NCBI GenBank assembly: GCA_030425925.1
Contig: JAUHZO010000007.1
Coordinates: 124,001-188,000 of the forward strand
Direction of reading: 5' to 3'
DNA from: Alphaproteobacteria bacterium
Lineage (GTDB): Bacteria; Pseudomonadota; Alphaproteobacteria; Rhodobacterales; Rhodobacteraceae
DNA: 64,000 nt
The translations under genes and the position numbers were made by a program. Under the pieces are notes generated by a model. The model was not told where the DNA came from and made no database searches. It saw nothing but the letters and a program-made list of their open reading frames with translations. Positions 1-64,000 of the stretch are shown piece after piece; positions within the stretch are counted from its first letter, which is position 1, and the number at the start of each line of letters is the position of its first letter.

Positions 1-308
1 CTTTTCCGGTGCGTCGGCGAGGTTTTGCTGCGTGATCGCCCAGTGTGTGGGGTTCGATGAGGTCGCCTGACGCTCTGGCGTACCCAACTGGATTCGGTTT
101 TTAGTTATTGAAAATGCTTGATTAACTTCGTCTAGCTGCAAACCCCATGCGGACTTGTCAACGCTGTTGGAGTGTTTGTCTTTCTTTGTGTCGGGGATTT
201 GCGTTTGGTAAGAATGTCAATGCATTCTCTATCTTTGACTTGAAAAATGCCTTGATGCGGTGGCTTATTTGACCCATATGAAGGGCTCAAAATGTCGAGG
301 AGCTAACC
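1..308. other. Left-edge region without an assignable gene; upstream region of the TA operon
   Basis: This stretch is visibly richer in A/T than the rest of the window, especially at 95-260. A plus-strand reading frame enters from the left edge and stops with TGA at 68-70. It could be the tail of an upstream gene, but 22 codons are too few to recognise. From 71 to 308 I see no coding sequence. It holds a short inverted repeat at 211-228 and a ribosome-binding site at 297-302 for the first gene. The composition change suggests a horizontally acquired or mobile boundary just outside the window; this is inference. Confidence 0.4.
211..228. promoter_or_regulatory. Inverted repeat, possible operator of the toxin-antitoxin operon
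   Basis: The repeat is AGAATG - 6 nt - CATTCT, a perfect 6-bp inverted repeat about 80 bp before the antitoxin start. Type II antitoxins usually autoregulate by binding palindromes next to their promoter, which makes this a plausible site. A 6-bp arm in AT-rich DNA can also arise by chance. No convincing -35/-10 pair was found around it. Confidence 0.25.
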
Positions 309-758
309 ATGCCATTTGATGCAAGCAGTGCAGAGCTACGCGCTGCGTGGAGATATCTTGGTGCGCCCGAAAACGCTCCTGATACTCCTGTCGACCTTCA
401 CGCGCGGATCGAGGCCGGTCTGCCTGCGCGCCTGTTTGATCAACTGCGCAATGCTTTGCGCGAAATCCCTGACAGGACTTGGGCCGAGATTCTGGCCATC
501 AGCGTGTCACAGATCAAACGTATCCGCGGGTCGGATGAACCGCTCAAGACCGATGTCGGATCGCATCTGGTGATTTTTGCCCTGCTCATGGTGCGGGCCG
601 AGGATGTGCTGGGCGGGCGTGACGCAGCGCTGAAATGGTTCCAGTCGGAACAGATGGCGCTGGGTGGGCGCAAACCCATCGAGATGCTCGACACCTATAT
701 CGGTGCGGGCCTTGTCGACCGGGTGCTGCGGCAGATGGATTACGGGGTCTATATTTGA
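309..758 (+). CDS. Type II antitoxin, Xre/MbcA/ParS-type (DUF2384)
   Basis: 149 aa. The central part (about residues 55-80, with WAEILAISVSQIKRIRG) looks like the helix-turn-helix region. The C-terminal part matches the DUF2384/MbcA/ParS toxin-binding domain: a helix with RAEDVLGGRDAALKWF, then a short region with GGRKPIEML and a C-terminal tail. Such proteins neutralise RES-domain toxins and repress their own operon. A strong ribosome-binding site GAGGAG lies 6 nt before the ATG. The stop overlaps the start of the RES toxin, so the two are translationally coupled, the standard order for this TA class. Assignment to the family rests on motif recognition and on the neighbouring toxin. Confidence 0.88.
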   Translation: MPFDASSAELRAAWRYLGAPENAPDTPVDLHARIEAGLPARLFDQLRNALREIPDRTWAEILAISVSQIKRIRGSDEPLKTDVGSHLVIFALLMVRAEDVLGGRDAALKWFQSEQMALGGRKPIEMLDTYIGAGLVDRVLRQMDYGVYI

Positions 759-1267
759 CGCCCTTGCCCGCGCCGCTGGGTCCGGCGGTCGTCACGGCGC
801 ACAGGCTAGACCGCTTGAAACACGCCAAAAGCTGGGACAGTGGCGAGGGAGCCTTCCAGGTCGGCGGGCGTTGGAATCCTGTGTTCACGCGCGCAGTTTA
901 CTGTTCTCTTGATGCGTCAACGGCAATTCTCGAAGTAGCGGTACACAAGGGCTTTGCAGTTCTCGACACCGATCCGCATGTGTTGACGTCGTTTTCGTTG
1001 TCGCCCCATGCCTCGGTAAAGGTCTTTGGCCCACAACAAATTCCCAACCCGAATTGGCTCGACCCGAACTGCACTGACCCGGACCGGCGAAGCTGGGGGG
1101 ATGCGCGCCTTGACGAACACCCCGTGATCGTCCTGCCCTCCGCCGTATCACGGCGCAGCTGGAACCTTGTCTTTCGCCCGCCGCTCGCGCCGGGCTGGAT
1201 TGTGGACGCGGTGCAAGAGCGGTTTGTGCTGGACCCGAGGCTGAATGCGGGCGTGTCGCCCCCTTGA
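755..1267 (+). CDS. RES-domain toxin (NAD+-targeting family)
   Basis: 170 aa if it starts at TTG 755, which overlaps the antitoxin stop (TTGA). Upstream in-frame starts would lie inside the antitoxin gene, so the overlapping TTG is preferred. The RES-domain signature is clear: HRLDR (Arg17), GGRWN (residues 37-41), then VYCSLDASTAILE with Tyr49 and Glu60. These Arg, Tyr and Glu positions are the conserved active-site residues of the family. Characterised members such as MbcT and ParT use NAD+ as substrate, either destroying it or transferring ADP-ribose. Here the exact chemistry is inferred. It forms an operon with the upstream DUF2384 antitoxin. The domain looks complete. Confidence 0.86.
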   Translation: MTPLPAPLGPAVVTAHRLDRLKHAKSWDSGEGAFQVGGRWNPVFTRAVYCSLDASTAILEVAVHKGFAVLDTDPHVLTSFSLSPHASVKVFGPQQIPNPNWLDPNCTDPDRRSWGDARLDEHPVIVLPSAVSRRSWNLVFRPPLAPGWIVDAVQERFVLDPRLNAGVSPP

Positions 1268-1292
1268 CCCGACTCACCCCGCGGGCCTACAA

Positions 1293-1310
1293 ATTGAACA
1301 CCTGTTCAAT
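1293..1310. promoter_or_regulatory. Perfect palindrome upstream of the isovaleryl-CoA dehydrogenase gene, likely operator
   Basis: ATTGAACA - CC - TGTTCAAT: two 8-bp arms with a 2-bp centre, 24 bp before the ivd start and 25 bp after the end of the RES toxin gene. Its length and symmetry fit a dimeric TetR- or similar-family repressor of branched-chain acyl-CoA catabolism. No regulator gene is adjacent in this window, so the binding protein is unknown. Confidence 0.6.
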
Positions 1311-1333
1311 AAGCGTGGGGAGGCGCGGCGGGG

Positions 1334-2497
1334 ATGTTCATGGCGTCGATGACATTCGATCTGGGCGAGGATGTGAACGCGCTGCGCGAGATGGTGCACC
1401 GTTGGGCGCAAGAGCGGGTGAAGCCCATGGCGGCGGAGATCGACCGCTCCAACGACTTCCCGGCGCCGCTCTGGCGCGAGATGGGGGAGTTGGGCCTTCT
1501 GGGCATCACGGTGCCTGAACAGGACGGCGGCGCGGGCATGGGCTATCTGGCGCATACCGTCGCGGTAGAGGAGGTGGCGCGGGCCTCGGCCTCGGTGAGC
1601 CTGTCTTATGGCGCGCATTCCAACCTTTGCGTCAACCAGATCAACCTCAACGGCAATCCCGAGCAAAAGGCCAAGTACCTCCCCGGCCTGATCTCCGGCG
1701 AACATGTGGGCGCTTTGGCGATGTCGGAGCCGTCGGCGGGTTCAGACGTGGTCAGCATGAAACTGCGCGCCGAAAAACGGAACGACCACTACCGCCTGAA
1801 CGGCAACAAGTACTGGATCACCAACGGCCCGGATGCCGAGACGCTGGTGGTCTATGCCAAGACCGACCCAGAGGCCGGCCCCAAGGGCATCACCGCCTTC
1901 CTGATCGAAAAGAGCATGACCGGGTTCAGCACAAGCCCACATTTCGACAAGCTGGGCATGCGCGGATCGAACACGGCAGAGTTGATCTTTGAGGATGTGG
2001 AGGTGCCGTTCGAAAACGTGCTGGGCGAGGAAGGCAAGGGCGTGCGCGTGCTGATGTCCGGGCTGGATTACGAACGCGTGGTGCTGGCGGGGATCGGGCT
2101 GGGGATCATGGCCGCCTGCATGGACGAGATCATGCCCTACATGGCCGAGCGCAAGCAGTTCGGCCAGCCCATCGGGAATTTCCAGCTGATGCAGGGCAAG
2201 ATCGCTGACATGTACACGGCGATGAATTCGGCCCGCGCCTATGTCTACGAGGTCGCCAAGGCTTGCGACCGGGGCGACGTGACCCGGCAGGACGCGGCGG
2301 CGTGCTGTCTTTATGCCTCGGAAGAGGCGATGAAACAGGCGCATCAGGCGGTGCAGGCCATGGGCGGCGCGGGTTTTCTGGCCGATGCGCCCGTCGCGCG
2401 GCTCTTTCGCGATGCCAAGCTGATGGAGATCGGCGCGGGCACCTCGGAAATCCGCCGCATGCTGGTCGGGCGCGAATTGATGAGCACCATGGGCTGA
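1334..2497 (+). CDS. ivd: Isovaleryl-CoA dehydrogenase
   Basis: 387 aa FAD-dependent acyl-CoA dehydrogenase that oxidises isovaleryl-CoA to 3-methylcrotonyl-CoA in leucine catabolism, passing electrons to ETF. The full-length three-domain fold is present. Conserved stretches include [15 protein letters not shown] near the N-terminal/middle boundary, [20 protein letters not shown], and the C-terminal QAMGGAGF...[15 protein letters not shown]. The Glu in [10 protein letters not shown] (about residue 247) matches the catalytic base position specific to isovaleryl-CoA dehydrogenases. ATG 1334 is preceded by GGGGAGG at 10 nt. ATG 1340 and 1349 are alternatives and would remove only 2-5 residues. 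Its position with the mcc genes supports the substrate assignment. Confidence 0.93.
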
Positions 2498-2859
2498 TGC
2501 CCCGCTGGATTTGGTGGGCCCCGCTGGCGGTGTTCCTGCTATGGTGGGGGTGGCTCGGCTTTCGCTGGGGCTGGATCGCCGCCACGACGACGGAGACGGA
2601 CGTGATCAACGCCTATGCAGACCGTTATCTGGAGGACCGGGCCCGGGACGGCACCGGCGCGGGCGCGCGGATCACCGATTGCGTCGCCTATCCGGGCACG
2701 GAGCGCGGCATCTGGCTGCACGTCGTCTGTGGCCCTGCGGGCGATCCGTCGCGGCGCTACGAATACGAGGTGAACCGCCTGGGCGGCTTCGTGCGGGGGC
2801 AAGACCCGCATTCCGAAGGCCTGCGCCCCGGCGGCGGCGTGATGGAACCGGAGACATGA
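2497..2859 (+). CDS. Small membrane-anchored protein of unknown function
   Basis: 120 aa. The start overlaps the ivd stop (TGATG), so it is probably translated from the same message. A single very Trp-rich transmembrane segment (residues about 3-25, WIWWAPLAVFLLWWGWLGF) is followed by a soluble domain of about 95 residues with two Cys (in TDCVAYPG and HVVCGPAG). I do not recognise a family. The topology suggests an N-terminal anchor with a periplasmic domain. Its place in a leucine-degradation operon does not by itself indicate a role there. Confidence 0.7.
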   Translation: MPRWIWWAPLAVFLLWWGWLGFRWGWIAATTTETDVINAYADRYLEDRARDGTGAGARITDCVAYPGTERGIWLHVVCGPAGDPSRRYEYEVNRLGGFVRGQDPHSEGLRPGGGVMEPET

Positions 2860-3380
2860 ACATGCCTTACCCTGGCCTGCGTGACCCTCGCCTGCGTGTC
2901 CTTGCGGCAGCCTGTGCACTGGTCCTGGCCGGACCGGCGCAGGCGCAGGACCTGATCTTTTCGCCCGCCGGAACCGAGGCCTGCATCGCCGAGGCCCCGG
3001 GGGCCGAAGCGTCCTGCATCGGCGCCTCTGCGCAGGCCTGCATGCTGGACACGCCCGGCGGCTCGTCGACCGTGGTCACCGGCGGCTGCCTGGAGCGGGA
3101 GCGGCTGTATTGGGACGCGCGGCTGAACGCGGCCTACCGGGCACGGATGGCCGAGGCAAGGGCGGCGGATGCCGATGCCCGGGCCCAGGGCTACCGCGCC
3201 CCGCCGCAGGAGGACGCGCTGCGCGAGATGCAGCGCGCCTGGATCGCCTTTCGGGATGCCCGCTGCACCTGGGCGGCGTCGCTCTGGGGCGGCGGCACCG
3301 GCGGCGGTCCGGCGGCCATCGGCTGCGCGATGCAACTCACCGGTGAGCAGGCGCTGTACCTGGAACACACGGTGCGCTGA
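2856..3380 (+). CDS. Secreted DUF1311/LprI-like lysozyme-inhibitor family protein
   Basis: 174 aa. The ATG overlaps the preceding stop (ATGA). A signal peptide (residues about 1-30, ending AGPAQAQ) is followed by a Cys-rich region. The C-terminal half has the DUF1311 (LprI) pattern: CLERERLYWDARLNAAYRA, then LREMQRAWIAFRDARC and a final Cys in IGCAMQLT before the TEQ-like end. The domain's best-known member inhibits lysozyme, but most members are uncharacterised, so only a periplasmic location and the family can be stated. Confidence 0.78.
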   Translation: MNMPYPGLRDPRLRVLAAACALVLAGPAQAQDLIFSPAGTEACIAEAPGAEASCIGASAQACMLDTPGGSSTVVTGGCLERERLYWDARLNAAYRARMAEARAADADARAQGYRAPPQEDALREMQRAWIAFRDARCTWAASLWGGGTGGGPAAIGCAMQLTGEQALYLEHTVR

Positions 3381-4933
3381 TGCTGCGCCCCGGTGCCTCC
3401 TACGACGCGCTTTGCGCCGGGTTCGCCTGGGATCTGCCGGGTGATCTGAACCTGGCGCATCAGGTCTGCGACGGCTGGGCGGCCACCGATCCGGAGCGGC
3501 TGGCGATCCTCGACTATTCCACCCACCGCCGCCGGCCCGTCAGCTATGGCGCGCTTTATGCGCTGTCGCGCCGGGTGGAGGCGGGGCTGATCGCACGCGG
3601 CGTGCTCAAGGGCGACCGGGTGGGCGTGCTGCTGGCGCAATCGCCGCTGTGCGCGGCGGCGCATATCGCGGCCTGGCGGATCGGGGCGATTTCGGTGCCG
3701 CTGTTCACGCTCTTCCGCGAAGAGGCGCTGCGCAGCCGGATCACCGACAGCGGCGTCATGGTGGTGGTCAGCGACGAGGAACATGCGCCGCTCTTGCGCC
3801 CGTTCGACTGCGCGGTGCTGCGTGGCGAAGACCTGCCCGCGGCGGCGCTGGCCTCGCAGGCCGGGGCGGTCACCGGGCCCGAGGATCCGGCGGTGCTGAT
3901 CTATACCTCGGGCACCACCGGCGCGCCCAAGGGGGCGCTGCACGGCCATCGCATCCTGACCGGCCATCTGCCGGGGGTGGAGATGAGCCACGATTTCCTG
4001 GGCCAGCCGGGGGACATGCTCTGGACGCCGGCGGACTGGGCCTGGATCGGCGGGCTGTTCGACGTGCTGATGCCGGGACTGGCGTTGGGGGTGCCGGTGG
4101 TGGCGGCGCGCATGCGGCGTTTCGATGTCGAGGAATGCCTGGGCCTGATCGAGGATGCCGGCGTGCGCAACGTGTTCTTTCCGCCCACCGCGCTGCGGAT
4201 GCTCAAGGCCGAGGATGCGGCGCTGCCCGGGCTGCGTTCGGTCGCGTCGGGCGGCGAGCCGCTGGGGGCCGAGATGCTGGCCTGGGGACGACGCGCGCTT
4301 GGCGTCACGATCAACGAGTTCTACGGGCAGACGGAATGCAACATGGTGGCGTCCTCCTGCGCGGCCCTCTTCAGCCCGAAACCGGGCTGCCTCGGGCGGG
4401 CCGTGCCCGGGTTCGACGTGGCGGTCATCGACGCGGCGGGCCAAGGGACCGCAGAGGAGGGCGACATCGCGGTGCGGCGCGGCTGTGCGTCGATGATGCT
4501 GGGCTACTGGCGGAACGAGACGGCGACGGCGGCGAAATTCCGCGGCGACTGGCTGCTGACCGGGGATCGCGGCGTGACCGAAGACGGGTATGTCCGCTTT
4601 GTCGGGCGCGAGGATGACGTGATCACCAGCGCGGGCTACCGGATCGGCCCGGCCGAGATCGAGGATTGCCTGCTGACCCATCCGGCGGTGGCCACGGTGG
4701 GGGTGGTGGGCAAGCCCGACGCGCTGCGCACCGAGATCGTGAAGGCCTATGTGGTGTTGAAGCCGGAGGCCCGGGTGACGTCAGAGGCGCTGCAGGACTG
4801 GGTGAAAGACCGGCTTGCAAGCCATTCCTACCCAAGGGAAATCTCTTTCGTCGACGCGCTGCCCATGACGGTCACCGGCAAGGTGATCCGCAAGGCGCTG
4901 AAGGCGCGCGCGGCGGCGGAGGGCGGGGCATGA
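3380..4933 (+). CDS. AMP-dependent acyl-CoA synthetase (medium-chain/acetyl-CoA synthetase-like)
   Basis: 517 aa adenylate-forming enzyme that activates a carboxylic acid to its CoA thioester. Hallmarks: the P-loop YTSGTTGAPKG near residue 175, the FYGQTECN motif near residue 312, the DWLLTGDRG hinge region, and the C-terminal catalytic Lys in TVTGKVIRKAL. The ordering and the short N-terminus are like the MACS subgroup. Because it lies between ivd and the methylcrotonyl-CoA carboxylase genes, a branched short-chain acid such as isovalerate, or acetoacetate, is a plausible substrate; this is inference. It begins at the preceding stop codon (TGATG). Confidence 0.85.
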   Translation: MLRPGASYDALCAGFAWDLPGDLNLAHQVCDGWAATDPERLAILDYSTHRRRPVSYGALYALSRRVEAGLIARGVLKGDRVGVLLAQSPLCAAAHIAAWRIGAISVPLFTLFREEALRSRITDSGVMVVVSDEEHAPLLRPFDCAVLRGEDLPAAALASQAGAVTGPEDPAVLIYTSGTTGAPKGALHGHRILTGHLPGVEMSHDFLGQPGDMLWTPADWAWIGGLFDVLMPGLALGVPVVAARMRRFDVEECLGLIEDAGVRNVFFPPTALRMLKAEDAALPGLRSVASGGEPLGAEMLAWGRRALGVTINEFYGQTECNMVASSCAALFSPKPGCLGRAVPGFDVAVIDAAGQGTAEEGDIAVRRGCASMMLGYWRNETATAAKFRGDWLLTGDRGVTEDGYVRFVGREDDVITSAGYRIGPAEIEDCLLTHPAVATVGVVGKPDALRTEIVKAYVVLKPEARVTSEALQDWVKDRLASHSYPREISFVDALPMTVTGKVIRKALKARAAAEGGA

Positions 4934-5517
4934 GGCATGTGCTGGGCGCGCTGGCCCTCGGGGTGTCGGCCCCGGTCGCCGCCGAAGACCCGCTGCCTGA
5001 TTTCGCCACCTGCATGGACCGTGAGGTCGCGCGCTTCGAACGGGCCCTGCGGATGACCCGGGCCGTGCCGGACGCCATGCCGTTCGAGGCGGGCGGCAGC
5101 ACGCGGGTGGCGCTGTGCGGCGGCATCGGGATCGTTCTGTGTGACCGGAGCGGCGAGCCTGTCACCTGCCAGAAGGTGCTTGTCGCCCGGCAGGAGGTGC
5201 TGCGCTACAAGGTGCTGGCGGGACTGCCCGCGCCCGACGCCCTGGGCGGGCAGGGCGGCGAACTGGCGGAGGGGCTGTACCCCGCGCTCTGGGCGCTGGC
5301 GCATGGCCACTCTGCCGGGCCGGATTGCGACGAGACCACGCGGGCCTTCGGTGCCTGGTGCGAGGCCTGGGCCGCCAATGACCGGCTCGCCACCGTGGTG
5401 CATCTGTGGGAACTGGCGCGGGTTCTGGACGTGGCCGCGCCGGCGGTGGAGGCCGGCTGGGCCAGGCCGCTGCCGCCGGTGTGGCCCCGGATGCGCCCGC
5501 AGGACATCGAGGAGTAG
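4930..5517 (+). CDS. Secreted hypothetical protein
   Basis: 195 aa, starting within the preceding stop (ATGA). The first 19 residues form a plausible Sec signal peptide ending APVAAED. The mature part has seven or so Cys residues, several in pairs, which suits a disulfide-bonded periplasmic protein. I recognise no family. It is the third small exported protein embedded in this catabolic gene cluster. Confidence 0.68.
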
Positions 5518-5555
5518 CGCATGGCCGCAGACCGCCGGAGCGAGGGCAAGACGAC

Positions 5556-7154
5556 ATGAGACTGGTATCGCAGATCCTGACCGGGAGCGACACGTTCAAG
5601 GCCAACCGCGCCGCCCATCTGGAGGCGCTGGCGCAGATCGAGGCTGCCGCCAGCGCGGCCGCCGAAGGCGGTGGCGCACGGTCGCGGGAACGGCACCTGT
5701 CGCGCGGCAAGATGCTGCCGCGCGAGCGGGTGGCCGGGCTGCTCGACCCGGGCGCGCCGTTCCTCGAGGTGGGGGCGACGGCGGCACATGGCATGTATGA
5801 CGGGGCCGCGCCCTGTGCGGGCGTGATCGCCGGGATCGGGCTGGTGGAGGGCCGGCAGGTCATGGTCGTGTGCAACGACGCCACCGTGAAGGGCGGCACC
5901 TACTACCCGATGAGCGTCAAGAAACACCTGCGTGCGCAGGAGATCGCCGAGGAAAACCGGCTGCCCTGCCTCTATCTCGTGGACAGCGGCGGCGCGAACC
6001 TGCCCAATCAGGACGAGGTCTTTCCCGACCGCGATCATTTCGGGCGCATCTTCTACAACCAGGCGCGGATGTCGGCCAAGGGGATCGCGCAGATCGCCGT
6101 GGTCATGGGATCGTGCACGGCGGGCGGGGCCTATGTGCCGGCCATGTCTGATGTGTCGATCATCGTCGCGGGCCAGGGCACGATCTTCCTCGCCGGGCCA
6201 CCCCTGGTCAAGGCCGCGACCGGCGAGGTGGTCAGCGCCGAGGACCTGGGCGGCGGTGACGTGCACACCCGGCTGTCGGGGGTGGCGGATTATCTGGCCG
6301 AGGATGACGGTCATGCGCTGGCGCTGGCGCGGCGCGCGGTGCGATCCCTGGGGGGCGGCGGGGTGAACCCCGCCCTACAAGGTCCCGCGCCGGACTACGA
6401 TCCCGAGGAGATCCTGGGCGTGGTGCCCGCGGATCTGCGCACGCCCTATGACATCCGCGAGGTGATCGCGCGGATCGTGGACGGATCGTGGTTCGACGAG
6501 TTCAAGCCGCGCTTTGGCGAGACGCTGGTCTGCGGCTTCGCGCAGGTGCAAGGGTTGGCGTGCGGGATTGTCGCCAACAATGGCGTGCTGTTCTCCGAAA
6601 GCGCCCAGAAGGGGGCGCATTTCGTGGAGCTCTGCTCGCAACGCAAGATCCCGCTGGTGTTCCTGCAGAACATCACCGGCTTCATGGTGGGCCGGAAATA
6701 CGAGAACGAGGGCATCGCGCGGCACGGGGCCAAGATGGTCACGGCGGTGGCGACAACGGCGGTGCCGAAGGTGACGCTGCTGGTGGGCGGCTCGTTCGGG
6801 GCCGGGAACTACGGCATGGCGGGCCGGGCCTATGCGCCGCGCTTCCTGTGGACCTGGCCCAACAGCCGGATCAGCGTGATGGGCGGCGCGCAGGCGGCAG
6901 GGGTGCTGGCCACCGTCAAGCGCGACGCCATCGAGCGCGCCGGGGGCACGTGGTCGGCGGAGGAAGAAGCGGACTTCAAGCGCCCCACGCTGGAGATGTT
7001 CGAGAAACAGTCCCACCCGCTTTATGCGTCGGCCCGGCTTTGGGATGACGGGGTGATCGACCCGCGCAAGTCGCGCGCCGTGCTGGCGCTGTCCTTGCGG
7101 GCCGCGCTGAACGCGCCCATCGAGGAGACGCGCTTTGGCGTGTTCCGGATGTAA
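5556..7154 (+). CDS. mccB: Methylcrotonyl-CoA carboxylase beta (carboxyltransferase) subunit
   Basis: 532 aa. It transfers carboxyl from biotin on MccA to 3-methylcrotonyl-CoA, giving 3-methylglutaconyl-CoA. The acyl-CoA carboxylase carboxyltransferase fold is complete: the N-terminal half has [37 protein letters not shown] and [15 protein letters not shown]. The C-terminal half has [15 protein letters not shown] and [14 protein letters not shown]. The motif GGANLPNQ and the adjacent ivd and mccA genes distinguish it from propionyl-CoA carboxylase. ATG 5556 ([12 protein letters not shown]) is chosen because homologous subunits begin here; the 38-bp gap after the preceding gene leaves room for a ribosome-binding site. 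Confidence 0.93.
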
Positions 7155-7284
7155 GGGGGCGCTGCCCCCTCTGCGCCTGCGGCGCATTCACCCCCGGAGG
7201 TATTTCGGGAAAGATGAAAGATGCGCGATCTGTCTTTCATCTTTCGAAAAATACTCCGGGGAGCGCGAGGGGCTGGCCCCTCGC
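7155..7284. repeat. Intergenic palindromic repeat cluster between mccB and mccA
   Basis: Right after the mccB stop is a hairpin (GGGGGC-gct-GCCCCC, 7155-7169). Then two copies of a dispersed element lie head to head. The left copy is 7191-7221 and the right copy is 7233-7261, separated by 11 nt, and both share CCCCGGAG...TATTT...GAAAGATGAAAGA. A second hairpin at 7265-7284 (GCGAGGGG-ctgg-CCCCTCGC) belongs to the right copy. A near-identical block (element plus hairpin) recurs in the opposite orientation at 36916-36967. The structure may terminate or attenuate transcription between the two carboxylase genes, or act as an mRNA-end stabiliser. Confidence 0.75.
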
Positions 7285-7328
7285 AAGCGGAACGGTTGCC
7301 ACGCGGCGACCTTTGGGGAGAGCAGGGG

Positions 7329-9263
7329 ATGTTTGACACGATCCTGATTGCCAATCGTGGCGAGATTGCCTGTCGGGTGATCCGAACGGCCCGGGACATG
7401 GGGTTGCGCACGGTGGCGGTGTTTTCGGAGGTGGATGCGGGCGCGCTGCATGTGCAGATGGCCGATACCGCCGTGTCGCTGGGCGGGCAGACGCCGGCGG
7501 AGAGCTATCTGAGGGGTAAGGCGATCATCGCGGCGGCGCAGGCCTCGGGCGCGCAGGCGATCCATCCGGGCTATGGCTTTCTGTCGGAGAACCCGGATTT
7601 CGTGGCGGCGGTGGAAGCGGCGGGGTTGACCTTTGTTGGTCCTTCCGCCGAGGCGATCCGCAAGATGGGGCTGAAGGATGCCGCCAAGCGCCTGATGACG
7701 GAGGCGGGCGTGCCGGTGGTGCCGGGCTACCTGGGCGAGGATCAGGATCCGGGCCATCTGGAGGTGGAGGCGCATCGCACCGGCTATCCGGTGCTGATCA
7801 AGGCGGTCGCGGGCGGCGGCGGCAAGGGCATGCGCCTGGTGGAGCGGGCAGAGGATTTCGTCGACGCGCTGGAACGCGCCAAGGCCGAGGCACGCACCGC
7901 GTTCGGCAATGACGCAGTGCTGATCGAGAAGTACATTCAGAAGCCCAGGCATATCGAGGTGCAGGTCTTTGGCGACGGGGCCCGGGCCGTGCATCTGTTC
8001 GAACGCGATTGCTCGCTCCAGCGCCGGCACCAGAAGGTGATCGAGGAGGCCCCGGCCCCCGGCATGACGGACGAGATGCGCGCCGCCATGGGGCAGGCGG
8101 CGGTGCGGGCGGCGGAGGCGATCGGTTACAAGGGCGCGGGCACGGTGGAGTTCATCGTGGACGGGGCAAAGGGCCTGCGCCCGGACGGGTTCTGGTTCAT
8201 GGAGATGAACACCCGCCTGCAGGTCGAACATCCGGTGACCGAGGCGATCACCGGCGTGGACCTTGTGGAATGGCAGATCCGCGTGGCCGCCGGGGAGCCC
8301 TTGCCCGCCCGGCAGGAGGATCTGGCGATAGAAGGGCATGCGTTCGAGGCGCGGCTTTATGCCGAGGACGTCCCGGCGGGCTTTCTGCCCGCCACGGGCC
8401 GGCTGACGCATCTGGCCTTTCCCGACGGCTGCCGGGCCGACACCGGGGTGCGTTCGGGCGACGTGATCTCTCCCTTCTACGATCCGATGATCGCCAAGGT
8501 CACCACGCATGGGGCCACGCGGGATATCGCCCTGCGCAAGCTGGCCCGCGCGCTGCGCGAGACCCAGGTGGCGGGCACGGTGACCAACCTGGCCTTTCTG
8601 GGCGCGCTGGCGGAGCATCCGGGCTTTGCCGCGGGGGAGGTCGATACCGGGCTGATCGCGCGCGACCTGGCCATGTTGACCGAGGCCCCGCCGGTTCAGG
8701 CGCGGCACATGGCGCAAGCGGCGCTGGCCGTGTCCCGGCTCGGGTCGGGGTGGGCGTGCGGGTTCACCCTCTGGTCGCCGCTGCGGCGGCGCATCGCGCT
8801 GCAGCGGGACGGGGAGCCTTGCGACTGCGTGCTGGAGATCGCGGGCCCCGACACGGCCCGGATCGAGACGCCGCTGGGCCTCGTGGAGGCGTTGCGGGAC
8901 GGTGCAGGCTGGCGCTTTGGCCCCGACCGGGCGGTCCCGCAGCATGTGGGGGACGGCGTGGTCACGCTCTTTGACCGCTACGGGCTGCGCTTCGAGGTGG
9001 TCGACCCGCTGGTGCAGGCGCGGGGCACCGAGGCCGGGGCGGCGCTGACGCTGGCCCCCATGCCCGGACGGGTTGTCTCGGTCCATGTGCGCGCCGGGCA
9101 GGCGGTGGCCGCGGGCGACCGGCTGGCGGTGCTGGAGGCGATGAAGATGGAACACAGCTTGACCGCCTCGCGCGACGGCGTGGTGGCCGAGGTGCTGGTG
9201 AACGAGGGTGACCAGGTGGAGGCCGGGGCCGCGCTGATCCGGCTGGAGGAGGACGAGACATGA
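7329..9263 (+). CDS. mccA: Methylcrotonyl-CoA carboxylase alpha subunit (biotin carboxylase + biotin carrier)
   Basis: 644 aa. The N-terminal 450 residues are a biotin carboxylase: IANRGEIACRVIRTARDMG at the start, the ATP-grasp Gly-rich loop AGGGGKGMR near residue 160, and EMNTRLQVEHPVTE near residue 295. A middle linker domain follows. The C-terminal about 75 residues are the biotinyl domain with the carrier lysine in VLEAMKMEHS (near residue 605). ATG 7329 gives the standard N-terminus MFDTILIANRG and has GGGGA just upstream. It partners MccB and needs the biotin ligase encoded at 36974. The alpha subunits of propionyl- and methylcrotonyl-CoA carboxylases are alike, so the name relies on gene context. 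Confidence 0.93.
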   Translation: MFDTILIANRGEIACRVIRTARDMGLRTVAVFSEVDAGALHVQMADTAVSLGGQTPAESYLRGKAIIAAAQASGAQAIHPGYGFLSENPDFVAAVEAAGLTFVGPSAEAIRKMGLKDAAKRLMTEAGVPVVPGYLGEDQDPGHLEVEAHRTGYPVLIKAVAGGGGKGMRLVERAEDFVDALERAKAEARTAFGNDAVLIEKYIQKPRHIEVQVFGDGARAVHLFERDCSLQRRHQKVIEEAPAPGMTDEMRAAMGQAAVRAAEAIGYKGAGTVEFIVDGAKGLRPDGFWFMEMNTRLQVEHPVTEAITGVDLVEWQIRVAAGEPLPARQEDLAIEGHAFEARLYAEDVPAGFLPATGRLTHLAFPDGCRADTGVRSGDVISPFYDPMIAKVTTHGATRDIALRKLARALRETQVAGTVTNLAFLGALAEHPGFAAGEVDTGLIARDLAMLTEAPPVQARHMAQAALAVSRLGSGWACGFTLWSPLRRRIALQRDGEPCDCVLEIAGPDTARIETPLGLVEALRDGAGWRFGPDRAVPQHVGDGVVTLFDRYGLRFEVVDPLVQARGTEAGAALTLAPMPGRVVSVHVRAGQAVAAGDRLAVLEAMKMEHSLTASRDGVVAEVLVNEGDQVEAGAALIRLEEDET

Positions 9264-9931
9264 CCTTTCGACTGCATCACGTGCAATACGGGCGGTCTTT
9301 CCGCGTGCTCTGGCTGATCGAGGAGATCGGGCTGGAGGACCGGCTGGGCCCGCTGGAGGTGATCGAACACCGCATCGGAACGCCGGAAATGCGTGAAAGC
9401 GATCTGCCGCGCCTGTCGCCCGCGGTGCGCATTCCGGCGCTGCAGATCGGTGATCTGGAGATGAGCGAAAGCGGGGCGATTGTCGAATACCTGTGCGAAA
9501 CCTACGCCCCCGGCCTGGGCCGCGCCGTGGGCCATCCCGAACGCCCGGCCTGGCTGCAATGGGTGCATTACGCGGAGACCATGGCAAGCCTGATCGAGAA
9601 CCTGAACCTGCAGCTGGTCTTCCTGCGCCCGCCCGCGCGGCCTTCGCCCGTCGTGGTCAAGCTGACGGTGGCGCGGCTGCGTCAGACGCTGGCGGGGATG
9701 GAGGCGCGGCTGGAGGGCGACTGGCTCTTGCCCGGAGGGTTTTCCGGGGCGGACGTGATGATGGGGTTCAACCTCTTTGCCGCGCCCTATTACGTGCCGC
9801 TGGACGGCTTTCCGAGGCTTCTGGCCTACAAGGCGCGGATGGAGGCGCGGCCGGCCTACCAGCGCTGCGTGGCGCGGGAAGGGCCGCAGCGGTTCTACGC
9901 GCAGGATTTCTATCCCGTGCCGGAGGCCTGA
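9260..9931 (+). CDS. Glutathione S-transferase family protein
   Basis: 223 aa, overlapping the mccA stop by 4 bp (ATGA). The N-terminal thioredoxin-like domain carries SPAVRIPALQIGDLEMSES, in which the cis-Pro (IPAL) and the ES pair bind glutathione. The C-terminal helical domain contains GGFSGADVMMGF, resembling the GST N-capping box. The N-terminal catalytic residue is not obvious (RSFRVLWLIEE), which fits a Ser/Cys-type bacterial GST. The substrate is unknown. Co-transcription with leucine catabolism genes is probable, and GSTs in such operons may detoxify reactive intermediates, but this is inference. Confidence 0.85.
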   Translation: MTFRLHHVQYGRSFRVLWLIEEIGLEDRLGPLEVIEHRIGTPEMRESDLPRLSPAVRIPALQIGDLEMSESGAIVEYLCETYAPGLGRAVGHPERPAWLQWVHYAETMASLIENLNLQLVFLRPPARPSPVVVKLTVARLRQTLAGMEARLEGDWLLPGGFSGADVMMGFNLFAAPYYVPLDGFPRLLAYKARMEARPAYQRCVAREGPQRFYAQDFYPVPEA

Positions 9932-9960
9932 TCGCCGCAGCGCTTGACCCGGCGGGCGCG

Positions 9961-9985
9961 CCGGGTTTGGCTGTGGCAAACCCGG
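9961..9985. terminator. Hairpin after the GST gene
   Basis: A 9-bp perfect stem, CCGGGTTTG and CAAACCCGG, with a 7-nt loop, lies 30 bp after the GST stop and 20 bp before the next gene. No T-run follows, so it would be an imperfect intrinsic terminator or an mRNA 3'-end barrier. Confidence 0.4.
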
Positions 9986-10004
9986 ATCACGCAGGGGACA
10001 CCGG

Positions 10005-10508
10005 ATGGACCTGTTCACCGCAGCCGCGCGCGCCTTTGCCATGGACGAGGCCGCATGGCGGCGGCACGCCAACCCGTGGTCGGGCTGGACACGGGTGTTT
10101 GGCGGGCTGCCGCTGATCTGCCTTGCGATCTGGAGCCGGGTCTGGATCGGGGGATGGGCGCTTGTGGCGCTGGCCTGCGTGGCGCTCTGGCTGTGGTTGA
10201 ACCCGCGTCTGTTTCCGCCGCCCGCGCACCTGGACGCGTGGATCAGCCGCGGTGTGATGGGCGAAAAGGTGTTTCTGGAGCATCGCGCGCAGATCCCTGC
10301 GCATCACCGCCGGGCCGCGCTGCTGCTGTCCTGGCTCAGCCTGCCGGGGACATTGGTGATGGCCTGGGGGCTCTGGGCGCTGTGGCCGTCCTGGGTGGTC
10401 TTTGGCGCGCTGCTGACGGCGCTGCCGAAACTGTGGTTCATCGACCGCATGGTCTGGATGCTGGGCGATTGGGAGCGGGCGGGTGGCCAGGTCTGGCGCG
10501 ATGGCTGA
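10005..10508 (+). CDS. DUF6653-like membrane protein
   Basis: 167 aa. Begins MDLFTAAARAFAMDEAAWRRHANPWSGWTR; the pattern 'WxRHANPWSxWTR' followed by a hydrophobic helix pair is typical of the small membrane-protein family DUF6653. About four hydrophobic segments are visible (residues about 33-50, 50-67, 105-125, 125-145), with a charged linker HRAQIPAHHRR between the pairs. The function is unknown. The stop overlaps the start of the downstream kinase-like gene. Confidence 0.75.
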   Translation: MDLFTAAARAFAMDEAAWRRHANPWSGWTRVFGGLPLICLAIWSRVWIGGWALVALACVALWLWLNPRLFPPPAHLDAWISRGVMGEKVFLEHRAQIPAHHRRAALLLSWLSLPGTLVMAWGLWALWPSWVVFGALLTALPKLWFIDRMVWMLGDWERAGGQVWRDG

Positions 10509-11043
10509 GCGGCGCGGCGGGCTGGTGATCCTGTCGGGCCTGCCCGGCACGGGCAAGAGCACGCTGTCGCGGGGGCTGGCGCGGCGCAGCGGTGCGCTCT
10601 GGCTGCGGGCCGATGCCATCGAGCAGGAGATGCGCGAAAGCCACATGGTCTGTGAGGATCTTGCGGATGGCGGCTATGCCGCCATGCGGGCGGTGGCGCG
10701 AGGGGCCTTGAGGCAGGGCTATGACGTGATCGCCGACAGCGTGAATCCGTTGCCCGTAACCCGCCTGCCCTGGGAAGACCTGGGCAGGCGCGCCGCAGGG
10801 TGGTGGCTGGCTGTGGAGCTGACCTGCAGCGACCCTGCCGCGCACCGTCACCGGATCGAAACGCGCGCGCCCGAGGTGCCGGGCCTTGCCGCCACGACCT
10901 GGCAGGCGGTGGGGCGACGCCCCTACGCTCCCTACGAAGGTGCGCATCTGCGTCTGGACACCGCCGGTCTGCCGCCCGAGCGAGTGGTGACCGACCTCCT
11001 GCGGGCGATGCAGACCCGCGGGTCGATCGGCCGGGCATGCTGA
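10501..11043 (+). CDS. P-loop AAA/zeta-like kinase family protein
   Basis: 180 aa from ATG 10501, which overlaps the preceding stop by 8 bp; an ATG six codons upstream (10483) is possible but less likely. The N-terminus has a clear Walker A motif (GLPGTGKST, about residues 13-21), followed by LWLRADAIE. Together with DVIADSVNP these match small ATP-dependent kinases that phosphorylate metabolites or sugars (gluconokinase/chloramphenicol-phosphotransferase-like fold). The C-terminal part (YAPYEGAHLRLDTAGLPPE) resembles the substrate-end of that family. The substrate cannot be predicted. Confidence 0.75.
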   Translation: MAERRGGLVILSGLPGTGKSTLSRGLARRSGALWLRADAIEQEMRESHMVCEDLADGGYAAMRAVARGALRQGYDVIADSVNPLPVTRLPWEDLGRRAAGWWLAVELTCSDPAAHRHRIETRAPEVPGLAATTWQAVGRRPYAPYEGAHLRLDTAGLPPERVVTDLLRAMQTRGSIGRAC

Positions 11044-11423
11044 TCCAGATCGCCCATCTCTACGCGACGGCCTGCCTTGCGGTGGTGTTCTTCCAGATTG
11101 CCCTGATCGCAGGCGCGCCGCTGGGCCGCTATACCCAGGGCGGCCGCCATCCCGGCGCGCTGCCGCCGGCTGGCCGTGCCCTGGCGGCGCTGTCCATGGC
11201 CATCCTGCTGTTCCAGGCGCTGGCCATCCTGTCGGCCGCGGGCTTTCCCGGGCTCGGCTGGCCGCGCTGGACGGGATGGACCGCGGTTGCGGTCAGCGCG
11301 CTGGCTGCCGGGCTGAACGCCATCACGCCCTCGCGCGCGGAACGGGCTGTCTGGTCGCCGGTGACGCTGGTGATGGCGGGGCTGGCCGCCCATGTGATGA
11401 TCACAACCGCCGGCCCGACCTGA
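11037..11423 (+). CDS. Small integral membrane protein, function unknown
   Basis: 128 aa, starting 7 bp inside the preceding gene (overlap ending in TGA). Four predicted hydrophobic helices: about residues 5-25, 45-65, 77-95 and 105-122. [18 protein letters not shown] between the first two is the most distinctive segment and recurs in small bacterial membrane proteins of unknown role. It is the last gene before the nuo promoter region. Confidence 0.7.
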
Positions 11424-11577
11424 AGACATCCGGCCATACCGCCGCGACCCATGCGCGCGGCCCGGTCCGGCACCGACGCATGGACCCGCCGCAAGCCCCT
11501 GCCATGCAAGGGAAACCCACGGGCTTGTCCGCGCCATGGAGCAACGCGTTCAATCTTGTGAATGTCTGCACCCCGTG

Positions 11578-11606
11578 TTGACCACCTTGGGCCGCCCGGA
11601 TAAGTC
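11578..11606 (+). promoter_or_regulatory. Predicted promoter of the nuo operon
   Basis: TTGACC (11578-11583), a 17-bp spacer and TAAGTC (11601-11606) form a good -35/-10 pair 53 bp upstream of the nuoA start. It is the first such pair after the 11423 stop, and the genes downstream are tightly packed, so it probably drives the start of the complex I operon. Confidence 0.5.
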
Positions 11607-11658
11607 AGTCGCAGACCAGCGCGCGGTTTTCCCGCGCCGAACCCGAAGGAGCTGCCTC

Positions 11659-12024
11659 GTGGAAGAGATGCTGCGGGAATACCTTCCCATCCTCGTGTTT
11701 CTGGCCATCGCCATCGGCCTCGGCCTTGTGCTGATCCTTGCCGCCGTGGTGGTTGCCGTTCGCAACCCGGACCCCGAAAAGGTGTCGGCCTACGAATGCG
11801 GCTTCAACGCGTTCGACGATGCCCGGATGAAGTTCGACGTGCGCTTCTACCTCGTGTCGATCCTGTTCATCATCTTCGACCTCGAGATCGCGTTCCTGTT
11901 TCCCTGGGCGGTGGCGTTCAAGGACATCTCGATGCTGGGCTTCTGGTCGATGATGGTGTTCCTGGCGGTGCTGACCGTGGGCTTTGCCTATGAATGGAAG
12001 AAGGGGGCCCTGGAATGGGAGTGA
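11659..12024 (+). CDS. nuoA: NADH-quinone oxidoreductase subunit A
   Basis: 121 aa from GTG 11659, chosen because AGGAG lies 7 nt upstream; ATG 11668 is possible. Three transmembrane helices are visible (about residues 6-29, 60-82, 87-107). The conserved loop [32 protein letters not shown] carries the Cys/Asp-Glu positions that sit near the quinone channel in the membrane arm of complex I. It is the first gene of the nuo operon. The stop overlaps the region of the nuoB start. Confidence 0.95.
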
Positions 12025-12548
12025 TGACAGGTGCACATTCGGCCGGGGCCGACCGCGAGGTTGCCACGCAGGACCTGAACCGCGAACTGCAGGACAAGGG
12101 TTTCCTGCTGACCTCGACCGAGGACATCATCAACTGGGCGCGCACCGGCAGTTTGCACTGGATGACCTTCGGGCTGGCCTGCTGCGCGGTCGAGATGATG
12201 CACACCTCGATGCCGCGCTACGACCTCGAACGCTTTGGTACCGCGCCCCGCGCCAGCCCGCGCCAGTCGGACCTGATGATCGTGGCCGGCACGCTGACCA
12301 ACAAGATGGCCCCGGCGCTGCGCAAGGTCTATGACCAGATGCCGGAACCGCGTTACGTGATCTCCATGGGGTCCTGCGCCAGTGGCGGCGGGTATTACCA
12401 TTACAGCTATTCGGTGGTGCGCGGCTGCGACCGGATCGTGCCGGTGGACGTCTACGTGCCCGGCTGCCCGCCCACGGCCGAGGCGCTGCTCTACGGCATC
12501 ATGGCGCTGCAGAAAAAGATCCGCCGGACGGGGACGATTACGCGATGA
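12015..12548 (+). CDS. nuoB: NADH-quinone oxidoreductase subunit B (cluster N2)
   Basis: 177 aa from ATG 12015 ([13 protein letters not shown]); ATG 12024 at the nuoA stop is the alternative but has its ribosome-binding site too close. It carries the ligands of the terminal [4Fe-4S] cluster N2: the paired Cys in [11 protein letters not shown], the Cys in [14 protein letters not shown] and the Cys in [14 protein letters not shown]. It lies in the peripheral arm and hands electrons to quinone. It overlaps nuoA by 10 bp and nuoC by 4 bp. Confidence 0.96.
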
Positions 12549-13153
12549 CCGAGATCCTGAACGAACTGGGCACCTACCTGGCCACCCGCCGCCATGAATG
12601 CGTGATCGGCTGGGACGTCACGCATGGCGAGCTGAATGTCGACGTGGCCCCTTCGAACATCCGGCCGTTTGTGGACTTCCTCAAGACCGACCCGACCTCG
12701 CGATTCTCGACGCTGGTGGACATCACCGGCGTGGACTATCCCGAACGGCCCAAGCGGTTCGACGTCGTCTATCACCTGTTGTCGATGTACCAGAACCACC
12801 GCATCCGCCTGCGCGTCTCGGTGCGCGAGGACGAGATGGTGCCGTCCATCACCCCGGTCCATCCTTCGGCCAACTGGTTCGAGCGCGAGGTGTTCGACAT
12901 GTTCGGGATCCTCTTCTCGGGCCATCCGGACCTGCGCCGGATCCTGACGGATTACGGCTTTCGCGGCTATCCGCTGCGCAAGGATTTCCCGACCACGGGC
13001 TATACCGAAGTGCGCTATGACGAAGAGCAGAAGCGCGTGGTTTATGAGCCGGTTTCGCTGGTGCAGGAATACCGCCAGTTCGATTTCATGTCCCCCTGGG
13101 AAGGCGCACAATACGTGCTGCCGGGGGATGAAAAGACCGAGGCCAAGGCATGA
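12545..13153 (+). CDS. nuoC: NADH-quinone oxidoreductase subunit C
   Basis: 202 aa peripheral-arm subunit (30-kDa homologue). The diagnostic signature [21 protein letters not shown] and the following [16 protein letters not shown] are intact. It is separate from nuoD, unlike the fused NuoCD of enterobacteria. The start overlaps the nuoB stop (ATGA), and its own stop overlaps the next gene, which is not a complex I subunit. Confidence 0.95.
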
Positions 13154-13575
13154 GCCATGCCGGTCGCTGCCTGTGCGGCGCATGCCGCTTTACCGCGCAA
13201 GCGGCGGCAGAGGCGGGCGTGTGCCATTGTTCCATCTGCCGGAAGTGGACCGGCGGGATCAACATGGCGGTCAGTTGCACCGACGTGACGTGGAACGAAG
13301 ACGCGCCGTTGACCGCGTACCGGTCCAGTCTTTGGGCGGAACGGGTGTTTTGCGCGCAATGCGGCAGCAACCTGTTCTGGCGCGCCGTGGACGGGGCGGA
13401 AACCGATCAGGTGATCGCGCTGATGGCGTTTGACACGCCGGAGGATTTTCCGGTCACGACCCAGATCTACATCGACGAGAAACCCGACAGTTACGCCCTG
13501 GCGCATGTTCCCACGTCCTTGACCGGGGCCGAGGCCATGGCGCGCTTTGCGCCGGGCGCGGAGGCCGGGGCATGA
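13150..13575 (+). CDS. GFA family (Mss4-like) zinc protein
   Basis: 141 aa with the full zinc-binding pattern of the GFA family (glutathione-dependent formaldehyde-activating enzyme-like): CLCGACRF near the N-terminus, then [11 protein letters not shown] and [11 protein letters not shown]. The Mss4-like fold is a beta sandwich holding one or two zinc ions. The family name does not prove formaldehyde chemistry in each member. It is inserted between nuoC and nuoD with ATGA overlaps on both sides, so it is expressed with complex I. Confidence 0.86.
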
Positions 13576-14498
13576 CAGGGGCCGCGGTGCAGTTGGCGAC
13601 CGGGCCGCGGCGCGCAGCGCCGCGGATGCTGTATTGCATCGGGTCGCAGAAAGCTGGGACAACCTGGCTGCGCCGCTATTTCCGCGGACATCCCGACATT
13701 CACGTGCCGTTCGAACGCGAGGCACATTACTTCGACGCGCGGTTCGGGCCGTCGGGGGGCGAGATCGCCGCGCGGCGCACCGCCCGGTTCCGGCGTACGG
13801 CGCGCCAGCGCCAGGTCGACTGGGGTGTGAACGCCGCGTTTGCGCCAGAGCATCTGGCGGCGCTTGTCTCGGCCTACGAGGACCGCGACCCCGACCACGG
13901 GGCCTATCTGGCGGTGATGCGGCTGGGATGGGACGGGCAGGCGCGTTATGCGGCGGATGTCACGCCGCTTTACGCCACCTGCGGGGCGGACGGGTTTGCC
14001 GAAATGCTGCGGATATCCCCCGAGGCCCGTTTCGTGCTGATCCTGCGCGATCCGCGCCGTCGGCTCTTGTCGCATCTGGCGATGCGCCGCGATGCCTTGC
14101 TGCGCAAGCACGGGGCCGACGCGCCCGGGCTTGCGGCGCTGGTGCGGTCCTATCTGCTGGGGCAGGAGGACGGCGTGCAACTGAATTTCGACCTGTGCCA
14201 GACGGTCGAGGATCTGCGCGCCGCGGTGCCGCAGGAACAGCACCGCATCCTGTTCTTCGAGACGTTGTTCACCGACGCCACCATGTCGGCGCTCAACGCT
14301 TTTCTGGGCATCCGCAACCATCCGGCGGAATTCGACACCGTGGTGCGACCGACGCAGAAGGATCGGCTGCCGGACCGGCTTGACCGGCGTCTGCGCAGGC
14401 ACCTCGCCCCGCAATACGCCCGCTTTGCCCACCTTTTTCCGGAGGGGCTTCCGGACAGTTGGGATCAGGCCGGGCCTGCCGGAGAGGTGGTCGGATGA
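13572..14498 (+). CDS. Sulfotransferase family protein
   Basis: 308 aa. The PAPS-binding 5'-phosphosulfate loop is [16 protein letters not shown] near residue 20-35 and the 3'-phosphate-binding region is [18 protein letters not shown] near residue 155. [12 protein letters not shown] resembles the substrate/HY region of prokaryotic sulfotransferases. The enzyme would transfer sulfate from PAPS to an unknown acceptor, perhaps a carbohydrate or lipid. It starts inside the GFA gene stop (ATGA), so it belongs to the same message, although no link to complex I is known. Confidence 0.85.
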
Positions 14499-14542
14499 GC
14501 AGGTGGGTACCGATACGGGCCGCGCGCGTCCGGCATCAAGGC

Positions 14543-14571
14543 TTGTTGTCAAACACCGTCGCAGCGATACT
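14543..14571 (+). promoter_or_regulatory. Possible internal promoter before nuoD
   Basis: TTGTTG (14543-14548), a 17-bp spacer and GATACT (14566-14571) lie in the 127-bp gap between the sulfotransferase and nuoD genes. This is the first real gap since nuoA. An internal promoter would restart transcription of nuoD onwards after the two non-complex I genes. Confidence 0.35.
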
Positions 14572-14625
14572 GCCCCGGACGGGCAGCGCGTCGCGCGACC
14601 AGATCAGCATCACGGGGATCGACAA

Positions 14626-15849
14626 ATGATGGACGGCTCCAAAGGGTTCGAAGACGCTCTGACCGGCGAACAGAAGATCCGCAACTTCAACATCAACTTC
14701 GGTCCGCAACACCCTGCTGCGCACGGTGTTTTGCGTCTGGTGCTGGAGCTGGACGGCGAGATTGTGGAGCGCTGCGACCCGCATATCGGCCTCTTGCACC
14801 GCGGCACCGAGAAGCTGATGGAAAGCCGGACCTACCTGCAGAACCTGCCCTATTTCGACCGGCTGGATTACGTGGCGCCCATGAACCAGGAACACGCCTG
14901 GTGTCTGGCCATCGAAAAGCTGACGGGGGTCGAGGTGCCGCGGCGGGCGAGCCTCATCCGGGTGCTGTACTCCGAGATCGGGCGCATCCTGAACCACCTG
15001 CTGAACGTCACCACGCAGGCGATGGATGTGGGCGCGCTGACCCCGCCGCTCTGGGGCTTTGAAGAGCGTGAGAAGCTGATGATCTTCTACGAACGCGCCT
15101 GCGGGGCGCGTCTGCACGCGGCCTATTTCCGCCCCGGCGGCGTGCATCAGGATCTTCCGCCCAAGCTGATCGACGATATCGAGGAATGGGCGCACGCCTT
15201 CCCGAACGTGCTGGACGATATCGACGGGCTGCTCACGGAAAACCGCATTTTCAAGCAGCGCAACGCCGATATCGGCGTGGTGACCGAGGAAGAGATCAAC
15301 GCATGGGGCTTTTCCGGCGTCATGGTGCGCGGTTCGGGGCTTGCGTGGGATCTGCGCCGCGCGCAGCCTTACGAGTGCTACAACGAGTTCGATTTCCAGA
15401 TCCCCGTCGGCAAGAACGGCGACTGCTATGATCGCTATCTCTGCCGCATGGCCGAGATGCGCGAGAGCCTCAAGATCATCCACCAGGCCATCGAGAAGCT
15501 GCGTGCGCCCGAAGGGCAGGGCGACGTGCTGGCGCGCGGCAAGATCACACCGCCGTCGCGCCGCGACATGAAGCAGTCGATGGAAGCGCTGATCCATCAC
15601 TTCAAGCTCTATACCGAAGGCTTCCACGTCCCCGAGGGTGAGGTCTATGCCGCGGTGGAGGCGCCCAAGGGCGAGTTCGGCGTGTACCTGGTGGCCGACG
15701 GCTCCAACAAGCCCTATCGCGCCAAGTTGCGCGCGCCGGGCTATCTGCACCTGCAGGCCATGGATCATGTCGCCAAGGGCCACCAGCTGGCCGACGTGGC
15801 GGCGATCATCGGCACCATGGACGTGGTGTTCGGGGAGATCGACCGATGA
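14626..15849 (+). CDS. nuoD: NADH-quinone oxidoreductase subunit D
   Basis: 407 aa 49-kDa homologue that forms the quinone pocket with NuoB. Starts [20 protein letters not shown] and then has [20 protein letters not shown]; the HPAAHG histidine and the later [16 protein letters not shown] loop belong to the quinone site. The C-terminus VVFGEIDR is the usual end of the family. Two adjacent ATG codons (14626, 14629) are equally usable; GGGGAT lies upstream. Confidence 0.96.
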
Positions 15850-16406
15850 TCCGCGCGGGGCTGCTGGCCATCGGCCTGGCGTCACCGGCACTCGCGCAGG
15901 GCCTTCCGGTGTTTGACGAGGCACAGGGCTTTGAGGTTCTGGGCGCGGTGGATGACGGCGTGCTGATCGACAATGCCGGCCAGGCGTTCTATTGCGAGGT
16001 CGAGGAAGGTGCCGGCGACCGGTTTCTTGTGCTGTCGCTCTGCCTGCCCATCCTGGGCCCCGAGGCGGCGCGTGCGGCGCAGGCCGATGTGCTGTCGGCG
16101 GCCGCGGATGAAGAGACCTTTCTCGCCGCGCTGGACGGCCTGCCAGACATGGCCTTTGTTCCGGCCATCGAGGCGGCCATGCGCGCCTTTGGCTGCACGG
16201 TGGATTTCGGTGCCGGGGAAGAGATGTTCGTGGCCGAGGTCGCGCGCCAGATGGCCGCTGCGGCGGGCCATGATCGCGCGCTGTCGGCCGATGCCATCGA
16301 CGAGATCGGCGAAATGGCCGAGGATGCCGCGGACATCATGCTGGAGCAGGGCCGGATCGTCGTGGACGACGACACCCGCACCGCGCGTCTGCAAGGGTGC
16401 GAGTAA
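15846..16406 (+). CDS. Secreted hypothetical protein in the nuo operon
   Basis: 186 aa, starting in the nuoD stop (ATGA). A signal peptide ([19 protein letters not shown]) precedes a mature domain that is acidic and has four Cys ([23 protein letters not shown] and near the C-terminus LQGCE). I recognise no family. The position between nuoD and nuoE is typical for lineage-specific ORFs of this operon in Rhodobacteraceae. Periplasmic function is inferred from the signal peptide. Confidence 0.68.
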
Positions 16407-16459
16407 GGCCGTCGCGGGGCACGCCGCCACGGCCAGAGGGACAAAGAGGGACGACAGGA

Positions 16460-16801
16460 ATGAACAAGACAGCCTTTGCCGGGATCGGTTTGCTGCTGCT
16501 GGCGGGATGTGACGATGCCTTTCTGGCGACGATTCCCGGCACCGAGCAGTACATCCAGCTGGAAGAAGAGCGCCGCGCCTGGGAAAAGGCGGTGGCCACG
16601 GTGAACTGCCGTCTGGTGAGCGAGCGGGAATACCTGCCGGTCGAACTGCAGGCCGGGCTGACGCGCGAGCGGGTCACCGCCATCCTGTCGGAAAAGATCG
16701 CCACGGGCGAGGCGCAGGCGCTGGAAGAAGGCGGCTATCGCTATGTCGGCGGCCCCTGCGCGCCGGCGGCCCCCGCACCGGCCCCGGCCCCCGCCGCCTG
16801 A
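16460..16801 (+). CDS. Predicted lipoprotein in the nuo operon
   Basis: 113 aa. MNKTAFAGIGLLLLAGCDD carries a lipobox (LLAG|C) at about residue 17, so the mature protein would be lipid-anchored. The middle is helical and charged (QYIQLEEERRAWEKAVATVNC). The C-terminus is a Pro/Ala tail. ATG 16460 follows GACAGGA. No family is recognised. Confidence 0.66.
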   Translation: MNKTAFAGIGLLLLAGCDDAFLATIPGTEQYIQLEEERRAWEKAVATVNCRLVSEREYLPVELQAGLTRERVTAILSEKIATGEAQALEEGGYRYVGGPCAPAAPAPAPAPAA

Positions 16802-16831
16802 ACGCCGCAGCGGATCTGAGAGGAACGCAAG

Positions 16832-18028
16832 ATGCTGAGACGCCTGCACCCCGAACAACCCGAGGGTTTCGCCTTTACCCCGGCAAACCAGGCCTGGGCC
16901 GAGGCCCAGATCACCAAATATCCCGAAGGCCGCCAGGCCAGCGCGATCATCCCGCTGCTGTGGCGCGCGCAGGAACAGGAAGGCTGGCTGTCGCGCCCGG
17001 CGATCGAGCACGTGGCCGAGATGCTGGACCTTGCCTATATCCGCGCGCTGGAAGTGGCCACGTTCTACTTCATGTTCCAGCTGCAACCTGTTGGCAGCGT
17101 TGCGCATATCCAGATCTGCGGCACCACGTCCTGCATGATCTGCGGGGCCGAGGACCTGATCGCCGTCTGCCGCGACAAGATCGCGGCCAAGCCGCACGAG
17201 CTGTCGCCGGATGGCCGGTTTTCCTGGGAAGAGGTGGAATGCCTCGGTGCCTGCGCCAACGCGCCGATGGCGCAGATCGGCAAGGACTATTACGAAGATC
17301 TGACGGCGGAACGGCTGGGCTGGCTGCTGGACGAGCTGGCCGCGGGGCGGGTGCCGCAGCCCGGCCCGCAGCGCGGGCGCTTTGCCTCTGAACCCGCCTC
17401 GGGGATCACTTCGCTGACGGAGTTCGTGAACGGGTCGATCAAGCTCAACGCCAGTGCGGCGCTGGCGACCACGATCGGCGACGGCGTCAAGCGCATCGAC
17501 GGCACCGAAGTGCCGCTGACCGCGCCCTGGCAGCAGGGCCTGCAGCATGACGGCAAGCCCGCCCGTGCCCGCACCGCGCCGGAGGACAGCGAACCGCGCC
17601 CCGCCGCCGAGGCACCGGCAGATGCCACCGGGGCCGACACGCGCGAGGCGCAGGCGGTCAAGACCGGTGTCCCGGTTTCGGCCGGTGCGCCGGAGGTGAC
17701 CGAGGCGCCCGAAACGGTCGGGGAACCGGCCGGCGAGGGCACCCGTCCCGAGGCGCTGGACGCCCCGCGCGACGGCCAGGCGGACGATCTGAAGAAGATC
17801 AAGGGCGTGGGCCCCAAGCTGGAGCAGCTGTGCAACCGGCTGGGCTTTTACCATTTCGACCAGATCGCCGGCTGGACCGCGGACGAGGTCGCCTGGGTCG
17901 ACCGGAACCTCGAAGGGTTCAAGGGCCGCGTGACCCGCGACAACTGGGTCGAACAGGCCCGGCTTCTGGCGTCGGGGGAAGAAACGGAGTTTTCTACCCG
18001 TGTCACAAAAGGTGGTGTATACGATTGA
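16832..18028 (+). CDS. nuoE: NADH-quinone oxidoreductase subunit E with C-terminal helix-hairpin-helix domain
   Basis: 398 aa, against about 160-240 for a usual NuoE. The N-terminal about 175 residues are the 24-kDa thioredoxin-like subunit with the [2Fe-2S] N1a ligands Cys96, Cys101 (CGTTSC), Cys137 and Cys141 (CLGAC). A linker of about 130 residues, rich in Ala, Pro, Glu and Thr, follows. The last about 85 residues form a helix-hairpin-helix domain ([19 protein letters not shown], then [14 protein letters not shown]). The same domain ends the next two proteins, 18061-19065 and 19195-20016. Such extended NuoE proteins occur in Rhodobacteraceae; the added domain's role in complex I is not known to me. 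Confidence 0.93.
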
Positions 18029-18060
18029 AAACACCATTCATGACGGACAGGGAGTGAACG

Positions 18061-19065
18061 ATGAGTGACAATACAAGCGGGCTGAGCTGCCCGACGGGAT
18101 GCTGGCTTCTGGCTGGCGGCGTGGGTCTGGTGACGGTGATCCTGCTTCTGGTGCTTGGGGGGCAGAGCCTGATCGCATCGCTGTTCCTGGGGCTCCTTGT
18201 CTTTGGTCTGTTGGGCCTGCTGTTCGTCTGGCTGTTCTGCTCCGGTCCGGCGCAGCCCGCGGGCTCGGCCACGACGGGCGGCACCGCCGGTCAGGGCATG
18301 GCGACCGGGACGGCAACGGCCAGCGCGGCAGCAGCCGCTGGCGCGGCGGCAGCGCAGGCCGCGGACACCTCCACCGCGACAGAAGCGCCGGTAGCGTCTG
18401 CGACGGCAGACACCACCGCGCCCGTCGACGGGACGGCGTCCGCAGTCGCAGAGGCCTCGACGGTGGACGACAGTGCAAAAGACGACGCAGTGGCGGCGAC
18501 GACGGCTGAGGCCGCGGCACCTGCGGCGGCGGATGACGCCGACACCCGGCTGGTGCGTCCCACCGCGCGGCTTGCCGGGCAGGAGGATCTGGCCAGCCGC
18601 AAGGGCAGCTGGACCTATCAGGGTGATACCTCGGCTGCGACCGATGCAGGCCCGGTCGATGGCGCGGCAGAGACGGCGGACGCGGGCGACACAGCGGACA
18701 CCTCCGACGCCGATGCCCCCACAGCCGATCCCGGCCCGGATTACGACAAGGACGGCATTCTGGAGGGCTCCGAAGAGGGCACCCGCCCCGAGGCGCTCGA
18801 CGGTCCGCGCGACGGCAAGGCCGACAACCTCAAGGAGATCAAGGGAATCGGCCCCAAGCTGGAAAAGCTCTGCAACAGCATGGGCTTTTACCATTTCGAC
18901 CAGATCGCCAACTGGACGGCGGACGAAATCGCCTGGGTCAACGCCAATCTCGAAGGGTTCAAGGGCCGCGTGAGCCGCGACAACTGGGTCGAACAGGCCA
19001 AGATCCTGGCCGCGGGCGGCGAGACCGAGTTCTCGAAACGCGTCGAGGATGGCGACGTCTACTGA
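18061..19065 (+). CDS. Membrane protein with C-terminal helix-hairpin-helix domain, nuoE neighbour
   Basis: 334 aa. Two strongly hydrophobic helices occupy residues about 14-33 and 38-58 (LLAGGVGLVTVILLLVLGG and a second segment ending LFVWLFC). A long low-complexity Ala/Thr/Asp linker follows (about residues 65-235). The last about 80 residues are a near-copy of the NuoE C-terminal domain: [29 protein letters not shown] and [15 protein letters not shown]. The domain resembles the one annotated as 'flap endonuclease-1-like', but no catalytic acidic residues are evident and its function here is unknown. It is in the nuo operon, 32 bp after nuoE. Confidence 0.82.
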   Translation: MSDNTSGLSCPTGCWLLAGGVGLVTVILLLVLGGQSLIASLFLGLLVFGLLGLLFVWLFCSGPAQPAGSATTGGTAGQGMATGTATASAAAAAGAAAAQAADTSTATEAPVASATADTTAPVDGTASAVAEASTVDDSAKDDAVAATTAEAAAPAAADDADTRLVRPTARLAGQEDLASRKGSWTYQGDTSAATDAGPVDGAAETADAGDTADTSDADAPTADPGPDYDKDGILEGSEEGTRPEALDGPRDGKADNLKEIKGIGPKLEKLCNSMGFYHFDQIANWTADEIAWVNANLEGFKGRVSRDNWVEQAKILAAGGETEFSKRVEDGDVY

Positions 19066-19082
19066 GCCTGCGACAACACCAT

Positions 19083-19113
19083 GCCTTGCATGCTGCGCTG
19101 CAGTATGCAAGGC
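19083..19113. promoter_or_regulatory. Inverted repeat between the two HHH-domain genes
   Basis: GCCTTGCAT and ATGCAAGGC form a perfect 9-bp inverted repeat with a 13-nt loop, 18 bp after the preceding stop and about 80 bp before the next start. Parts of the arm recur in GCCATGCAAGGG at 19174. No T-run follows, so it is more likely an operator or mRNA-processing hairpin than an intrinsic terminator. Confidence 0.4.
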
Positions 19114-19194
19114 GTTCGGCAAGGCACTGTTGGGGAGGAACGGCGCTGACCGGGCGCAGATGGGCTGCGCCCTGCCATGCAAGGGAGCGATGAC

Positions 19195-20016
19195 GTGACC
19201 ATGACGACCCCGAACTTTCCGAAGACCCCCGATTTCACGCCGGTTGTGCGGCTGATGGCGATGCAGACGCGGTTTGCCATCGAAACCAGCCAGGGCATGC
19301 TGAAGCTGGCGATGCTGCCCTGGCAGGGCCTGCCCGCCACCGCGATGGGCAACCTCTGCGCGCCGTTCGGTGCCACGGTTCTGCGGCGTTCCGTCGAGCT
19401 GGTGGAAACCGCGACGGAAACCGCCATCGAAGCCGCCGAAGACATGGTGGCCGATACCGCGGACGTCGCCGAGAACGTGACCGAGGCGGTTGCCGAAACG
19501 GCGGTCGAGACGCTGGACGCCGCCGAAGAGATCACCGAAACCGACATGCAGGCGACCGGGGACACCCTGGCCGAGACCGCGGACGCGACCCCGGTGGTCG
19601 AGACCGCAGCAGAGGCCGAACCTGCCGCCGTCGAACCTGCGCCGGTGGCCGTGGCCGACGAACCCGCCGCCGCGCTGGCCGTCGACGAACCGCTGGCCGA
19701 CGAACCGGTGGCCGACACGGCAGAACCCGCCCAAGCCCCCGTCGCGGTCGCCGCGGGCGTCACCCCGGTGCAGCCCCCGGCGCTGGACGCCCCGCGCGAT
19801 GGCGAGGCGGACGATCTGAAGCAGATGAAGGGCTTTGGCCCCAAGCTGGACCGCACCCTGCGCGGCATGGGCTATTTCCACTTTGACCAGATCGCCGCCT
19901 GGACCCCGGCCGAGGTGGCCTGGATCGACGAGAACCTGCCGGGCTTCAAGGGCCGTGCCAGCCGCGACAACTGGGTGGCCCAGGCCAAGGCGCTGATGGC
20001 AGCCGCAGACGCATAA
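19195..20016 (+). CDS. Helix-hairpin-helix-domain protein with N-terminal helical region, nuo operon
   Basis: 273 aa from GTG 19195, chosen because AAGGGAG ends 7 nt upstream; ATG 19201 and 19177 are alternatives. No transmembrane helix is present. The N-terminal about 60 residues (FTPVVRLMAMQTRFAIETSQ and following) are amphipathic and helical, a little like a phasin N-terminus. A Glu/Ala-rich acidic helix and linker (to about residue 195) follows. The last about 75 residues are the third copy of the domain in NuoE and 18061-19065: LKQMKGFGPKLDRTLRGMG, then FYF-like HFDQIAAW and ASRDNWVAQAKAL. Function unknown. Confidence 0.8.
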   Translation: MTMTTPNFPKTPDFTPVVRLMAMQTRFAIETSQGMLKLAMLPWQGLPATAMGNLCAPFGATVLRRSVELVETATETAIEAAEDMVADTADVAENVTEAVAETAVETLDAAEEITETDMQATGDTLAETADATPVVETAAEAEPAAVEPAPVAVADEPAAALAVDEPLADEPVADTAEPAQAPVAVAAGVTPVQPPALDAPRDGEADDLKQMKGFGPKLDRTLRGMGYFHFDQIAAWTPAEVAWIDENLPGFKGRASRDNWVAQAKALMAAADA

Positions 20017-20030
20017 GGGACTCACGGGGC

Positions 20031-20249
20031 ATGGCAGGCGGCACCGATCTCGAACGGCGCGGGCGGCGCATCGCCCTGCTGATTGCCGGGATCGGTGTGG
20101 CCTGGATCGCCGTGACGGCCCTTGGCGCGGCGCTGGACTGGAGCCAGCGCCTGCGCGCGTTTTTCGACCTCGCCGCGCTGGCCGGGTTCGGCTATGCGTT
20201 GTGGCAGATATACGGGCTCTGGCGGGATCGCCAGGAACACAAGGACTGA
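20031..20249 (+). CDS. DUF5337 small membrane protein
   Basis: 72 aa. Two transmembrane helices (residues about 12-33 and 42-61) with basic flanks, ending in a charged tail WRDRQEHKD. This size and pattern match DUF5337, a small family found next to nuoF in Rhodobacteraceae. Function unknown. Confidence 0.8.
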   Translation: MAGGTDLERRGRRIALLIAGIGVAWIAVTALGAALDWSQRLRAFFDLAALAGFGYALWQIYGLWRDRQEHKD

Positions 20250-20252
20250 GCC

Positions 20253-21551
20253 ATGCTGGATGACAAGGACCGCATCTTTACCAATCTCTACGGGATGCAC
20301 GACCGCACGCTCGACGGCGCGAAGAAGCGCGGCCACTGGGATGGCACCGCCGGCCTTATCGCCAACGGACGCGACTGGATCATCGAGCAGATGAAGGCCT
20401 CGGGCCTGCGCGGCCGGGGCGGGGCGGGGTTCCCGACCGGTCTGAAATGGTCCTTCATGCCCAAGGAAAGCGACGGCCGTCCCGCCTATCTGGTGGTCAA
20501 TGCCGACGAATCCGAGCCGGGCACCTGCAAGGACCGCGAGATCATGCGCCACGACCCGCACACGCTGATCGAAGGCTGCCTGATCGCGTCCTTCGCCATG
20601 CAGGCGCATGCCTGCTACATCTATATCCGCGGCGAATACATCCGCGAACGCGAAGCGCTGCAGATCGCCATCGACGAGGCCTATGACGCGGGCCTTCTGG
20701 GCAAGAACGCGGCGGGCAGCGGCTGGGATTTCGATCTTTACCTGCATCACGGGGCGGGTGCCTATATCTGCGGCGAGGAAACCGCGCTGCTGGAAAGCCT
20801 CGAGGGCAAGAAGGGCATGCCCCGGATGAAGCCGCCGTTCCCGGCAGGCTCGGGCCTCTATGGCTGCCCGACCACGGTGAACAACGTGGAATCCATTGCC
20901 GTGGTGCCGACGATCCTGCGCCGCGGCCCGGAATGGTTTGCGGGCTTTGGCCGGGCGAACAACGCGGGCACGAAGGTTTTCGCGATCTCTGGCCACGTGA
21001 ACAACCCGTGTGTCGTCGAAGAGGCGATGTCGATTTCCTTCGAAGAACTGATCGACAGGCATTGCGGCGGCATCCGCGGCGGCTGGGACAACCTCAAGGC
21101 GGTGATCCCCGGCGGCTCGTCCGTGCCCTGCGTGCGCGGCGAGAACATGCGCGACGCGATCATGGATTTCGACTACCTGCGGGGCGAGCTGGGCTCGGGT
21201 CTGGGCACCGCGGCAGTGATCGTGATGGACAAGCAGACCGACATCATCAAGGCGATCTGGCGGCTGTCGAAGTTCTACAAGCACGAAAGCTGCGGCCAGT
21301 GTACGCCGTGCCGCGAAGGCACCGGCTGGATGATGCGCGTGATGGACCGACTGGTGCGCGGCGAGGCGGAGGTCGACGAAATCGACATGCTCTTTGACGT
21401 CACCAAGCAGGTCGAAGGCCATACGATCTGCGCGCTTGGCGACGCGGCGGCATGGCCGATCCAGGGGCTGATCAAGAACTTCCGCGACGAGATCGAGGAC
21501 CGCATCAAGGCGCAGAAGACGGGCCGCATCAGCGCGGTGGCGGCAGAGTGA
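20253..21551 (+). CDS. nuoF: NADH-quinone oxidoreductase subunit F (NADH/FMN subunit)
   Basis: 432 aa 51-kDa homologue. NADH-binding loop [15 protein letters not shown] near residue 50-70, FMN-binding [18 protein letters not shown] near residue 80, and the N3 [4Fe-4S] ligands in [14 protein letters not shown] (about residues 348-361) with a fourth Cys in HTICALGD. Electron entry point of complex I, paired with NuoE. Preceded by the 4-bp gap after the DUF5337 gene; its stop overlaps the next gene. Confidence 0.96.
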
Positions 21552-22015
21552 GCCCTGAGGGGCACCACCTGGCCCATTTCAACTGGGCCACGCTGATCGC
21601 GGATGTGGACAGCCCCAAGGTGCGCGAGTTCGTGCATGCCGTGGACCGGGTGAACCGCCTCGCCGAGCGAAGCGACGGGTTCGTGTGGCGCAGCGGTGAC
21701 GAGGCGGCGCTGGCACAGCGCGTATGTTGGCCGCTGTTCGACAATACCCGGGTGATCGCGTCGTTTTCGCTCTGGCAGTCGCCCGAGGCGCTGGAGGCGT
21801 TTGTCTACAAGACCGTGCACGGGGCGTTCTACAAGCGCAAGGCGCTGTGGTTCGAACCGGATGGCGGGCCGAACTACGTGCTGTGGTGGGTGCCTGCGGG
21901 CATGCGCCCGACCATCACCGACGCCCGATCCCGGGTGGAGGCGATCCAGTCGCAGGGCGCAACGGCAAACGCGTTCGATTTCGGCTGGCTGACGTCGCGT
22001 GCAATAACCACTTGA
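21548..22015 (+). CDS. DUF3291 family protein (first copy)
   Basis: 155 aa from GTG 21548, overlapping the nuoF stop (GTGA). The first residues are [16 protein letters not shown], and the family core is WVAIN-like AHFNWATL...[42 protein letters not shown], and [22 protein letters not shown]. These are the conserved blocks of DUF3291, a small ferredoxin-like-fold family related to antibiotic biosynthesis monooxygenase-type domains. No function is established. A second copy is at 22830. Confidence 0.8.
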
Positions 22016-22073
22016 CCTCCCTCTGCGGGGATGGCCCTTCTCCGGCAGTGATGCCGTCAGACAGGAGACCCGG

Positions 22074-22823
22074 ATGAAACAGCCAGCCCCAAGGCCCAAG
22101 GTGCGCGACTTTCTCTTTCAGGGCACCGATGCCGCGCAGGATATCCGCGACCGCTATGGCTATGACGGCGATCTGGTGGAGATCTTCACGGGCGTGCAGG
22201 GGGCCATGGTGCACAAATGGCATCACTACCTGCCGATCTATGACCGCTATTTCGGGCCCTGGCGCGGCAAGCCGCTGAAATTCCTGGAAATCGGCGTGTC
22301 CTTTGGCGGATCGCTGCAGATGTGGCGGAACTATTTCGGGCCCGACGCGGTGATCTTTGGCATCGACATCAACCCCGACTGCGCCGCCTATGACGGCCAT
22401 CACGGCCGGGTGCGCATCGGCTCGCAGGACGATCCGGCCTTCCTGCGCGAGGTGGTGGCGGAAATGGGCGGGGTCGACGTGGTGCTGGACGATGGCAGCC
22501 ATCACATGCCGCATATCCGTGCCTCTCTCGAGGTGTTGTTCCCGCTGCTGTCCTCGCCCGGCACCTACATGATCGAGGATCTGCACACGGCCTACTGGCC
22601 GAACTTTGGCGGCGGGCTGGGCGCGCCGGGGAACTTCTTTGACGATGTGCGCCGGATGATCGACGAAATGCACTGCTGGTACCATTCCAACCCCGCCGAT
22701 ACGTCGGGCATGGGCGCGTCCATGTCGGGCATATCGGTGCACGATTCCATTGCCGTGCTGGAGAAATGGCGGGTGGAGCGCCCGGTAAATTCCCGTTTCG
22801 GGACCAATATCCGACCGGAATGA
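22074..22823 (+). CDS. Class I SAM-dependent methyltransferase (rhamnosyl O-methyltransferase/CmcI-like)
   Basis: 249 aa. The SAM-binding motif FLEIGVSFGGSLQMWRNYFG (around residues 64-82) precedes IFGIDINPDC and the motif VVLDDGSHHMPHI near residue 140. The latter is the conserved acidic/His signature of the CmcI/TylF group. This family methylates sugar hydroxyls or related substrates. The substrate is unknown. It lies between the two DUF3291 genes, 59 bp after the first and 7 bp before the second, so all three are probably co-transcribed. Confidence 0.82.
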   Translation: MKQPAPRPKVRDFLFQGTDAAQDIRDRYGYDGDLVEIFTGVQGAMVHKWHHYLPIYDRYFGPWRGKPLKFLEIGVSFGGSLQMWRNYFGPDAVIFGIDINPDCAAYDGHHGRVRIGSQDDPAFLREVVAEMGGVDVVLDDGSHHMPHIRASLEVLFPLLSSPGTYMIEDLHTAYWPNFGGGLGAPGNFFDDVRRMIDEMHCWYHSNPADTSGMGASMSGISVHDSIAVLEKWRVERPVNSRFGTNIRPE

Positions 22824-22829
22824 TCCGCA

Positions 22830-23294
22830 ATGCCGCTGGCCGAGTTCAACCGCGGCGTGCTGCGCCATGACTGGGGCGATCCCCGCATCGCCGAGTTTGC
22901 CGACAACCTCGACCGGGTGAACGCGATCGCGCAACGCTCGGACGGTTTTATCTGGCAATTGCCCGAGGCGGACATGGATGCGGCGCAGAACGATCCCGCG
23001 GGGCCGCTGGGAGGCAACCCGCGCACCGCATCGACGCTGTCGGTCTGGCGCGATCTGGCTTGTCTGGAGCGGTTCGTGTTCCACACCCTGCACAAGCGGT
23101 TCCATGATCGCCGGGCGACCTGGTTTGCGCAGGGACAGGGGCTGCGCCTGGTGCTGTGGCCGGTGCCCGAGGGGCATCTGCCCGACATCGCCGAGGCGGT
23201 GGAGCGGTTCGATCTGCTGGCGCGGGAGGGGGACAGCGACGCGGCGTTCGGCTGGGACCATGCGCGGAGGCTTGCCGCAGAAGGACGGCTGTGA
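22830..23294 (+). CDS. DUF3291 family protein (second copy)
   Basis: 154 aa. Similar block structure to the protein at 21548: LAEFNRGVLRHDW, NLDRVNAIAQRSDGFIWQLP, LSVWRDLACLERFVFHTLHKRF, WFAQGQGLRLVLWPVPEGHLP, and a C-terminal region with RFDLLAREGDSDAAFGW. The two copies are diverged paralogues rather than a recent duplication. No catalytic role is known; the fold suggests small-molecule binding or a monooxygenase relative. Confidence 0.8.
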   Translation: MPLAEFNRGVLRHDWGDPRIAEFADNLDRVNAIAQRSDGFIWQLPEADMDAAQNDPAGPLGGNPRTASTLSVWRDLACLERFVFHTLHKRFHDRRATWFAQGQGLRLVLWPVPEGHLPDIAEAVERFDLLAREGDSDAAFGWDHARRLAAEGRL

Positions 23295-23375
23295 CGGCCA
23301 CGCTCGCGCCTTTGGGCCTTGCCGTGCTAGGCTGGGATCAACTTGCGCCTGCATCATTGCCGAAAGGAATTTGCC

Positions 23376-23816
23376 ATGAGCCGTACCGCCGTCCTGCGCC
23401 TTGCCTGCGCGTGTCTGGCCGTGTTGTCGGTGGCGGGCTGCGACATGCTGCGACCCGCTGCCAAGGAACGCGCGGTGCCGTTTGACGCCCAGGGCGTGGT
23501 GGCGCTTGACGGGGTGCGCTATGCCTATGCCTTCGATCCCGCGGCGGCACCCATGGCCCCGGTGATGATGGAAGGCACGACCTCTGGCACGCTGGAAGAA
23601 CGGCTGATGCCCGATGGCGACGGGGCCCCGCAGCCGGTGCTGCGCATCGGCTTTGCCGACGGGCAGGCCATGACGCAGGCGCATCGCGGTGGCAGCCGCC
23701 GGGTGGCGGCGTTCCTGTGCGCCGAGCGCGCCGACTGGCCCCGCGCTGCCGGGGCCGCCTCACCCGACTGGCTGGCCGAGGGAGCCTGGCACATCGTCGC
23801 CCCCTGCAGCGCTTGA
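23376..23816 (+). CDS. Predicted lipoprotein
   Basis: 146 aa. A lipobox (LSVAG|C) lies at about residue 22 after a hydrophobic stretch. The mature part is about 120 residues with several Asp/Glu and a Cys near the end (FLCAERAD; HIVAPCSA). No family is recognised. AAAGGA lies 8 nt before ATG 23376. It begins a run of four consecutive small exported proteins before nuoG. Confidence 0.65.
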   Translation: MSRTAVLRLACACLAVLSVAGCDMLRPAAKERAVPFDAQGVVALDGVRYAYAFDPAAAPMAPVMMEGTTSGTLEERLMPDGDGAPQPVLRIGFADGQAMTQAHRGGSRRVAAFLCAERADWPRAAGAASPDWLAEGAWHIVAPCSA

Positions 23817-23841
23817 CCTCTCCCGCCGCAAGGGGGATTGT
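23813..23841 (+). promoter_or_regulatory. Predicted promoter before the gene at 23869
   Basis: TTGACC (23813-23818), a 17-bp spacer and GATTGT (23836-23841). The -35 overlaps the stop codon of the preceding gene. The stretch cTTGACCTCT...GCCGCAAGGGGG recurs in front of the DUF2235 gene at 58799, which strengthens the prediction that both are functional promoters of the same type. Confidence 0.45.
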
Positions 23842-23868
23842 GTCGGCGCAACGAGGCAGGGGGACGTC

Positions 23869-24183
23869 ATGAAACGAATGGCAGTGGCAGCGCTTCTGGC
23901 GGTGGCCGGGTCTGCGGCGGCGGCCGAAGTGGTGAAATCCGCCACCTTCGCGGGCGAGATCAGCCGCCGCGCGGCCAAGCCGCTGGAGGATGGCACCCGC
24001 ATGTTCCAGGTCTATGTCAGCGTCACCACCACCGCCGGCGCGGTGCCGGGTCAGGGCCAGATTGCCGCCGCCGGGCGCTTTGCCGTGGCGGCGGGCTGCC
24101 GCAACGGCACCGCGATGTCGGCGATCTATGCCGGCAGCACGGCCGAGGCGGCGGAATTCGAAGTGCTGTGCGGGGTGCGCTGA
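23869..24183 (+). CDS. Small secreted protein
   Basis: 104 aa with a signal peptide (MKRMAVAALLAVAGSAAAAE). The mature chain of about 84 residues is beta-rich with a Gly/Thr pattern and two Cys (AAGCRNGTAMS and FEVLCGVR) that could pair. Family not recognised. Its ATG 23869 has GGGGGACG upstream, and its stop overlaps the start of the next gene. Confidence 0.65.
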   Translation: MKRMAVAALLAVAGSAAAAEVVKSATFAGEISRRAAKPLEDGTRMFQVYVSVTTTAGAVPGQGQIAAAGRFAVAAGCRNGTAMSAIYAGSTAEAAEFEVLCGVR

Positions 24184-24524
24184 TGCTGCGTGTGATGCTT
24201 GCCGGGATCGTCTGCCTGGGGCTTGCCGGCTGCGACAAGCTGGGCTTTGGCCGCGACGCGCCCACCTTTGACGGGCAGTATTTCCGCGGCTCGGCCAAGG
24301 TCACCGACCGCAAGGACCGCCAGCAGTTCACGGCCACCGTGCGGCAGGTCTCGAAATCGCTCGACGGGGCGGTGGCGGCCGCCGAACATGAAGGCGTGAA
24401 GCATTGCATCCGCTATTTCGGCACCTCCGAGATCGACTGGGAGGTCGGCCCCGACACCCCGCGCGAGGCGCTGCCGGTGTCGAACGACACGCTGACCTTC
24501 CGCGGGCGCTGCATCGACAAATAA
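24183..24524 (+). CDS. Predicted lipoprotein
   Basis: 113 aa. MLRVMLAGIVCLGLAGCDK has a lipobox (LAG|C). The mature chain is about 97 residues, starting near DKLGFGRD, with two further Cys (HCIRYFGTSEIDW and GRCIDK). The start overlaps the previous stop (TGATG). A hairpin with 9-bp stem immediately follows the stop (24537-24565). Family not recognised. Confidence 0.65.
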   Translation: MLRVMLAGIVCLGLAGCDKLGFGRDAPTFDGQYFRGSAKVTDRKDRQQFTATVRQVSKSLDGAVAAAEHEGVKHCIRYFGTSEIDWEVGPDTPREALPVSNDTLTFRGRCIDK

Positions 24525-24570
24525 CCGTGCCATGACGGGAAACCGCCGGTTTTGCCCGGTTTTCCACGGT
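24524..24570. terminator. Two-tiered hairpin after the lipoprotein gene
   Basis: An inner stem of about 9 bp (24537-24545 with 24557-24565, one G.T pair) and an outer stem ACCGTG/CACGGT (24524-24529, 24565-24570). The 3' arm holds four consecutive T. It could act as a weak terminator or mRNA stabiliser before the next gene at 24638. Confidence 0.4.
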
Positions 24571-24637
24571 GTTATTGCATATCAGGGCGGGATCGGCCCA
24601 TTTCCTCCCGGTGTTGAACGTGATGCAGGAGGCCGCG

Positions 24638-25030
24638 ATGCGCCTGATTCCCCTTTGTCTTGTCCTTGCGCTGATCGCCGGGACCGCCACGGCGAAACCG
24701 CCGCTGCGCGAGGTGCCCGAGATCGATGACGGGCTGATGGCGGTAGCCATTGCCGACCAGATTCGCAAAAGCTGCGACGGCATCAGCGCCCGGATGCTGC
24801 ACGCCATGGGGGTGATCAACGGGCTCAAGGCGCGGGCCAAGTCGCTTGGCTATTCCGAGGCCGAGATCGACGCCTATGTCTCGTCCAGCGCGGAAAAGGC
24901 GCGCATGCGCGCCAAGGCCACCGCCTATCTGGCCGCGCGCGGGGTCAGCGCCGGCAATCGCGACCAGCTTTGCGGGTTTGGCCGGTCCGAGATCGCGGCG
25001 CGCAGCGCCATCGGCACCCTGCTGCGCTGA
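24638..25030 (+). CDS. DUF5333 family secreted protein
   Basis: 130 aa. A signal peptide (MRLIPLCLVLALIAGTATAKPP) is followed by a helical domain: MAVAIADQIRKSCDGISARML, GVINGLKARAKSLGYSEAEIDAYV and a final GNRDQLCGFGRSEIA. Two conserved Cys are present. The pattern matches DUF5333, found beside nuoG in Rhodobacteraceae. GGAGG lies 5 nt before ATG 24638. Role unknown; probably periplasmic. Confidence 0.78.
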   Translation: MRLIPLCLVLALIAGTATAKPPLREVPEIDDGLMAVAIADQIRKSCDGISARMLHAMGVINGLKARAKSLGYSEAEIDAYVSSSAEKARMRAKATAYLAARGVSAGNRDQLCGFGRSEIAARSAIGTLLR

Positions 25031-25057
25031 GACCGGATGCGCCGAGACCGGATGCGC
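25029..25057. repeat. Tandem 15-bp duplication
   Basis: GAGACCGGATGCGC occurs twice in a row with a period of 15 bp, starting in the stop codon of the DUF5333 gene. It lies in the 253-bp gap upstream of nuoG and has no evident regulatory match. Replication slippage is the simplest origin. Confidence 0.6.
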
Positions 25058-25283
25058 AAGGTGCCCAGGGTCGGGGCATCGAGGCCCGGCCTGCCCGGTT
25101 TGTGGTCACACATTCCGGGCGCGGCATGTAACCACCGCTGCCCGCGTCGATTTTTCCCGCTGACCGGCCCGGTATGATCTGGCGTCTTTGCTGCAGGCGC
25201 GATAGAACGCGCCCGACCGCAGCCGAATTGCCCGCGGGGCGAAATGCGGCGCGGCCGGCCATGGAAAGCATAAGGGCTCGGGC

Positions 25284-27302
25284 ATGTCGGATTTGCGCAA
25301 GATCATCATCGACGGACAGGAAGTGGAAGTGGAGGGCGCGCTGACGCTGATCCAGGCCTGCGAACAGGCCGGGATCGAGGTGCCGCGCTTCTGCTATCAC
25401 GAACGTCTGTCGATCGCGGGCAACTGCCGGATGTGTCTTGTCGAGGTTGTCGGCGGCCCGCCGAAGCCCGCGGCCTCCTGCGCGATGCAGGTGCGCGACG
25501 TGCGCGGCGGCCGCAATGGCGAACTGCCCGAGATCAAGACCAACTCGCCCATGGTCAAGAAGGCCCGCGAGGGCGTGATGGAATTCCTTCTGATCAACCA
25601 TCCGCTGGACTGCCCGATCTGCGACCAGGGCGGCGAATGCGACCTGCAGGACCAGGCGATGGCCTATGGCGTGGATTTCTCGCGCTTCCGCGAGCCCAAG
25701 CGCGCGGTGACCGATCTGGACCTGGGCCCGCTGGTGGAAACCCACATGACGCGCTGCATCTCGTGCACGCGCTGCGTGCGCTTCACCACCGAAGTGGCGG
25801 GCATCACCCAGATGGGCCAGACCGGGCGCGGCGAGGATGCCGAGATCACCTCGTACCTGAACCAGACGCTCGATTCGAACCTGCAGGGCAACATCATCGA
25901 CCTGTGCCCGGTGGGCGCGCTGGTGTCGAAGCCCTATGCCTTTACCGCCCGCCCGTGGGAGTTGACCAAGACCGAAACCATCGACGTGATGGATGCGCTT
26001 GGCTCCAACATCCGGGTCGACACCAAGGGGCGCGAAGTGATGCGCATCCTGCCGCGCAACAATGACGGCGTGAACGAGGAATGGATTTCCGACAAGACGC
26101 GCTTTGTCTGGGACGGGCTGCGCCGCCAGCGGCTGGACAAGCCCTATGTGCGCGAGAACGGCAAGCTGCGGCCCGCGACCTGGGGCGAGGCGCTCACGAA
26201 GGCCGCGGCAGCGGTCGAGAGAGCGACGAGCCTTGCGGGGATCGTGGGCGATCTCGCCCCGGCAGAAGCGGCCTACAGCCTCAAGACCCTGATCGAGGGG
26301 CAGGGCGGCGTTGTGGAATGCCGCACCGACGGGGCAAAGCTGCCGGCGGGCAACCGCTCGGGCTATGTCGGCACGGCGGCGATCGAGGATATCGACGGCG
26401 CTGAGATGATCCTGCTGATCGGCACCAACCCGCGCGACGAGGCGCCGGTGCTGAACGCCCGCATCCGCAAGGCCTGGGCCGCGGGGGCCAAGGTGGCCCG
26501 TATCGGCATACCGGTGGATCTGACCTATGACGTGATCGAACTGGGCACCGGGCGCGAGGCTGTGCGCAAGATGGCCGGGATGGACCACAGCGACAAGCAG
26601 GGCATCCCCGGCGTGATGATCGTCGGCCAGGGCGCGCTGCAGGAGGCCGATGGCGCGGCGCTGCTGGGCACCTGCATGGCCATGGCCGAAGCTGCCGGAT
26701 CCAAGCTGATGATCCTGCACACTGCGGCCTCCCGCGTCGGCGCGATGGATGTCGGAGCCGTGAACGACCGCGGCATGGACGCGGTCTCTGAGGCGGACGT
26801 GATCTACAATCTCGGCGCGGACGAGGTGGAGATCGGCGAAGGGGCCTTTGTCATCTACCAGGGCAGCCATGGCGACCGCGGCGCACACCGTGCCGACATT
26901 ATCCTGCCGGGTGCCGCCTATACCGAGGAACAGGGCCTCTTTGTGAACACCGAAGGCCGCCCGCAACTGGCGTTGCGCGCAGGCTTTGCTCCGGGTGAGG
27001 CCAAGGAGAACTGGGCCATCCTGCGTGCGCTCTCGGCCGAGATCGGCGCAACCCTGCCCTGGGACAGCCTGGCGCAGTTGCGCCAGAACCTGGTGGCCGA
27101 CGTGCCGCATCTGGCGCAGATCGACACGGTGCCGGAAAACGCCTGGCAGCCGGTGGACGCGGGGCCGATGGGCGATGCCGATTTCCGCTATGCCATCGCC
27201 GATTTCTACCTCACCAACCCGATCGCCCGCGCCTCGGCCCTGATGGCCGAACTGTCGCGCAACGCCAAGGCGCGCGCCGCCGCGCCGCTGGCGGCCGAAT
27301 AA
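25284..27302 (+). CDS. nuoG: NADH-quinone oxidoreductase subunit G
   Basis: 672 aa 75-kDa homologue. The N-terminal ferredoxin-like domain binds N1b with Cys in [20 protein letters not shown]. An H-cluster-type region binds N5 ([18 protein letters not shown]). N4 ligands are in [15 protein letters not shown] and [13 protein letters not shown]. The remainder is the molybdopterin-oxidoreductase-like domain with no active-site residues. The length is typical for alphaproteobacteria. A 253-bp gap separates it from the small secreted-protein genes; the start [17 protein letters not shown] is typical. Confidence 0.95.
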
Positions 27303-27305
27303 CGC

Positions 27306-27701
27306 GTGCGGGGCATGGCGCTCATATCCGCGCTGGCACTGGCCAGCGGCCTGTCGGCCTGCACCGATGACGAGGGCCCGGCGGCGCCGTTTGCGCCGGT
27401 CTACGGGGGAATCGAGACCCGGCTTCTGGATGGCGACCTTGTGCAGTTCGACGTGGCCATGCGCGGTGCGCGCGGGCCCGGCGATGTCGAGGATTACGCA
27501 CAATGTGCCGCGGCGCAGTATGCGCTGATCCGCGGCTACGGTTTTGCGCGGCATTTGCGCACGAATGTATACGAAGAGGGTGGCCTCTGGCGCGGAGATG
27601 CGGTTTACACCATCTCGGCGGCGCTGCCCCGCGGGCTCAGGACGATCGACGCCGAGGTTGTCGCCGCCGCCTGCGCCGAAAACGGAATACCGATGGTGTG
27701 A
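27306..27701 (+). CDS. Predicted lipoprotein between nuoG and nuoH
   Basis: 131 aa from GTG 27306 (ATG 27315 is possible and gives [12 protein letters not shown]). A lipobox (GLSA|C) at about residue 19 indicates lipid anchoring. The rest is acidic: [40 protein letters not shown] with two Cys near the middle and the C-terminus. I do not recognise a family, though similar short lipoproteins sit at this place in other Rhodobacteraceae nuo operons. Confidence 0.65.
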
Positions 27702-27708
27702 GGACCCG

Positions 27709-28746
27709 ATGGCAGAGTTTCTAACCACCCCTCTGGGCATACTCCTGATCGTCACGGCGCAATGCCTGGCCGTGCTGGGCTTCGTGATGATCAGCCTGCT
27801 GTTCCTCGTCTATGGCGACCGCAAGATCTGGGCCGCGGTCCAGATGCGCCGCGGGCCCAATGTCGTGGGCGTCTCGGGCCTGCTGCAGACGGTGGCGGAC
27901 GCGCTGAAATACGTCGTCAAGGAGGTCGTGATTCCCGCCGGGGCCGACCGCACGGTGTTCATGCTGGCACCGATGACGTCCTTCGTGCTGGCGGTGCTGG
28001 CCTGGGCCGTGATCCCGTTCAACGACACCTGGGTGCTGTCGGACATCAACGTCGCGATCCTCTATGTCTTCGCCATGTCCTCGCTCGAGGTTTATGGCGT
28101 GATCATGGGCGGCTGGGCGTCGAACTCCAAATACCCGTTCCTCGGTTCCCTGCGCTCCGCCGCGCAGATGATTTCCTACGAGGTCTCCATCGGCCTGATC
28201 ATCATCGGGGTGATCCTGTCCACCGGCTCGATGAATTTCGGCGACATCGTGACCGCGCAGGACGGCCGGTTCGGCTTCTTCTCGTGGTACTGGCTGCCAC
28301 ACCTGCCCATGGTGTTCCTGTTCTTCATCTCGGCGCTGGCGGAAACCAACCGCCCGCCCTTCGATCTGCCCGAGGCGGAATCGGAACTGGTAGCGGGCTA
28401 CCAGGTGGAATACTCCTCGACCCCCTTCCTGCTGTTCATGGCGGGCGAATACATCGCCATCTTCCTGATGTGCGCACTGACCTCGCTGCTGTTCTTCGGC
28501 GGCTGGCTGTCGCCCATCCCGGGCCTGCCGGACGGCGCGCTGTGGATGGTGGCGAAGATGGCGTTCTTCTTCTTCCTCTTCGCCATGGTGAAGGCGATCA
28601 CGCCGCGCTACCGCTATGACCAGCTGATGCGCCTGGGCTGGAAGGTGTTCCTGCCGTTCAGCCTGGCCTGGGTGGTGTTTGTCGCCTTCGCCGCCAAGTT
28701 CGAGTGGTTCTGGGGCGGATATGCCCGTTGGGTTACGGGGGGCTGA
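27709..28746 (+). CDS. nuoH: NADH-quinone oxidoreductase subunit H
   Basis: 345 aa, about eight transmembrane helices. Conserved membrane-arm loops: [20 protein letters not shown] near the N-terminus, [26 protein letters not shown] (quinone chamber), and the C-terminal [11 protein letters not shown]. It links the Q-site of the peripheral arm to the membrane arm. ATG 27709 follows the preceding stop by 7 bp and gives [10 protein letters not shown]. Confidence 0.96.
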
Positions 28747-28882
28747 GGATGTTTCAACCCCGGAAACACAGCGTTTCCCGGCCATTCGGGGCGCGTTCTG
28801 CCCAATGGCCGTCGCAGGTTGGTGTTAACCTTGCTCCGGAATGTGCGCAGGCCGCGCACACGGGCCAAGAGGAGTAAAGGCA

Positions 28883-29170
28883 ATGGCTGACATCAAGACT
28901 GCAATTCTGGACGCACGGTATATCGACATGATCTCGCTGGCGGATTTCATTGTCCGCGACTGCGGGCTGCCGGATGTGGATGCCGACGGCAACTACCTGC
29001 CGCAGGCCACCGACATCGCCGCGTCGGTGTTCCGCTGGGCGGCGGATGCCGGGTCGGACAAGCAGGACGCCCCGGTCGAGGAATATGACGAGAACGGCGA
29101 CCCGATCATGGACGCCGAAGAGGCCGCGCGCCTCGAAGCCGCGCGCAAGGGCAAAGACGGGAGCGACTGA
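28883..29170 (+). CDS. Small acidic protein upstream of nuoI
   Basis: 95 aa, very acidic C-terminus ([20 protein letters not shown]). The start [32 protein letters not shown] is distinctive but I recognise no domain. AGGAG lies 12 nt before ATG 28883. A 136-bp gap precedes it; the stop overlaps the nuoI start (ATGG... with TGATGG). Similar short ORFs occur next to nuoI in other Rhodobacteraceae. Confidence 0.6.
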
Positions 29171-29664
29171 TGGCAGAAATCGACTATGGCCGCGCCGCGA
29201 AATACTTTCTGCTCGCGGATTTCGTGAAGGGGTTCCAGCTGGGGCTGAAGTATTTCTTTGCCCCCAAGGCGACGCTGAACTACCCGCATGAAAAAGGCCC
29301 GCTCTCGCCCCGGTTCCGGGGCGAGCACGCGCTGCGCCGCTATCCCAACGGCGAAGAGCGCTGCATCGCCTGCAAGCTGTGCGAGGCGATCTGCCCGGCG
29401 CAGGCGATCACCATCGACGCCGAGCCGCGCGACGACGGCTCGCGCCGGACCACGCGTTATGACATCGACATGACGAAATGCATCTATTGCGGATTTTGCC
29501 AGGAGGCGTGCCCGGTGGATGCCATCGTCGAGGGGCCGAATTTCGAGTTCGCCACCGAGACCCGCGAAGAACTGTTCTACGACAAGGAAAAGCTTCTGCA
29601 GAACGGCGAGCGCTGGGAAGCCGAGATCGCCCGCAACCTCGAACTGGACGCGCCCTACCGATGA
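29170..29664 (+). CDS. nuoI: NADH-quinone oxidoreductase subunit I
   Basis: 164 aa. Two [4Fe-4S] motifs: [16 protein letters not shown] and [16 protein letters not shown], which bind N6a and N6b on the way to N2. The N-terminal helix [20 protein letters not shown] is the membrane-surface anchor usual in NuoI. Starts at the preceding stop (TGATGG). Confidence 0.96.
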
Positions 29665-29867
29665 GCGAGGAGGTCGACAACCTGATCCTGGCCCAGCTTC
29701 GGGAACTGCGCGAGGAAAACGCGCGGTTTCGGGCGGAAACCAAGGAAGACATTGCCGATCTGCGCCGCATGATCGGTGGCCAGGGTGTCATCCTGACCTC
29801 GATCGCCGGGTACATCCATCAGGTTGAAGAACGCGTCGAAACCCTCGAAGGCGGGGACAGCGAATGA
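29661..29867 (+). CDS. Small coiled-coil protein
   Basis: 68 aa: [20 protein letters not shown] at the N-terminus and later [14 protein letters not shown], two helical heptad-like segments around a short hydrophobic middle ([11 protein letters not shown]). Starts within the nuoI stop (ATGA). It resembles short coiled-coil ORFs often found beside small enzymes or toxins but has no assigned function. Confidence 0.55.
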
Positions 29868-30268
29868 CCGCCAAGACGCCCTTCGAACTGATGATGGAAC
29901 AGGCGCAGGAAATGGCGCGAGCCGTCAACCCGGCACTGTCCAGCTTCGATCCCAAGGGGTTCGAAAAGCTCTGGCCCACCATGACGCGCGACGCGATGGA
30001 GATGTGGTTCGGCAAGGGCATCAGCAAGTCCGGGCTGGATGCCAAGACGCGGCTGCTTCTGACGCTGGCGGGGCTGGTGATGCAGGGCGCGCAGGCGCAG
30101 ACGCCGCTGCGGATGACGGTGCGCCACGCGCTGGAGGCGGGCGCCACGCAAGAGGAAATCGCCGAGACCGTGGCGCAGATGACCATGTTCGCCGGCATCC
30201 CCGCCACCACCCGCGCCATGGAGATGGTGCGCGAGGTGCTGGACGACCGAAAGGAGGGGGAGGCATGA
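29864..30268 (+). CDS. Carboxymuconolactone decarboxylase family (AhpD-like) protein
   Basis: 134 aa. The CMD fold is suggested by the helical region LLLTLAGLVMQGAQAQTPLRMTVRHALEAGATQEEIAETVAQMTMFAGIPATTRAMEMV. The pattern matches AhpD-like enzymes, but the Cys pair of the active redox form is missing here (no CxxC), so a simple peroxidase-partner role is unlikely. The start overlaps the preceding stop (ATGA). Function unknown, with two coiled-coil genes on either side. Confidence 0.72.
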   Translation: MTAKTPFELMMEQAQEMARAVNPALSSFDPKGFEKLWPTMTRDAMEMWFGKGISKSGLDAKTRLLLTLAGLVMQGAQAQTPLRMTVRHALEAGATQEEIAETVAQMTMFAGIPATTRAMEMVREVLDDRKEGEA

Positions 30269-30498
30269 ATGATGAACCCGACAACATGACCCTGCGCTGC
30301 CTGCGCAGGCTCGACAAAAACGTCGACCGGCTTACCGATGCCGTCACCGACCTTGCCACGGATGTGCGCGGCCTCAAGACTCACACGGCTGGTTTCATGC
30401 GGTACGAGGTCGCGCAAGACAGTGCGCTTGCCTCGGTCAAGGAACGACTGACGCGCATTGAACGGCGCCTCGACATTGCAGGGGGACAAGATCAATGA
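30265..30498 (+). CDS. Small coiled-coil protein
   Basis: 77 aa. A helical heptad pattern runs throughout: [30 protein letters not shown] and [16 protein letters not shown]. It resembles the upstream 68-aa protein (29661) only in general shape. Starts inside the CMD gene stop (ATGA) and overlaps nuoJ. Function unknown. Confidence 0.6.
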
Positions 30499-31097
30499 CC
30501 GCCTTCGCTTTCTACCTGTTCGCGCTTGGCGCGATTGCCGGTGGCCTGTTCACCGTGGTCAGCCGCAACCCGGTGCATTCGGTGCTCTGGCTGATCCTCG
30601 CCTTCCTGTCCTCGGCCGGGCTTTTCGTGCTGATGGGGGCCGAGTTCGTGGCGATGCTGCTGATCATCGTCTATGTCGGTGCCGTCGCGGTGCTGTTCCT
30701 CTTCGTGGTCATGATGCTGGACATCGACTTTGCAGCGCTGAAGGCCGAGATGGCGCAATACATGCCGCTGGCGCTGCTGATCGGGCTGGTGATCCTGATG
30801 CAGCTGGCCATGGCCTTCGGCGTCTGGGAAGCCTCCGAGATGGCGGCGGGCCAGCTGGGGGCGCCGGCCCCCGCCGACCGGCACAACACCGAAGCGCTGG
30901 GGATGATCCTTTACGACCAGTACTTCCTGCTCTTCCAGCTGGCCGGGCTGATCCTGCTGGTGGCGATGATCGGCGCCATCGTGCTGACCCTGCGCCACCG
31001 TCAGGACGTGAAACGACAGGACGTGCTGGCGCAGATGTACCGCGACCCGGCCAGGGCGATGGAGCTGAAGGACGTCAAGCCGGGGCAGGGGCTGTGA
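30495..31097 (+). CDS. nuoJ: NADH-quinone oxidoreductase subunit J
   Basis: 200 aa with five transmembrane helices: residues about 4-22, 30-50, 54-74, 89-110, 140-162. The highly conserved third helix [21 protein letters not shown] holds the pi-bulge of the membrane arm. The C-terminal tail [14 protein letters not shown] is cytoplasmic. Overlaps the coiled-coil gene start by 4 bp. Confidence 0.95.
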
Positions 31098-31288
31098 ACG
31101 CGTTCTGGGATCTGCTGCTGTCACCTGCGGGCCTTGCGCTTTATGCCGGGTTCTGGGCGCTGAAACTGACCTTCGGGGCCTGGGTGTTGACGCGGCTGGT
31201 GGCGTTCCTGCCGCTGCGCGCGCAGGCGCGGGCGGAACAGACGCTGATGCGCCTGCGGCTGAAGCGGCGCACGGGCCCTTTGGGCTGA
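31094..31288 (+). CDS. Short membrane protein between nuoJ and nuoK
   Basis: 64 aa from GTG 31094, overlapping the nuoJ stop (GTGA). One transmembrane helix ([26 protein letters not shown]) and a strongly basic C-terminus ([18 protein letters not shown]). No family recognised; it might be a lineage-specific operon ORF. Confidence 0.5.
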
Positions 31289-31290
31289 CC

Positions 31291-31377
31291 GGTTCCGGGC
31301 CCGGCCCGGGACCACACCCCGCACGCCAGGGCGCGGCGGGCCGGACAAACCAAGAGGTCCCGGGTCAGGCCCGGGAC
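31291..31377. repeat. Pair of GC hairpins between the short ORF and nuoK
   Basis: Two palindromes: 31291-31313 (GGTTCCGGG - 5 nt - CCCGGGACC, one G.T pair) and 31357-31377 (GTCCCGGG - 5 nt - CCCGGGAC). The shared core GTCCCGGG...CCCGGGAC resembles a dispersed palindrome of alphaproteobacterial genomes. They may stabilise mRNA ends within the operon. Confidence 0.5.
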
Positions 31378-31424
31378 TGCGACACGACGGACGACAAGCG
31401 GGCGCAAGGCCCCGGGGGACGCGA

Positions 31425-31730
31425 ATGATCGGACTGGAACACTATCTGACAGTGGCCGCGGTGCTGTTTGTGATCGGCATCTTCGGGCTGTTCCTCAACC
31501 GCAAGAACGTGATCATCCTGCTGATGAGCATCGAACTGATGCTCTTGGCGGTGAACATCAACCTTGTCGCCTTCTCGACCCATCTGGGCGATCTGGTGGG
31601 GCAGGTCTTTACGCTTTTCGTGCTGACTGTCGCCGCGGCCGAGGCAGCCATCGGCCTTGCGATCCTCGTCTGCTTCTTCCGCAACCGCGGCACGATCGCG
31701 GTCGAAGACGTCAACGTGATGAAGGGGTAA
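31425..31730 (+). CDS. nuoK: NADH-quinone oxidoreductase subunit K
   Basis: 101 aa with three transmembrane helices. Conserved Glu residues of the proton path are in [15 protein letters not shown] and in [17 protein letters not shown]. It is an antiporter-like (Mrp-type) subunit in the membrane arm. ATG 31425 follows GGGGACGCGA upstream. Only 4 bp separate it from nuoL. Confidence 0.95.
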
Positions 31731-31734
31731 GACG

Positions 31735-33876
31735 ATGGAGAGCATCATCCTTTTCGCGCCGCTTTTCGGCGCGCTCATCGCGGGGTTCGGCTGGCGGTTC
31801 ACCGGCATCCGGGGCGCGCAGTGGATTTCCACCGGGCTGCTTTTTGTCGCCTGCGCGTTCAGCTGGATCGTGTTCTTCCAGCACGGGCCCGAGACGGAAT
31901 ACGTCCAGGTGGCCCGCTGGATCGAAAGCGGCACGCTCAGCACCGACTGGTCGATCCGGCTGGACCGGCTGACCTCGATCATGCTGATCGTGGTCACCAC
32001 CGTGTCGGCGCTCGTGCACCTCTACAGCTTTGGCTACATGGCGCATGACGACAATTTCCGCGAGGGCGAGGAAAGCTATCGCCCGCGCTTTTTCGCCTAT
32101 CTGTCCTTCTTCACCTTCGCGATGCTGATGCTGGTGACCTCGGACAACCTGGTGCAGATGTTCTTTGGCTGGGAGGGGGTGGGCGTCGCGTCCTACCTGC
32201 TGATCGGTTTCTACTACCGCAAGCCAAGCGCCAACGCTGCGGCGATCAAGGCGTTCGTGGTCAACCGCGTGGGGGATTTCGGCTTTGCGCTGGGGATCTT
32301 CGCGCTTTACTTCCTCGTGGACAGCGTACGGTTCGACGACATCTTTGCCGCGGCACCCACGCTGGCCGAAACGCAGCTGACCTTTCTCTGGACAAGCTGG
32401 AACGCGGCGGAACTGGTGGCCTTCCTGCTGTTTGTCGGCGCGATGGGCAAGTCGGCGCAGTTGATCCTGCACACCTGGCTGCCGGACGCGATGGAAGGCC
32501 CGACGCCGGTGTCGGCCCTGATCCACGCCGCCACCATGGTGACGGCGGGCGTGTTCCTTGTCTGCCGCATGTCGCCGGTGATGGAGTTCGCGCCAAACGC
32601 CACCGCCTTCATCACCTTCCTGGGCGCATCGACGGCGTTCTTTGCCGCCACGGTGGGTCTTGTGCAGACCGACATCAAGCGGGTGATCGCCTATTCGACC
32701 TGTTCGCAGCTGGGCTACATGTTCGTCGCCGCAGGGGTCGGGGCCTATGGCGTGGCGATGTTCCACCTGTTTACCCACGCGTTCTTCAAGGCGATGCTCT
32801 TCCTTGGGGCCGGGTCGGTCATCCACGGGATGCACCACGAACAGGACATGATGAACTATGGCGGGCTGCGCAAGAAACTGCCTTACACCTTCCTTGCCAT
32901 GCTGGTGGGCACGCTGGCGATCACCGGGGTGGGCATCCCGTTGACCGGCTGGTTCGGCTTTGCCGGCTTTGCCTCCAAGGACGCGGTGATCGAAAGCGCC
33001 TATGCGGCCGAACCCGGAGGCTTTGCCTTCTGGGCGCTGGTGATCGCGGCGCTGTTCACCAGTTTCTACAGCTGGCGGCTGATGTTCCTGACCTTCTTCG
33101 GCAAGCCGCGCGGCGACAAGCACACGCATGAACACGCGCATGAAAGCCCGATGGTGATGCTGGTGCCGCTGGGCGTGCTGGGTCTGGGTGCGGTGTTTGC
33201 CGGGATGATCTGGTATGGCAGCTTCTTCGGCCATGTGGACAAGGTGGCCAAGTTCTTTGGCCATCCCTATGGCGAAGAACAGGCGGATGGCGAGATTGCG
33301 GTGGTCTGGCCCGCGGGTGTGGCGCATGGCGCAGAACACGGCGGCGACCACACGGACGATCACGGCGAGGCCAAGGACGGCGAGGGCCATGACGACCATC
33401 ACTATGTCTTTGCCGGTCAGCCGGGCGAAGGGGCCATCTATATCGCACCCGACAACACCATCCTTGACGACGCCCACAAGGTGCCGACCTGGGTCAAGCT
33501 GAGCCCGTTTGTCGCCATGCTGATCGGTCTGGGCATCGCGATCTGGTTCTACCTCGTGAACCCGGCATTGCCCGCCAAGCTGGCCGAGAACCAGCGCCCG
33601 CTATACCTGTTCCTCAAGAACAAGTGGTATTTCGACGAGATCTACGACTTCCTCTTTATCCAGCCCGCCAAGGCGCTTGGCCGGATCTTGTGGAAAGGCG
33701 GCGATGAGGCGGTGATCAAGGGCGGCATCAACGGGCTTGCCATGGGCATCGTGCCGTTCTTCACCCGGCTCGCGGGGCGCGCGCAGTCCGGTTACATCTT
33801 CACCTATGCCTTTGCCATGGTGATCGGGATCGCGATCTTCATCACCTGGATGACCATCGCCGGAGGGGCGAACTAA
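31735..33876 (+). CDS. nuoL: NADH-quinone oxidoreductase subunit L, with histidine-rich insertion
   Basis: 713 aa, longer than the about 610-aa E. coli subunit. The family core is intact, with the conserved [44 protein letters not shown] and [20 protein letters not shown]-like motifs (Lys and His positions of the proton channel), and a C-terminal lateral helix. Between about residues 455 and 570 it carries two His-rich tracts: [10 protein letters not shown] (about 463-472) and [14 protein letters not shown]...GHDDHHYVF (about 531-560). Extra residues lie mainly there. Confidence 0.95.
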
Positions 33877-35432
33877 TGGGTAACCTGCTTTCCATCGTCA
33901 CTTTCCTGCCCGCGCTGGCGGCGCTGATCCTGGCGCTGTTCCTGCGCGGCGACGACGCGGCGGCCAACCGCAACGCCAAGTGGCTGGCGCTGATCGCGAC
34001 GGGCGCGACCTTTCTGATCTCGCTCTTCATCCTGTTCCAGTTCGATCCCTCGGATACCGGCTTCCAGATGGTCGAGGATCGCGACTGGCTGCTGGGTCTG
34101 AAATACAAGATGGGCGTGGACGGGATCAGCGTGCTGTTTGTCATGCTGACCACCTTCATCATGCCGCTTGTCATCGCCGCCAGTTGGGACGTCAGCCACC
34201 GGGTCAAGGAATACATGATCGCCTTCCTGGTGCTGGAGACGCTGATGCTGGGCGTGTTCATGGCGCTGGATCTTGTGCTGTTCTACCTGTTCTTCGAGGC
34301 GGGCCTGATCCCGATGTTCCTGATCATCGGCATCTGGGGCGGCAAGGACCGGATCTATGCCAGCTTCAAGTTCTTCCTTTACACCTTCCTCGGCTCTGTC
34401 CTGATGCTGGTGGCGATGGTGGCGATGTTTGCCGAAGCGGGCACAACGGATATCGAACAGCTGCTGACGCATAACTTCGCGTCCGAGACGTTCAGCGTGC
34501 TGGGCATCCAGATCATCGGCGGGTTGCAGACGCTGCTTTTCATCGCGTTCTTTGCCAGCTTTGCGGTCAAGATGCCCATGTGGCCGGTCCACACCTGGTT
34601 GCCCGAGGCGCATGTGCAGGCACCGACCGCCGGATCGGTCGTGCTGGCGGCGATCCTATTGAAGATGGGCGGTTACGGCTTCCTGCGCTTCTCGCTGCCG
34701 ATGTTCCCGGTGGGCTCGGACGTGATGGCGAATTTCGTCTTTACCCTGAGCGTGATCGCCATCGTCTATACCAGCCTTGTCGCGCTGGTGCAGGAGGACA
34801 TGAAGAAGCTGATCGCCTATTCGTCGGTCGCCCATATGGGCTATGTGACCATGGGCATCTTCGCCGCCAACCAGCAGGGCGTGGATGGCGCGATTTTCCA
34901 GATGATCAGCCACGGCTTCATCTCGGGCGCGCTGTTTTTGTGCGTGGGCGTGATCTATGACCGGATGCACACGCGCGAGATCGACGCCTATGGCGGGCTG
35001 GTGAACCGGATGCCAGCCTATGCGCTGATCTTCATGCTGTTCACCATGGCCAATGTGGGCTTGCCGGGCACGTCGGGCTTCATCGGGGAATTCCTGACCC
35101 TGATGGGCATTTTCCAGGTCAACACCTGGGTGGCGGCCGGGGCGGCGACGGGTGTGATCCTGTCGGCGGCCTATGCGCTCTGGCTCTATCGCCGCGTGGT
35201 GATGGGGGACCTGATCAAGGAAAGCCTCAAGACCATCAAGGACATGACGGCCCGCGAAAAGGCGATCTTTGCGCCGCTGGTGGTGATGACGATCTGGATG
35301 GGCGTCTACCCGGCCCCGATCCTTGACCGGATCGGCCCGTCGGTCGAGGCGCTGGTGTCGCAATATGATCTGGCGCTGGAAAGCGCCGGCCGCAGCAGCG
35401 ATGTGCGCGTTGCGGCAAGTGCAGAGAATTAA
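33876..35432 (+). CDS. nuoM: NADH-quinone oxidoreductase subunit M
   Basis: 518 aa antiporter-like subunit with about 14 transmembrane helices. Conserved: [60 protein letters not shown]. The Glu in the fifth helix and the Lys residues in helices 7/8 and 12 are the proton-channel positions. Starts at the nuoL stop (TAATG). Confidence 0.96.
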
Positions 35433-35444
35433 GGGGGCGGGGCC

Positions 35445-36887
35445 ATGATCTCGGCTGATCTCAACATCATCCTGCCGGAAATCGTGCTGTCGGTCTTTGC
35501 GATGCTCGGGCTTCTTGGTGCGGTCTATACCGAAAAGGACCGCCTTGCGCCCGTGCTGGTGTGGATCACCAGCGCGCTGTTCCTGGCGCTGGCGGTCTGG
35601 ATCGGCACCACCGGGCAGGGCACGAACGTGGCCTTTGGCGGCATGTTCGTCGACGACGGCTTTGCCCGGTTCGCCAAGGTGGTGATCCTGGCCTCGGCCG
35701 CTGCGGTCCTGCTGATGTCCGAGGCGTACATGGAACGCCGCGGCATCCTGCGGTTCGAATATCCGCTGCTGATCGCGCTGGCCGCGGTGGGCATGATGAT
35801 GATGGTCAGCGCCGGCGACCTGATGGCGCTGTATATGGGGCTGGAGCTGCAATCGCTGGCGCTTTACGTCGTGGCCTCGCTGCGCCGCGACAGTGCCAAA
35901 TCCACCGAAGCCGGGCTGAAATACTTTGTCCTTGGCGCGCTGTCCTCGGGCCTGCTGCTCTATGGTGCGTCGCTGACCTATGGCTATGCGGGCACCACGC
36001 TGTTCTCGGGCATCATCCAGACGGCGGGCGAGGGCGAGGTTTCGGTCGGGTTGCTGATCGGCCTGGTGCTGCTGATTTCGGGGCTGGCCTTCAAGGTCTC
36101 GGCGGTGCCGTTCCACATGTGGACACCGGACGTCTACGAAGGCGCGCCGACGCCGGTCACCGCCTTCTTTGCCACCGCGCCCAAGGTGGCGGCCATGGCG
36201 CTGTTTGCCCGCGTGCTGCATGACGCGTTCGGCGGCGCGGTGGGCGACTGGCAGCAGGTCGTGGCGCTCTTGTCGGTGCTGTCGATGTTCCTGGGTGCGG
36301 TCGCCGCGATCGGTCAGCGCGACATCAAGCGGCTGATGGCCTATTCCTCGATCGCCCATATGGGCTATGCGCTGATGGGTCTGGCCTCGGGCACGGAACT
36401 GGGCGTGCAGGCGATGCTGATCTACATGGCGATCTACGCGACCATGAACATCGGCACCTTCGCCTTCATCCTGTCGATGGAGCGCGACGGCCAGCCGGTG
36501 ACGTCGATTGACTCTTTGGGCATGTATTCGGCACGCGAACCTGGCAAGGCGCTGGCGATGCTGGTGCTGCTCTTCAGCCTGGCCGGCGTGCCGCCGCTGG
36601 TGGGGTTCTTTGGCAAGCTCTACGTGCTGCGCGCGGCTTATGAGGGCGGGCTGGCCTGGCTGGCGGTGGCCGGGGTCGTGGCCAGCGTGATCGGCGCGTT
36701 CTACTACTTGCGGATCGTCTTCTTCATGTATTTCGGCCAGGACCGCGAGGACGCGCTGGATGGCGGCAAATCCCCGGTGCTCTGGGGGTTCCTGATGGCC
36801 TCTGCGGTGATCATGGTGGTGGGCGTGGTGAACCTCTTCGGGATCGAGGGGGTCGCGCAGGCGGCGGCGGCGACGCTTGTCAACTGA
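35445..36887 (+). CDS. nuoN: NADH-quinone oxidoreductase subunit N
   Basis: 480 aa antiporter-like subunit with 14 transmembrane helices. Typical motifs: [62 protein letters not shown]. It is the last canonical subunit, so the 14 nuo genes are complete. A 12-bp gap separates it from nuoM, and the dispersed repeat lies downstream. Confidence 0.95.
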
Positions 36888-36915
36888 GCCGTTGGCGCCT
36901 GTGACGCGGGCCGGA

Positions 36916-36967
36916 GCGAGGGGCCAGCCCCTCGCGCTCCCCGGAGGTATTTTCAGAAAGATGAAAG
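36916..36967. repeat. Dispersed palindromic element downstream of nuoN
   Basis: GCGAGGGG-ccag-CCCCTCGC (36916-36935) forms a perfect hairpin. It is followed by GCTCCCCGGAGGTATTTT, then CAGAAAGATGAAAG (36954-36967). It matches in inverted orientation the block 7233-7284 between mccB and mccA. Identity is very high through the hairpin and core, and the only differences are in the TATTT/AAAG spacer. The hairpin is a plausible end of the long nuo transcript. Confidence 0.78.
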
Positions 36968-36973
36968 AGCGGA

Positions 36974-37717
36974 TTGGCACGTGTGATCTGGCCTGAGGGC
37001 TATGGGCGGCGGGTGCTGGCCAAACTCGACAGCACCAATGCCGAGGCCGCACGGCTGGTGGGGCGGATGGCCGGGCCGGAATGGATCTGCGCGCTGCGGC
37101 AAACGGCGGGGCGCGGCCGGCGCGGGCGGGCCTGGGTCATGCCGGAGGGCAATTTCGCGGCGACCCTGGTGATGCGCGTGCAGGAGCCGCCCGCGCAGGT
37201 GGCGTTGCGGTCCTTCGTGGCGGCGCTGGCGCTGCGCGATGCGGTGGTGGCCGTGGCGCAGGTGCCGGAGGCACTGGCGCTGAAATGGCCCAATGACGTG
37301 CTGCTGAACGGCGGCAAGCTGGCGGGGATCCTGCTGGAAGGCCTGCCGGACGGGCATCTGGCCATCGGCATCGGCGTCAACCTCGCCGCGGCACCCGAGG
37401 CGGCGGCGCTGGAGCCCGGGGCCGTGGCACCGGTTGCGCTTTGGCCGGAGACGGGCGTGAAGGTGACTCCGGAGATGTTCCTCGACGCGCTGGCCGTGGC
37501 CTATGCGGCCTGGGAGGCGCGGTTTGTCACCTACGGGTTTGCCCCGGTGCGCACGGCCTGGCTGGAACAGGCCGCGAAGCTGGGCGAGACGATCACGGCG
37601 CGCACCGCGAGCCGGAGCCTTGACGGGGTCTTCGAGACTGTGGACGAGGATGGCCAACTTGTCCTAAAGACGGCCAAAGGCCGCGTCACCATCGCCGCGG
37701 CCGACGTGTTTTTCTGA
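36974..37717 (+). CDS. birA: Biotin-[acetyl-CoA-carboxylase] ligase
   Basis: 247 aa from TTG 36974; GTG 36983 is an equal alternative with weak ribosome-binding sites at both. Catalytic hallmarks: QTAGRGRRGRAWVMPEGN (biotinoyl-AMP loop) and LKWPNDVLLNGGKLAGILLE (Lys and Asn-Asp). No N-terminal helix-turn-helix is present, so it is a monofunctional ligase, not a repressor. It biotinylates carboxylase carriers such as MccA. It is followed at 11 bp by coaX. Confidence 0.93.
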   Translation: MARVIWPEGYGRRVLAKLDSTNAEAARLVGRMAGPEWICALRQTAGRGRRGRAWVMPEGNFAATLVMRVQEPPAQVALRSFVAALALRDAVVAVAQVPEALALKWPNDVLLNGGKLAGILLEGLPDGHLAIGIGVNLAAAPEAAALEPGAVAPVALWPETGVKVTPEMFLDALAVAYAAWEARFVTYGFAPVRTAWLEQAAKLGETITARTASRSLDGVFETVDEDGQLVLKTAKGRVTIAAADVFF

Positions 37718-37728
37718 AAGGCGCGCGC

Positions 37729-38505
37729 ATGCTCCTTGCCATCGATTGCGGCAACACCAACACCGTGTTCTCGATCTGGGACGGGACGCGGTTCCTGTGC
37801 ACGCTGCGCACCTCGACCCATCATGCGCGCACGGCGGATGCCTATTTCACCTGGTTCCACACGCTGGTGACGCATTACGGGATCGACGCGCAGATCACCG
37901 ACGTGATCATCTCGTCCACCGTGCCGCGCGTGGTGTTCAACCTGCGGGTCTTTGCCGACCGGTTCTTTGGCTGCCGCCCGCTGGTGGTGGGCCGGCCCGA
38001 CTGCAGGCTGCCGGTGCCGCCGCGTGTCGATCCGGGCACCGCCGTGGGGCCGGACCGCCTGGTGAACGTCGCCGGGGCTTATGACCGGCATGGCGGGGAC
38101 GTGGTGGTGGTGGATTTCGGCACGGCGACCACCTTTGACGTGGTGGCCGAGGACGGGGCCTATGTGGGTGGCGTGATCGCGCCAGGGGTGAACCTGAGCC
38201 TCGAAGCGCTGCACATGGGGGCGGCCGCACTGCCGCATGTGGACATCACCCAGCCCGACAAGGTGATCGGCACCAACACGGTGGGCTGTATCCAGTCCGG
38301 CGTGTTCTGGGGCTATGTCGGGCTGATCGACGGCATCGCCACCCGCATAAAGGCCGAATACGGCCGTCCGATGAAGGTGATCGGCACGGGCGGGCTTGCA
38401 TCGCTCTTCGCCAGCGGCGAAGTGCTGTTCGACAGCGTCGAGGACGATCTGACGATGCACGGGCTGACCGTGATCCATAACCACAACAAGAGGCAGGACT
38501 TATGA
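37729..38505 (+). CDS. coaX: Type III pantothenate kinase
   Basis: 258 aa. MLLAIDCGNTNTVFSIWDG holds the first ATP-binding block, DPGTAVGPDRLVNVAGAY the substrate region, and VVVDFGTATTFDVVAEDGAY the second. LSLEALHMGAAALP and IGTNTVGCIQSGVFWGYVGLID are typical later motifs. It phosphorylates pantothenate in CoA synthesis and needs a monovalent cation. It sits 11 bp after birA, and its stop overlaps the rnj start (ATGA). Confidence 0.94.
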   Translation: MLLAIDCGNTNTVFSIWDGTRFLCTLRTSTHHARTADAYFTWFHTLVTHYGIDAQITDVIISSTVPRVVFNLRVFADRFFGCRPLVVGRPDCRLPVPPRVDPGTAVGPDRLVNVAGAYDRHGGDVVVVDFGTATTFDVVAEDGAYVGGVIAPGVNLSLEALHMGAAALPHVDITQPDKVIGTNTVGCIQSGVFWGYVGLIDGIATRIKAEYGRPMKVIGTGGLASLFASGEVLFDSVEDDLTMHGLTVIHNHNKRQDL

Positions 38506-40169
38506 GCGAAGACCGGTTGATCTACCTCCCGCTGGGGGGTGCCGGCGAGATCGGCATGAACTGCTATGTCTACGGCTACGGCAAACCGGGGGCCGAGCGG
38601 CTGATCGTCGTCGATCTGGGCGTGACCTTTCCCGACATGGACGGCACGCCGGGCGTGGATCTGATCCTGCCCGACATCACCTGGCTGAAGGAAAACCGCA
38701 ACCGGATCGACGCGATCTTCATCACCCATGCGCATGAGGACCATGTGGGCGCGGTGGGGCATTGCTTTGAACAGCTGGGCGCGCCGATCCATGCGCGGGC
38801 CTTCACGGCGAACATCGCGCGCGGCAAGCTGTCGGAATACGGGATTGGCGAGAAGGCGGTGCGCACCGCGTCCAAATGGCCCGAGACCGTGCAGGCCGGG
38901 CCGTTCCGCGTGGGGTTCCTGCCGATCTCGCACTCGATCCCGGAATCGAGCGCGCTGGTGATCGACAGCCCGGCGGGGCGCGTCATCCATACCGGAGATT
39001 TCAAGCTGGACACGCAGCCGCTGGTGGGCGAGCCGTGGGATCCCGCGCTCTGGAGCGAGGTGGCCCGGCCGGGCGTTCTGGCGCTGGTCTGCGATTCGAC
39101 CAACGTGTTCTCGGAACATCCCGGGCGGTCGGAATCCTCGGTCGGGCCGGAGGTGGAGGCGCTGGTCGCCGGGGCGAAACAGATGGTGGTGGCGACCACC
39201 TTTGCCTCCAACGTGGCGCGGGTCAAGACGCTGGCGGAGGCGGGCGAGCGGGCCGGGCGGTCGATCTGCCTTTTGGGCCGGGCGATGCGGCGGATGATCG
39301 AGGCGGCGGTGGAAACCGGCGTGCTGACCTCGTTCCCCAAGGTGATCGCACCCGAGGACGTGACCCAGATCCCGCGCGAGAACGTCATGCTGATCGTGAC
39401 CGGATCCCAGGGCGAACGCCGGGCGGCCAGCGCGCAGCTGGCCCGCGGCAAGTTCAACGGGATCGAGATGAAGGAGGGCGATCTGTTCCTGTTCTCCTCC
39501 AAGACGATCCCGGGCAATGAACGCGGCGTGATCCGGATCATGAACATGTTCTCGGAACAGGGTGTGGACGTGATCGACGATTCCGGCGGCAGGTACCATG
39601 TGTCCGGCCATGCCAATCGGCCGGACCTGGAAACGGTGCAGGACCTGGTGCAGCCGCAGATCGTGGTGCCGATGCATGGCGAACACCGCCACCTGCGCGA
39701 GCATGTCAAGCTGACGCAGGCGCGGGGCCGAAAGGGCGTGCTGGCGGTGAACGGGATGATGATCGAGCTGTCGGGCAACGCGCCCCGCGTGGTGGAGCAT
39801 GTGGAGACCGGGCGCACCTATCTTGATGGCTCGGTCCAGATCGGTGCGCTGGACGGGGTCGTGCGCGACCGTATCCGCATGGCGCTGAACGGTCACGTGG
39901 TGGTGACCGTGATCCTGGACGAAGAGGATGCGCCGCTGGGCGATCCCTGGTGCGACCTGAAGGGCCTGCCCGAGACCGGCCGCAGCCACGCGCCGCTGAC
40001 GGATGTGCTGGAGGAAGACCTGAGCCAGTTCATCGGACGTGCCGGAGACAAGACCCTGGCCGATGACGACAAGCTGGAAGAGGGGCTGGTGCGTGTGGTG
40101 CGCAATACCTGCCAGAGCGAGATCGGCAAGAAGCCCGAGGTGACGGTGGTGGTGTCGCGGTTGGCGTAG
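38502..40169 (+). CDS. rnj: Ribonuclease J
   Basis: 555 aa metallo-beta-lactamase/beta-CASP nuclease with endo- and 5'-exonuclease activity in RNA processing and decay. The zinc motif HAHEDHVGA is near residue 74. Other motifs: SIPESSALVIDSPAGRVIHTGDFKLD, DSTNVFSEHPGRSE, and the C-terminal beta-CASP His in DSGGRYHVSGHANR. In alphaproteobacteria RNase J commonly lies downstream of birA-coaX, as here. The start overlaps coaX (ATGA). Confidence 0.95.
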   Translation: MSEDRLIYLPLGGAGEIGMNCYVYGYGKPGAERLIVVDLGVTFPDMDGTPGVDLILPDITWLKENRNRIDAIFITHAHEDHVGAVGHCFEQLGAPIHARAFTANIARGKLSEYGIGEKAVRTASKWPETVQAGPFRVGFLPISHSIPESSALVIDSPAGRVIHTGDFKLDTQPLVGEPWDPALWSEVARPGVLALVCDSTNVFSEHPGRSESSVGPEVEALVAGAKQMVVATTFASNVARVKTLAEAGERAGRSICLLGRAMRRMIEAAVETGVLTSFPKVIAPEDVTQIPRENVMLIVTGSQGERRAASAQLARGKFNGIEMKEGDLFLFSSKTIPGNERGVIRIMNMFSEQGVDVIDDSGGRYHVSGHANRPDLETVQDLVQPQIVVPMHGEHRHLREHVKLTQARGRKGVLAVNGMMIELSGNAPRVVEHVETGRTYLDGSVQIGALDGVVRDRIRMALNGHVVVTVILDEEDAPLGDPWCDLKGLPETGRSHAPLTDVLEEDLSQFIGRAGDKTLADDDKLEEGLVRVVRNTCQSEIGKKPEVTVVVSRLA

Positions 40170-40192
40170 GATGGGTGATATCACCCATCCTA
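40167..40192. terminator. Perfect 26-bp palindrome at the end of rnj
   Basis: The arms are TAGGATGGGTGAT (from the rnj stop TAG) and its exact reverse complement, ending at 40192, with no loop. It is 23 bp before the convergent end of the helicase gene. It can act as a bidirectional transcription end for both convergent genes, although no long T-run follows. Confidence 0.7.
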
Positions 40193-40215
40193 CCTCGAAC
40201 CGCTGAGCCGGAGCT

Positions 40216-41565
40216 TCAGCCCGCGCGCCGTTCCTCGAAGCTCAGCGCGATGAATTCCGGCATGTGGTCGCCCATGCCCACCACGTTGCTGTCCTGGCGG
40301 CTCTCGTCGCCATGGCGCGGACCACGCTCGGACCGGCGCGAGCGCGTGCGCGTGGGTTTGCGGTCCTCCGTCTCGGCGCGCGGTGCCCGGCTCGGCTCCT
40401 CCACCGGGGCGGCGGTCTTGACCGGGTTCTCGATACGCGGGATTTGCTTCTGGATCAGCTTTTCCACGCCGTCGAGATACTTGTCGTCGCGCGGTACACA
40501 GATGGTGAAGGCCTTGCCCGAGCGTCCGGCGCGTCCGGTGCGGCCGATGCGGTGGACGTAATCCTCGGCATGGCTTGGCACGTCGAAGTTGAACACGTGG
40601 CTGACCGCCGGGATGTCCAGGCCGCGCGCGGCCACGTCCGAGGCAATCAGCAGGCGCAGATCGCCATTGCGGAAGCCGTCCAGCGTGCGGGTGCGCTGCG
40701 ACTGGTCCAGGTCGCCATGGATCGCGGCGGCGTCATAGCCGTATTTCTTCAGCGATTTCGCCACGATATCCACATCGACCTTGCGGTTGCAGAAGATGAT
40801 GGCGTTGGTGCAGGCCGCGCCTTCGGCGTCGATCAGCGCACGCAGAACGGCCCGTTTTTCCGAGCCTTCGCGATCCTTGCGCGAGGGTTTGAACACAACC
40901 GCCGCCTGTTCGATGGTCTCGGACGCGGTGGCCTGCCGCGCCACCTCGATCCGGGCGGGGGCCGACAGGAAGGTGTTGGTGATGCGCTCGATCTCCGGCG
41001 CCATGGTGGCCGAGAAGAACAGCGTCTGCCGGGTGAACGGCGTGAGCGAGAAGATGCGTTCGATATCCGGGATGAAACCCATGTCGAGCATGCGGTCGGC
41101 TTCGTCCACCACCATGATCTCGATGCCGGTCAGCAGCAGCTTTCCGCGCTCGAAATGGTCCAGCAGGCGGCCCGGCGTGGCGATCAGCACGTCGACGCCC
41201 TTGTCGATCAGGATGTCCTGTTCCTTGAAGGACACGCCGCCGATCAGCAGCGCCTTTGTCAGCTTCACGTATTGCGAATAGGTGTCGAAGTTCTCGGCCA
41301 CCTGCGCCGCCAGTTCCCGTGTCGGGCACAGCACCAGCGAACGCGGCATCCGCGCGCGGGCGCGCCCCCGGGCCAGCTTGGTGATCATCGGCAGGGTAAA
41401 GCTTGCGGTCTTGCCGGTGCCGGTCTGGGCGATGCCAAGGACGTCCTTGCCGTCCAGCGCGGGCGGGATCGCCCCTTCCTGGATCGGCGTGGGGGTTTCG
41501 TACCCGGCTTCTTCGATGGCTTTCAGAACCTTGGGGTTCAGGTTCAGGTCGGAAAATTTTGTCAT
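40216..41565 (-). CDS. DEAD-box RNA helicase (RhlE-like)
   Basis: 449 aa from ATG 41565 (MTKFSDLNLNPKVLKAIEE). Complete motif set: Q-motif (YETPTPIQEGAIPP), motif I GTGKT, Ia PTRELAAQ, DEAD box VVDEADRML, motif III SATM, and motif VI HRIGRTGRAG. The C-terminal tail is basic, with TRTRSRRSERGPRHGDESR, then VVGMGDHMPEFIALSFEER. The RhlE-like order and lack of an accessory RNA-binding domain are noted. An in-frame ATG at 41640 would add 25 residues, but homologues begin at 41565. It has its own promoter and a leader described separately. Confidence 0.93.
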   Translation of the reverse strand: MTKFSDLNLNPKVLKAIEEAGYETPTPIQEGAIPPALDGKDVLGIAQTGTGKTASFTLPMITKLARGRARARMPRSLVLCPTRELAAQVAENFDTYSQYVKLTKALLIGGVSFKEQDILIDKGVDVLIATPGRLLDHFERGKLLLTGIEIMVVDEADRMLDMGFIPDIERIFSLTPFTRQTLFFSATMAPEIERITNTFLSAPARIEVARQATASETIEQAAVVFKPSRKDREGSEKRAVLRALIDAEGAACTNAIIFCNRKVDVDIVAKSLKKYGYDAAAIHGDLDQSQRTRTLDGFRNGDLRLLIASDVAARGLDIPAVSHVFNFDVPSHAEDYVHRIGRTGRAGRSGKAFTICVPRDDKYLDGVEKLIQKQIPRIENPVKTAAPVEEPSRAPRAETEDRKPTRTRSRRSERGPRHGDESRQDSNVVGMGDHMPEFIALSFEERRAG

Positions 41566-41659
41566 GTGTGTCCGTATCATTGCGGACACTGACCTGGCCC
41601 GCACGTCTGTTGGGGTCAGGCCCGGATGGCCCTGAGTCATCTCTCACCCCGCGGGCGCC
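41566..41659 (-). promoter_or_regulatory. Structured 5' leader of the helicase gene
   Basis: Between the predicted -10 and the ATG 41565 there are 94 bp. Immediately before the start (2 nt away) the mRNA can form GTGTCCG - 8 nt - CGGACAC (41568-41589), a perfect 7-bp hairpin. Its 3' arm contains the only GGA available as a ribosome-binding site. A second potential stem (TCAGG/CCTGA with adjacent GGCC) lies at about 41615-41636. An in-frame ATG at 41640 marks an alternative upstream start. Confidence 0.5.
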
Positions 41660-41688
41660 TTTTTACGGAGTTTCACCTGAGAGGTCAA
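41660..41688 (-). promoter_or_regulatory. Strong predicted promoter of the helicase gene
   Basis: On the minus strand, TTGACC (41688-41683), a 17-bp spacer and TAAAAA (41665-41660). This is the best consensus-like promoter pair in the window. Predicted start is about 41653, giving a leader of about 90 nt. Confidence 0.65.
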
Positions 41689-41752
41689 TCGGCCCGCCCG
41701 GGGCGGTGATGCGGAAATGCCGCGCGTGTTTCGTATCGGTGAACAATCCGGC

Positions 41753-42718
41753 TCAGCTGGCGGGATTGGCTGCCGGATCGGTGCCGGGGAAGTGCTTTTG
41801 CCGCAGCGCCTCCAGCCCCATCGCGTGCCGTCGCAACAGGCCGTTTTGCGCCAGCCGGTCGACCAGAAAGGGGGATGCGGTGCAGACCTCGTCAAAGAAC
41901 AGCCGCAGCGCGTTCTCGCCGCCTTCCGCCTCGATCAGGCCAAAGAGGTCGTGCAGGCTGAGCGCGCTGCCGTCGCGCACCTGCGGTTTCAACTCGGCCC
42001 GGTAGGATCCGCGCGCCAGCCGAAAGCGGTAGGCCTGCAGGAAATGCGCCCAGTCGGCGGCGTGGAAATGGCCCAGTTCGGTCCCGGTCAGCGGCACCTC
42101 GCCGGGGTTCTGCTGGCCGTCGAGGATCACGTTGTGGATGCGCACCTGCAGCCCCTTGGTGCCGGGGCGGAAGAACAGCTTGCCCGCGACATGGCTGAGA
42201 AAGCCGCCCGACAGATGCGCGCCCCATGTGGGAAAGCAGGCGCGGGCCGCCGCCTGCCGCGCGGCCTGGTCAAGGTGGAAGGCCTTGAACAGGGTTTCGC
42301 CCGGCGGCGTGTCACGCCCCGGGGCCAGGGCCTCCACCGGGCGGACACGGGCGCAAAGCGCCGCCTCGGGCAGGGCGGCCAGCTGGTCGGCCAGGGGCGT
42401 GGCGGGCAGCAGGAACTCGTCCACGTCGATATGGGCCAGCCAGTCGACCTCGGGCTTGCGGTTGTTGGCGTGGCGCGCGTTCATGGTCTGGCGCACCTGG
42501 TGCATGTCCGGACGGCCCTTGCGCCTGGCCCAATAGGCGGCGTCGGTGTGCAGAACGCGCAGCTTGGGGTGCGCCGCAAGCGCGGCCTGCGTCCTTGGCA
42601 CATCGTCGTCGAGATAGAGGTAGATGCGGTGCGCGCCATGCTCCAGATGCCAGGCGGCAAAGCGCTGGATCGCGTCCAGCGGTGCCTTGACGGTGCTGAC
42701 CGTGCCCCAGCGGATCAC
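41753..42718 (-). CDS. Glycosyltransferase family 2-like protein (first paralogue)
   Basis: 321 aa. Sequence pattern of a GT2/DUF4422-like enzyme: RWGTVSTVKAPLDAIQRFAAWHLEHG near the N-terminus, DVPRTQAALAAHPKL, then WLAHIDVDEFLLPATPL with a DxD motif (about residues 96-98) that binds the metal/nucleotide sugar. The rest has a Gly/Phe-rich acceptor region (FPTWGAHLSGGFLSHVAGKLFFR). The sugar and acceptor are unknown. It is a paralogue of the C-terminal half of the gene upstream (42715-44448), which it overlaps by 4 bp. Confidence 0.8.
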   Translation of the reverse strand: MIRWGTVSTVKAPLDAIQRFAAWHLEHGAHRIYLYLDDDVPRTQAALAAHPKLRVLHTDAAYWARRKGRPDMHQVRQTMNARHANNRKPEVDWLAHIDVDEFLLPATPLADQLAALPEAALCARVRPVEALAPGRDTPPGETLFKAFHLDQAARQAAARACFPTWGAHLSGGFLSHVAGKLFFRPGTKGLQVRIHNVILDGQQNPGEVPLTGTELGHFHAADWAHFLQAYRFRLARGSYRAELKPQVRDGSALSLHDLFGLIEAEGGENALRLFFDEVCTASPFLVDRLAQNGLLRRHAMGLEALRQKHFPGTDPAANPAS

Positions 42719-44448
42719 GGCAAGGCCCCGAAGACGCGGGCAACGGCGGCATCGAGGTCCAGCTTGCGGGTCAGCAGCATCCCGCGGGTGTCGAGCCGTC
42801 GGCGCAGTTCCGGCGTGTCGGCGCAGACCTCGTCAAAAAAGGCGCGCAGGCCGTCCTCGCCCTCTTCCTCGACCAGAAAACGCAGGAGTTCGGCCTGTCC
42901 AAGCTCGGGCCGGTCGGAGCGGGGACGATAGGAGCCCTTGGTCTGGCGAAAGGCCAGATGGGCACGGAAATGCTCCCAGCTGGGCGCGTGCAGATGGGCA
43001 AGGTAGAGGCCCGGTGGTTTCATCCGGTTGGTGGCGTCCTCGCCCTTGTGTTTCAGCGTGTGGATGCCCAGCCGTGTGTCGGGGATGCCGGTGCGGGCCA
43101 GCACCTTGCCCGAGGTATGGCTGAGAAAGCCGCCATAGAGATGCAGGCCGAAGGTCGGGTAGACCTCTTGCAGTTGGGATTTCTTGATACCCGCCTGCTT
43201 GTGAGTCAGCTTGAAGGCCTGCGGCACACCGTCCTCGCGTGCGAGCGCTTCGGCCGGGGGGATGCGGGCGATGGCGGTGGCGGGGGGCAGAGCAGCGAGT
43301 TTCCCGGCGATGGGGGCGTCGGTCAGCAGGAATTCGTCCACGTCGAGATGGCCGAGCCAGTCCAGATCATCTTCCAGAAGCCGCAGCGACCGGGTGGCGT
43401 TATGGGCCTGCCGCAGCTGGTGGGCGTCCATCCGGGTCTTGCCTGTCGCGCGCCAATAGGCATCGTTACAGGGGATTGCGGTGATCCTGGGATGCGCGTT
43501 CAGAAAGGCGGCAACGGACGGATCGGGCGCGTCGAGATAGAGGTGCAGATGCGCCGCCCCCAGTTCGAGGTGCCAGGCGGCAAAGCGGGCGATGGCGGGC
43601 AAGGGGGCCTTGACGGTGCTGACGAGACCCCAGCGCAGGGTGTTGGCGCTCAGGTGCAGGCGCTGCGCGGGCACTGGCGCGATGTTGGAGCGTTTGCGCG
43701 CCCCCTCGCGTTCCTTGCGGGCGCGCATGGTCATCAGGCGGCGCATCACGGTGCGGTCGTCATGGATCAGCATGTCAAGCAGGTGATGGGCCAGCGGCGC
43801 GATGACCGCGTCACCCTCGGCCTCTTGCCAGAGCCGGGCGATCAGGTTCACATCCAGCCCGCCGCCCACCAGCGCATAGGCGTCCATGTCCAGCGGCAGC
43901 GCGGCTTGTGCCTTGTTGCCCAGCGGATGGGGGGTGTCAGGGGCCAGCCCTGCATAGAGACGTTCGGATTCGTACAGCTTCATCGTCCCGAACAGCGCGG
44001 TCAGCGCTAGCCCGGTGGCGCGCTGGGGCACCGTGACGCCGTGATCGCCAAAGGTGGTGACGGCCGAGACCAGCCAGCGCGGGTTCAGCCGGTTCAGCAG
44101 ATGCGCCCCCTGTTCGGCCCAGAGGCGCTGGAACAGGGCGGGCGCATGCGGCGGCACCGTGCGCTTGCGCAGATGCGAGATCAGCAACGCGTTGAGGAAA
44201 CACAGTTCGGACTCCCCCGCCAGCTCTGTGCGCAACTGGGCGCATTTGCGATGAAAGGAGGAGCGGAAGGGCGGCTGAAAGGCCGGATCGTCCGCGGGGT
44301 CGGTCACGATCTGCCCCGCCAACGCCGCAAGGTCGGTGTCCAGCGGCGGCAGGCCTTCACCCTCGGCATAGCCGAAGGCGTCGCGCCGGGCCTCGTATTG
44401 CGACAGCAGGGCGGTGATTCCGCCCTTGTAGGTGGGAACTCTGCTCAT
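42715..44448 (-). CDS. Large glycosyltransferase with N-terminal helical domain (second paralogue)
   Basis: 577 aa from ATG 44448. The first about 275 residues are a mostly helical domain of unknown type. The C-terminal about 300 residues repeat the same order as 41753: LRWGLVSTVKAPLPAIARFAAWHL, WLGHLDVDEFLLTDAP (DxD), YPTFGLHLYGGFLSHTSGKVLAR, then a C-terminal FDEV motif. Thus the two are tandem paralogues of one GT unit, one with an extra domain. Substrate unknown; possibly cell-surface polysaccharide. A TTG at 44484 could extend it. Confidence 0.8.
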   Translation of the reverse strand: MSRVPTYKGGITALLSQYEARRDAFGYAEGEGLPPLDTDLAALAGQIVTDPADDPAFQPPFRSSFHRKCAQLRTELAGESELCFLNALLISHLRKRTVPPHAPALFQRLWAEQGAHLLNRLNPRWLVSAVTTFGDHGVTVPQRATGLALTALFGTMKLYESERLYAGLAPDTPHPLGNKAQAALPLDMDAYALVGGGLDVNLIARLWQEAEGDAVIAPLAHHLLDMLIHDDRTVMRRLMTMRARKEREGARKRSNIAPVPAQRLHLSANTLRWGLVSTVKAPLPAIARFAAWHLELGAAHLHLYLDAPDPSVAAFLNAHPRITAIPCNDAYWRATGKTRMDAHQLRQAHNATRSLRLLEDDLDWLGHLDVDEFLLTDAPIAGKLAALPPATAIARIPPAEALAREDGVPQAFKLTHKQAGIKKSQLQEVYPTFGLHLYGGFLSHTSGKVLARTGIPDTRLGIHTLKHKGEDATNRMKPPGLYLAHLHAPSWEHFRAHLAFRQTKGSYRPRSDRPELGQAELLRFLVEEEGEDGLRAFFDEVCADTPELRRRLDTRGMLLTRKLDLDAAVARVFGALP

Positions 44449-44519
44449 GCGCGCCAGAGTGGCGCGCGCGCCGGACTGCGGCAAGGCAGGTTTGTGGAAT
44501 TCCGGCGGCGCTGCCGGGG

Positions 44520-45345
44520 TCAGCGTTCAAAGCTGCGCGCCAGGGCACAGAACGCCTCCAGCGGGACCCGTTCGGCGCGTTCGGTGGGGGCAATGCCGGC
44601 GGCGGTCAGCCGGTCCTCGATATCCGGGGCCAGCCCCTTCAGCGCCGCGCGCAGCATCTTGCGGCGCTGGTTGAAGGCGGTGGCCACCACGCGCTGCAGC
44701 AGATCGGCGCGGGCGGGAAAGCGCGGCCCGGGCAGGGCGGTCAGATGCACCACGGCCGACGACACCTTGGGCGGCGGAGTGAACGCCCCCGGCGGCAGGC
44801 TCAGCGCGACGCGCGCGTCGCAACGCCATTGCGCCAGAACCGCCAGACGGCCATAGGCCTTGTCCCCCGGTCCGGCGACGATCCGCTCTGCCACCTCGCG
44901 CTGGAACATCAGCGTCAGCGTCCGCCAGAACGGCGGCCAGTCCGGCGGCGTCAGCCAGCGCACCAGCAGTTCGGTGCCGACATTGTAGGGCAGGTTGGCG
45001 CAGACCGCGATGGGCGGGGTCAGATGCGCCAGCGGGTCCACCTCCAGCGCGTCGCCTTCGATCACCTGCAGCCGCCCGGGGCAGGCCTCGGCGATCTCGG
45101 CCAGGGCGGGCAGGCAGCGCGGGTCCTTCTCGATCGCCAGCACGCGGCGCGCGCCTTCGGCCAGAAGCCCGCGGGTCAGCCCGCCGGGGCCGGGGCCGAC
45201 CTCCAGCACGTCGGTCCGGCTCAGGTCGCCGGGGATGCGGGCGATGCGGGCGGTCAGGTTGAGGTCGAGCAGGAAGTTCTGCCCCAGCGCCTTGCGTGCC
45301 GACAGACCATGCGATGCGATCACCTCGCGCAGCGGGGGCAGGTCG

Positions 45346-45359
<14 letters not shown>
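44520..45359 (-). CDS. rsmA: 16S rRNA (adenine-1518/1519) dimethyltransferase
   Basis: 279 aa, also called KsgA. SAM-binding motif [19 protein letters not shown] and the catalytic [11 protein letters not shown] are intact; the N-terminal [16 protein letters not shown] is typical. It dimethylates two adjacent adenines in helix 45 during late 30S assembly. ATG 45359 is chosen from the typical N-terminus [14 protein letters not shown]; it overlaps pdxA by 14 bp, a common arrangement (pdxA-rsmA). Confidence 0.95.
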
Positions 45360-46334
<975 letters not shown>

Positions 46335-46335
<1 letters not shown>

Positions 46336-47570
46336 CAGCGTTCGATGATCCGCGCGTCGGCGCGCAGCTGGGCCAGATAGCCCTCGGCCATGGCTTCGAG
46401 ACGGCGGTTGCGCAGCCCGGTCGAGATCTGCTCGCGGTCCGCCGCACCATCGCCTTCGCCGGCCTTGACGGTGCGGCCGCACAGCATCAGGAACACCAGC
46501 GTCTGCCCGTTTGCCCGGGTCAGCGCCGTCGACACTTCGCCCGGGTCCAGCTTGGACAGCTCAAAGGCGATATCGGTGGGGATGTCCGACGGCGGCAGCG
46601 TGCCGCGCTCCAGCACCTCGGCGGGCTGGCCCTTGGCAACGCCGTAGAGGTCGTCGCAGCGGTCCACCTTGCGCGCCAGAACCCGGGCCGCGGCCAGCGT
46701 TTCCTTCGACCGGCCCCCGGGCATGTAATAGGCGGCGTATTCCACCGCGGCGATCTCGGGCGCGGCGTAACCGGTTTCCTCGATGTCGCGCAGCTGGAAC
46801 AGCGCAATCGCCCCGGGGATGGGCAGCGGATCGGTGACCTCGCCGGGTTTCAGCGCCAGCACCAGCGGCTGCAGCACCGGCGGCAATTCGCTCAGGTCGC
46901 GCCAGGGCAGACGGCCGCCATTGCCGCGCGTGGCGGTGGCGGAATAGCGCCGCGCCTCGGCCGAGAAGGCGGAGGTGGAGGTCAGCTGCGAAATCCGTCG
47001 GGCGCGCTCCTGCACCTCGGCCTGGCGCTGCGCCGGGGCGGGCATGATGATCTCGGACAACAGCACCCGAACGTTGGAGCCGCCGCCGGTGCCCGACATG
47101 GCGCGGTCGATTTCGGCCTCGCTGACGCTGGCGCGCCCGACAAAGCGCTGCTGCACCAGAAGCCGCCAGCTGAGCCCGGCCAGCACGAAATCGCGATAGG
47201 TCTCTTCGGCGACGCCATTGGCGGCCAACACCTTGATGAACGCGTCCAGGCTCAGTTCGGCGCGGCTGGCGAATTCGGCCATGCCGTCGCGCACCTCTTC
47301 GGGGGCAGGGCGGATGCCCGCGGCCTCGGCGGCCTGCACGCGCAGGCGGTCGTCGATCAGCAGGTCGAGCGCGGCGCGTTCGGAGGCGCCGGGGATGTTG
47401 AACACCTCCATCATCCGCTGGCGCTGCTGCACCTCGTAGCCGGTGATCACCTTGTCGTTCACGATCACCGCCGGGGCGAACAGCCCCTGTTGCGCCGCGA
47501 CGGGCAGCGCGGCAAGGCCCAGCATCAGCACGGCCAGCATGCGGGCAAGACTTCCGGTCAGTTTTTGCAT
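46335..47570 (-). CDS. surA: Periplasmic peptidyl-prolyl isomerase, SurA-type
   Basis: 411 aa from ATG 47570. A signal peptide (about residues 1-27, ending LPVAAQQG) precedes a SurA N-terminal domain (VIVNDKVITGYEVQQRQRMM and later). One parvulin-type PPIase region follows (about residues 175-280; ARRYSATATRGNGGRLPWRDLSELPPVL). It chaperones outer-membrane proteins such as LptD. The gene is directly next to lptD and overlaps it by 13 bp; the end overlaps pdxA by one base (TGATG). Confidence 0.9.
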
Positions 47571-49759
47571 GTCCGACGATACTCCTTGGCGCTGCCGCCG
47601 GTGCCGAAGCCCTTCAGCGCGACGGTCAGATCGAAATCGGTTGACGGTTGCAGGTTGCGGGCCGAGGCAAGGTTGCGTGTCGCCCCGAAATCCACCTGCA
47701 CGCATTCATTGCGGTATTGCAGGCCCAGGCCGACGCGGTCAAGCCGCTGGTCGGCAAGATCGTACCGGGCCAGCGCGCTGGTGGTCCAGTTCGGGCTGAC
47801 CTGATAGCTGCCGTCAAAGGTCCATTCCGATTGCGCCTTGGTGCGGTCCTCGGCGGGGTCGGTGACCAGCAACACGTAAGAGGCCCCCAGGTCCATCCGG
47901 TCGTTGGACCAGTCGGCCCGCGCCTCGGCCTTGGAAAACCGCGCGTCGTCGTCCAGCAGGCCGCGCGCCGACAGGGTCAGCCCGTCGGGATGGGCAAATC
48001 TTCCGGCAATCAGCCAGTCCGACGCCGTGCCGTCCAGCCCGGAGGAGCGCGACAGGTCGGCATCCGCGGTGTCGCGCCAGACCCGGCCAAGGGTCAGTGC
48101 CGCGCTCCAGCCGCCGGGGGCCATGTGCAGCCAGCGCAGCCCCGCGGCCAGCGTCTGGCCCCGTTCGCGCCGGTCCTCGGCGGGAAAGCGCGACAGCGAC
48201 AGCAGGTTGCCCTCGTCAAACTCCACCCGGGTGCTTTCGTCGTTGGGGTTGCCGCCGCGGCTGCCGCCGACCCAGCCATATTGCAGCACCGGCTCCAGCA
48301 GGGTGCGGCCGCCGCGACTGCCATGGCGCAAGAGCGGCCAGCGCAGTTCGGCGGCGGCCCCCGGGGTGGCGGCGCTGACCTCGCGCGCCGAGGTGCTGTC
48401 CTGCCAGGTGGCGTAGTGGTCGAGCCAGAGATGCGAGGACAGCCCCGCCCGCACGCCGCCGGGCAGGGTCCAGCGGTTGCGCCAGCTGAGTTCGGCGTTC
48501 AGCCGCGCCACGTCGCGGCCATCGGCAACGCTGTCGGCATCCGGCCCGTCGGTGGCGCGGGACGAATAACGGTAGTGCCCGTGCGCCTCGGCCCTTAGCC
48601 GCACTTCGCCGGCCAGCGCGGCGGGAAAGAACCGGCGTTCGAACCCGGTATCGGTGACCAGCGCGGGCTGGGTGTCGTTGTCTTCGTCGGCGCGCAGAGA
48701 CTGGTAGTGGATGAATGTCGTGCGGAACAGCGTGTCGCGGCGGACCCGCGACACCGTCACGTCGCTGTCCAGCCGGTCGCCGCCGGGATAGCCGTAATCG
48801 TTCAGGTACGAGCTGTCGGTCACCGTCTTCAGGTCAAAGCTCAGCCGGTAGTCGTTGCGCAGGGCAAAGGCCCCGTCGGCAAAGACATAGCCGCGCATCT
48901 TGCCGTTTTGCAGCGTGTCCGAACTGAGCGCCCCCAGCACCTGCAGATCGCCGCGGGCAAAGGCCTGGCGGTAGCGCAGTTCCAGCGTGCGGGTCTTGGG
49001 CGACAGATAGGGCGTCAGGGTGATGTCACGGTGATCGCCCAGCGGGATGAAGTAGGGCAGCTTGATCCCGAAGCCCAGCAGCGTGTTGCTGCGCAGTGTC
49101 GGGATCAGAAAACCCCGCGCGCGTTTCAGCGTCGGGTCTGGGATGCGCAGGCGCGGAACATAGAGCACCGGCACGTCCAGCACGCGCAGCTGTGCATCGT
49201 CGAAATAGAGTTGCCGCGCCTCCTGGTCATGCACCACGCGGCTGGCGCGGATGTGCCAGAGCGGCACCTCGTCGGGCCCGCAGACCTGGCACGAGGTCAC
49301 CGCCACGCGGCTCAGCTGGGTATAGCGCCCGTCCACCCGCCGCGCTTCGACCGCGGCCATCTGCAACTGCTGGTCCAGCACGATGCGCGCACCGGTCAGA
49401 AGCCCGTTGCGCAGCCCTTCGTCCAGTTCGGCGGCATCGGCCAGGATGATGGTGCCCTCGGCGTCGGTGATGCGGATCGGGGCGTCGATCAGCAGGCGGT
49501 CGGCCCCGCGGTCATAGACGATGCGGCTGGCCTGCACCCGGGTGTCGCCGTTCAGCGCCTCGACATTGCCGCTGGCCACCAGCCGGTCGCCGTTCTCGAC
49601 AAACACGCTGTCGGCCACCAGCAGCGCCGGGCCGTCCTGGCCTGCGCCCTGCGCCAACAGCGGCGGCGGCAACAGGGCCAGCCACAGCACCAGCAACAGG
49701 CCCGGCAACAGGCCCGGTACACAGGTGCGTGGCAGGCAGCGGATCGAGGCGCGCGACAT
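47558..49759 (-). CDS. lptD: LPS-assembly protein LptD
   Basis: 733 aa outer-membrane beta-barrel that inserts LPS in the outer leaflet. A signal peptide (MSRASIRCLPRTCVPGLLPG... to about residue 37) precedes the LptA-like beta-jellyroll domain (DSVFVENGDRLVASGNVEALNGDTRVQASRIVYDRGADRL), then the barrel with many alternating strands (for example RARGFLIPTLRSNTLLGFGI and PAEDRRERGQTLAAG). Cys at SCQVCG (about residue 157-162), NECVQV and RTCKN could form the needed disulfides. It comes after lptF/lptG. Confidence 0.92.
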   Translation of the reverse strand: MSRASIRCLPRTCVPGLLPGLLLVLWLALLPPPLLAQGAGQDGPALLVADSVFVENGDRLVASGNVEALNGDTRVQASRIVYDRGADRLLIDAPIRITDAEGTIILADAAELDEGLRNGLLTGARIVLDQQLQMAAVEARRVDGRYTQLSRVAVTSCQVCGPDEVPLWHIRASRVVHDQEARQLYFDDAQLRVLDVPVLYVPRLRIPDPTLKRARGFLIPTLRSNTLLGFGIKLPYFIPLGDHRDITLTPYLSPKTRTLELRYRQAFARGDLQVLGALSSDTLQNGKMRGYVFADGAFALRNDYRLSFDLKTVTDSSYLNDYGYPGGDRLDSDVTVSRVRRDTLFRTTFIHYQSLRADEDNDTQPALVTDTGFERRFFPAALAGEVRLRAEAHGHYRYSSRATDGPDADSVADGRDVARLNAELSWRNRWTLPGGVRAGLSSHLWLDHYATWQDSTSAREVSAATPGAAAELRWPLLRHGSRGGRTLLEPVLQYGWVGGSRGGNPNDESTRVEFDEGNLLSLSRFPAEDRRERGQTLAAGLRWLHMAPGGWSAALTLGRVWRDTADADLSRSSGLDGTASDWLIAGRFAHPDGLTLSARGLLDDDARFSKAEARADWSNDRMDLGASYVLLVTDPAEDRTKAQSEWTFDGSYQVSPNWTTSALARYDLADQRLDRVGLGLQYRNECVQVDFGATRNLASARNLQPSTDFDLTVALKGFGTGGSAKEYRRTCKN

Positions 49760-50853
49760 CACCCGTCCTCCATATGCAGAAGCAGGCCCAGCGCAAGCAG
49801 AACCGAGGCAACCGGCGGCACCCATGCGGCGAGCGCGGGGGCGATCTGGCCGTTTTCCCCCAGGATCTGGGCAAAGTTGCGCACGTAATACAGCCCGAAC
49901 CCCAGCAGGATCGCCGACAGAACCGCCATGCCGGTGCGCCCCAGCCGTGCCGGGCGCATGGTAAAGCTGGCCCCCACCAGAACCATCGCCACCAGAAACA
50001 GCGGCCGCGCCAGTTCCATCTGCATCCAGACCTGGTGCCGCCGGGCCGAGAAGCCGGCGGAGTCCAGATCGTCGATAAAGGCGGGCAGGTCCCAGATCGG
50101 GATCGCCGCGGGGCGGCCAAAGCGGTCGCGGATGCTTTCCTGCGTCAGCGACGAGGCCAGCCGCAGCGTCGCGTGTTCACGCGATCCGGCCTCCGGGTTC
50201 AGCCCCGGCGTCAGCGGCCAGACCTTGGCATCGCGCAACAGCCACGCGCCGTCCTGCAGCTGCGCCGATTGCGCCACCACACGCTGCACCGGGCCGCCGC
50301 CCGGGGCGTAGACCACAAGGCTCACGTCATAAAGCACCGTGGCCTCGGCATCGGCGCGGTCGGCGCGGATCACCGTCTGACCCTCTGGTCCGCCCTGGCG
50401 CAGCCACAGCCCTTCGGGCCCGATGGACAACGCCGCCGCGCCGCCGTTGCGGTACACCTCGGACAGGTTGGAATAGCGCTTGGAGGTCGCCGCAACGATG
50501 GGGTTCACCATGGCCACCGCAAGCGCACCGATCACCAGCCCCACCACCAGCGGCCCGGCCAGCGCCGTCACGCCCGACCGCCCCGCCGCCCGCGTCACCA
50601 CCAGTTCGGACGACCGCGCCATGCCGATAAACAGCATGATCGTGGCCAGGATCATCACCAGCGGCAGGATCTGGTACAGGCTTTCGGGCAGTTTCAGCGC
50701 CGTCAGCAGCGCCACCTGGGCAAAATGCGTGCCCTCGGCGGCGCGGCGCAGTTCGTCGATCAGGTCGACAAAGGCCTGCAGCAGCGCCAGCCCGCCAAAG
50801 ATCGTCAGGAATGCCCACAGGAAGCGGCGCGCGAAATAAAGATGCAGCGTCAT
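49759..50853 (-). CDS. lptG: LPS export permease LptG
   Basis: 364 aa of the YjgP/YjgQ family. Six transmembrane helices with a large periplasmic jellyroll-like domain between helices 3 and 4. Conserved MTLHLYFARRFLWAFLTIFGGL, then PLVMILATIMLFIGMARSSELVVTRAAGRS (coupling region), and the C-terminal LVGASFTMRPARLGRTGMAVL. With LptF and LptB2 it forms the ABC transporter that extracts LPS. Overlaps lptF stop (ATGA) and lptD start (TGATG). Confidence 0.93.
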   Translation of the reverse strand: MTLHLYFARRFLWAFLTIFGGLALLQAFVDLIDELRRAAEGTHFAQVALLTALKLPESLYQILPLVMILATIMLFIGMARSSELVVTRAAGRSGVTALAGPLVVGLVIGALAVAMVNPIVAATSKRYSNLSEVYRNGGAAALSIGPEGLWLRQGGPEGQTVIRADRADAEATVLYDVSLVVYAPGGGPVQRVVAQSAQLQDGAWLLRDAKVWPLTPGLNPEAGSREHATLRLASSLTQESIRDRFGRPAAIPIWDLPAFIDDLDSAGFSARRHQVWMQMELARPLFLVAMVLVGASFTMRPARLGRTGMAVLSAILLGFGLYYVRNFAQILGENGQIAPALAAWVPPVASVLLALGLLLHMEDG

Positions 50854-51983
50854 GCCGTCACCTCGCCCGTGTCGCGCACCCGCACCGGATGGCGGGTCCG
50901 GGCGGCCAGGTGGATCAGCCCCGCCGCAATGGCCAGCCCAACGAGGCTGGGCAGGTAGACCAGTGGCCAGAGCCGTGCGTCGCTGCGCACCGGCTCGGTC
51001 ACGGCGCTTTCCACCATCTTGACCACCACCAGCAGGAACACCGCGAAAAAGATCTGCCGGGTCATGCCAAAGCGCGAATACCCCCCCGACATCAGCGCTG
51101 CATAGCCGATCATCGCCGCCACGAGGCATAAAAGCGGCTGCTGAAAGCGCAGGTGCAGCTCTTCCATCACCTCGCCGGGGGAGTCGCGGGTTTCCTCGGC
51201 CACGGCCCCGGGCGATGTCATCAATTCGCCGGTCGAGACGTAGTCCAGCTTGCGCCGCTTGCGTTCGGGCCGGGTCAGCAGGCCCGAGATGTCATAGGTC
51301 AGATCGCTGAAGGCGGTGGTGGACAGCCGCCGCGACGCGGTGTCGTAGGTCTGCGCCGAGCCTGCCAGCATCGCCAGCTTGGCACCGTCATCGTCGCGCA
51401 GCAGATAGGCCTTTTCCGCGGTATAGGTGACGGCCCGCGTCGCGATGCGCCGGTCCGACAGCAGCACGTCGCGCAATTCGCCCTCTGGCGTGATGTCGCG
51501 GATATAGAAGGTCACCCCCGCGGCGGGATGCAGGAACACGCCCTCGCGCAGCAGCTTGGCACTGAGCGAGCCCGAGATCTCCTGTTCCCGCAGACGCAGC
51601 TGCTCCAGCGATTTCGGCACCAGCAGATGGGTCAGTACCGCCATCATCAGAGCGATCAGCAGGCCGAAGACCAGCGCCGGACGGGCCAGCCGCCAGGGCG
51701 AATAGCCGGTGGACTGGACCACGGTCAGTTCCGATTCGTTCGACAGGCGGTTCATCACGTAGACGGTGGCGGCAAAGGCCGCCATCGGCATCACCAGCGT
51801 GATCACCGAAGGCAGCGACAGGGCGGTGAATTCCAGGAAAACGCCGGCGGAATGGCCATCGGCAATCAGCCGGTCGAACAGCACCACGGCGCGGTTGACC
51901 CAGTAGACGGACACCAGAACAAGGGCAAAAAAGCCGAACAGCACCATCATCTGCGACAGCACATATCGGTCGAATCGCCGCAA
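50850..51983 (-). CDS. lptF: LPS export permease LptF
   Basis: 377 aa, YjgP/YjgQ family. MRRFDRYVLSQMMVLFGFFALVLVSVYW at the N-terminus and LPSVITLVMPMAAFAATVYVMNRLSNESELTVVQSTGYSPWRLARP (coupling helix) are typical, with six transmembrane helices in total. Its role is with LptG and LptB2 in LPS extraction. It is the first gene of the minus-strand lpt-surA-pdxA-rsmA operon; divergent from pepA across 140 bp. Confidence 0.93.
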   Translation of the reverse strand: MRRFDRYVLSQMMVLFGFFALVLVSVYWVNRAVVLFDRLIADGHSAGVFLEFTALSLPSVITLVMPMAAFAATVYVMNRLSNESELTVVQSTGYSPWRLARPALVFGLLIALMMAVLTHLLVPKSLEQLRLREQEISGSLSAKLLREGVFLHPAAGVTFYIRDITPEGELRDVLLSDRRIATRAVTYTAEKAYLLRDDDGAKLAMLAGSAQTYDTASRRLSTTAFSDLTYDISGLLTRPERKRRKLDYVSTGELMTSPGAVAEETRDSPGEVMEELHLRFQQPLLCLVAAMIGYAALMSGGYSRFGMTRQIFFAVFLLVVVKMVESAVTEPVRSDARLWPLVYLPSLVGLAIAAGLIHLAARTRHPVRVRDTGEVTA

Positions 51984-52123
51984 GACCCGGCCCCCCAGTC
52001 AAAAACGCACCTTGCCCCGGACCTTAGAGGATCGCGGCACGGGGGGAAAGCGGGCTCTGGCCATTGCGGGGCGCGCGGACTAACTCTTTGTGGGCAACAG
52101 ACCCTTTCCCGACAGGAGCCCCC

Positions 52124-53590
52124 ATGACCGAGCTGCGCGAAATCTCATTTGTCCCCGTCGACCTGGACAGCCTGGCCCAGGCCGAGGGCCGCGTTGCGGT
52201 CTGCGTGCCCTCTGATGGCAAGATGAGCGCCGGTGCCCGGCGGCTGAACCGGCTGACCCGCGGCGCGGTGGCGCGCGCGGTGGAGAGCGAGGCGTTTTCC
52301 AAGCTCAAGGATGGCGACGTGCTCAGCCTTGCCTGGCCGGTGGGCATGGCGGCCGAGGCGGTGGACCTGCTCCGGCTGGACCGCCGACCGACGGTGGCCG
52401 TGGCCCGCAAGGCCGGTGCTGCGCTGGCCCGTGCGGCGGGCACCAGGGCGGTGACGCTGCTGGCCGAGGCGACGCAGCGCCCCGAAGAAATCGCGCTGGG
52501 GCTGGCCCTGCGCGGCTACCGCTTTGCCGACCACCTGAGCGACAAGGGCACGGCGCCGGGTGCGGCCGTGATCCAGTGCAAGTTGCCCGAGACCGCGCAG
52601 GACGCGGCCCGGGCGGCGATGGCGGTGGCGCAGGGCGTCGTCTTTACGCGCGATCTGGTGTCGGAGCCCGCCAACGTGCTGACCACCACGGAATTCGCCA
52701 ACCGGCTCGAGGCGCTGCGCGACCTGGGGCTGGAGGTCGAGGTGCTGGAGGAGGACCGGCTGGCCGAACTGGGCATGGGCGCGCTCCTGTGTGTGGGCCA
52801 GGGGTCGGACAGCCCCTCCAAGGTGGTCGTGATGCGCTGGAAGGGCGGCGAGGGCGCACCGCTGGCGCTGGTCGGCAAGGGCGTGGTGTTCGACACCGGC
52901 GGCATCTCGCTGAAGCCCGCGCAGGGCATGGAAGACATGACCATGGACATGGGCGGTGCGGGCGTGGTGGCCGGGGTGATGAAGACCGTCGCGCTGCGCA
53001 AGGCCAAGGCGAATGTCGTGGGCCTGGTGGGGCTGGTGGAAAACATGCCCTCGGGCAAGGCCACGCGGCCGGGCGACATCGTGACCTCGATGAAGGGCGA
53101 CACGATCGAGGTGATCAACACCGATGCCGAGGGGCGGCTGGTGCTGGCCGACGTGATGTGGCACGCGCAGGAGGCCGAGAAACCGGCGGCGATGATCGAC
53201 CTCGCCACGCTGACCGGGGCCTGCATCATCGCGCTGGGGCACGAGAATGCCGCCGTCTACGCCAATGACGACGCGCTGGCGGGCGATTTCCTGAAGGCGG
53301 CCGGGGCAGAGGGTGAAGGCGCCTGGCGCATGCCGCTGGGCCAGGCCTATGACGACATGCTCAAGACGATGAAGGCCGACATGAAGAACGTGGGCGGACG
53401 CCCTGCCGGCTCGATCACCGCCGCGCAATTCCTGCAGCGCTTCGTCAAGGAGGACATGCCCTGGATCCATCTCGACATCGCGGGCGTGGCGCAGGTGACC
53501 AAGGACACCGACCTTGCGCCCAAGGGCGCGACGGGCTGGGGGGTGATGGCGCTCGACCGGCTGGTGCGGGACCGCTTCGAGCCCAAGTGA
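52124..53590 (+). CDS. pepA: Leucyl aminopeptidase (cytosol aminopeptidase, M17)
   Basis: 488 aa. The C-terminal catalytic domain has the metal-binding residues in LVGKGVVFDTGGISLKPAQGMEDMTMDMGGAG and VINTDAEGRLVLADV (signature NTDAEGRL). The N-terminal domain is more variable. It releases N-terminal residues, mainly Leu, and uses two metal ions. GACAGGAG lies 8 nt before ATG 52124. It is divergent from lptF and followed at 2 bp by holC, a common pair. Confidence 0.95.
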   Translation: MTELREISFVPVDLDSLAQAEGRVAVCVPSDGKMSAGARRLNRLTRGAVARAVESEAFSKLKDGDVLSLAWPVGMAAEAVDLLRLDRRPTVAVARKAGAALARAAGTRAVTLLAEATQRPEEIALGLALRGYRFADHLSDKGTAPGAAVIQCKLPETAQDAARAAMAVAQGVVFTRDLVSEPANVLTTTEFANRLEALRDLGLEVEVLEEDRLAELGMGALLCVGQGSDSPSKVVVMRWKGGEGAPLALVGKGVVFDTGGISLKPAQGMEDMTMDMGGAGVVAGVMKTVALRKAKANVVGLVGLVENMPSGKATRPGDIVTSMKGDTIEVINTDAEGRLVLADVMWHAQEAEKPAAMIDLATLTGACIIALGHENAAVYANDDALAGDFLKAAGAEGEGAWRMPLGQAYDDMLKTMKADMKNVGGRPAGSITAAQFLQRFVKEDMPWIHLDIAGVAQVTKDTDLAPKGATGWGVMALDRLVRDRFEPK

Positions 53591-53591
53591 G

Positions 53592-54050
53592 ATGGGCGCG
53601 GCCTTTTTCTACCACGTGACGCGCCGCCCGCTGGAGGTGACGCTGGCCGATCTTCTGGGCAAGTCGCTGCAGCGCGGCTGGCGGGTGGCGGTGCGCGGCG
53701 GCGACGCCGCGCGGCTCGACTGGCTGGACGAAAAGCTGTGGCTGGGGCCCGAAGAGGGCTTCTTGCCGCATGGACGCGCCGGCGGGCCGCAGGATGCGGA
53801 CCAGCCGATCCTGCTGACCACCGAGACGGCGGCCCCCAACGATCCGGCGGTGCTGATGGTCCTCGACGGGGCCGGGGTCGCGCCGGACGAGGTGGCGCGG
53901 CTGGAACGGGTCTGCATCCTGTTCGACGGGCAGGATTCGCGGGCGGTGGAGGCCGCGCGCGGGCAATGGCGGACCCTGACACAAGCAGGGTGTGCGGCGC
54001 AATACTGGTCCGAAGACTCGGGACGCTGGGAGAAGAAAGCCGAGGCGTGA
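53592..54050 (+). CDS. holC: DNA polymerase III subunit chi
   Basis: 152 aa. AFFYHVTRRPLEVTLADLLGKSLQRGWRVAVRGGDAARLDWLDEKLW at the N-terminus and later GFLPHGRAG, DADQPILLTTE and NDPAVLMVLDGA are the conserved blocks of the HolC family. It links the clamp loader to SSB. The gene lies directly after pepA, as in many proteobacteria. It ends before two hairpins. Confidence 0.93.
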   Translation: MGAAFFYHVTRRPLEVTLADLLGKSLQRGWRVAVRGGDAARLDWLDEKLWLGPEEGFLPHGRAGGPQDADQPILLTTETAAPNDPAVLMVLDGAGVAPDEVARLERVCILFDGQDSRAVEAARGQWRTLTQAGCAAQYWSEDSGRWEKKAEA

Positions 54051-54061
54051 CGGCTGTGGCG

Positions 54062-54133
54062 GGGAAGACTTTTCGGTCGAAAAGTCTTCCCGCGGCTCCG
54101 CCAGGGGGCAGAGTTTTCGGCGAAAACTCTGCC
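54062..54133. terminator. Two tandem hairpins between convergent genes
   Basis: Hairpin 1: GGGAAGACTTTTC - ggtc - GAAAAGTCTTCCC (54062-54091). Hairpin 2: GGCAGAGTTTTC - ggc - GAAAACTCTGCC (54107-54133). Each stem (13 and 12 bp) contains runs of A and T, so reading either strand gives a stem followed by T-rich sequence. They lie between convergent holC and the aspartic protease gene and are a good bidirectional terminator. Confidence 0.8.
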
Positions 54134-54157
54134 TGCCCTCCGCCGGTGCGTTCTGTG

Positions 54158-54739
54158 TCAGCGTTCCAGCACCATGCGTCCGCCAGCGATCTCCAGCCGG
54201 GCATAGCGCTGCAGGTAGCTCATCCCCAGAAGCGAGGTTTCCATCTGCCCGCCGGTGACGAAGGCACGCAGGTTGGTGTCGCGGAACGGCCCCAGCGCCA
54301 CGGTCTCCAGCATCACCGGCGCGGTGGCCACCACGCCATTGGCGGTCTGGGCCTGGCCGAGAAAGGCCAGATCGGCGGTGTCGATCCCGGCGCGGGCCGC
54401 GTCGGTCCGGCTCAGCACCACGGACGTGGCTCCGGTGTCCACCACGAAGCGCACCGGCACGCCGTTGATGTCGAGCGTGGCATAGTAATGCCCGTCGGGC
54501 TGGCGCGGCAGTTCGATCCGCCCCGCCTCGTCGAACACTGCCTGGCGCGGCAGGCTGGCTTGCCGGATGTCGCCCCACAGCCCCACCGCCGCGATCACGG
54601 CGACAAAGATCAACATCCAGGCGGCCAGCATCTTCAGGCTGCGGCCCAGGTTCTGGCGGAATTCGACAAAGTACCACAGGGCCAGCGCCCCGCCCAGAAG
54701 GGCGAGATAGGACAGCGATGCGATCTGGTCTCCGGTCAT
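54158..54739 (-). CDS. Membrane-anchored retropepsin-like aspartic protease (TIGR02281)
   Basis: 193 aa. Two hydrophobic helices (about residues 9-26 and 38-56) anchor it. The C-terminal about 125 residues are a clan AA single-domain aspartic protease: GHYYATLDINGVPVRFVVDTGATSVVLSRTDAARAG carries the DTG active site (about residues 101-103). The matching C-terminal part is LLGMSYLQRYARLEIAGGRMVLER. As a half-size enzyme it should act as a dimer. Substrate unknown. Confidence 0.88.
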   Translation of the reverse strand: MTGDQIASLSYLALLGGALALWYFVEFRQNLGRSLKMLAAWMLIFVAVIAAVGLWGDIRQASLPRQAVFDEAGRIELPRQPDGHYYATLDINGVPVRFVVDTGATSVVLSRTDAARAGIDTADLAFLGQAQTANGVVATAPVMLETVALGPFRDTNLRAFVTGGQMETSLLGMSYLQRYARLEIAGGRMVLER

Positions 54740-54784
54740 GGCGGGCCTCCTTGCGGGGTCAGGTAGGCATTCGGGGCCGCGATG

Positions 54785-55411
54785 TCAGCCTGCGGCGGCG
54801 ACAAAGCCGAAATCGCGCAGGCCTTCCAGCACGAATTGCACCGACAGCGCCGCCAGCAGCATGCCCAGAAGACGGGTGACCACCACGATTCCGGTCCGGC
54901 CCAGCGCGTGTTCGATAGGGCCCGCGGTCAGGAACAGCAGCAGCGCCAGCACCACGTTGGCCGCCATCACGCCCAGCACGCCCGCCATTTCCAGCGCGCC
55001 CTCGGCCTGGCCCGCCAGCAGGATGACCGAGGCGATGGCCCCGGGCCCGGCGATCAGCGGGATCGCCATGGGAAAGACCGAAGGGTCGGGAAAGGCCTCG
55101 CCCTCGGCATTGTCCTCGCGCCGCTTGGTGCGGCGTTCGAACAGCATGTCGAGCGCGGTGATGAACAGCAGGAGGCCGCCCGCGATGCGGAAGGCCGGCA
55201 TGGAGATCCCGATGAAGCCCAGCACCGCCTCGCCGAAGAAGGCAAACAGCGTCAGAATCAGCGCGGCGATGGTGCAGGCGCGCAGCGCCACGGCGCGGCG
55301 ATGGGCGGCATCGGCCCCTTGCGTCAGCGCGATGAACATCGGCGTAAGCCCCACCGGGTCGATGACCACGAAGAGCGTGACGAAGGCCGGGATGAGAAAC
55401 GCGCTGTCCAT
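54785..55411 (-). CDS. MarC family integral membrane protein
   Basis: 208 aa. Six hydrophobic helices. Start MDSAFLIPAFVTLFVVIDPVGLTPMFIALTQGAD is the classical MarC N-terminus; FPMAIPLIAGPGAIASVILLAGQ and RTGIVVVTRLLGMLLAALSVQFVLEGLRD are typical. The family was first named for multiple antibiotic resistance but its real function is unknown. Starts at ATG 55411. Confidence 0.92.
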   Translation of the reverse strand: MDSAFLIPAFVTLFVVIDPVGLTPMFIALTQGADAAHRRAVALRACTIAALILTLFAFFGEAVLGFIGISMPAFRIAGGLLLFITALDMLFERRTKRREDNAEGEAFPDPSVFPMAIPLIAGPGAIASVILLAGQAEGALEMAGVLGVMAANVVLALLLFLTAGPIEHALGRTGIVVVTRLLGMLLAALSVQFVLEGLRDFGFVAAAG

Positions 55412-55508
55412 ACCGGTGGCATGCCTGTCCCGGGCGGTCGGCGCAAGCCCTTGCCGCGCCATGGGGGCGCGTGCTAGCGGCCCCGGACCAGGGCGAGGGG
55501 AGGACGAC

Positions 55509-56270
55509 ATGATCTGGGCAAGGGGCAGGACCGCCGATGGCGACGAGGTGACCGGAATTGTGCAGGACGGCGTCCTGCATCCGCGCATCGGGTTGGGGTC
55601 GGACGAGAGCGCGGGCGATCCCGTGGCGCTGGACGCCGTCACGCTGCTGCCGCCGGTGGTGCCGGGCAAGTTTATCGGGTTATGGAACAATTTCCATGCT
55701 GCGGCGGAAAAGAACGGCTGGTCCGTGCCGGAGCACCCGCTCTATTTCCTCAAGCCTGCGACCAGTCTTGCCGGGCCGGGGGCCGAGGTTGCGATCCCCG
55801 AGGGGGTGGGGCGCGTGCTGTACGAGGGCGAGCTGGGAATCGTGATCGGCACGCGCTGTCGCAACGCCAGCGTCGAGGCCGCGGCGCAAGCGATCCTGGG
55901 CTATACCTGCGTGAACGATCTGACCGCCCTGAACGTGCTGACGGCGGATGAAAGCTTTCCGCAATGGACGCGCGCCAAGGGGTTTGACGGGTTCGGCGTG
56001 ATCGGGCCGGTCATTGCCACCGGGCTCGACTGGCGGTCGTTGTCCGTGCAGGTGCGGGTGGGCACGCGGGTGCGGCAGGACTACGCCTGCTCCGACATGA
56101 TCTTCGGGCCCGAAGAGATCGTTTCGCAACTGTCGCAGGACATGACGCTGGAGCCGGGTGACGTGATCGCCTGCGGCACTTCGCTGGGCGCGATGCCGGT
56201 CAAGGCCGGGCAGGAGGTGACGGTGGTGATCGCGGGGATCGGAGAGCTGCCGGTGACCATGGTGGGGTGA
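55509..56270 (+). CDS. Fumarylacetoacetate hydrolase family protein
   Basis: 253 aa FAH-fold enzyme. Metal ligands and catalytic motifs: KFIGLWNNFHAAAEKNG near the N-terminus, VLYEGELGIVIG (metal-binding Glu pair), YTCVNDLTALNV (with Asp), and WTRAKGFDGFGVIGPVIA. It splits C-C bonds or hydrates acyl substrates in catabolism of aromatic or sugar acids. It starts at ATG 55509, in a GAGGACGACATG context after AGGGGAGG. Flanked by minus-strand MarC and secreted-protein genes, so it is a single-gene unit. Confidence 0.87.
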   Translation: MIWARGRTADGDEVTGIVQDGVLHPRIGLGSDESAGDPVALDAVTLLPPVVPGKFIGLWNNFHAAAEKNGWSVPEHPLYFLKPATSLAGPGAEVAIPEGVGRVLYEGELGIVIGTRCRNASVEAAAQAILGYTCVNDLTALNVLTADESFPQWTRAKGFDGFGVIGPVIATGLDWRSLSVQVRVGTRVRQDYACSDMIFGPEEIVSQLSQDMTLEPGDVIACGTSLGAMPVKAGQEVTVVIAGIGELPVTMVG

Positions 56271-56293
56271 GCCCGCGCCATGGCGCGGGCCGG

Positions 56294-56896
56294 TCAGCCG
56301 ATGGCGTCGTTGCAGGGGGTGGCGATCACGGTCTCGATCAGGAAGGCCCCGCCCGGACGGGCGATGTGGAAGGCTGCGATGGAAGCGCCGGGCGCGCGCC
56401 AGGCCATGCGGCCTTCGATCGTCTGCGGATGCAGGATGCGGGACGCCACGGGCTGTCCCTGCCGGTCATAGGCCGTGAGCACGAAGGGATAGGCGTCGAG
56501 CGGTCCGGTCATCTCGAACGACAGGCCCAGCGCGCAGACCGGCGGGTCGAAGACCATGGCCACCGGGGCGCGTCCGCCCGACAGGGCAATCATGCGCGCC
56601 GCGGGTTGCATGGCGATCAGCGCCTGTGCGCCGCCCGCGCGGAACAGCACCAGCCGGTCGCCCTCGACCACCGCGCGCGGTGCGGTCGCCGTCCGGTCGA
56701 GCGCGGTGCCGAAGGTGACCCAGCCCAGATCGAGCGGTGCGGTCAGACGCAGGAACCGTTCGGACAGGACGTCGAAATCCGTAACAAAAGGCACTTGCCG
56801 CCGCAGGCTGTCGTTGTCCAGCGCCTCGAGTTGCGGCTCGGCCCGGACGGCGGGGGCGACACAGGCAAGGAGGAGGCAGAGCGCCCGCAGGATCAT
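56294..56896 (-). CDS. Secreted hypothetical protein
   Basis: 200 aa. Signal peptide MILRALCLLLACVAPAVRAEP. The mature part contains VPFVTDFDVLSERFLRLTAPLDLGWVTFG, VMVFDPPVCALGLSF-like segments and a final ETVIATPCNDAIG; two Cys could pair. The start overlaps the end of the ABC-F gene (ATGA), so it is the last gene of that minus-strand unit. Family not recognised. Confidence 0.68.
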   Translation of the reverse strand: MILRALCLLLACVAPAVRAEPQLEALDNDSLRRQVPFVTDFDVLSERFLRLTAPLDLGWVTFGTALDRTATAPRAVVEGDRLVLFRAGGAQALIAMQPAARMIALSGGRAPVAMVFDPPVCALGLSFEMTGPLDAYPFVLTAYDRQGQPVASRILHPQTIEGRMAWRAPGASIAAFHIARPGGAFLIETVIATPCNDAIG

Positions 56897-58746
56897 GCGC
56901 TTTCCGCGGCGTCCAGCTTTTCAATGGCCGCTTCCCACATCGTCTCGGCGCGGGACAGGCCCTCCATCACCTCGGCGTATTTCTTGTTCCAGGTCTCCAG
57001 CTCGCCCACCCGGTCGTTTTCGTAAAGCGCGGGATCGGCGAGCTTCTTGGCGAGTTTCTCTCGCATTTCCTCGATCTTGGCCACGCGGTCCTCGCATTTG
57101 CGGACCTCGGCACGCAATTCCAGGATCTGGTCGCGGGAGGGGCGTTTGGGTTTCGGCGCCGGGGGCTGCTTGCCGCGCCGGTCCGGCGCGTCGCGCGACA
57201 GCAGCATGGCGCGATAGGCGTCGAGGTCGTCCTCGTAAGGCTGCACCGTGCCGTTCGACACCAGCCACAGCCGGTCGGCCACCATGGACAACAGGTGCAT
57301 GTCGTGGCTGACCAGCACCACCGCGCCGGAATAGGCGGTCAGCGCCTCCATCAGCGCCTCGCGGCTTTCGATGTCGAGGTGGTTGGTCGGTTCGTCGAGG
57401 ATCAGCAGATGCGGTGCGTCCAGCGTCGCCAGCAGCAGCGACAGGCGCGCCTTCTGCCCTCCGGACAGCCGGCCCACCTCGGTCTCCACCTGGGCGGCGT
57501 GCAGGCCGAAGCCTGCGAGCAGGGCGCGCAGTTTGGCCGGCGGCGTGTCGGGGCGTTCACGCTGCAGGTGCTGCAGCGGGGTTTCGTCGACATGCAACTC
57601 GTCCACCTGGTGCTGGGCGAAATAGCCGATGCGCAGCTTGGACGAGCGGTTGAGCGCGCCGTCCATCAGCGGCAGCCGGTCCGACAGCAGCTTGGACAGG
57701 GTCGACTTGCCCTGACCGTTCTTGCCCAGAAGCGCGATGCGGTCGTCCTGGTCGATGCGCAGGCTGAGTTTTCGCAGCACCACGGTGTCGCCATAGCCCG
57801 TCGATCCGTCCTCGATCCGCACGATGGGCGGCGACAGCTCGTCGGGCTGAGGGAAGCTGAACACGCGCTTGGCGGCCTCTTCGGGCGCGCTGACCATGTC
57901 CATGCGTTCGATCATCTTCAGACGCGCCTGCGCCTGCTTGGCCTTGGAGGCCTTTGCACGGAAGCGGTCGACAAAGCTTTGCAGATGAGCGCGGCGGTCG
58001 GCCTGCTTTTTCGCAAGACTTGCAGCCTGCGCGCGCTTTTCGGCACGCAGTTTCGCAAAGCCATCGTAGGGCGCGCCTTAATAGGTCAGCTGCCGGTCTT
58101 CGAGATGCAGGATCGAGCCAACGGCCCGGTTCAGAAGCCCGCGGTCGTGGCTGATGACGATCACCGTGTGGGGGTATTTCGCCAGGTAGCTTTCCAGCCA
58201 GAGCGCGCCTTCGAGGTCGAGATAGTTGGTTGGTTCGTCCAGCAGCAGCAGGTCGGGCTGGGCAAAGAGCACCCCCGCCAGCGCCACGCGCATCCGCCAG
58301 CCGCCGGAAAAGGCCGAGCAGGGCATTTTCTGTTCGGCATCGTCAAAGCCCAGACCCTTGAGGATGGTTGCGGCGCGCGCCTCGGCGCTCCATGCGTCGA
58401 TATCGGCCAGCCGGGTCTGGACCTCGGCCATGCGGTGGCCATCGGCGGTTTCGGCCTCGCGCATCAGCGCGGCGCGCTCCACATCCGCCTCCAGCACCGT
58501 ATCAAGGAGCGAGGTGGCCGAGGCCGGCACTTCCTGCGCCACGCCGCCGATACGGGCGCGCGAGGGCAGGGTGATCTCACCCCCGTCCAGCGTCAGCTCG
58601 CCCTTGATCAGGCGGAAGAGCGTGGTCTTGCCCGCGCCGTTGGGGCCCACAAGGCCGACCTTGTGGCCTTCGGGAATGGTGGCAGAGGCGCCTTCGAACA
58701 GAGGGCGGCCTTCGACGGAATAGGAGATGGTGTCGATGCGCAGCAT
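56893..58746 (-). pseudogene. ABC-F family ATPase with in-frame premature stop
   Basis: The whole length reads in one frame from ATG 58746, with a single TAA at 58080-58078 dividing it. The first 222 residues contain ABC domain 1 (Walker A GPNGAGKTT, ABC signature FSGGWRMRVALA, Walker B LLLLDEP, H-loop SHDRGL). After the stop the same frame continues through an intact linker (YDGFAKLRAEKRAQAA and on to SFVDRFRAKASKAKQAQARL), then ABC domain 2 from about 57800 (GKNGQGKST, LSGGQKARLSLLLATL, LLILDEPTNHLDIESREAL, SHDMHLL) and a C-terminal coiled tail. ABC-F proteins normally read LTYY at the stop position, so TAC or TAT to TAA is the simplest lesion. A separate restart at ATG 57915 could give a C-terminal fragment. 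Confidence 0.85.
58078..58080 (-). other. In-frame TAA that interrupts the ABC-F gene
   Basis: The minus-strand codons are CTG ACC TAT TAA GGC GCG CCC TAC GAT: the stop takes the place of the second Tyr of the LTYY motif after the first ABC domain. The flanking reading frame is otherwise free of stops through the linker. This can be a real nonsense mutation or a single-base sequence error. Confidence 0.8.
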
Positions 58747-58798
58747 GGCCGTGACGTAGCAGTGCGCCGGGCCGGGGGGAAGGCCCGGCGTGTCGGGC

Positions 58799-58827
58799 TT
58801 GACCTCTGCGCCGCAAGGGGGGAAGCT
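58799..58827 (+). promoter_or_regulatory. Predicted promoter of the DUF2235 gene
   Basis: TTGACC (58799-58804) with a 17-bp spacer to GAAGCT; the -10 match is poor. The block CTTGACCTCT...GCCGCAAGGGGG is shared with the site at 23813, which has one extra base in the middle. The shared core suggests a common promoter type. Confidence 0.4.
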
Positions 58828-58884
58828 TGAGTGGATTGTTCAATCTATTGGTGCGCCGCCGCGGCGCGACGACAGGAGTATTTC

Positions 58885-60519
58885 ATGCCTGACTTTCCTC
58901 ACATGCCGGACGAGACGCACTTGCCCGATCTGCCTGATGCGCCCGGCCCCGGACGCCGTCTTGTCATCTGCTGCGACGGCACCTGGAACACGCCGCGCAA
59001 TCGCGACGGCACCTCGCCCGCGCCCACCAATGTGCGCAAGTTCCATGCCTCGGTCGCGCCGCGCGACGTGGCGGGGCGGCGCGACCAGATCGCGTTCTAC
59101 CGCGAAGGTGTGGGCACGCGGGGCGGGGTCTGGCAGCGGCTGGCCGGAGGGGCCCTGGGCTGGGGGCTGAACCAGGACGTGCAGAGCGCCTACAAATGGC
59201 TTTGCGAGCATTACGCGCCGGGGGACGAGATCTACCTTCTGGGGTTCAGCCGCGGTGCCTATACCGTGCGCTGCCTGGCCGGCATGGTGGACCGGCACGG
59301 CATCCTCGATCTGGCGGGGGAGCAGGTGCCCGACGCGCTGAAATGGGAGATGGTGAAATATCTCGAAGCCCGCTACCGCCCGCGCGGGCCCGAGCGTGCG
59401 GACCCGCGGATGGAATACGAGACCGGGCGGCGGCGGCATCCGGGCTATACGCCGAAGATCACCTTTCTGGGGGTCTGGGACACGGTGGGGGCGCTGGGGG
59501 TGCCGGACGATTTTGCCGCGGTGCCGCTGGGCAATGCCGGCCGCTACCGCTTTCGCGACACGGTCTTGGGCAGCAATGTGGAGCGCGCCCGCCATGCGCT
59601 GGCGCTGGACGAGGAGCGCATCGATTTCGTGCCAACGCTGTGGGACAATCTGGGCGAGCCCGGTGTGCCGGAGGATGTGCAGGAGGCCTGGTTTCCCGGC
59701 GTGCACGGCGATCTGGGCGGCTCGTATGCCGACCGCGGCCTGGGCGATTGCGCGCTGCGCTGGATGATGCAGGAGGCGGCGGACAAGGGGCTGGTGTTCC
59801 GCGAGACCGCGTTCCGGGACCTGCGTGCCGATCCGCGCGGCACGTTGCACGATTCCGCCACCGGGTTCTTCTTCAGCCGTCGCCGCAAGCGGCCGCGGGC
59901 GGTGCCGCTGCTGGATCCGGAGATGTGTGACGCCGACCGGGTGTCGGAGGCGGCGCGGATGCGGGTGCGCCTGCCCGGTGTGGGGGAACCGGCCTACCGG
60001 CCCACGCGGCGGCTGGCCCCGGGCGAGTCGGCGGAGATGGTGGTGCCGGCGGACCGGCCCTGGGTGGCCAGCCCGGTCTTCATGCGGGCGGGCGAGCGCT
60101 ATCATTTTGCGGCCCGGGGCGAATGGCTGGACGCGTCTCTGAAGGCGGGGCCGGACGGGCTGAAATGGCAGTTTCGCCCGGTGGCGCAGCTGGGGGTGGC
60201 GCTGGCGATGACGACGGAAGTGTTCCGCGGCCTGTGGCGGATGGTGCGGCGCAACCCCTATGCCGAGCTGTGGTTTCCGCGCATCGCGCGGCGGGTGCAG
60301 CAGGCGCCCTGGTTCGGGCTGGTGGGGGTGGTGGCCAGCGGCCAGGGCACCGATCCCGACACCGATCTGCGGGTGCCGCACCAGGAGATGGCGCTGGGGT
60401 CCGACAGCAGCCACGAGATCCGGGGCGACGGCTATTTCCACGCCTTCGCCAACGACGCCTGGGGCTGGTACGGCAACAATCGCGGCCGACTGACCCTGGT
60501 CATCACCCGGCAGGTCTGA
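58885..60519 (+). CDS. DUF2235 alpha/beta-hydrolase (Tle1-like phospholipase family)
   Basis: 544 aa. The N-terminal half is DUF2235: RRLVICCDGTWNTPRN at the start, REGVGTRGGVWQRLAGG, then the nucleophile elbow YLLGFSRGAYTVRCLAG (GxSxG, Ser near residue 131). KITFLGVWDTVGALGVPDD and WFPGVHGDLGGSY hold the likely Asp and His. The C-terminal third has beta-rich sequence (YHFAARGEWLDASLKAGPDG; GYFHAFANDAWGWYGNNRGRL), resembling an accessory domain. DUF2235 proteins include type VI secretion phospholipase effectors, but no T6SS gene or signal peptide is nearby, so a cellular role is equally possible. GACAGGAG lies 6 nt before ATG 58885. Confidence 0.85.
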   Translation: MPDFPHMPDETHLPDLPDAPGPGRRLVICCDGTWNTPRNRDGTSPAPTNVRKFHASVAPRDVAGRRDQIAFYREGVGTRGGVWQRLAGGALGWGLNQDVQSAYKWLCEHYAPGDEIYLLGFSRGAYTVRCLAGMVDRHGILDLAGEQVPDALKWEMVKYLEARYRPRGPERADPRMEYETGRRRHPGYTPKITFLGVWDTVGALGVPDDFAAVPLGNAGRYRFRDTVLGSNVERARHALALDEERIDFVPTLWDNLGEPGVPEDVQEAWFPGVHGDLGGSYADRGLGDCALRWMMQEAADKGLVFRETAFRDLRADPRGTLHDSATGFFFSRRRKRPRAVPLLDPEMCDADRVSEAARMRVRLPGVGEPAYRPTRRLAPGESAEMVVPADRPWVASPVFMRAGERYHFAARGEWLDASLKAGPDGLKWQFRPVAQLGVALAMTTEVFRGLWRMVRRNPYAELWFPRIARRVQQAPWFGLVGVVASGQGTDPDTDLRVPHQEMALGSDSSHEIRGDGYFHAFANDAWGWYGNNRGRLTLVITRQV

Positions 60520-60702
60520 GACAGCGACGGCGGGACGGCGCTTGTCCCGTCCCCTGCGGGGCCGGAACGTCGCCCCGCCCGCCGTCCCGCAAACCGCGTG
60601 CCGCGGTGCGGCGGGGGCTTTCCAATCACGCCTGCCCATGCTAACGCCGCGCGCGATTGACCCGACCGGGCGACGGGCCCGGTCCCTGAACGGAGCACGA
60701 CC

Positions 60703-61125
60703 ATGGCCACTGAGCGCACCCTTTCCATCATCAAGCCCGACGCCACCACCCGCAACCTGACCGGCAAGATCAACGCCAAGTTCGAGGAGGCGGGTCTGCG
60801 CATCGTTGCGCAGAAGCGCATCCAACTGACCAAGGAGCAGGCCGGCGTGTTCTATGCCGTGCATGCCGAGCGTCCGTTCTATGGCGAGCTGTGCGAGTTC
60901 ATGGCCTCGGCCCCGGTGGTCGTACAGGTGCTGGAAGGTGAAGGTGCCATCCTGAAGAACCGCGAAGTCATGGGCGCCACCAACCCCGCCGATGCCGCAC
61001 CGGGCACCATCCGCGCCGAGTTTGCGCAGTCGGTGGGCGAGAATTCGGTGCATGGCTCGGATTCGCCGGAAGCGGCGGCCGAAGAGATCGCGTATTTCTT
61101 CTCGGGTCTCGAACTGGTCGGCTGA
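60703..61125 (+). CDS. ndk: Nucleoside diphosphate kinase
   Basis: 140 aa. [23 protein letters not shown] at the N-terminus, [24 protein letters not shown] in the middle, and the active-site His in [17 protein letters not shown] (about residue 117). It transfers gamma-phosphate among nucleotides through the phospho-His. Full length for the bacterial family. Preceded by a 183-bp gap with no gene. Confidence 0.97.
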
Positions 61126-61170
61126 GCCGGAGGGTCCTTGTCCCGACCTTGGCACCGGATGGTGCGGGCG

Positions 61171-61199
61171 GGATGGGGTATTTTTGCCAAGAAGAAGTT
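61171..61199. repeat. Variant dispersed intergenic element after ndk
   Basis: GGATGGGGTATTTTTGCCAAGAAGAAG lies 45 bp after ndk. It resembles the core (GGAG..TATTTT...AAG) of the repeats at 7191 and 36941 but with GCCAAGAAG instead of GAAAGATG. A small stem (GCACC-ggat-GGTGC, 61152-61165) precedes it. Confidence 0.4.
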
Positions 61200-61275
61200 G
61201 CAGGGGCGTGGTGTTGGCGCCCCTGTTCTTTTGCGGCTGCGTGGCTCTGCGGCGCTGCGGCCCTGCGCGGGGCGG

Positions 61276-61610
61276 TCAGTCGGGGCGCGGGATCACGCCG
61301 ATTTCGTTGAGGATGGCTGCGATGCGCGCATGGGGCGCGGTTTCGGTTTCGGCCTTGAGCGCGTCGAACTGCGCGCGCAGGGCGGCTTTCTCGGCCCCCT
61401 TGCAATCGTTCCAGGGGCGGCCCTGCAGGGCCATGTGCAGCACGTAATAGCCGATGAATGCGGGTTTTGGCCTGCCTGCAGGAGCCTTGCACAGGCGGCG
61501 TGTGCGCCCAGCGCGCGCAGGGTTTCGGCGTCGGCGATGCCGGCGTCGTTCAGCGCCTGTTCGATCGCGGGGCCGAGATTTCGGATCGAGGAGATCGGCG
61601 TGCCGCTCAT
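61276..61610 (-). pseudogene. TfoX/Sxy C-terminal-domain protein, frameshifted
   Basis: Starts at ATG 61610: MSGTPISSIRNLGPAIEQAL and later GIADAETLRALGAHAACARLLQAG (ends near 61475). The expected continuation FIGYYVLHMALQGRPWNDCKGAEKAALRAQFDALKAE is in another frame, running to the stop at 61276. The frames join if one base is restored around 61467-61475: inserting one nucleotide after the GGC gives QAG-x-KPAFIGYY, the normal family sequence. The break is therefore a 1-bp deletion, or an error in the sequence. The start overlaps the upstream gene (ATGA), so it belongs to that unit. The family shares the Sxy/TfoX C-terminal (HhH-like) domain. Confidence 0.82.
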
Positions 61611-62422
61611 GGGATCCGGGCCAGGAGGGCGTCGATCCGTTTGCCGGAGATGCCGTGATCTGCAAGGCCGGTGAAGCTGCCGTCGTCGAACATCTGCTGC
61701 GCGAGGTCGTGGATCATGCGATGCGTCGTGCGGGCCAGCGACGAACCCAGCGAGAGGCGCGCGGCCCCTGCGGCGGCAAAGGCGGCGCGGTTGTGGCGGG
61801 CCATGTCGCCGGCGACGAGGATGTTGACCGGGACGGAGACCGCGGCGCAGATCCGCGCGACATGCTCGAAACCGCTGGTGAAGGGGATGTAGACGCAATC
61901 GGCCCCGGTGGCTTGGTAAGCGGCGATGCGGCGCAGCGCCTCGTCGAGGTCGTATTGCCCGTTCAGCACGCCGTCGGCGCGGGCCACCAGCACGAAGTCG
62001 CGCGGCAGCGCGCGGGCGGCGGCCGCGGCGGCGCGGATGCGGTCGACCGCGAGGTCGAAGGCGTAGGGCGCGGCATCGGGCAGGGCGGTGTCTTCGATGG
62101 AGATCCCGGCAAGGCCCGCTTCGGCCGAGAGGCGCACGGTTTCTGCGCAGGTTTCGGGCGCTTCGCCGAAGCCGTTTTCGAAATCGCCGGAGACGGGCAG
62201 GTTGACGGCGGCGACGAGGGACTGGGCGTGGGCCAGCGCTTCGTCGCGGGTGACGTGGCCCATGTCGGGCCGGCCGAGGGTGAAGGCGTGGGCGGCGGAC
62301 GAGGTGCCGATGGCCTCGGCCCCCAGCGCTTCGAGCATGCGGGCGGAGCCGGCATCCCAGGCATTGGCCAGCAGGAAAGGCTGGCCGGGGCGGTGCAGGT
62401 CGCGGAAGGTCGTGTCAGGCAT
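61607..62422 (-). CDS. Isocitrate lyase/PEP mutase family protein
   Basis: 271 aa (beta/alpha)8 enzyme. PFLLANAWDAGSARMLEALGAEAIGTSS at the N-terminus, LPVSGDFENGFGEAPE (metal-binding Asp/Glu region), AGISIEDTA and ADGVLNGQYDLDEALRRIAAYQATGADCVYIP match the family (C-C or P-C bond lyases/mutases). The catalytic Cys motif KKCGH typical of classical isocitrate lyase is absent, as in 2-methylisocitrate lyase-like relatives and oxaloacetase-like members. The substrate is unknown. Overlaps the aminotransferase stop by 8 bp and the TfoX-like start by 4 bp. Confidence 0.85.
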   Translation of the reverse strand: MPDTTFRDLHRPGQPFLLANAWDAGSARMLEALGAEAIGTSSAAHAFTLGRPDMGHVTRDEALAHAQSLVAAVNLPVSGDFENGFGEAPETCAETVRLSAEAGLAGISIEDTALPDAAPYAFDLAVDRIRAAAAAARALPRDFVLVARADGVLNGQYDLDEALRRIAAYQATGADCVYIPFTSGFEHVARICAAVSVPVNILVAGDMARHNRAAFAAAGAARLSLGSSLARTTHRMIHDLAQQMFDDGSFTGLADHGISGKRIDALLARIP

Positions 62423-63611
62423 GGCGTTTTTCCAGGGTCAGGGCGGCGGTGAAGCTGCAGATCGTGTCGATGGCGGCGGCGAGGCGGTCGTCGGCCACCG
62501 TCAGCGCCACGCGGATATGGCCCGCGGCAGAGGCCCCGAAGCTTTCGCCGGGCATGACCGCGATGTGATGGCTATCCAGCAGGGCTTCGGCGAAGGCGCG
62601 ACCCGAAAGCTGCGCCTTGCGGATGTCGAGCATGAGATACATGGCACCCGCCGAGGGGATCGCGGTGACGAGGTCTTGCCGGGCGAGGATCGACAGCACG
62701 AGGTCGCGGCGGCGGCGGAAGGGGGCGGCGATGTCGGCCTCGAGGTCCGGTCCCTGCGTGAGGGCGAAGAGCGCGGCGGACTGGATGAAGCCCGGCACGC
62801 CGTAGGTGGTGGCGGTGGCGAGGTCGATCAGGGCGGCGATGGCGGTCTTGGGCCCCACGACCCAGCCGATGCGGGAGCCGGTCATGGCGTGGCTTTTCGA
62901 CATCGAGCCGATGACCAGCGTGCGCCCGGCCATGCCGGGCAGGGCGCGCGGCGACAGGTGCGCGCCGTCCCAGAGCTGGGTGTCGTAGACCTCGTCGGAG
63001 ATGAGCCAGAGGTCGTTTGCGGTGCAGGCGGCGGCGATGCCGTCGAGGGTGTCGGCGGGGTAGACGGTGCCGGTGGGATTGTTGGGGGTGTTGATCAGGA
63101 GGCTCTTCGCGCCCGTTTCACGCGCGCGCCTCGCGATGGTTTCGGGATGCGGCAGGAAGGCCTGATCGGCGCGGGTCGTGACGGCGACGGGCACGCCCGA
63201 GGCGGCGCGGATCGTGCCGGGATAGGTGGCGTAGTACGGATCGACATAGAGCGCATGGTCGCCGGGATCGAGGGCCGCCATGTGGGCGGCAAAGAGCGCG
63301 GATTGCCCGCCGGGGGTGATCAGGATGTTGTCGCGCGTGGTGGGCACGCCGGTGCGTTCGGTCACGCGGGTCGCCACGGCGTCGCGCAGGGGGGCGATGC
63401 CGGGGACCGCGGCGTAGCCGGTCTGGCCCGCATGGGCGGCGGCGTGCATCGCGTCGAGGATCGCCGTGTCGGTGCCGATGTCATGCTCGCCGATGGTCAG
63501 TTCGGTTACCGGTGTGCCGGCGGCCTTCATCGCGCGGGCGCGGTAGAACACCTCCCACCCGTCGGAGCCGCCGTCGTTGAGGGTGGTGATGCGGGGGGAC
63601 AGCTGGGGCAT
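62415..63611 (-). CDS. PLP-dependent aminotransferase, class I/II
   Basis: 398 aa fold-type I aminotransferase. Conserved: TPGGQSALFAAHMAALDPGD (PLP-phosphate site), NTPNNPTGTVYP (Asn contacting PLP), DLWLISDEVYDTQLWDG (Asp and Tyr), and the Schiff-base Lys in VIGSMSKSHAMTGSRIGW (about residue 238). It likely moves an amino group between an amino acid and a keto acid; the substrate is not predictable. ATG 63611 gives MPQLSPRITTLNDGG. It is the first gene of a three-gene minus-strand unit. Confidence 0.9.
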   Translation of the reverse strand: MPQLSPRITTLNDGGSDGWEVFYRARAMKAAGTPVTELTIGEHDIGTDTAILDAMHAAAHAGQTGYAAVPGIAPLRDAVATRVTERTGVPTTRDNILITPGGQSALFAAHMAALDPGDHALYVDPYYATYPGTIRAASGVPVAVTTRADQAFLPHPETIARRARETGAKSLLINTPNNPTGTVYPADTLDGIAAACTANDLWLISDEVYDTQLWDGAHLSPRALPGMAGRTLVIGSMSKSHAMTGSRIGWVVGPKTAIAALIDLATATTYGVPGFIQSAALFALTQGPDLEADIAAPFRRRRDLVLSILARQDLVTAIPSAGAMYLMLDIRKAQLSGRAFAEALLDSHHIAVMPGESFGASAAGHIRVALTVADDRLAAAIDTICSFTAALTLEKRHA

Positions 63612-63839
63612 GGCGGGCTCCTTTCGCGTTCGGTGATGCCAGAGGGGCGCAGGCGGGGCAAGCCGCGGACGGTGGGGTTAACGGAGTGCGGCCTGCCCGT
63701 ACGAGCGGTTTGCATTGACTACACGCCTGCCGGTGCAATCTGTTCCCATGCTGGGTGCGGGAGATGCGGCCGTCAGAGCCAAACCCCGTGCGCGGGTGCC
63801 TGGAGGGGGATCCATACAGGCAACAAAGGTATCGAGCAA

Positions 63840-64000
63840 ATGACCACGACCCGGAAAGACACGGTTCTCATCACGGCAGAGATCGAGAAGGACCGGCTGG
63901 AAGCGCAGCGCAGCGAGATCGCAGACACCCTGGCGGACCTGTCCGCCGATCTGCGCGACCTGCGCAAGCGCCTGCGCGGGGGGGAAGCCCGCAAGTCCGG
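63840..64000 (+). CDS. Coiled-coil hypothetical protein, cut by the window edge
   Basis: At least 53 aa, running off the right edge without a stop. MTTTRKDTVLITAEIEKDRL and then DTLADLSADLRDLRKRL form a heptad-like helix. No family can be named from this fragment. The start ATG 63840 follows GGTATCGAGCAA, without a strong ribosome-binding site. Confidence 0.5.
   Translation, partial: MTTTRKDTVLITAEIEKDRLEAQRSEIADTLADLSADLRDLRKRLRGGEARKS

Follow-up and report, generated by a model that had tools for sequence, protein, structure and literature searches.

In the Rhodobacteraceae, the complex I gene nuoG is usually bracketed by genes for two small, predicted exported proteins, a DUF5333 protein (D) upstream and a predicted lipoprotein (E) downstream. 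The window analysed here, a continuous stretch of 64,000 nucleotides, contains a complex I operon from this family. The initial annotation had grouped the four genes directly before nuoG, here designated A to D, as a single periplasmic module, and had overlooked a fifth gene for a predicted exported protein, E, located 3′ of nuoG. The four-gene module does not hold, as A was not seen outside its own genome in the sets searched and B is rare, whereas C was detected in 109 of 248 and D in 218 of 295 genera. It is to be replaced by a conserved D/E pair flanking nuoG, often joined by C, and A and B are local extras. The linkage of DUF5333 to nuoG, its invariant pair of cysteines and the existence of its partner E are new here.

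Gene content around nuoG in the window

All genes from nuoF to E are transcribed in the forward direction. The slot between nuoF and nuoG is delimited on its left side by nuoF (positions 20253-21551), a homologue of which was found in 93 of the 107 loci examined. Directly 5′ of nuoF is a gene for a small, apparently membrane-bound DUF5337 protein (20031-20249), which is present in 62 of the 107 loci, many of which stop short of that position. Within the slot, the order is a DUF3291-like gene, a methyltransferase-like gene, a DUF3291 gene, A, B, C and D, followed by nuoG. The first of these (21548-22015) has a GTG start that overlaps the nuoF stop codon, and the third (22830-23294; PF11695, 124.2 bits) was found in 23 of the 107 loci, including two copies from the genome of the window itself; no export signal was seen in either product, and both products match the same places in other loci in tblastn searches. 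The two DUF3291-like genes flank the methyltransferase-like gene (22074-22823), which scores 27.5 bits against PF13578 (cut-off 26.3) and occurs in 6 of the 107 loci. This trio is confined to part of the Rhodobacteraceae and is variable cargo of the slot.

A (23376-23816, 146 aa) and C (24183-24524, 113 aa) are predicted to encode lipoproteins, B (23869-24183, 104 aa) a secreted protein and D (24638-25030, 130 aa) a periplasmic protein. The B and C genes share a single base (TGATG), and 253 bases separate D from nuoG (25284-27302), which encodes the core complex I subunit NDUFS1/Nqo3 (1178 bits to 8qby_G) and sits between D and E. The E gene (27306-27701) starts 3 bases after nuoG, lies between nuoG and nuoH, and predicts a lipoprotein of 131 aa from the GTG at 27306 or 128 aa from the ATG at 27315. 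A weak scan of the region 21400-25500, in which shuffles gave 0.4 and 2.2, found no sigma70-type promoter or terminator-like site.

Export was assigned using simple rules (a hydrophobic stretch, a lipobox, an AxA motif), and these crude rules flag 14 of the 54 open reading frames in the window, some of which were judged to be false, for example an internal start in nuoF. The rule-based check agrees with the earlier assignment of two lipoprotein-type signals (A and C) and two cleavable-type signals (B and D) directly before nuoG, and all four predicted proteins have two cysteines after the signal, as had been described. A run of three or four export-flagged reading frames is unusual and, taken alone, is suggestive rather than decisive. 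C, D and E are taken to be genuine, predicted exported proteins on the basis of the cysteines conserved across their relatives. The lipobox rule is matched by A, C and E, for which lipidation is predicted. In E. coli, an Asp following the lipobox Cys retains a lipoprotein in the inner membrane. This residue is found in A and C of the window, but in only 10 of 92 C sequences and 5 of 60 E sequences, and the combination of Asp and lipobox is therefore no argument for inner-membrane retention across the families.

The lipobox of A reads ...SVAGC22 and further cysteines are at positions 115 and 144, while the lipobox of C reads ...GLAGC17 and is followed by Cys75 and Cys110, with an additional Cys11 inside the signal. 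The predicted signals of B and D end in ...AAAA/E and ATA/K, respectively (the slash marks the end of the signal); B has Cys77 and Cys101, and D has Cys46 and Cys112 as well as an additional Cys7 inside the signal. E, in the 128-aa numbering, has a lipobox Cys16 followed by Cys64 and Cys120. The identification of the last of the four upstream products as a DUF5333 protein is borne out, with D scoring 138.6 bits against PF17267 (gathering cut-off 27, E-value 1.2e-40). Residues 21-130 of D align to positions 1-110 of the 110 in the profile, indicating a complete member of what Pfam describes only as a 'family of unknown function'. A, B and C gave no Pfam or NCBIfam match above threshold. DUF5333, DUF5337, PF17267 and PF17272 are not mentioned in any of the 5.39 million open-access papers searched, and a literature search for nuo-operon reading frames, lipoproteins and periplasmic factors of complex I, judged by title and start of abstract, found no description of these genes.

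Conservation, linkage and loss

Occurrence in the family was counted in one genome per genus, where diverged copies may escape detection; on this basis nuoG was found in 286 and E in 215 of 295 Rhodobacteraceae genomes, and 217 of the 218 genomes with D have a match over the Pfam cut-off. When the count is limited to genomes with a completeness of 90% or more and a contamination of 5% or less, nuoG is present in 260 of 260, D in 202 of 260, E in 195 of 260 and C in 95 of 215. Across the class, D was found in 5 of 385 genomes, the window's own included, and all 5 are Rhodobacteraceae. E was found in 4 of 240, three of which are Rhodobacteraceae, and the fourth match (G011) was weak (E-value 0.009 over 46 residues) and was dropped. 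Outside the Rhodobacteraceae, these samples contain neither D nor E.

The module had been said to stand or fall with conservation outside a few strains, and this is seen for C and D but not for the other two. A search of 60 other genomes found no relative of A, a weak match in G413 (E-value 0.0017, 51 residues) having been dropped, and the 107 loci contain only the two copies from its own genome. In the loci examined, four relatives of B come from other genomes (L071, L087, L103 and L105), and both cysteines are retained in all 5 sequences, including that of the window.

Linkage was assessed using the best-scoring matches listed that could be paired, and most extra DUF5333 copies fall outside these counts. 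Among those matches, D immediately precedes nuoG, in the same orientation, in 87 of 87 genomes; E immediately follows nuoG in 95 of 95 (63 and 32), and the interval between D and E is approximately 2.1 kb, the size of nuoG, in 100 of 100 (99 and the window's own genome). A scan with D alone yielded 73 named loci, and nuoG adjoins D in 72 of them. C is present in 68 of the 73 and B in one, while a strong E match was found in 61, or in 61 of 71 when L007 and L073, which end at a contig edge before E, are set aside. As would be expected of genes for periplasmic assembly factors, D and E travel with complex I genes. DUF5333 is matched two or three times in some genomes; in L017, L055, L062 and L074, the second match is in the same locus. 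One contig labelled Nocardioides marinus DP1N28-1 (L044) carries a Rhodobacteraceae-type nuo operon, and is likely to come from a mislabelled or contaminated assembly.

The Cys pairs of C, D and E are invariant in the alignments that were obtained after removal of duplicates and off-length copies. The D pair is kept in 100 of 100 distinct relatives, own copy included (108 copies before filtering). Both the lipobox Cys17 and the later pair of C are kept in 92 of 92, again including the own copy (101 before filtering). In E, Cys64 and Cys120 are present in 60 of 60 and Cys16 in 58 of 60 distinct sequences, with degraded E copies among the off-length ones excluded. Median identity across the named loci is 64% for E (61 loci), 51% for D and 39% for C, compared with 77% for NuoG (70 loci). 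E is therefore more conserved than D or C, both of which evolve fast.

No D was found in 77 of the 295 family genomes, and no E in 80. In the set filtered for completeness and contamination (260 genomes, all with nuoG), 58 genomes lack D and 65 lack E. Loss has occurred repeatedly. A decayed or weak E is located between nuoG and nuoH in eight loci (L011, L015, L018, L019, L023, L028, L029 and L041), which are mostly labelled Ruegeria, Silicibacter or Sedimentitalea, and E is absent from two Yoonia loci (L070 and L072).

Slot contents were read in 19 of the 77 D-negative genomes; 18 of these keep E and six have C. Eleven (L115-L122, L128, L129 and L132) carry X, a family of predicted lipoproteins that have a Cys pair, end in ...W.F...C and occupy the nuoF-nuoG slot of DUF5333-negative genomes, and two of the eleven also carry Y. 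Either X or C, both Cys-pair proteins, is found in the slot of 17 of the 19, the exceptions being L126 and L127. In L120 (X) and L125 (C) the protein was recognised by HMM and not by the export test, which moreover picked up a frame internal to nuoF in many D-negative loci. Assignment of A to the X or Y family was rejected, as neither HMM lists A up to an E-value of 10 and hhalign gave 0.3% or less.

Homology between C and E was likewise rejected, the hhalign probability falling from 92% with the signal to 0.8% without signal and lipobox, with 4 of 60 column shuffles as good. The two share only a predicted order of strand-strand-helix-strand-strand, and in each the predicted helix contains one of the paired cysteines. 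Comparison of the A-B, A-C, A-E, B-C and B-E profiles without signal and lipobox gave 1.3% or less in every case, although A-B and A-C score a little higher than most shuffles, which equal them in 1 and 2 of 60 cases, respectively. As no significant profile similarity among A, B, C and E remains after signal removal, the slot is one location for several predicted exported proteins that are unrelated or have diverged beyond recognition.

AlphaFold2 models predict a β-β-α-β-β arrangement for C (mean pLDDT 90) and β-β-α-β-β-α for E (mean pLDDT 91). Comparison of C and E with solved structures using Foldseek and VIA-align 2 gave nothing above Z 6.6 or below an E-value of 0.017. The nearest folds for E are weak matches to ribosomal chains, some named S24e (best Z 6.6, 2.5 Å, 77 residues aligned). 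The best match for C is the FvfA lipoprotein fold (5evf; Z 6.0, rmsd 2.8 Å, 73 residues aligned, 12% identity), and the next match other than FvfA has a Z of 4.4. With a Z under 8 and a Foldseek E-value of 1.1, the match to FvfA is weak and may reflect merely a common arrangement. RcsF, DUF4156 and HdeA, considered as possible resemblances, are not named among the matches listed, although a resemblance may still exist. Going by these models, solved folds give no functional clue for C or E.

D and E in relation to Paracoccus denitrificans complex I

One genome examined (G766, locus L134) encodes a NuoG that is 100% identical to chain G of 8QBY, the nanodisc structure of P. denitrificans complex I according to the available text of the structure paper (PMC11522691). 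In this locus, D is between nuoF and nuoG and E is between nuoG and nuoH, and there is no C. The E protein is 255 aa long (6984-7748, reverse strand), approximately twice the length of E in the window, and has an extra N-terminal part. All nine loci of the genus Paracoccus that were examined have D and E.

The PDB contains 8QBY and four further entries with the same NuoG. Searches of the PDB with the D, E and C profiles found no chain with an E-value below 0.005, and the matches listed are to unrelated proteins, CTCF and others; those of the E profile to CTCF were weak (best E-value 0.0052) and were dropped. As the genome that matches 8QBY encodes both D and E, yet no PDB chain matches them, D and E are not stable subunits of the purified P. 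denitrificans complex I. A structural (supernumerary) subunit would appear as a chain in the solved enzyme, and D, E and C do not. The available sections of the paper on the 2.3 Å structure list 14 core subunits together with NDUFS4, NDUFS6, NDUFA12 and PIMT, and name no accessory protein on the periplasmic side, where mammalian NDUFA8 and NDUFS5 are absent and hairpin loops provide stabilisation (PMC11522691). NDUFS4, NDUFS6, NDUFA12 and CI-PIMT are likewise extra proteins beyond the 14 core subunits of alphaproteobacterial complex I. However, according to the same sections, these proteins are bound in the solved enzyme, PIMT at the hydrophilic domain (PMC11522691). D and E are predicted to be periplasmic and are absent from it.

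No sequence match was found in the PDB between D and chains of the NDUFA8, NDUFS5 or NDUFB7 type. These three are small, disulfide-rich subunits of the mitochondrial intermembrane space, located on the equivalent face of complex I. The twin CX9C arrangement of the NDUFA8 type is not seen in D, C or E, in which the two cysteines of the mature protein are 66, 35 and 56 residues apart, respectively. Papers from the 1990s reportedly listed unidentified reading frames (URFs) in the nuo/nqo operons of P. denitrificans and Rhodobacter capsulatus as unknown. We take these very probably to be D and E, given the corresponding gaps in the genome with a NuoG identical to that of 8QBY, and we know of no description of their export, disulfides or linkage across the family.

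Possible roles of C, D and E

Operon linkage suggests, tentatively, that C, D and E are dispensable periplasmic helper factors of complex I, with a role in its assembly or stability, and this reading is favoured over those of transcript passengers and weakly bound subunits. Further points in its favour are the invariant cysteines, the restriction of D and E to a family in which nearly all genomes have this nuoG, the relatively high conservation of E, the E and Cys-pair proteins retained in D-negative genomes, and the arrangement at L074. Points against it are the decay or loss of E in several lineages, the fast evolution of C and D, a NuoL insert that does not differ between D-positive and D-negative genomes, and solved folds that offer no hint of function. 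By the sequence rules, all three would be exported, C and E anchored by lipid and D as a soluble periplasmic protein, and the invariant Cys pairs suggest that each would be closed by one intramolecular disulfide. Contact with complex I is proposed from the gene linkage, in that C, D and E may associate briefly with the periplasmic side of the NuoH/J/K/L/M/N arm during assembly or stress. D and E would then leave or be washed off before purification, consistent with their absence from the solved P. denitrificans enzyme. They would be helpful rather than essential, because lineages lose D or E and keep nuoG. In the available text of a Tn-seq study of R. sphaeroides on LB, all 14 nuo subunits are reported to be essential (PMC5513736). 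A, B and the X and Y proteins would be fast-changing extra occupants of the nuoF-nuoG slot. The earlier suggestion of a periplasmic module associated with complex I may still hold, but D and E match no PDB chain, and one or the other is missing from many genomes that keep nuoG.

It is also quite conceivable, if somewhat less probable, that C, D and E are envelope proteins with another task that ride on a strongly and steadily expressed nuo transcript. The unrelated cargo without export signals (DUF3291, methyltransferase) that the slot holds in some genomes is consistent with such passengers, as are the turnover of slot occupants between lineages (A, B, C, X and Y), the lack of D and E in the solved complex and the many genomes that retain nuoG without D or E. 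However, passengers would be expected to occur as scattered copies, yet D and E adjoin nuoG in all comparable pairs among the matches listed, and the greater conservation of E relative to D and C also argues against this explanation.

Alternatively, D and E could be periplasmic subunits that the mature complex binds only weakly and that detergent removes; the same linkage is in keeping with this, but we consider it unlikely. The absence from P. denitrificans of the disulfide-rich mammalian NDUFA8 and NDUFS5 is in keeping with subunits of this kind, and the extraction of the P. denitrificans enzyme is described as using detergent in the available text of the report (PMC8115037). Against this, the P. 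denitrificans model comprises the core and additional subunits listed above, and the D, E and C profiles match no PDB chain. Chance open reading frames in high-GC DNA are a very improbable explanation for the exported proteins, already refuted for C, D and E by invariant cysteines and many relatives and opposed for B by four relatives with both cysteines, though A, which has no relatives in the sets searched, has codon-position composition as its sole support for coding.

A more speculative and, at present, doubtful reading is that a periplasmic set of proteins for quality control or assembly is dedicated to complex I in the Rhodobacteraceae. D and E would form the core of this set, joined by C in a sizeable subset of genomes and by fast-evolving disulfide lipoproteins in the slot. 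Its site of action would be the outside of the proton-pumping arm, and it would be partly separable from the NADH-oxidising arm. Partial separability is suggested by locus L074, where D, a D-like copy and E occur with NuoL- and NuoM-like reading frames. We know of no bacterial counterpart of such a set for complex I. P. denitrificans serves as a bacterial model system for the mitochondrial enzyme, and if D and E help to build or protect the proton-pumping arm from outside, this would be an overlooked periplasmic step in the biogenesis of bacterial complex I. If they are not helpers, the very tight linkage of D and E to nuoG over many genera needs another explanation.

NuoL of the window (31735-33876) has a His/Asp/Glu-rich insert in the loop before VPTWVKL. 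In 87 sequences, including that of the window, the insert ranges from 26 to 108 aa, with group medians of 79-87.5 aa and 8-11.5 His; the median in the two sequences from the genus Paracoccus is 87.5 aa. It may correspond to the flexible periplasmic ND5 TMH14-15 insertion of the P. denitrificans structure, and metal binding is possible. Docking on this insert was considered but found no support, the median length being 79 aa in both D-positive (66 sequences, window included) and D-negative (19 sequences) genomes.

L074 (7229-12364) is a locus from a Rhodobacteraceae MAG, isolate ALOHA_ZT_56. It contains DUF5337, a D-like copy (E-value 1.7e-4), D and E directly before reading frames identified by eye as NuoL- and NuoM-like, followed by a birA-like reading frame. 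Neither nuoF nor nuoG was found in the locus, there is no reading frame of nuoH size between E and the NuoL-like frame, and the highest-scoring NuoG match genome-wide has 32% identity. The NuoL-like protein shares 24-31% identity with places in other genomes, and by eye the TM7 Lys motif is absent. The MAG may be incomplete, or D and E may have outlived the redox arm, leaving a possible relict or repurposed membrane arm. If the arrangement is real, it ties D and E to antiporter-like subunits.

Follow-up and report, generated by a model that had tools for sequence, protein, structure and literature searches.

DEAD-box RNA helicases are raised in the cold by many bacteria, which poses the question of how a cell senses a shortage of unwinding capacity. 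In Escherichia coli, the DEAD-box helicase gene deaD (csdA) lowers its own expression via the long leader of its mRNA, which extends over several hundred nucleotides and involves Rho-dependent termination. The leader of the cold-shock mRNA cspA adopts alternative folds that differ in the accessibility of the ribosome-binding site (RBS) in the cold, and these folds are reported to answer temperature itself. In Caulobacter crescentus, rhlE carries a 186-nt 5' untranslated region (5' UTR) and is induced in the cold, mainly after transcription (PMC5472812). A reporter for this gene, built as a transcriptional fusion, was higher in an rhlE null strain (PMC5472812).

The leader studied here precedes an rhlE-type gene in a 64,000-nt stretch of Rhodobacteraceae DNA, referred to below as the window. 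It is like that of Caulobacter rhlE in that the helicase is of the same type and the leader is long and structured; the Caulobacter gene is itself under post-transcriptional control, with a hint of self-regulation (PMC5472812). The Caulobacter leader differs in length and in sequence, and no two-state switch has been described for it. Moreover, cold induction was measured in Caulobacter; the Rhodobacteraceae leader was studied through sequence comparison and predicted folds. Unlike E. coli deaD, the rhlE leader is predicted to exchange two helices at the ribosome-binding site, and unlike cspA, the predicted energy order of its folds does not reverse with temperature. By analogy with Caulobacter rhlE, self-regulation by RhlE through the leader is plausible.

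The gene, its promoter and its ribosome-binding arm are placed as follows.

40216 to 41565, minus strand: rhlE-type gene for a DEAD-box RNA helicase, with its start ATG at 41565-41563, assigned from Pfam domains.
41660 to 41688, minus strand: promoter, TTGACC (41688-41683), a 17-nt spacer and TAAAAA (41665-41660), by direct reading.
41568 to 41574, minus strand: RBS arm CGGACAC, which forms the 3' arm of a hairpin and has the only GGA ahead of the start codon, by direct reading.

Both helicase domains are present in the gene product (Pfam DEAD, 3.1e-46; Helicase_C, 1.1e-32). Against the NCBIfam RhlE equivalog model it scored 398 bits, under the required 743, and the CshA and RhlE2 models also matched, likewise under their curated cut-offs. 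Since all NCBIfam matches lie under cut-off, the name rhlE follows best similarity only. The protein was matched in 59 of 61 relatives and, at a stricter threshold, in 133 of 139 family genomes. Convergent with rhlE and adjoining it is an RNase J-like gene (38502-40169, plus strand; NCBIfam RNase J models, under their cut-offs), so that two RNA-processing genes stand tail to tail. Immediately upstream of the rhlE promoter, 41753-42718 and 42715-44484 (minus strand) encode tandem proteins, both of which have the family 2 glycosyltransferase domain PF13704.

The preliminary description had reported the promoter TTGACC-17-TAAAAA and a leader of about 90 nt, and direct reading of the minus strand agrees with it. 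With transcription predicted to start at about 41655-41650 (minus strand), the leader is about 87 nt to the ATG. A strict consensus promoter scan reported no site, TTGACC-17-TAAAAA being among its misses. Because 139 of the 141 relatives compared keep a TTGAC upstream of the gene, with a median distance to the ATG of 126 nt, this promoter is very probably real.

On the minus strand, the end of the leader reads GTGTCCG (41589-41583), an 8-nt loop (41582-41575), CGGACAC (41574-41568), AC and the ATG at 41565-41563. The perfect 7-bp hairpin described earlier, lying 2 nt before the rhlE ATG and holding the only GGA near the start, was exact when read directly. Of the 1880 ATGs of the window, 19 have a perfect stem of 7 bp or more that ends 0-4 nt upstream; taken alone, the RBS hairpin is therefore an event of about 1% in this GC-rich window and means little. 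In the window, its exact inverted repeat is present a single time (0.04 expected, one mismatch allowed). Two features go beyond the earlier description: structure and conservation extend to the 5' half of the leader, and a competing partner exists for the 5' arm of the hairpin. The segments involved are listed here.

41581 to 41589, minus strand: shared anti-RBS segment GUGUCCGCA, which pairs with 41603-41597 or with 41574-41568.
41597 to 41603, minus strand: competing segment UGCGGGC (anti-anti-RBS), which pairs with GUCCGCA (41587-41581), from covariation.

The RBS helix and the competing helix draw on the same GTCCG segment and so exclude each other. Their conservation was followed in an alignment (A3) of 38 leaders of class B, the class of the window leader. 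The competing helix TRCGGGC/GTCCGYA was paired in 95% of cells, its variable pair being G-C in 26 leaders, A-U in 11 and G-U in 1; such pairing counts depend on the alignment, and kinship among the sequences inflates cell counts. The competing helix and the structured 5' domain of the leader together gave 80.7% of cells paired, against 73.1% when shuffled and at most 46% when slid, and 82 double-change cells against 40.5. Conservation of the RBS hairpin in relatives had been put forward as a check on its role, and the RBS helix GTGTCCG/CGGAYAC was paired in 87.5% of cells across the 38 relatives, with 12 double-change cells against 6.4.

When 57 class B leaders were compared, the variable pair of the competing helix was G-C in 35 and A-U in 17, a covariation reached by none of 5000 shuffles, and two pairs of the RBS helix covaried (p 0.005 and 0.001). 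The variable pair was also paired in all 29 held-out distinct leaders (again 0 of 5000 shuffles as high). In the same held-out leaders, the outer pairs of the RBS helix were either too invariant or not above chance in covariation, so part of the support for this helix is near-invariance. When the helicase protein tree was used to trace the competing helix, its variable pair was seen to change at least six times. Across the 4 well-supported independent pairs, almost every random pairing had both sides changing together, a result that is suggestive only. Compensated outliers of the RBS helix include L168 (TTGGTCC/GGACCAA), L172 (GAGGTCCG/CGGACCTC) and L114 (ATGTCCG/CGGACAT).

The competing helix is thus firmly supported by the sequence comparison, as the strongest covariation in the leader, and the support for the RBS helix rests on its near-invariant core, the compensated outliers and the parallel in class A described below. 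In one further leader, L137 (76-179, minus strand), the segments of both helices have been rewritten in concert (GCAGGC/GCCTGC and GCCTG/CAGGC), and both can still form.

Three designs were found when 142 distinct leaders of the family were compared and sorted by loose sequence patterns: class B with 57 leaders, class A with about 40 and class C with about 20, leaving about 20 outside all three. On a quick tree of the helicase protein, class B is approximately one group, and the lowest branches of the family carry C-like leaders, an indication that class C may be the older design. In class A, the competing helix GGGRCGC/GCGTCCC was 99.6% paired and the RBS helix GCGTCC/GGACGC, with one further pair, 91% paired. 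These two helices share one segment, as in class B, so that the segments are different and the logic is the same; they surround a hairpin with double changes in all six of its pairs. Two conserved helices that exclude each other, one of them containing the ribosome-binding site, as in a translational two-state leader switch, were therefore found in both classes B and A. The earlier view, in which the leader is regulatory and its ribosome-binding site hidden, gains support from this family-wide conservation. The covariance model of class A also gave weak matches (E about 1e-5 to 5e-3) at the same position in class B leaders (G000, G002, G075, G119 and others), which hints at a common descent of both designs.

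The presence of the same arrangement in two designs bears on the possibility of a constitutive structured leader, in which the folds would serve mRNA stability or a fixed low translation and no switching would take place. Such a role would agree with Caulobacter, where removal of the rhlE 5' UTR lowered the reporter and the authors credit stabilisation (PMC5472812). However, two exclusive helices kept in two differently built classes are hard to explain without an exchange between them, and we regard a constitutive leader as improbable.

Covariance models were built for classes B, A and C, and matches with E below 1e-6 were counted as strong, these E-values being rough. In the family genomes in which the position of rhlE is known, strong matches of the three models occurred once per genome and only at the rhlE start. 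The class B model, derived from the 38 relatives, matched at the rhlE start in all of 30 further genomes outside the model set, and in each of the 30 the first base of the rhlE ATG lay 8 nt before the end of the match. Where a genome lacked a full helicase match, the class B model still hit twice, and both hits proved to be at rhlE genes cut by contig ends. The genome of the window has a single class B site, so its helicase paralogues carry none. Away from rhlE, the class models gave only marginal matches (E about 3e-4 to 1e-2), and the two of these that were examined, L217 and L218, are not leaders of helicase genes; a class-wide search with the class C model likewise gave marginal matches only. 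Judged from these matches, Rhodobacteraceae have in this leader a conserved structured RNA that is specific to rhlE.

Upstream of the competing segment, the leader contains the following elements.

41612 to 41650, minus strand: 5' domain, made up of P0, a small inner hairpin and P1, from covariation and predicted fold.
41650-41646 with 41616-41612, minus strand: P0, GGGGU/ACCCC, which encloses the inner hairpin and P1.
41645-41643 with 41636-41634, minus strand: inner hairpin, GAG/CUC.
41632-41618, minus strand: P1 hairpin, GGGCC-AUCCG-GGCCU.
41638 to 41640, minus strand: in-frame upstream ATG, proposed as an alternative start and judged to be chance.

In A3, P1 was paired in 92% of cells, the inner hairpin in 80% and P0 in 53%, and all three appear, together with the competing helix, when the nascent window transcript is folded in silico. 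The loop of P1 is conserved, as RNNCG in class B and as AAUNCG in class C. Five of the six pairs of the class C P1 hairpin covary, and an alignment of this class (A5; L178, L122, L008, L025, L029 and others) has a near-invariant AAUNCG loop on a strongly covarying stem; from its sequence, this hairpin has the look of a protein-binding site. Class C also has the overlapping helices GGCCGC/GCGGCC and UGCGGC/GCCGCA, with an overlap of the class B kind and the site AAAGG. One class C leader, L018 (G031:C45:10903-10998), is separated by about 50 nt from the downstream start that aligns with rhlE, from which its helicase seems to have an N-terminal extension and an unusual start codon.

The conserved P1 hairpin and loop of classes B and C would suit autogenous control by protein binding, in which RhlE or another RNA-binding protein recognises P1 in the 5' domain and stabilises one fold, no catalysis of unwinding being involved. 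The location of the element before rhlE only is what autogenous control would predict. Class A, however, has no obvious P1 of this kind; its only candidate, a CCGGG-RCG-CCCGG hairpin, overlaps with the competing segment. We consider control by protein binding rather unlikely. The 5' domain of class B, a three-way junction, could also be read as the aptamer of a small-molecule riboswitch, with the competing helices as the expression platform, since a junction joined to a strand-exchange layout resembles translational riboswitches. Against this reading, the unpaired nucleotides of the junction are little conserved, P0 shows the low pairing given above, the 5' domain differs between classes, and the only gene served encodes a helicase, which names no ligand. 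A riboswitch is very unlikely.

The in-frame ATG at 41640, which the preliminary description had offered as a possible start of a longer form, lies about 12 nt from where transcription is predicted to begin, in a loop of the conserved 5' domain. Among the 142 leaders, only one other has an ATG at that offset, and a longer protein was rejected because the ATG is not conserved. An upstream peptide from 41640 was rejected as well: the frame enters rhlE with no stop codon before it, and thus holds no uORF in the window. The RBS hairpin has a further in-frame ATG in its loop (41580-41578, minus strand; MIRTHMTKF...).

The folding of the leaders was predicted with energies that are model values and ignore proteins and ribosomes. 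At full length, the fold with the hidden ribosome-binding site was predicted to be dominant in 47 of 54 class B leaders and to be favoured by about 5 kcal/mol in this class. In transcripts cut just before the ribosome-binding site, the competing helix had a median predicted probability of 0.98 and exceeded 0.5 in 43 of the 54. For the window leader with a transcript start at 41655-41650, the predicted probability was 0.96-1.0 for the competing helix in the truncated form and reached 0.999 for the hidden fold in the full-length form. Lower values came from starts outside this interval, and the predicted truncated fold depends on the exact start. The barrier from the open to the hidden fold was predicted at about 15 kcal/mol at 28 °C and 18.5 kcal/mol at 10 °C.

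These predictions bear on how the leader might respond to temperature. As the ribosome-binding site is covered by a hairpin, a zero-order RNA thermometer would be conceivable, in which the hairpin melts when warm and translation rises, and the preliminary description had considered such an activation by warmth. In the window, however, the hidden fold is predicted to hold essentially the whole ensemble at 45 °C; an opening of the RBS helix within growth temperatures, as in thermometers of the ROSE and fourU kind, was not predicted. Moreover, no Rfam thermometer family matched, the known response of rhlE is to cold (Caulobacter, PMC5472812), and a thermometer would leave the competing helix without a role. 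It is the least probable of the readings weighed here. A simple equilibrium switch towards the open state in the cold was also rejected in silico, as the energy gap towards the hidden state widens in the cold; for this reason, a kinetic reading, which the predicted values favour, is proposed instead.

According to the proposed kinetic mechanism, GUGUCCGCA would have two alternative partners: pairing with the upstream UGCGGGC would keep the ribosome-binding site accessible, and pairing with CGGACAC would mask it. Since transcription would complete the upstream helix first, new messages would begin open. The hidden state would be more stable and would be reached by strand exchange, which would be slow when unaided and slower still in the cold. 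Plentiful RhlE would accelerate refolding and shut down its own translation, while scarce RhlE or cold would leave messages open for longer, giving more RhlE. We infer that the open fold is the translated one, that this order of helix formation holds in the cell, and that the switch is triggered by RhlE and cold. With about 5 kcal/mol in favour of the hidden state, such a switch would stay off without a real kinetic delay.

The reading of the rhlE leader as a two-state translational switch, autoregulated by RhlE and responsive to cold by kinetic folding, has in our estimation an even chance of being right. Of this reading, the analysis shows the conserved structure, the mutual exclusion of the helices and the location at rhlE only, and gives the predicted energies. 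A more specific idea, which we put forward as tentative and somewhat doubtful, is that of a helicase-sensing RNA, in which the folding path and not the final stability would be read out, and the speed of RhlE in resolving the trapped open fold would set its synthesis.

The regulatory logic of the proposed switch is that of known self-regulated helicase or cold-shock leaders. The searchable literature appears to hold no description of the element itself, of its layout for strand exchange or of its occurrence in classes of different build. Other structured RNAs confined to Rhodobacterales include SAM/SAH (PMC2864571) and uORFC-8-2 and HRC-8-4 (PMC8632094), which differ from the present element in the genes they accompany (metK, cysS and cco). 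The main texts of the structured-RNA papers covering the order mention no motif ahead of a DEAD-box helicase gene of Rhodobacterales, and literature searches, which took in mostly freely readable main texts, returned no description of the element. Rfam 15 gave no match at gathering score in the window and 12 relatives, and none to the leader at E up to 10.

Taken together, the leader represents an RNA family that is absent from Rfam 15. It is compact (about 87 nt), has two conserved folds that exclude each other and stands before one helicase gene family-wide, which makes it a testable candidate for a sensor of too little unwinding capacity. If the helicase-sensing idea is true, the leader would be a direct sensor of the RNA-unwinding capacity of the cell, and of cold via the same trap, and this sensor would have been built in at least two different sequence designs within one bacterial family.
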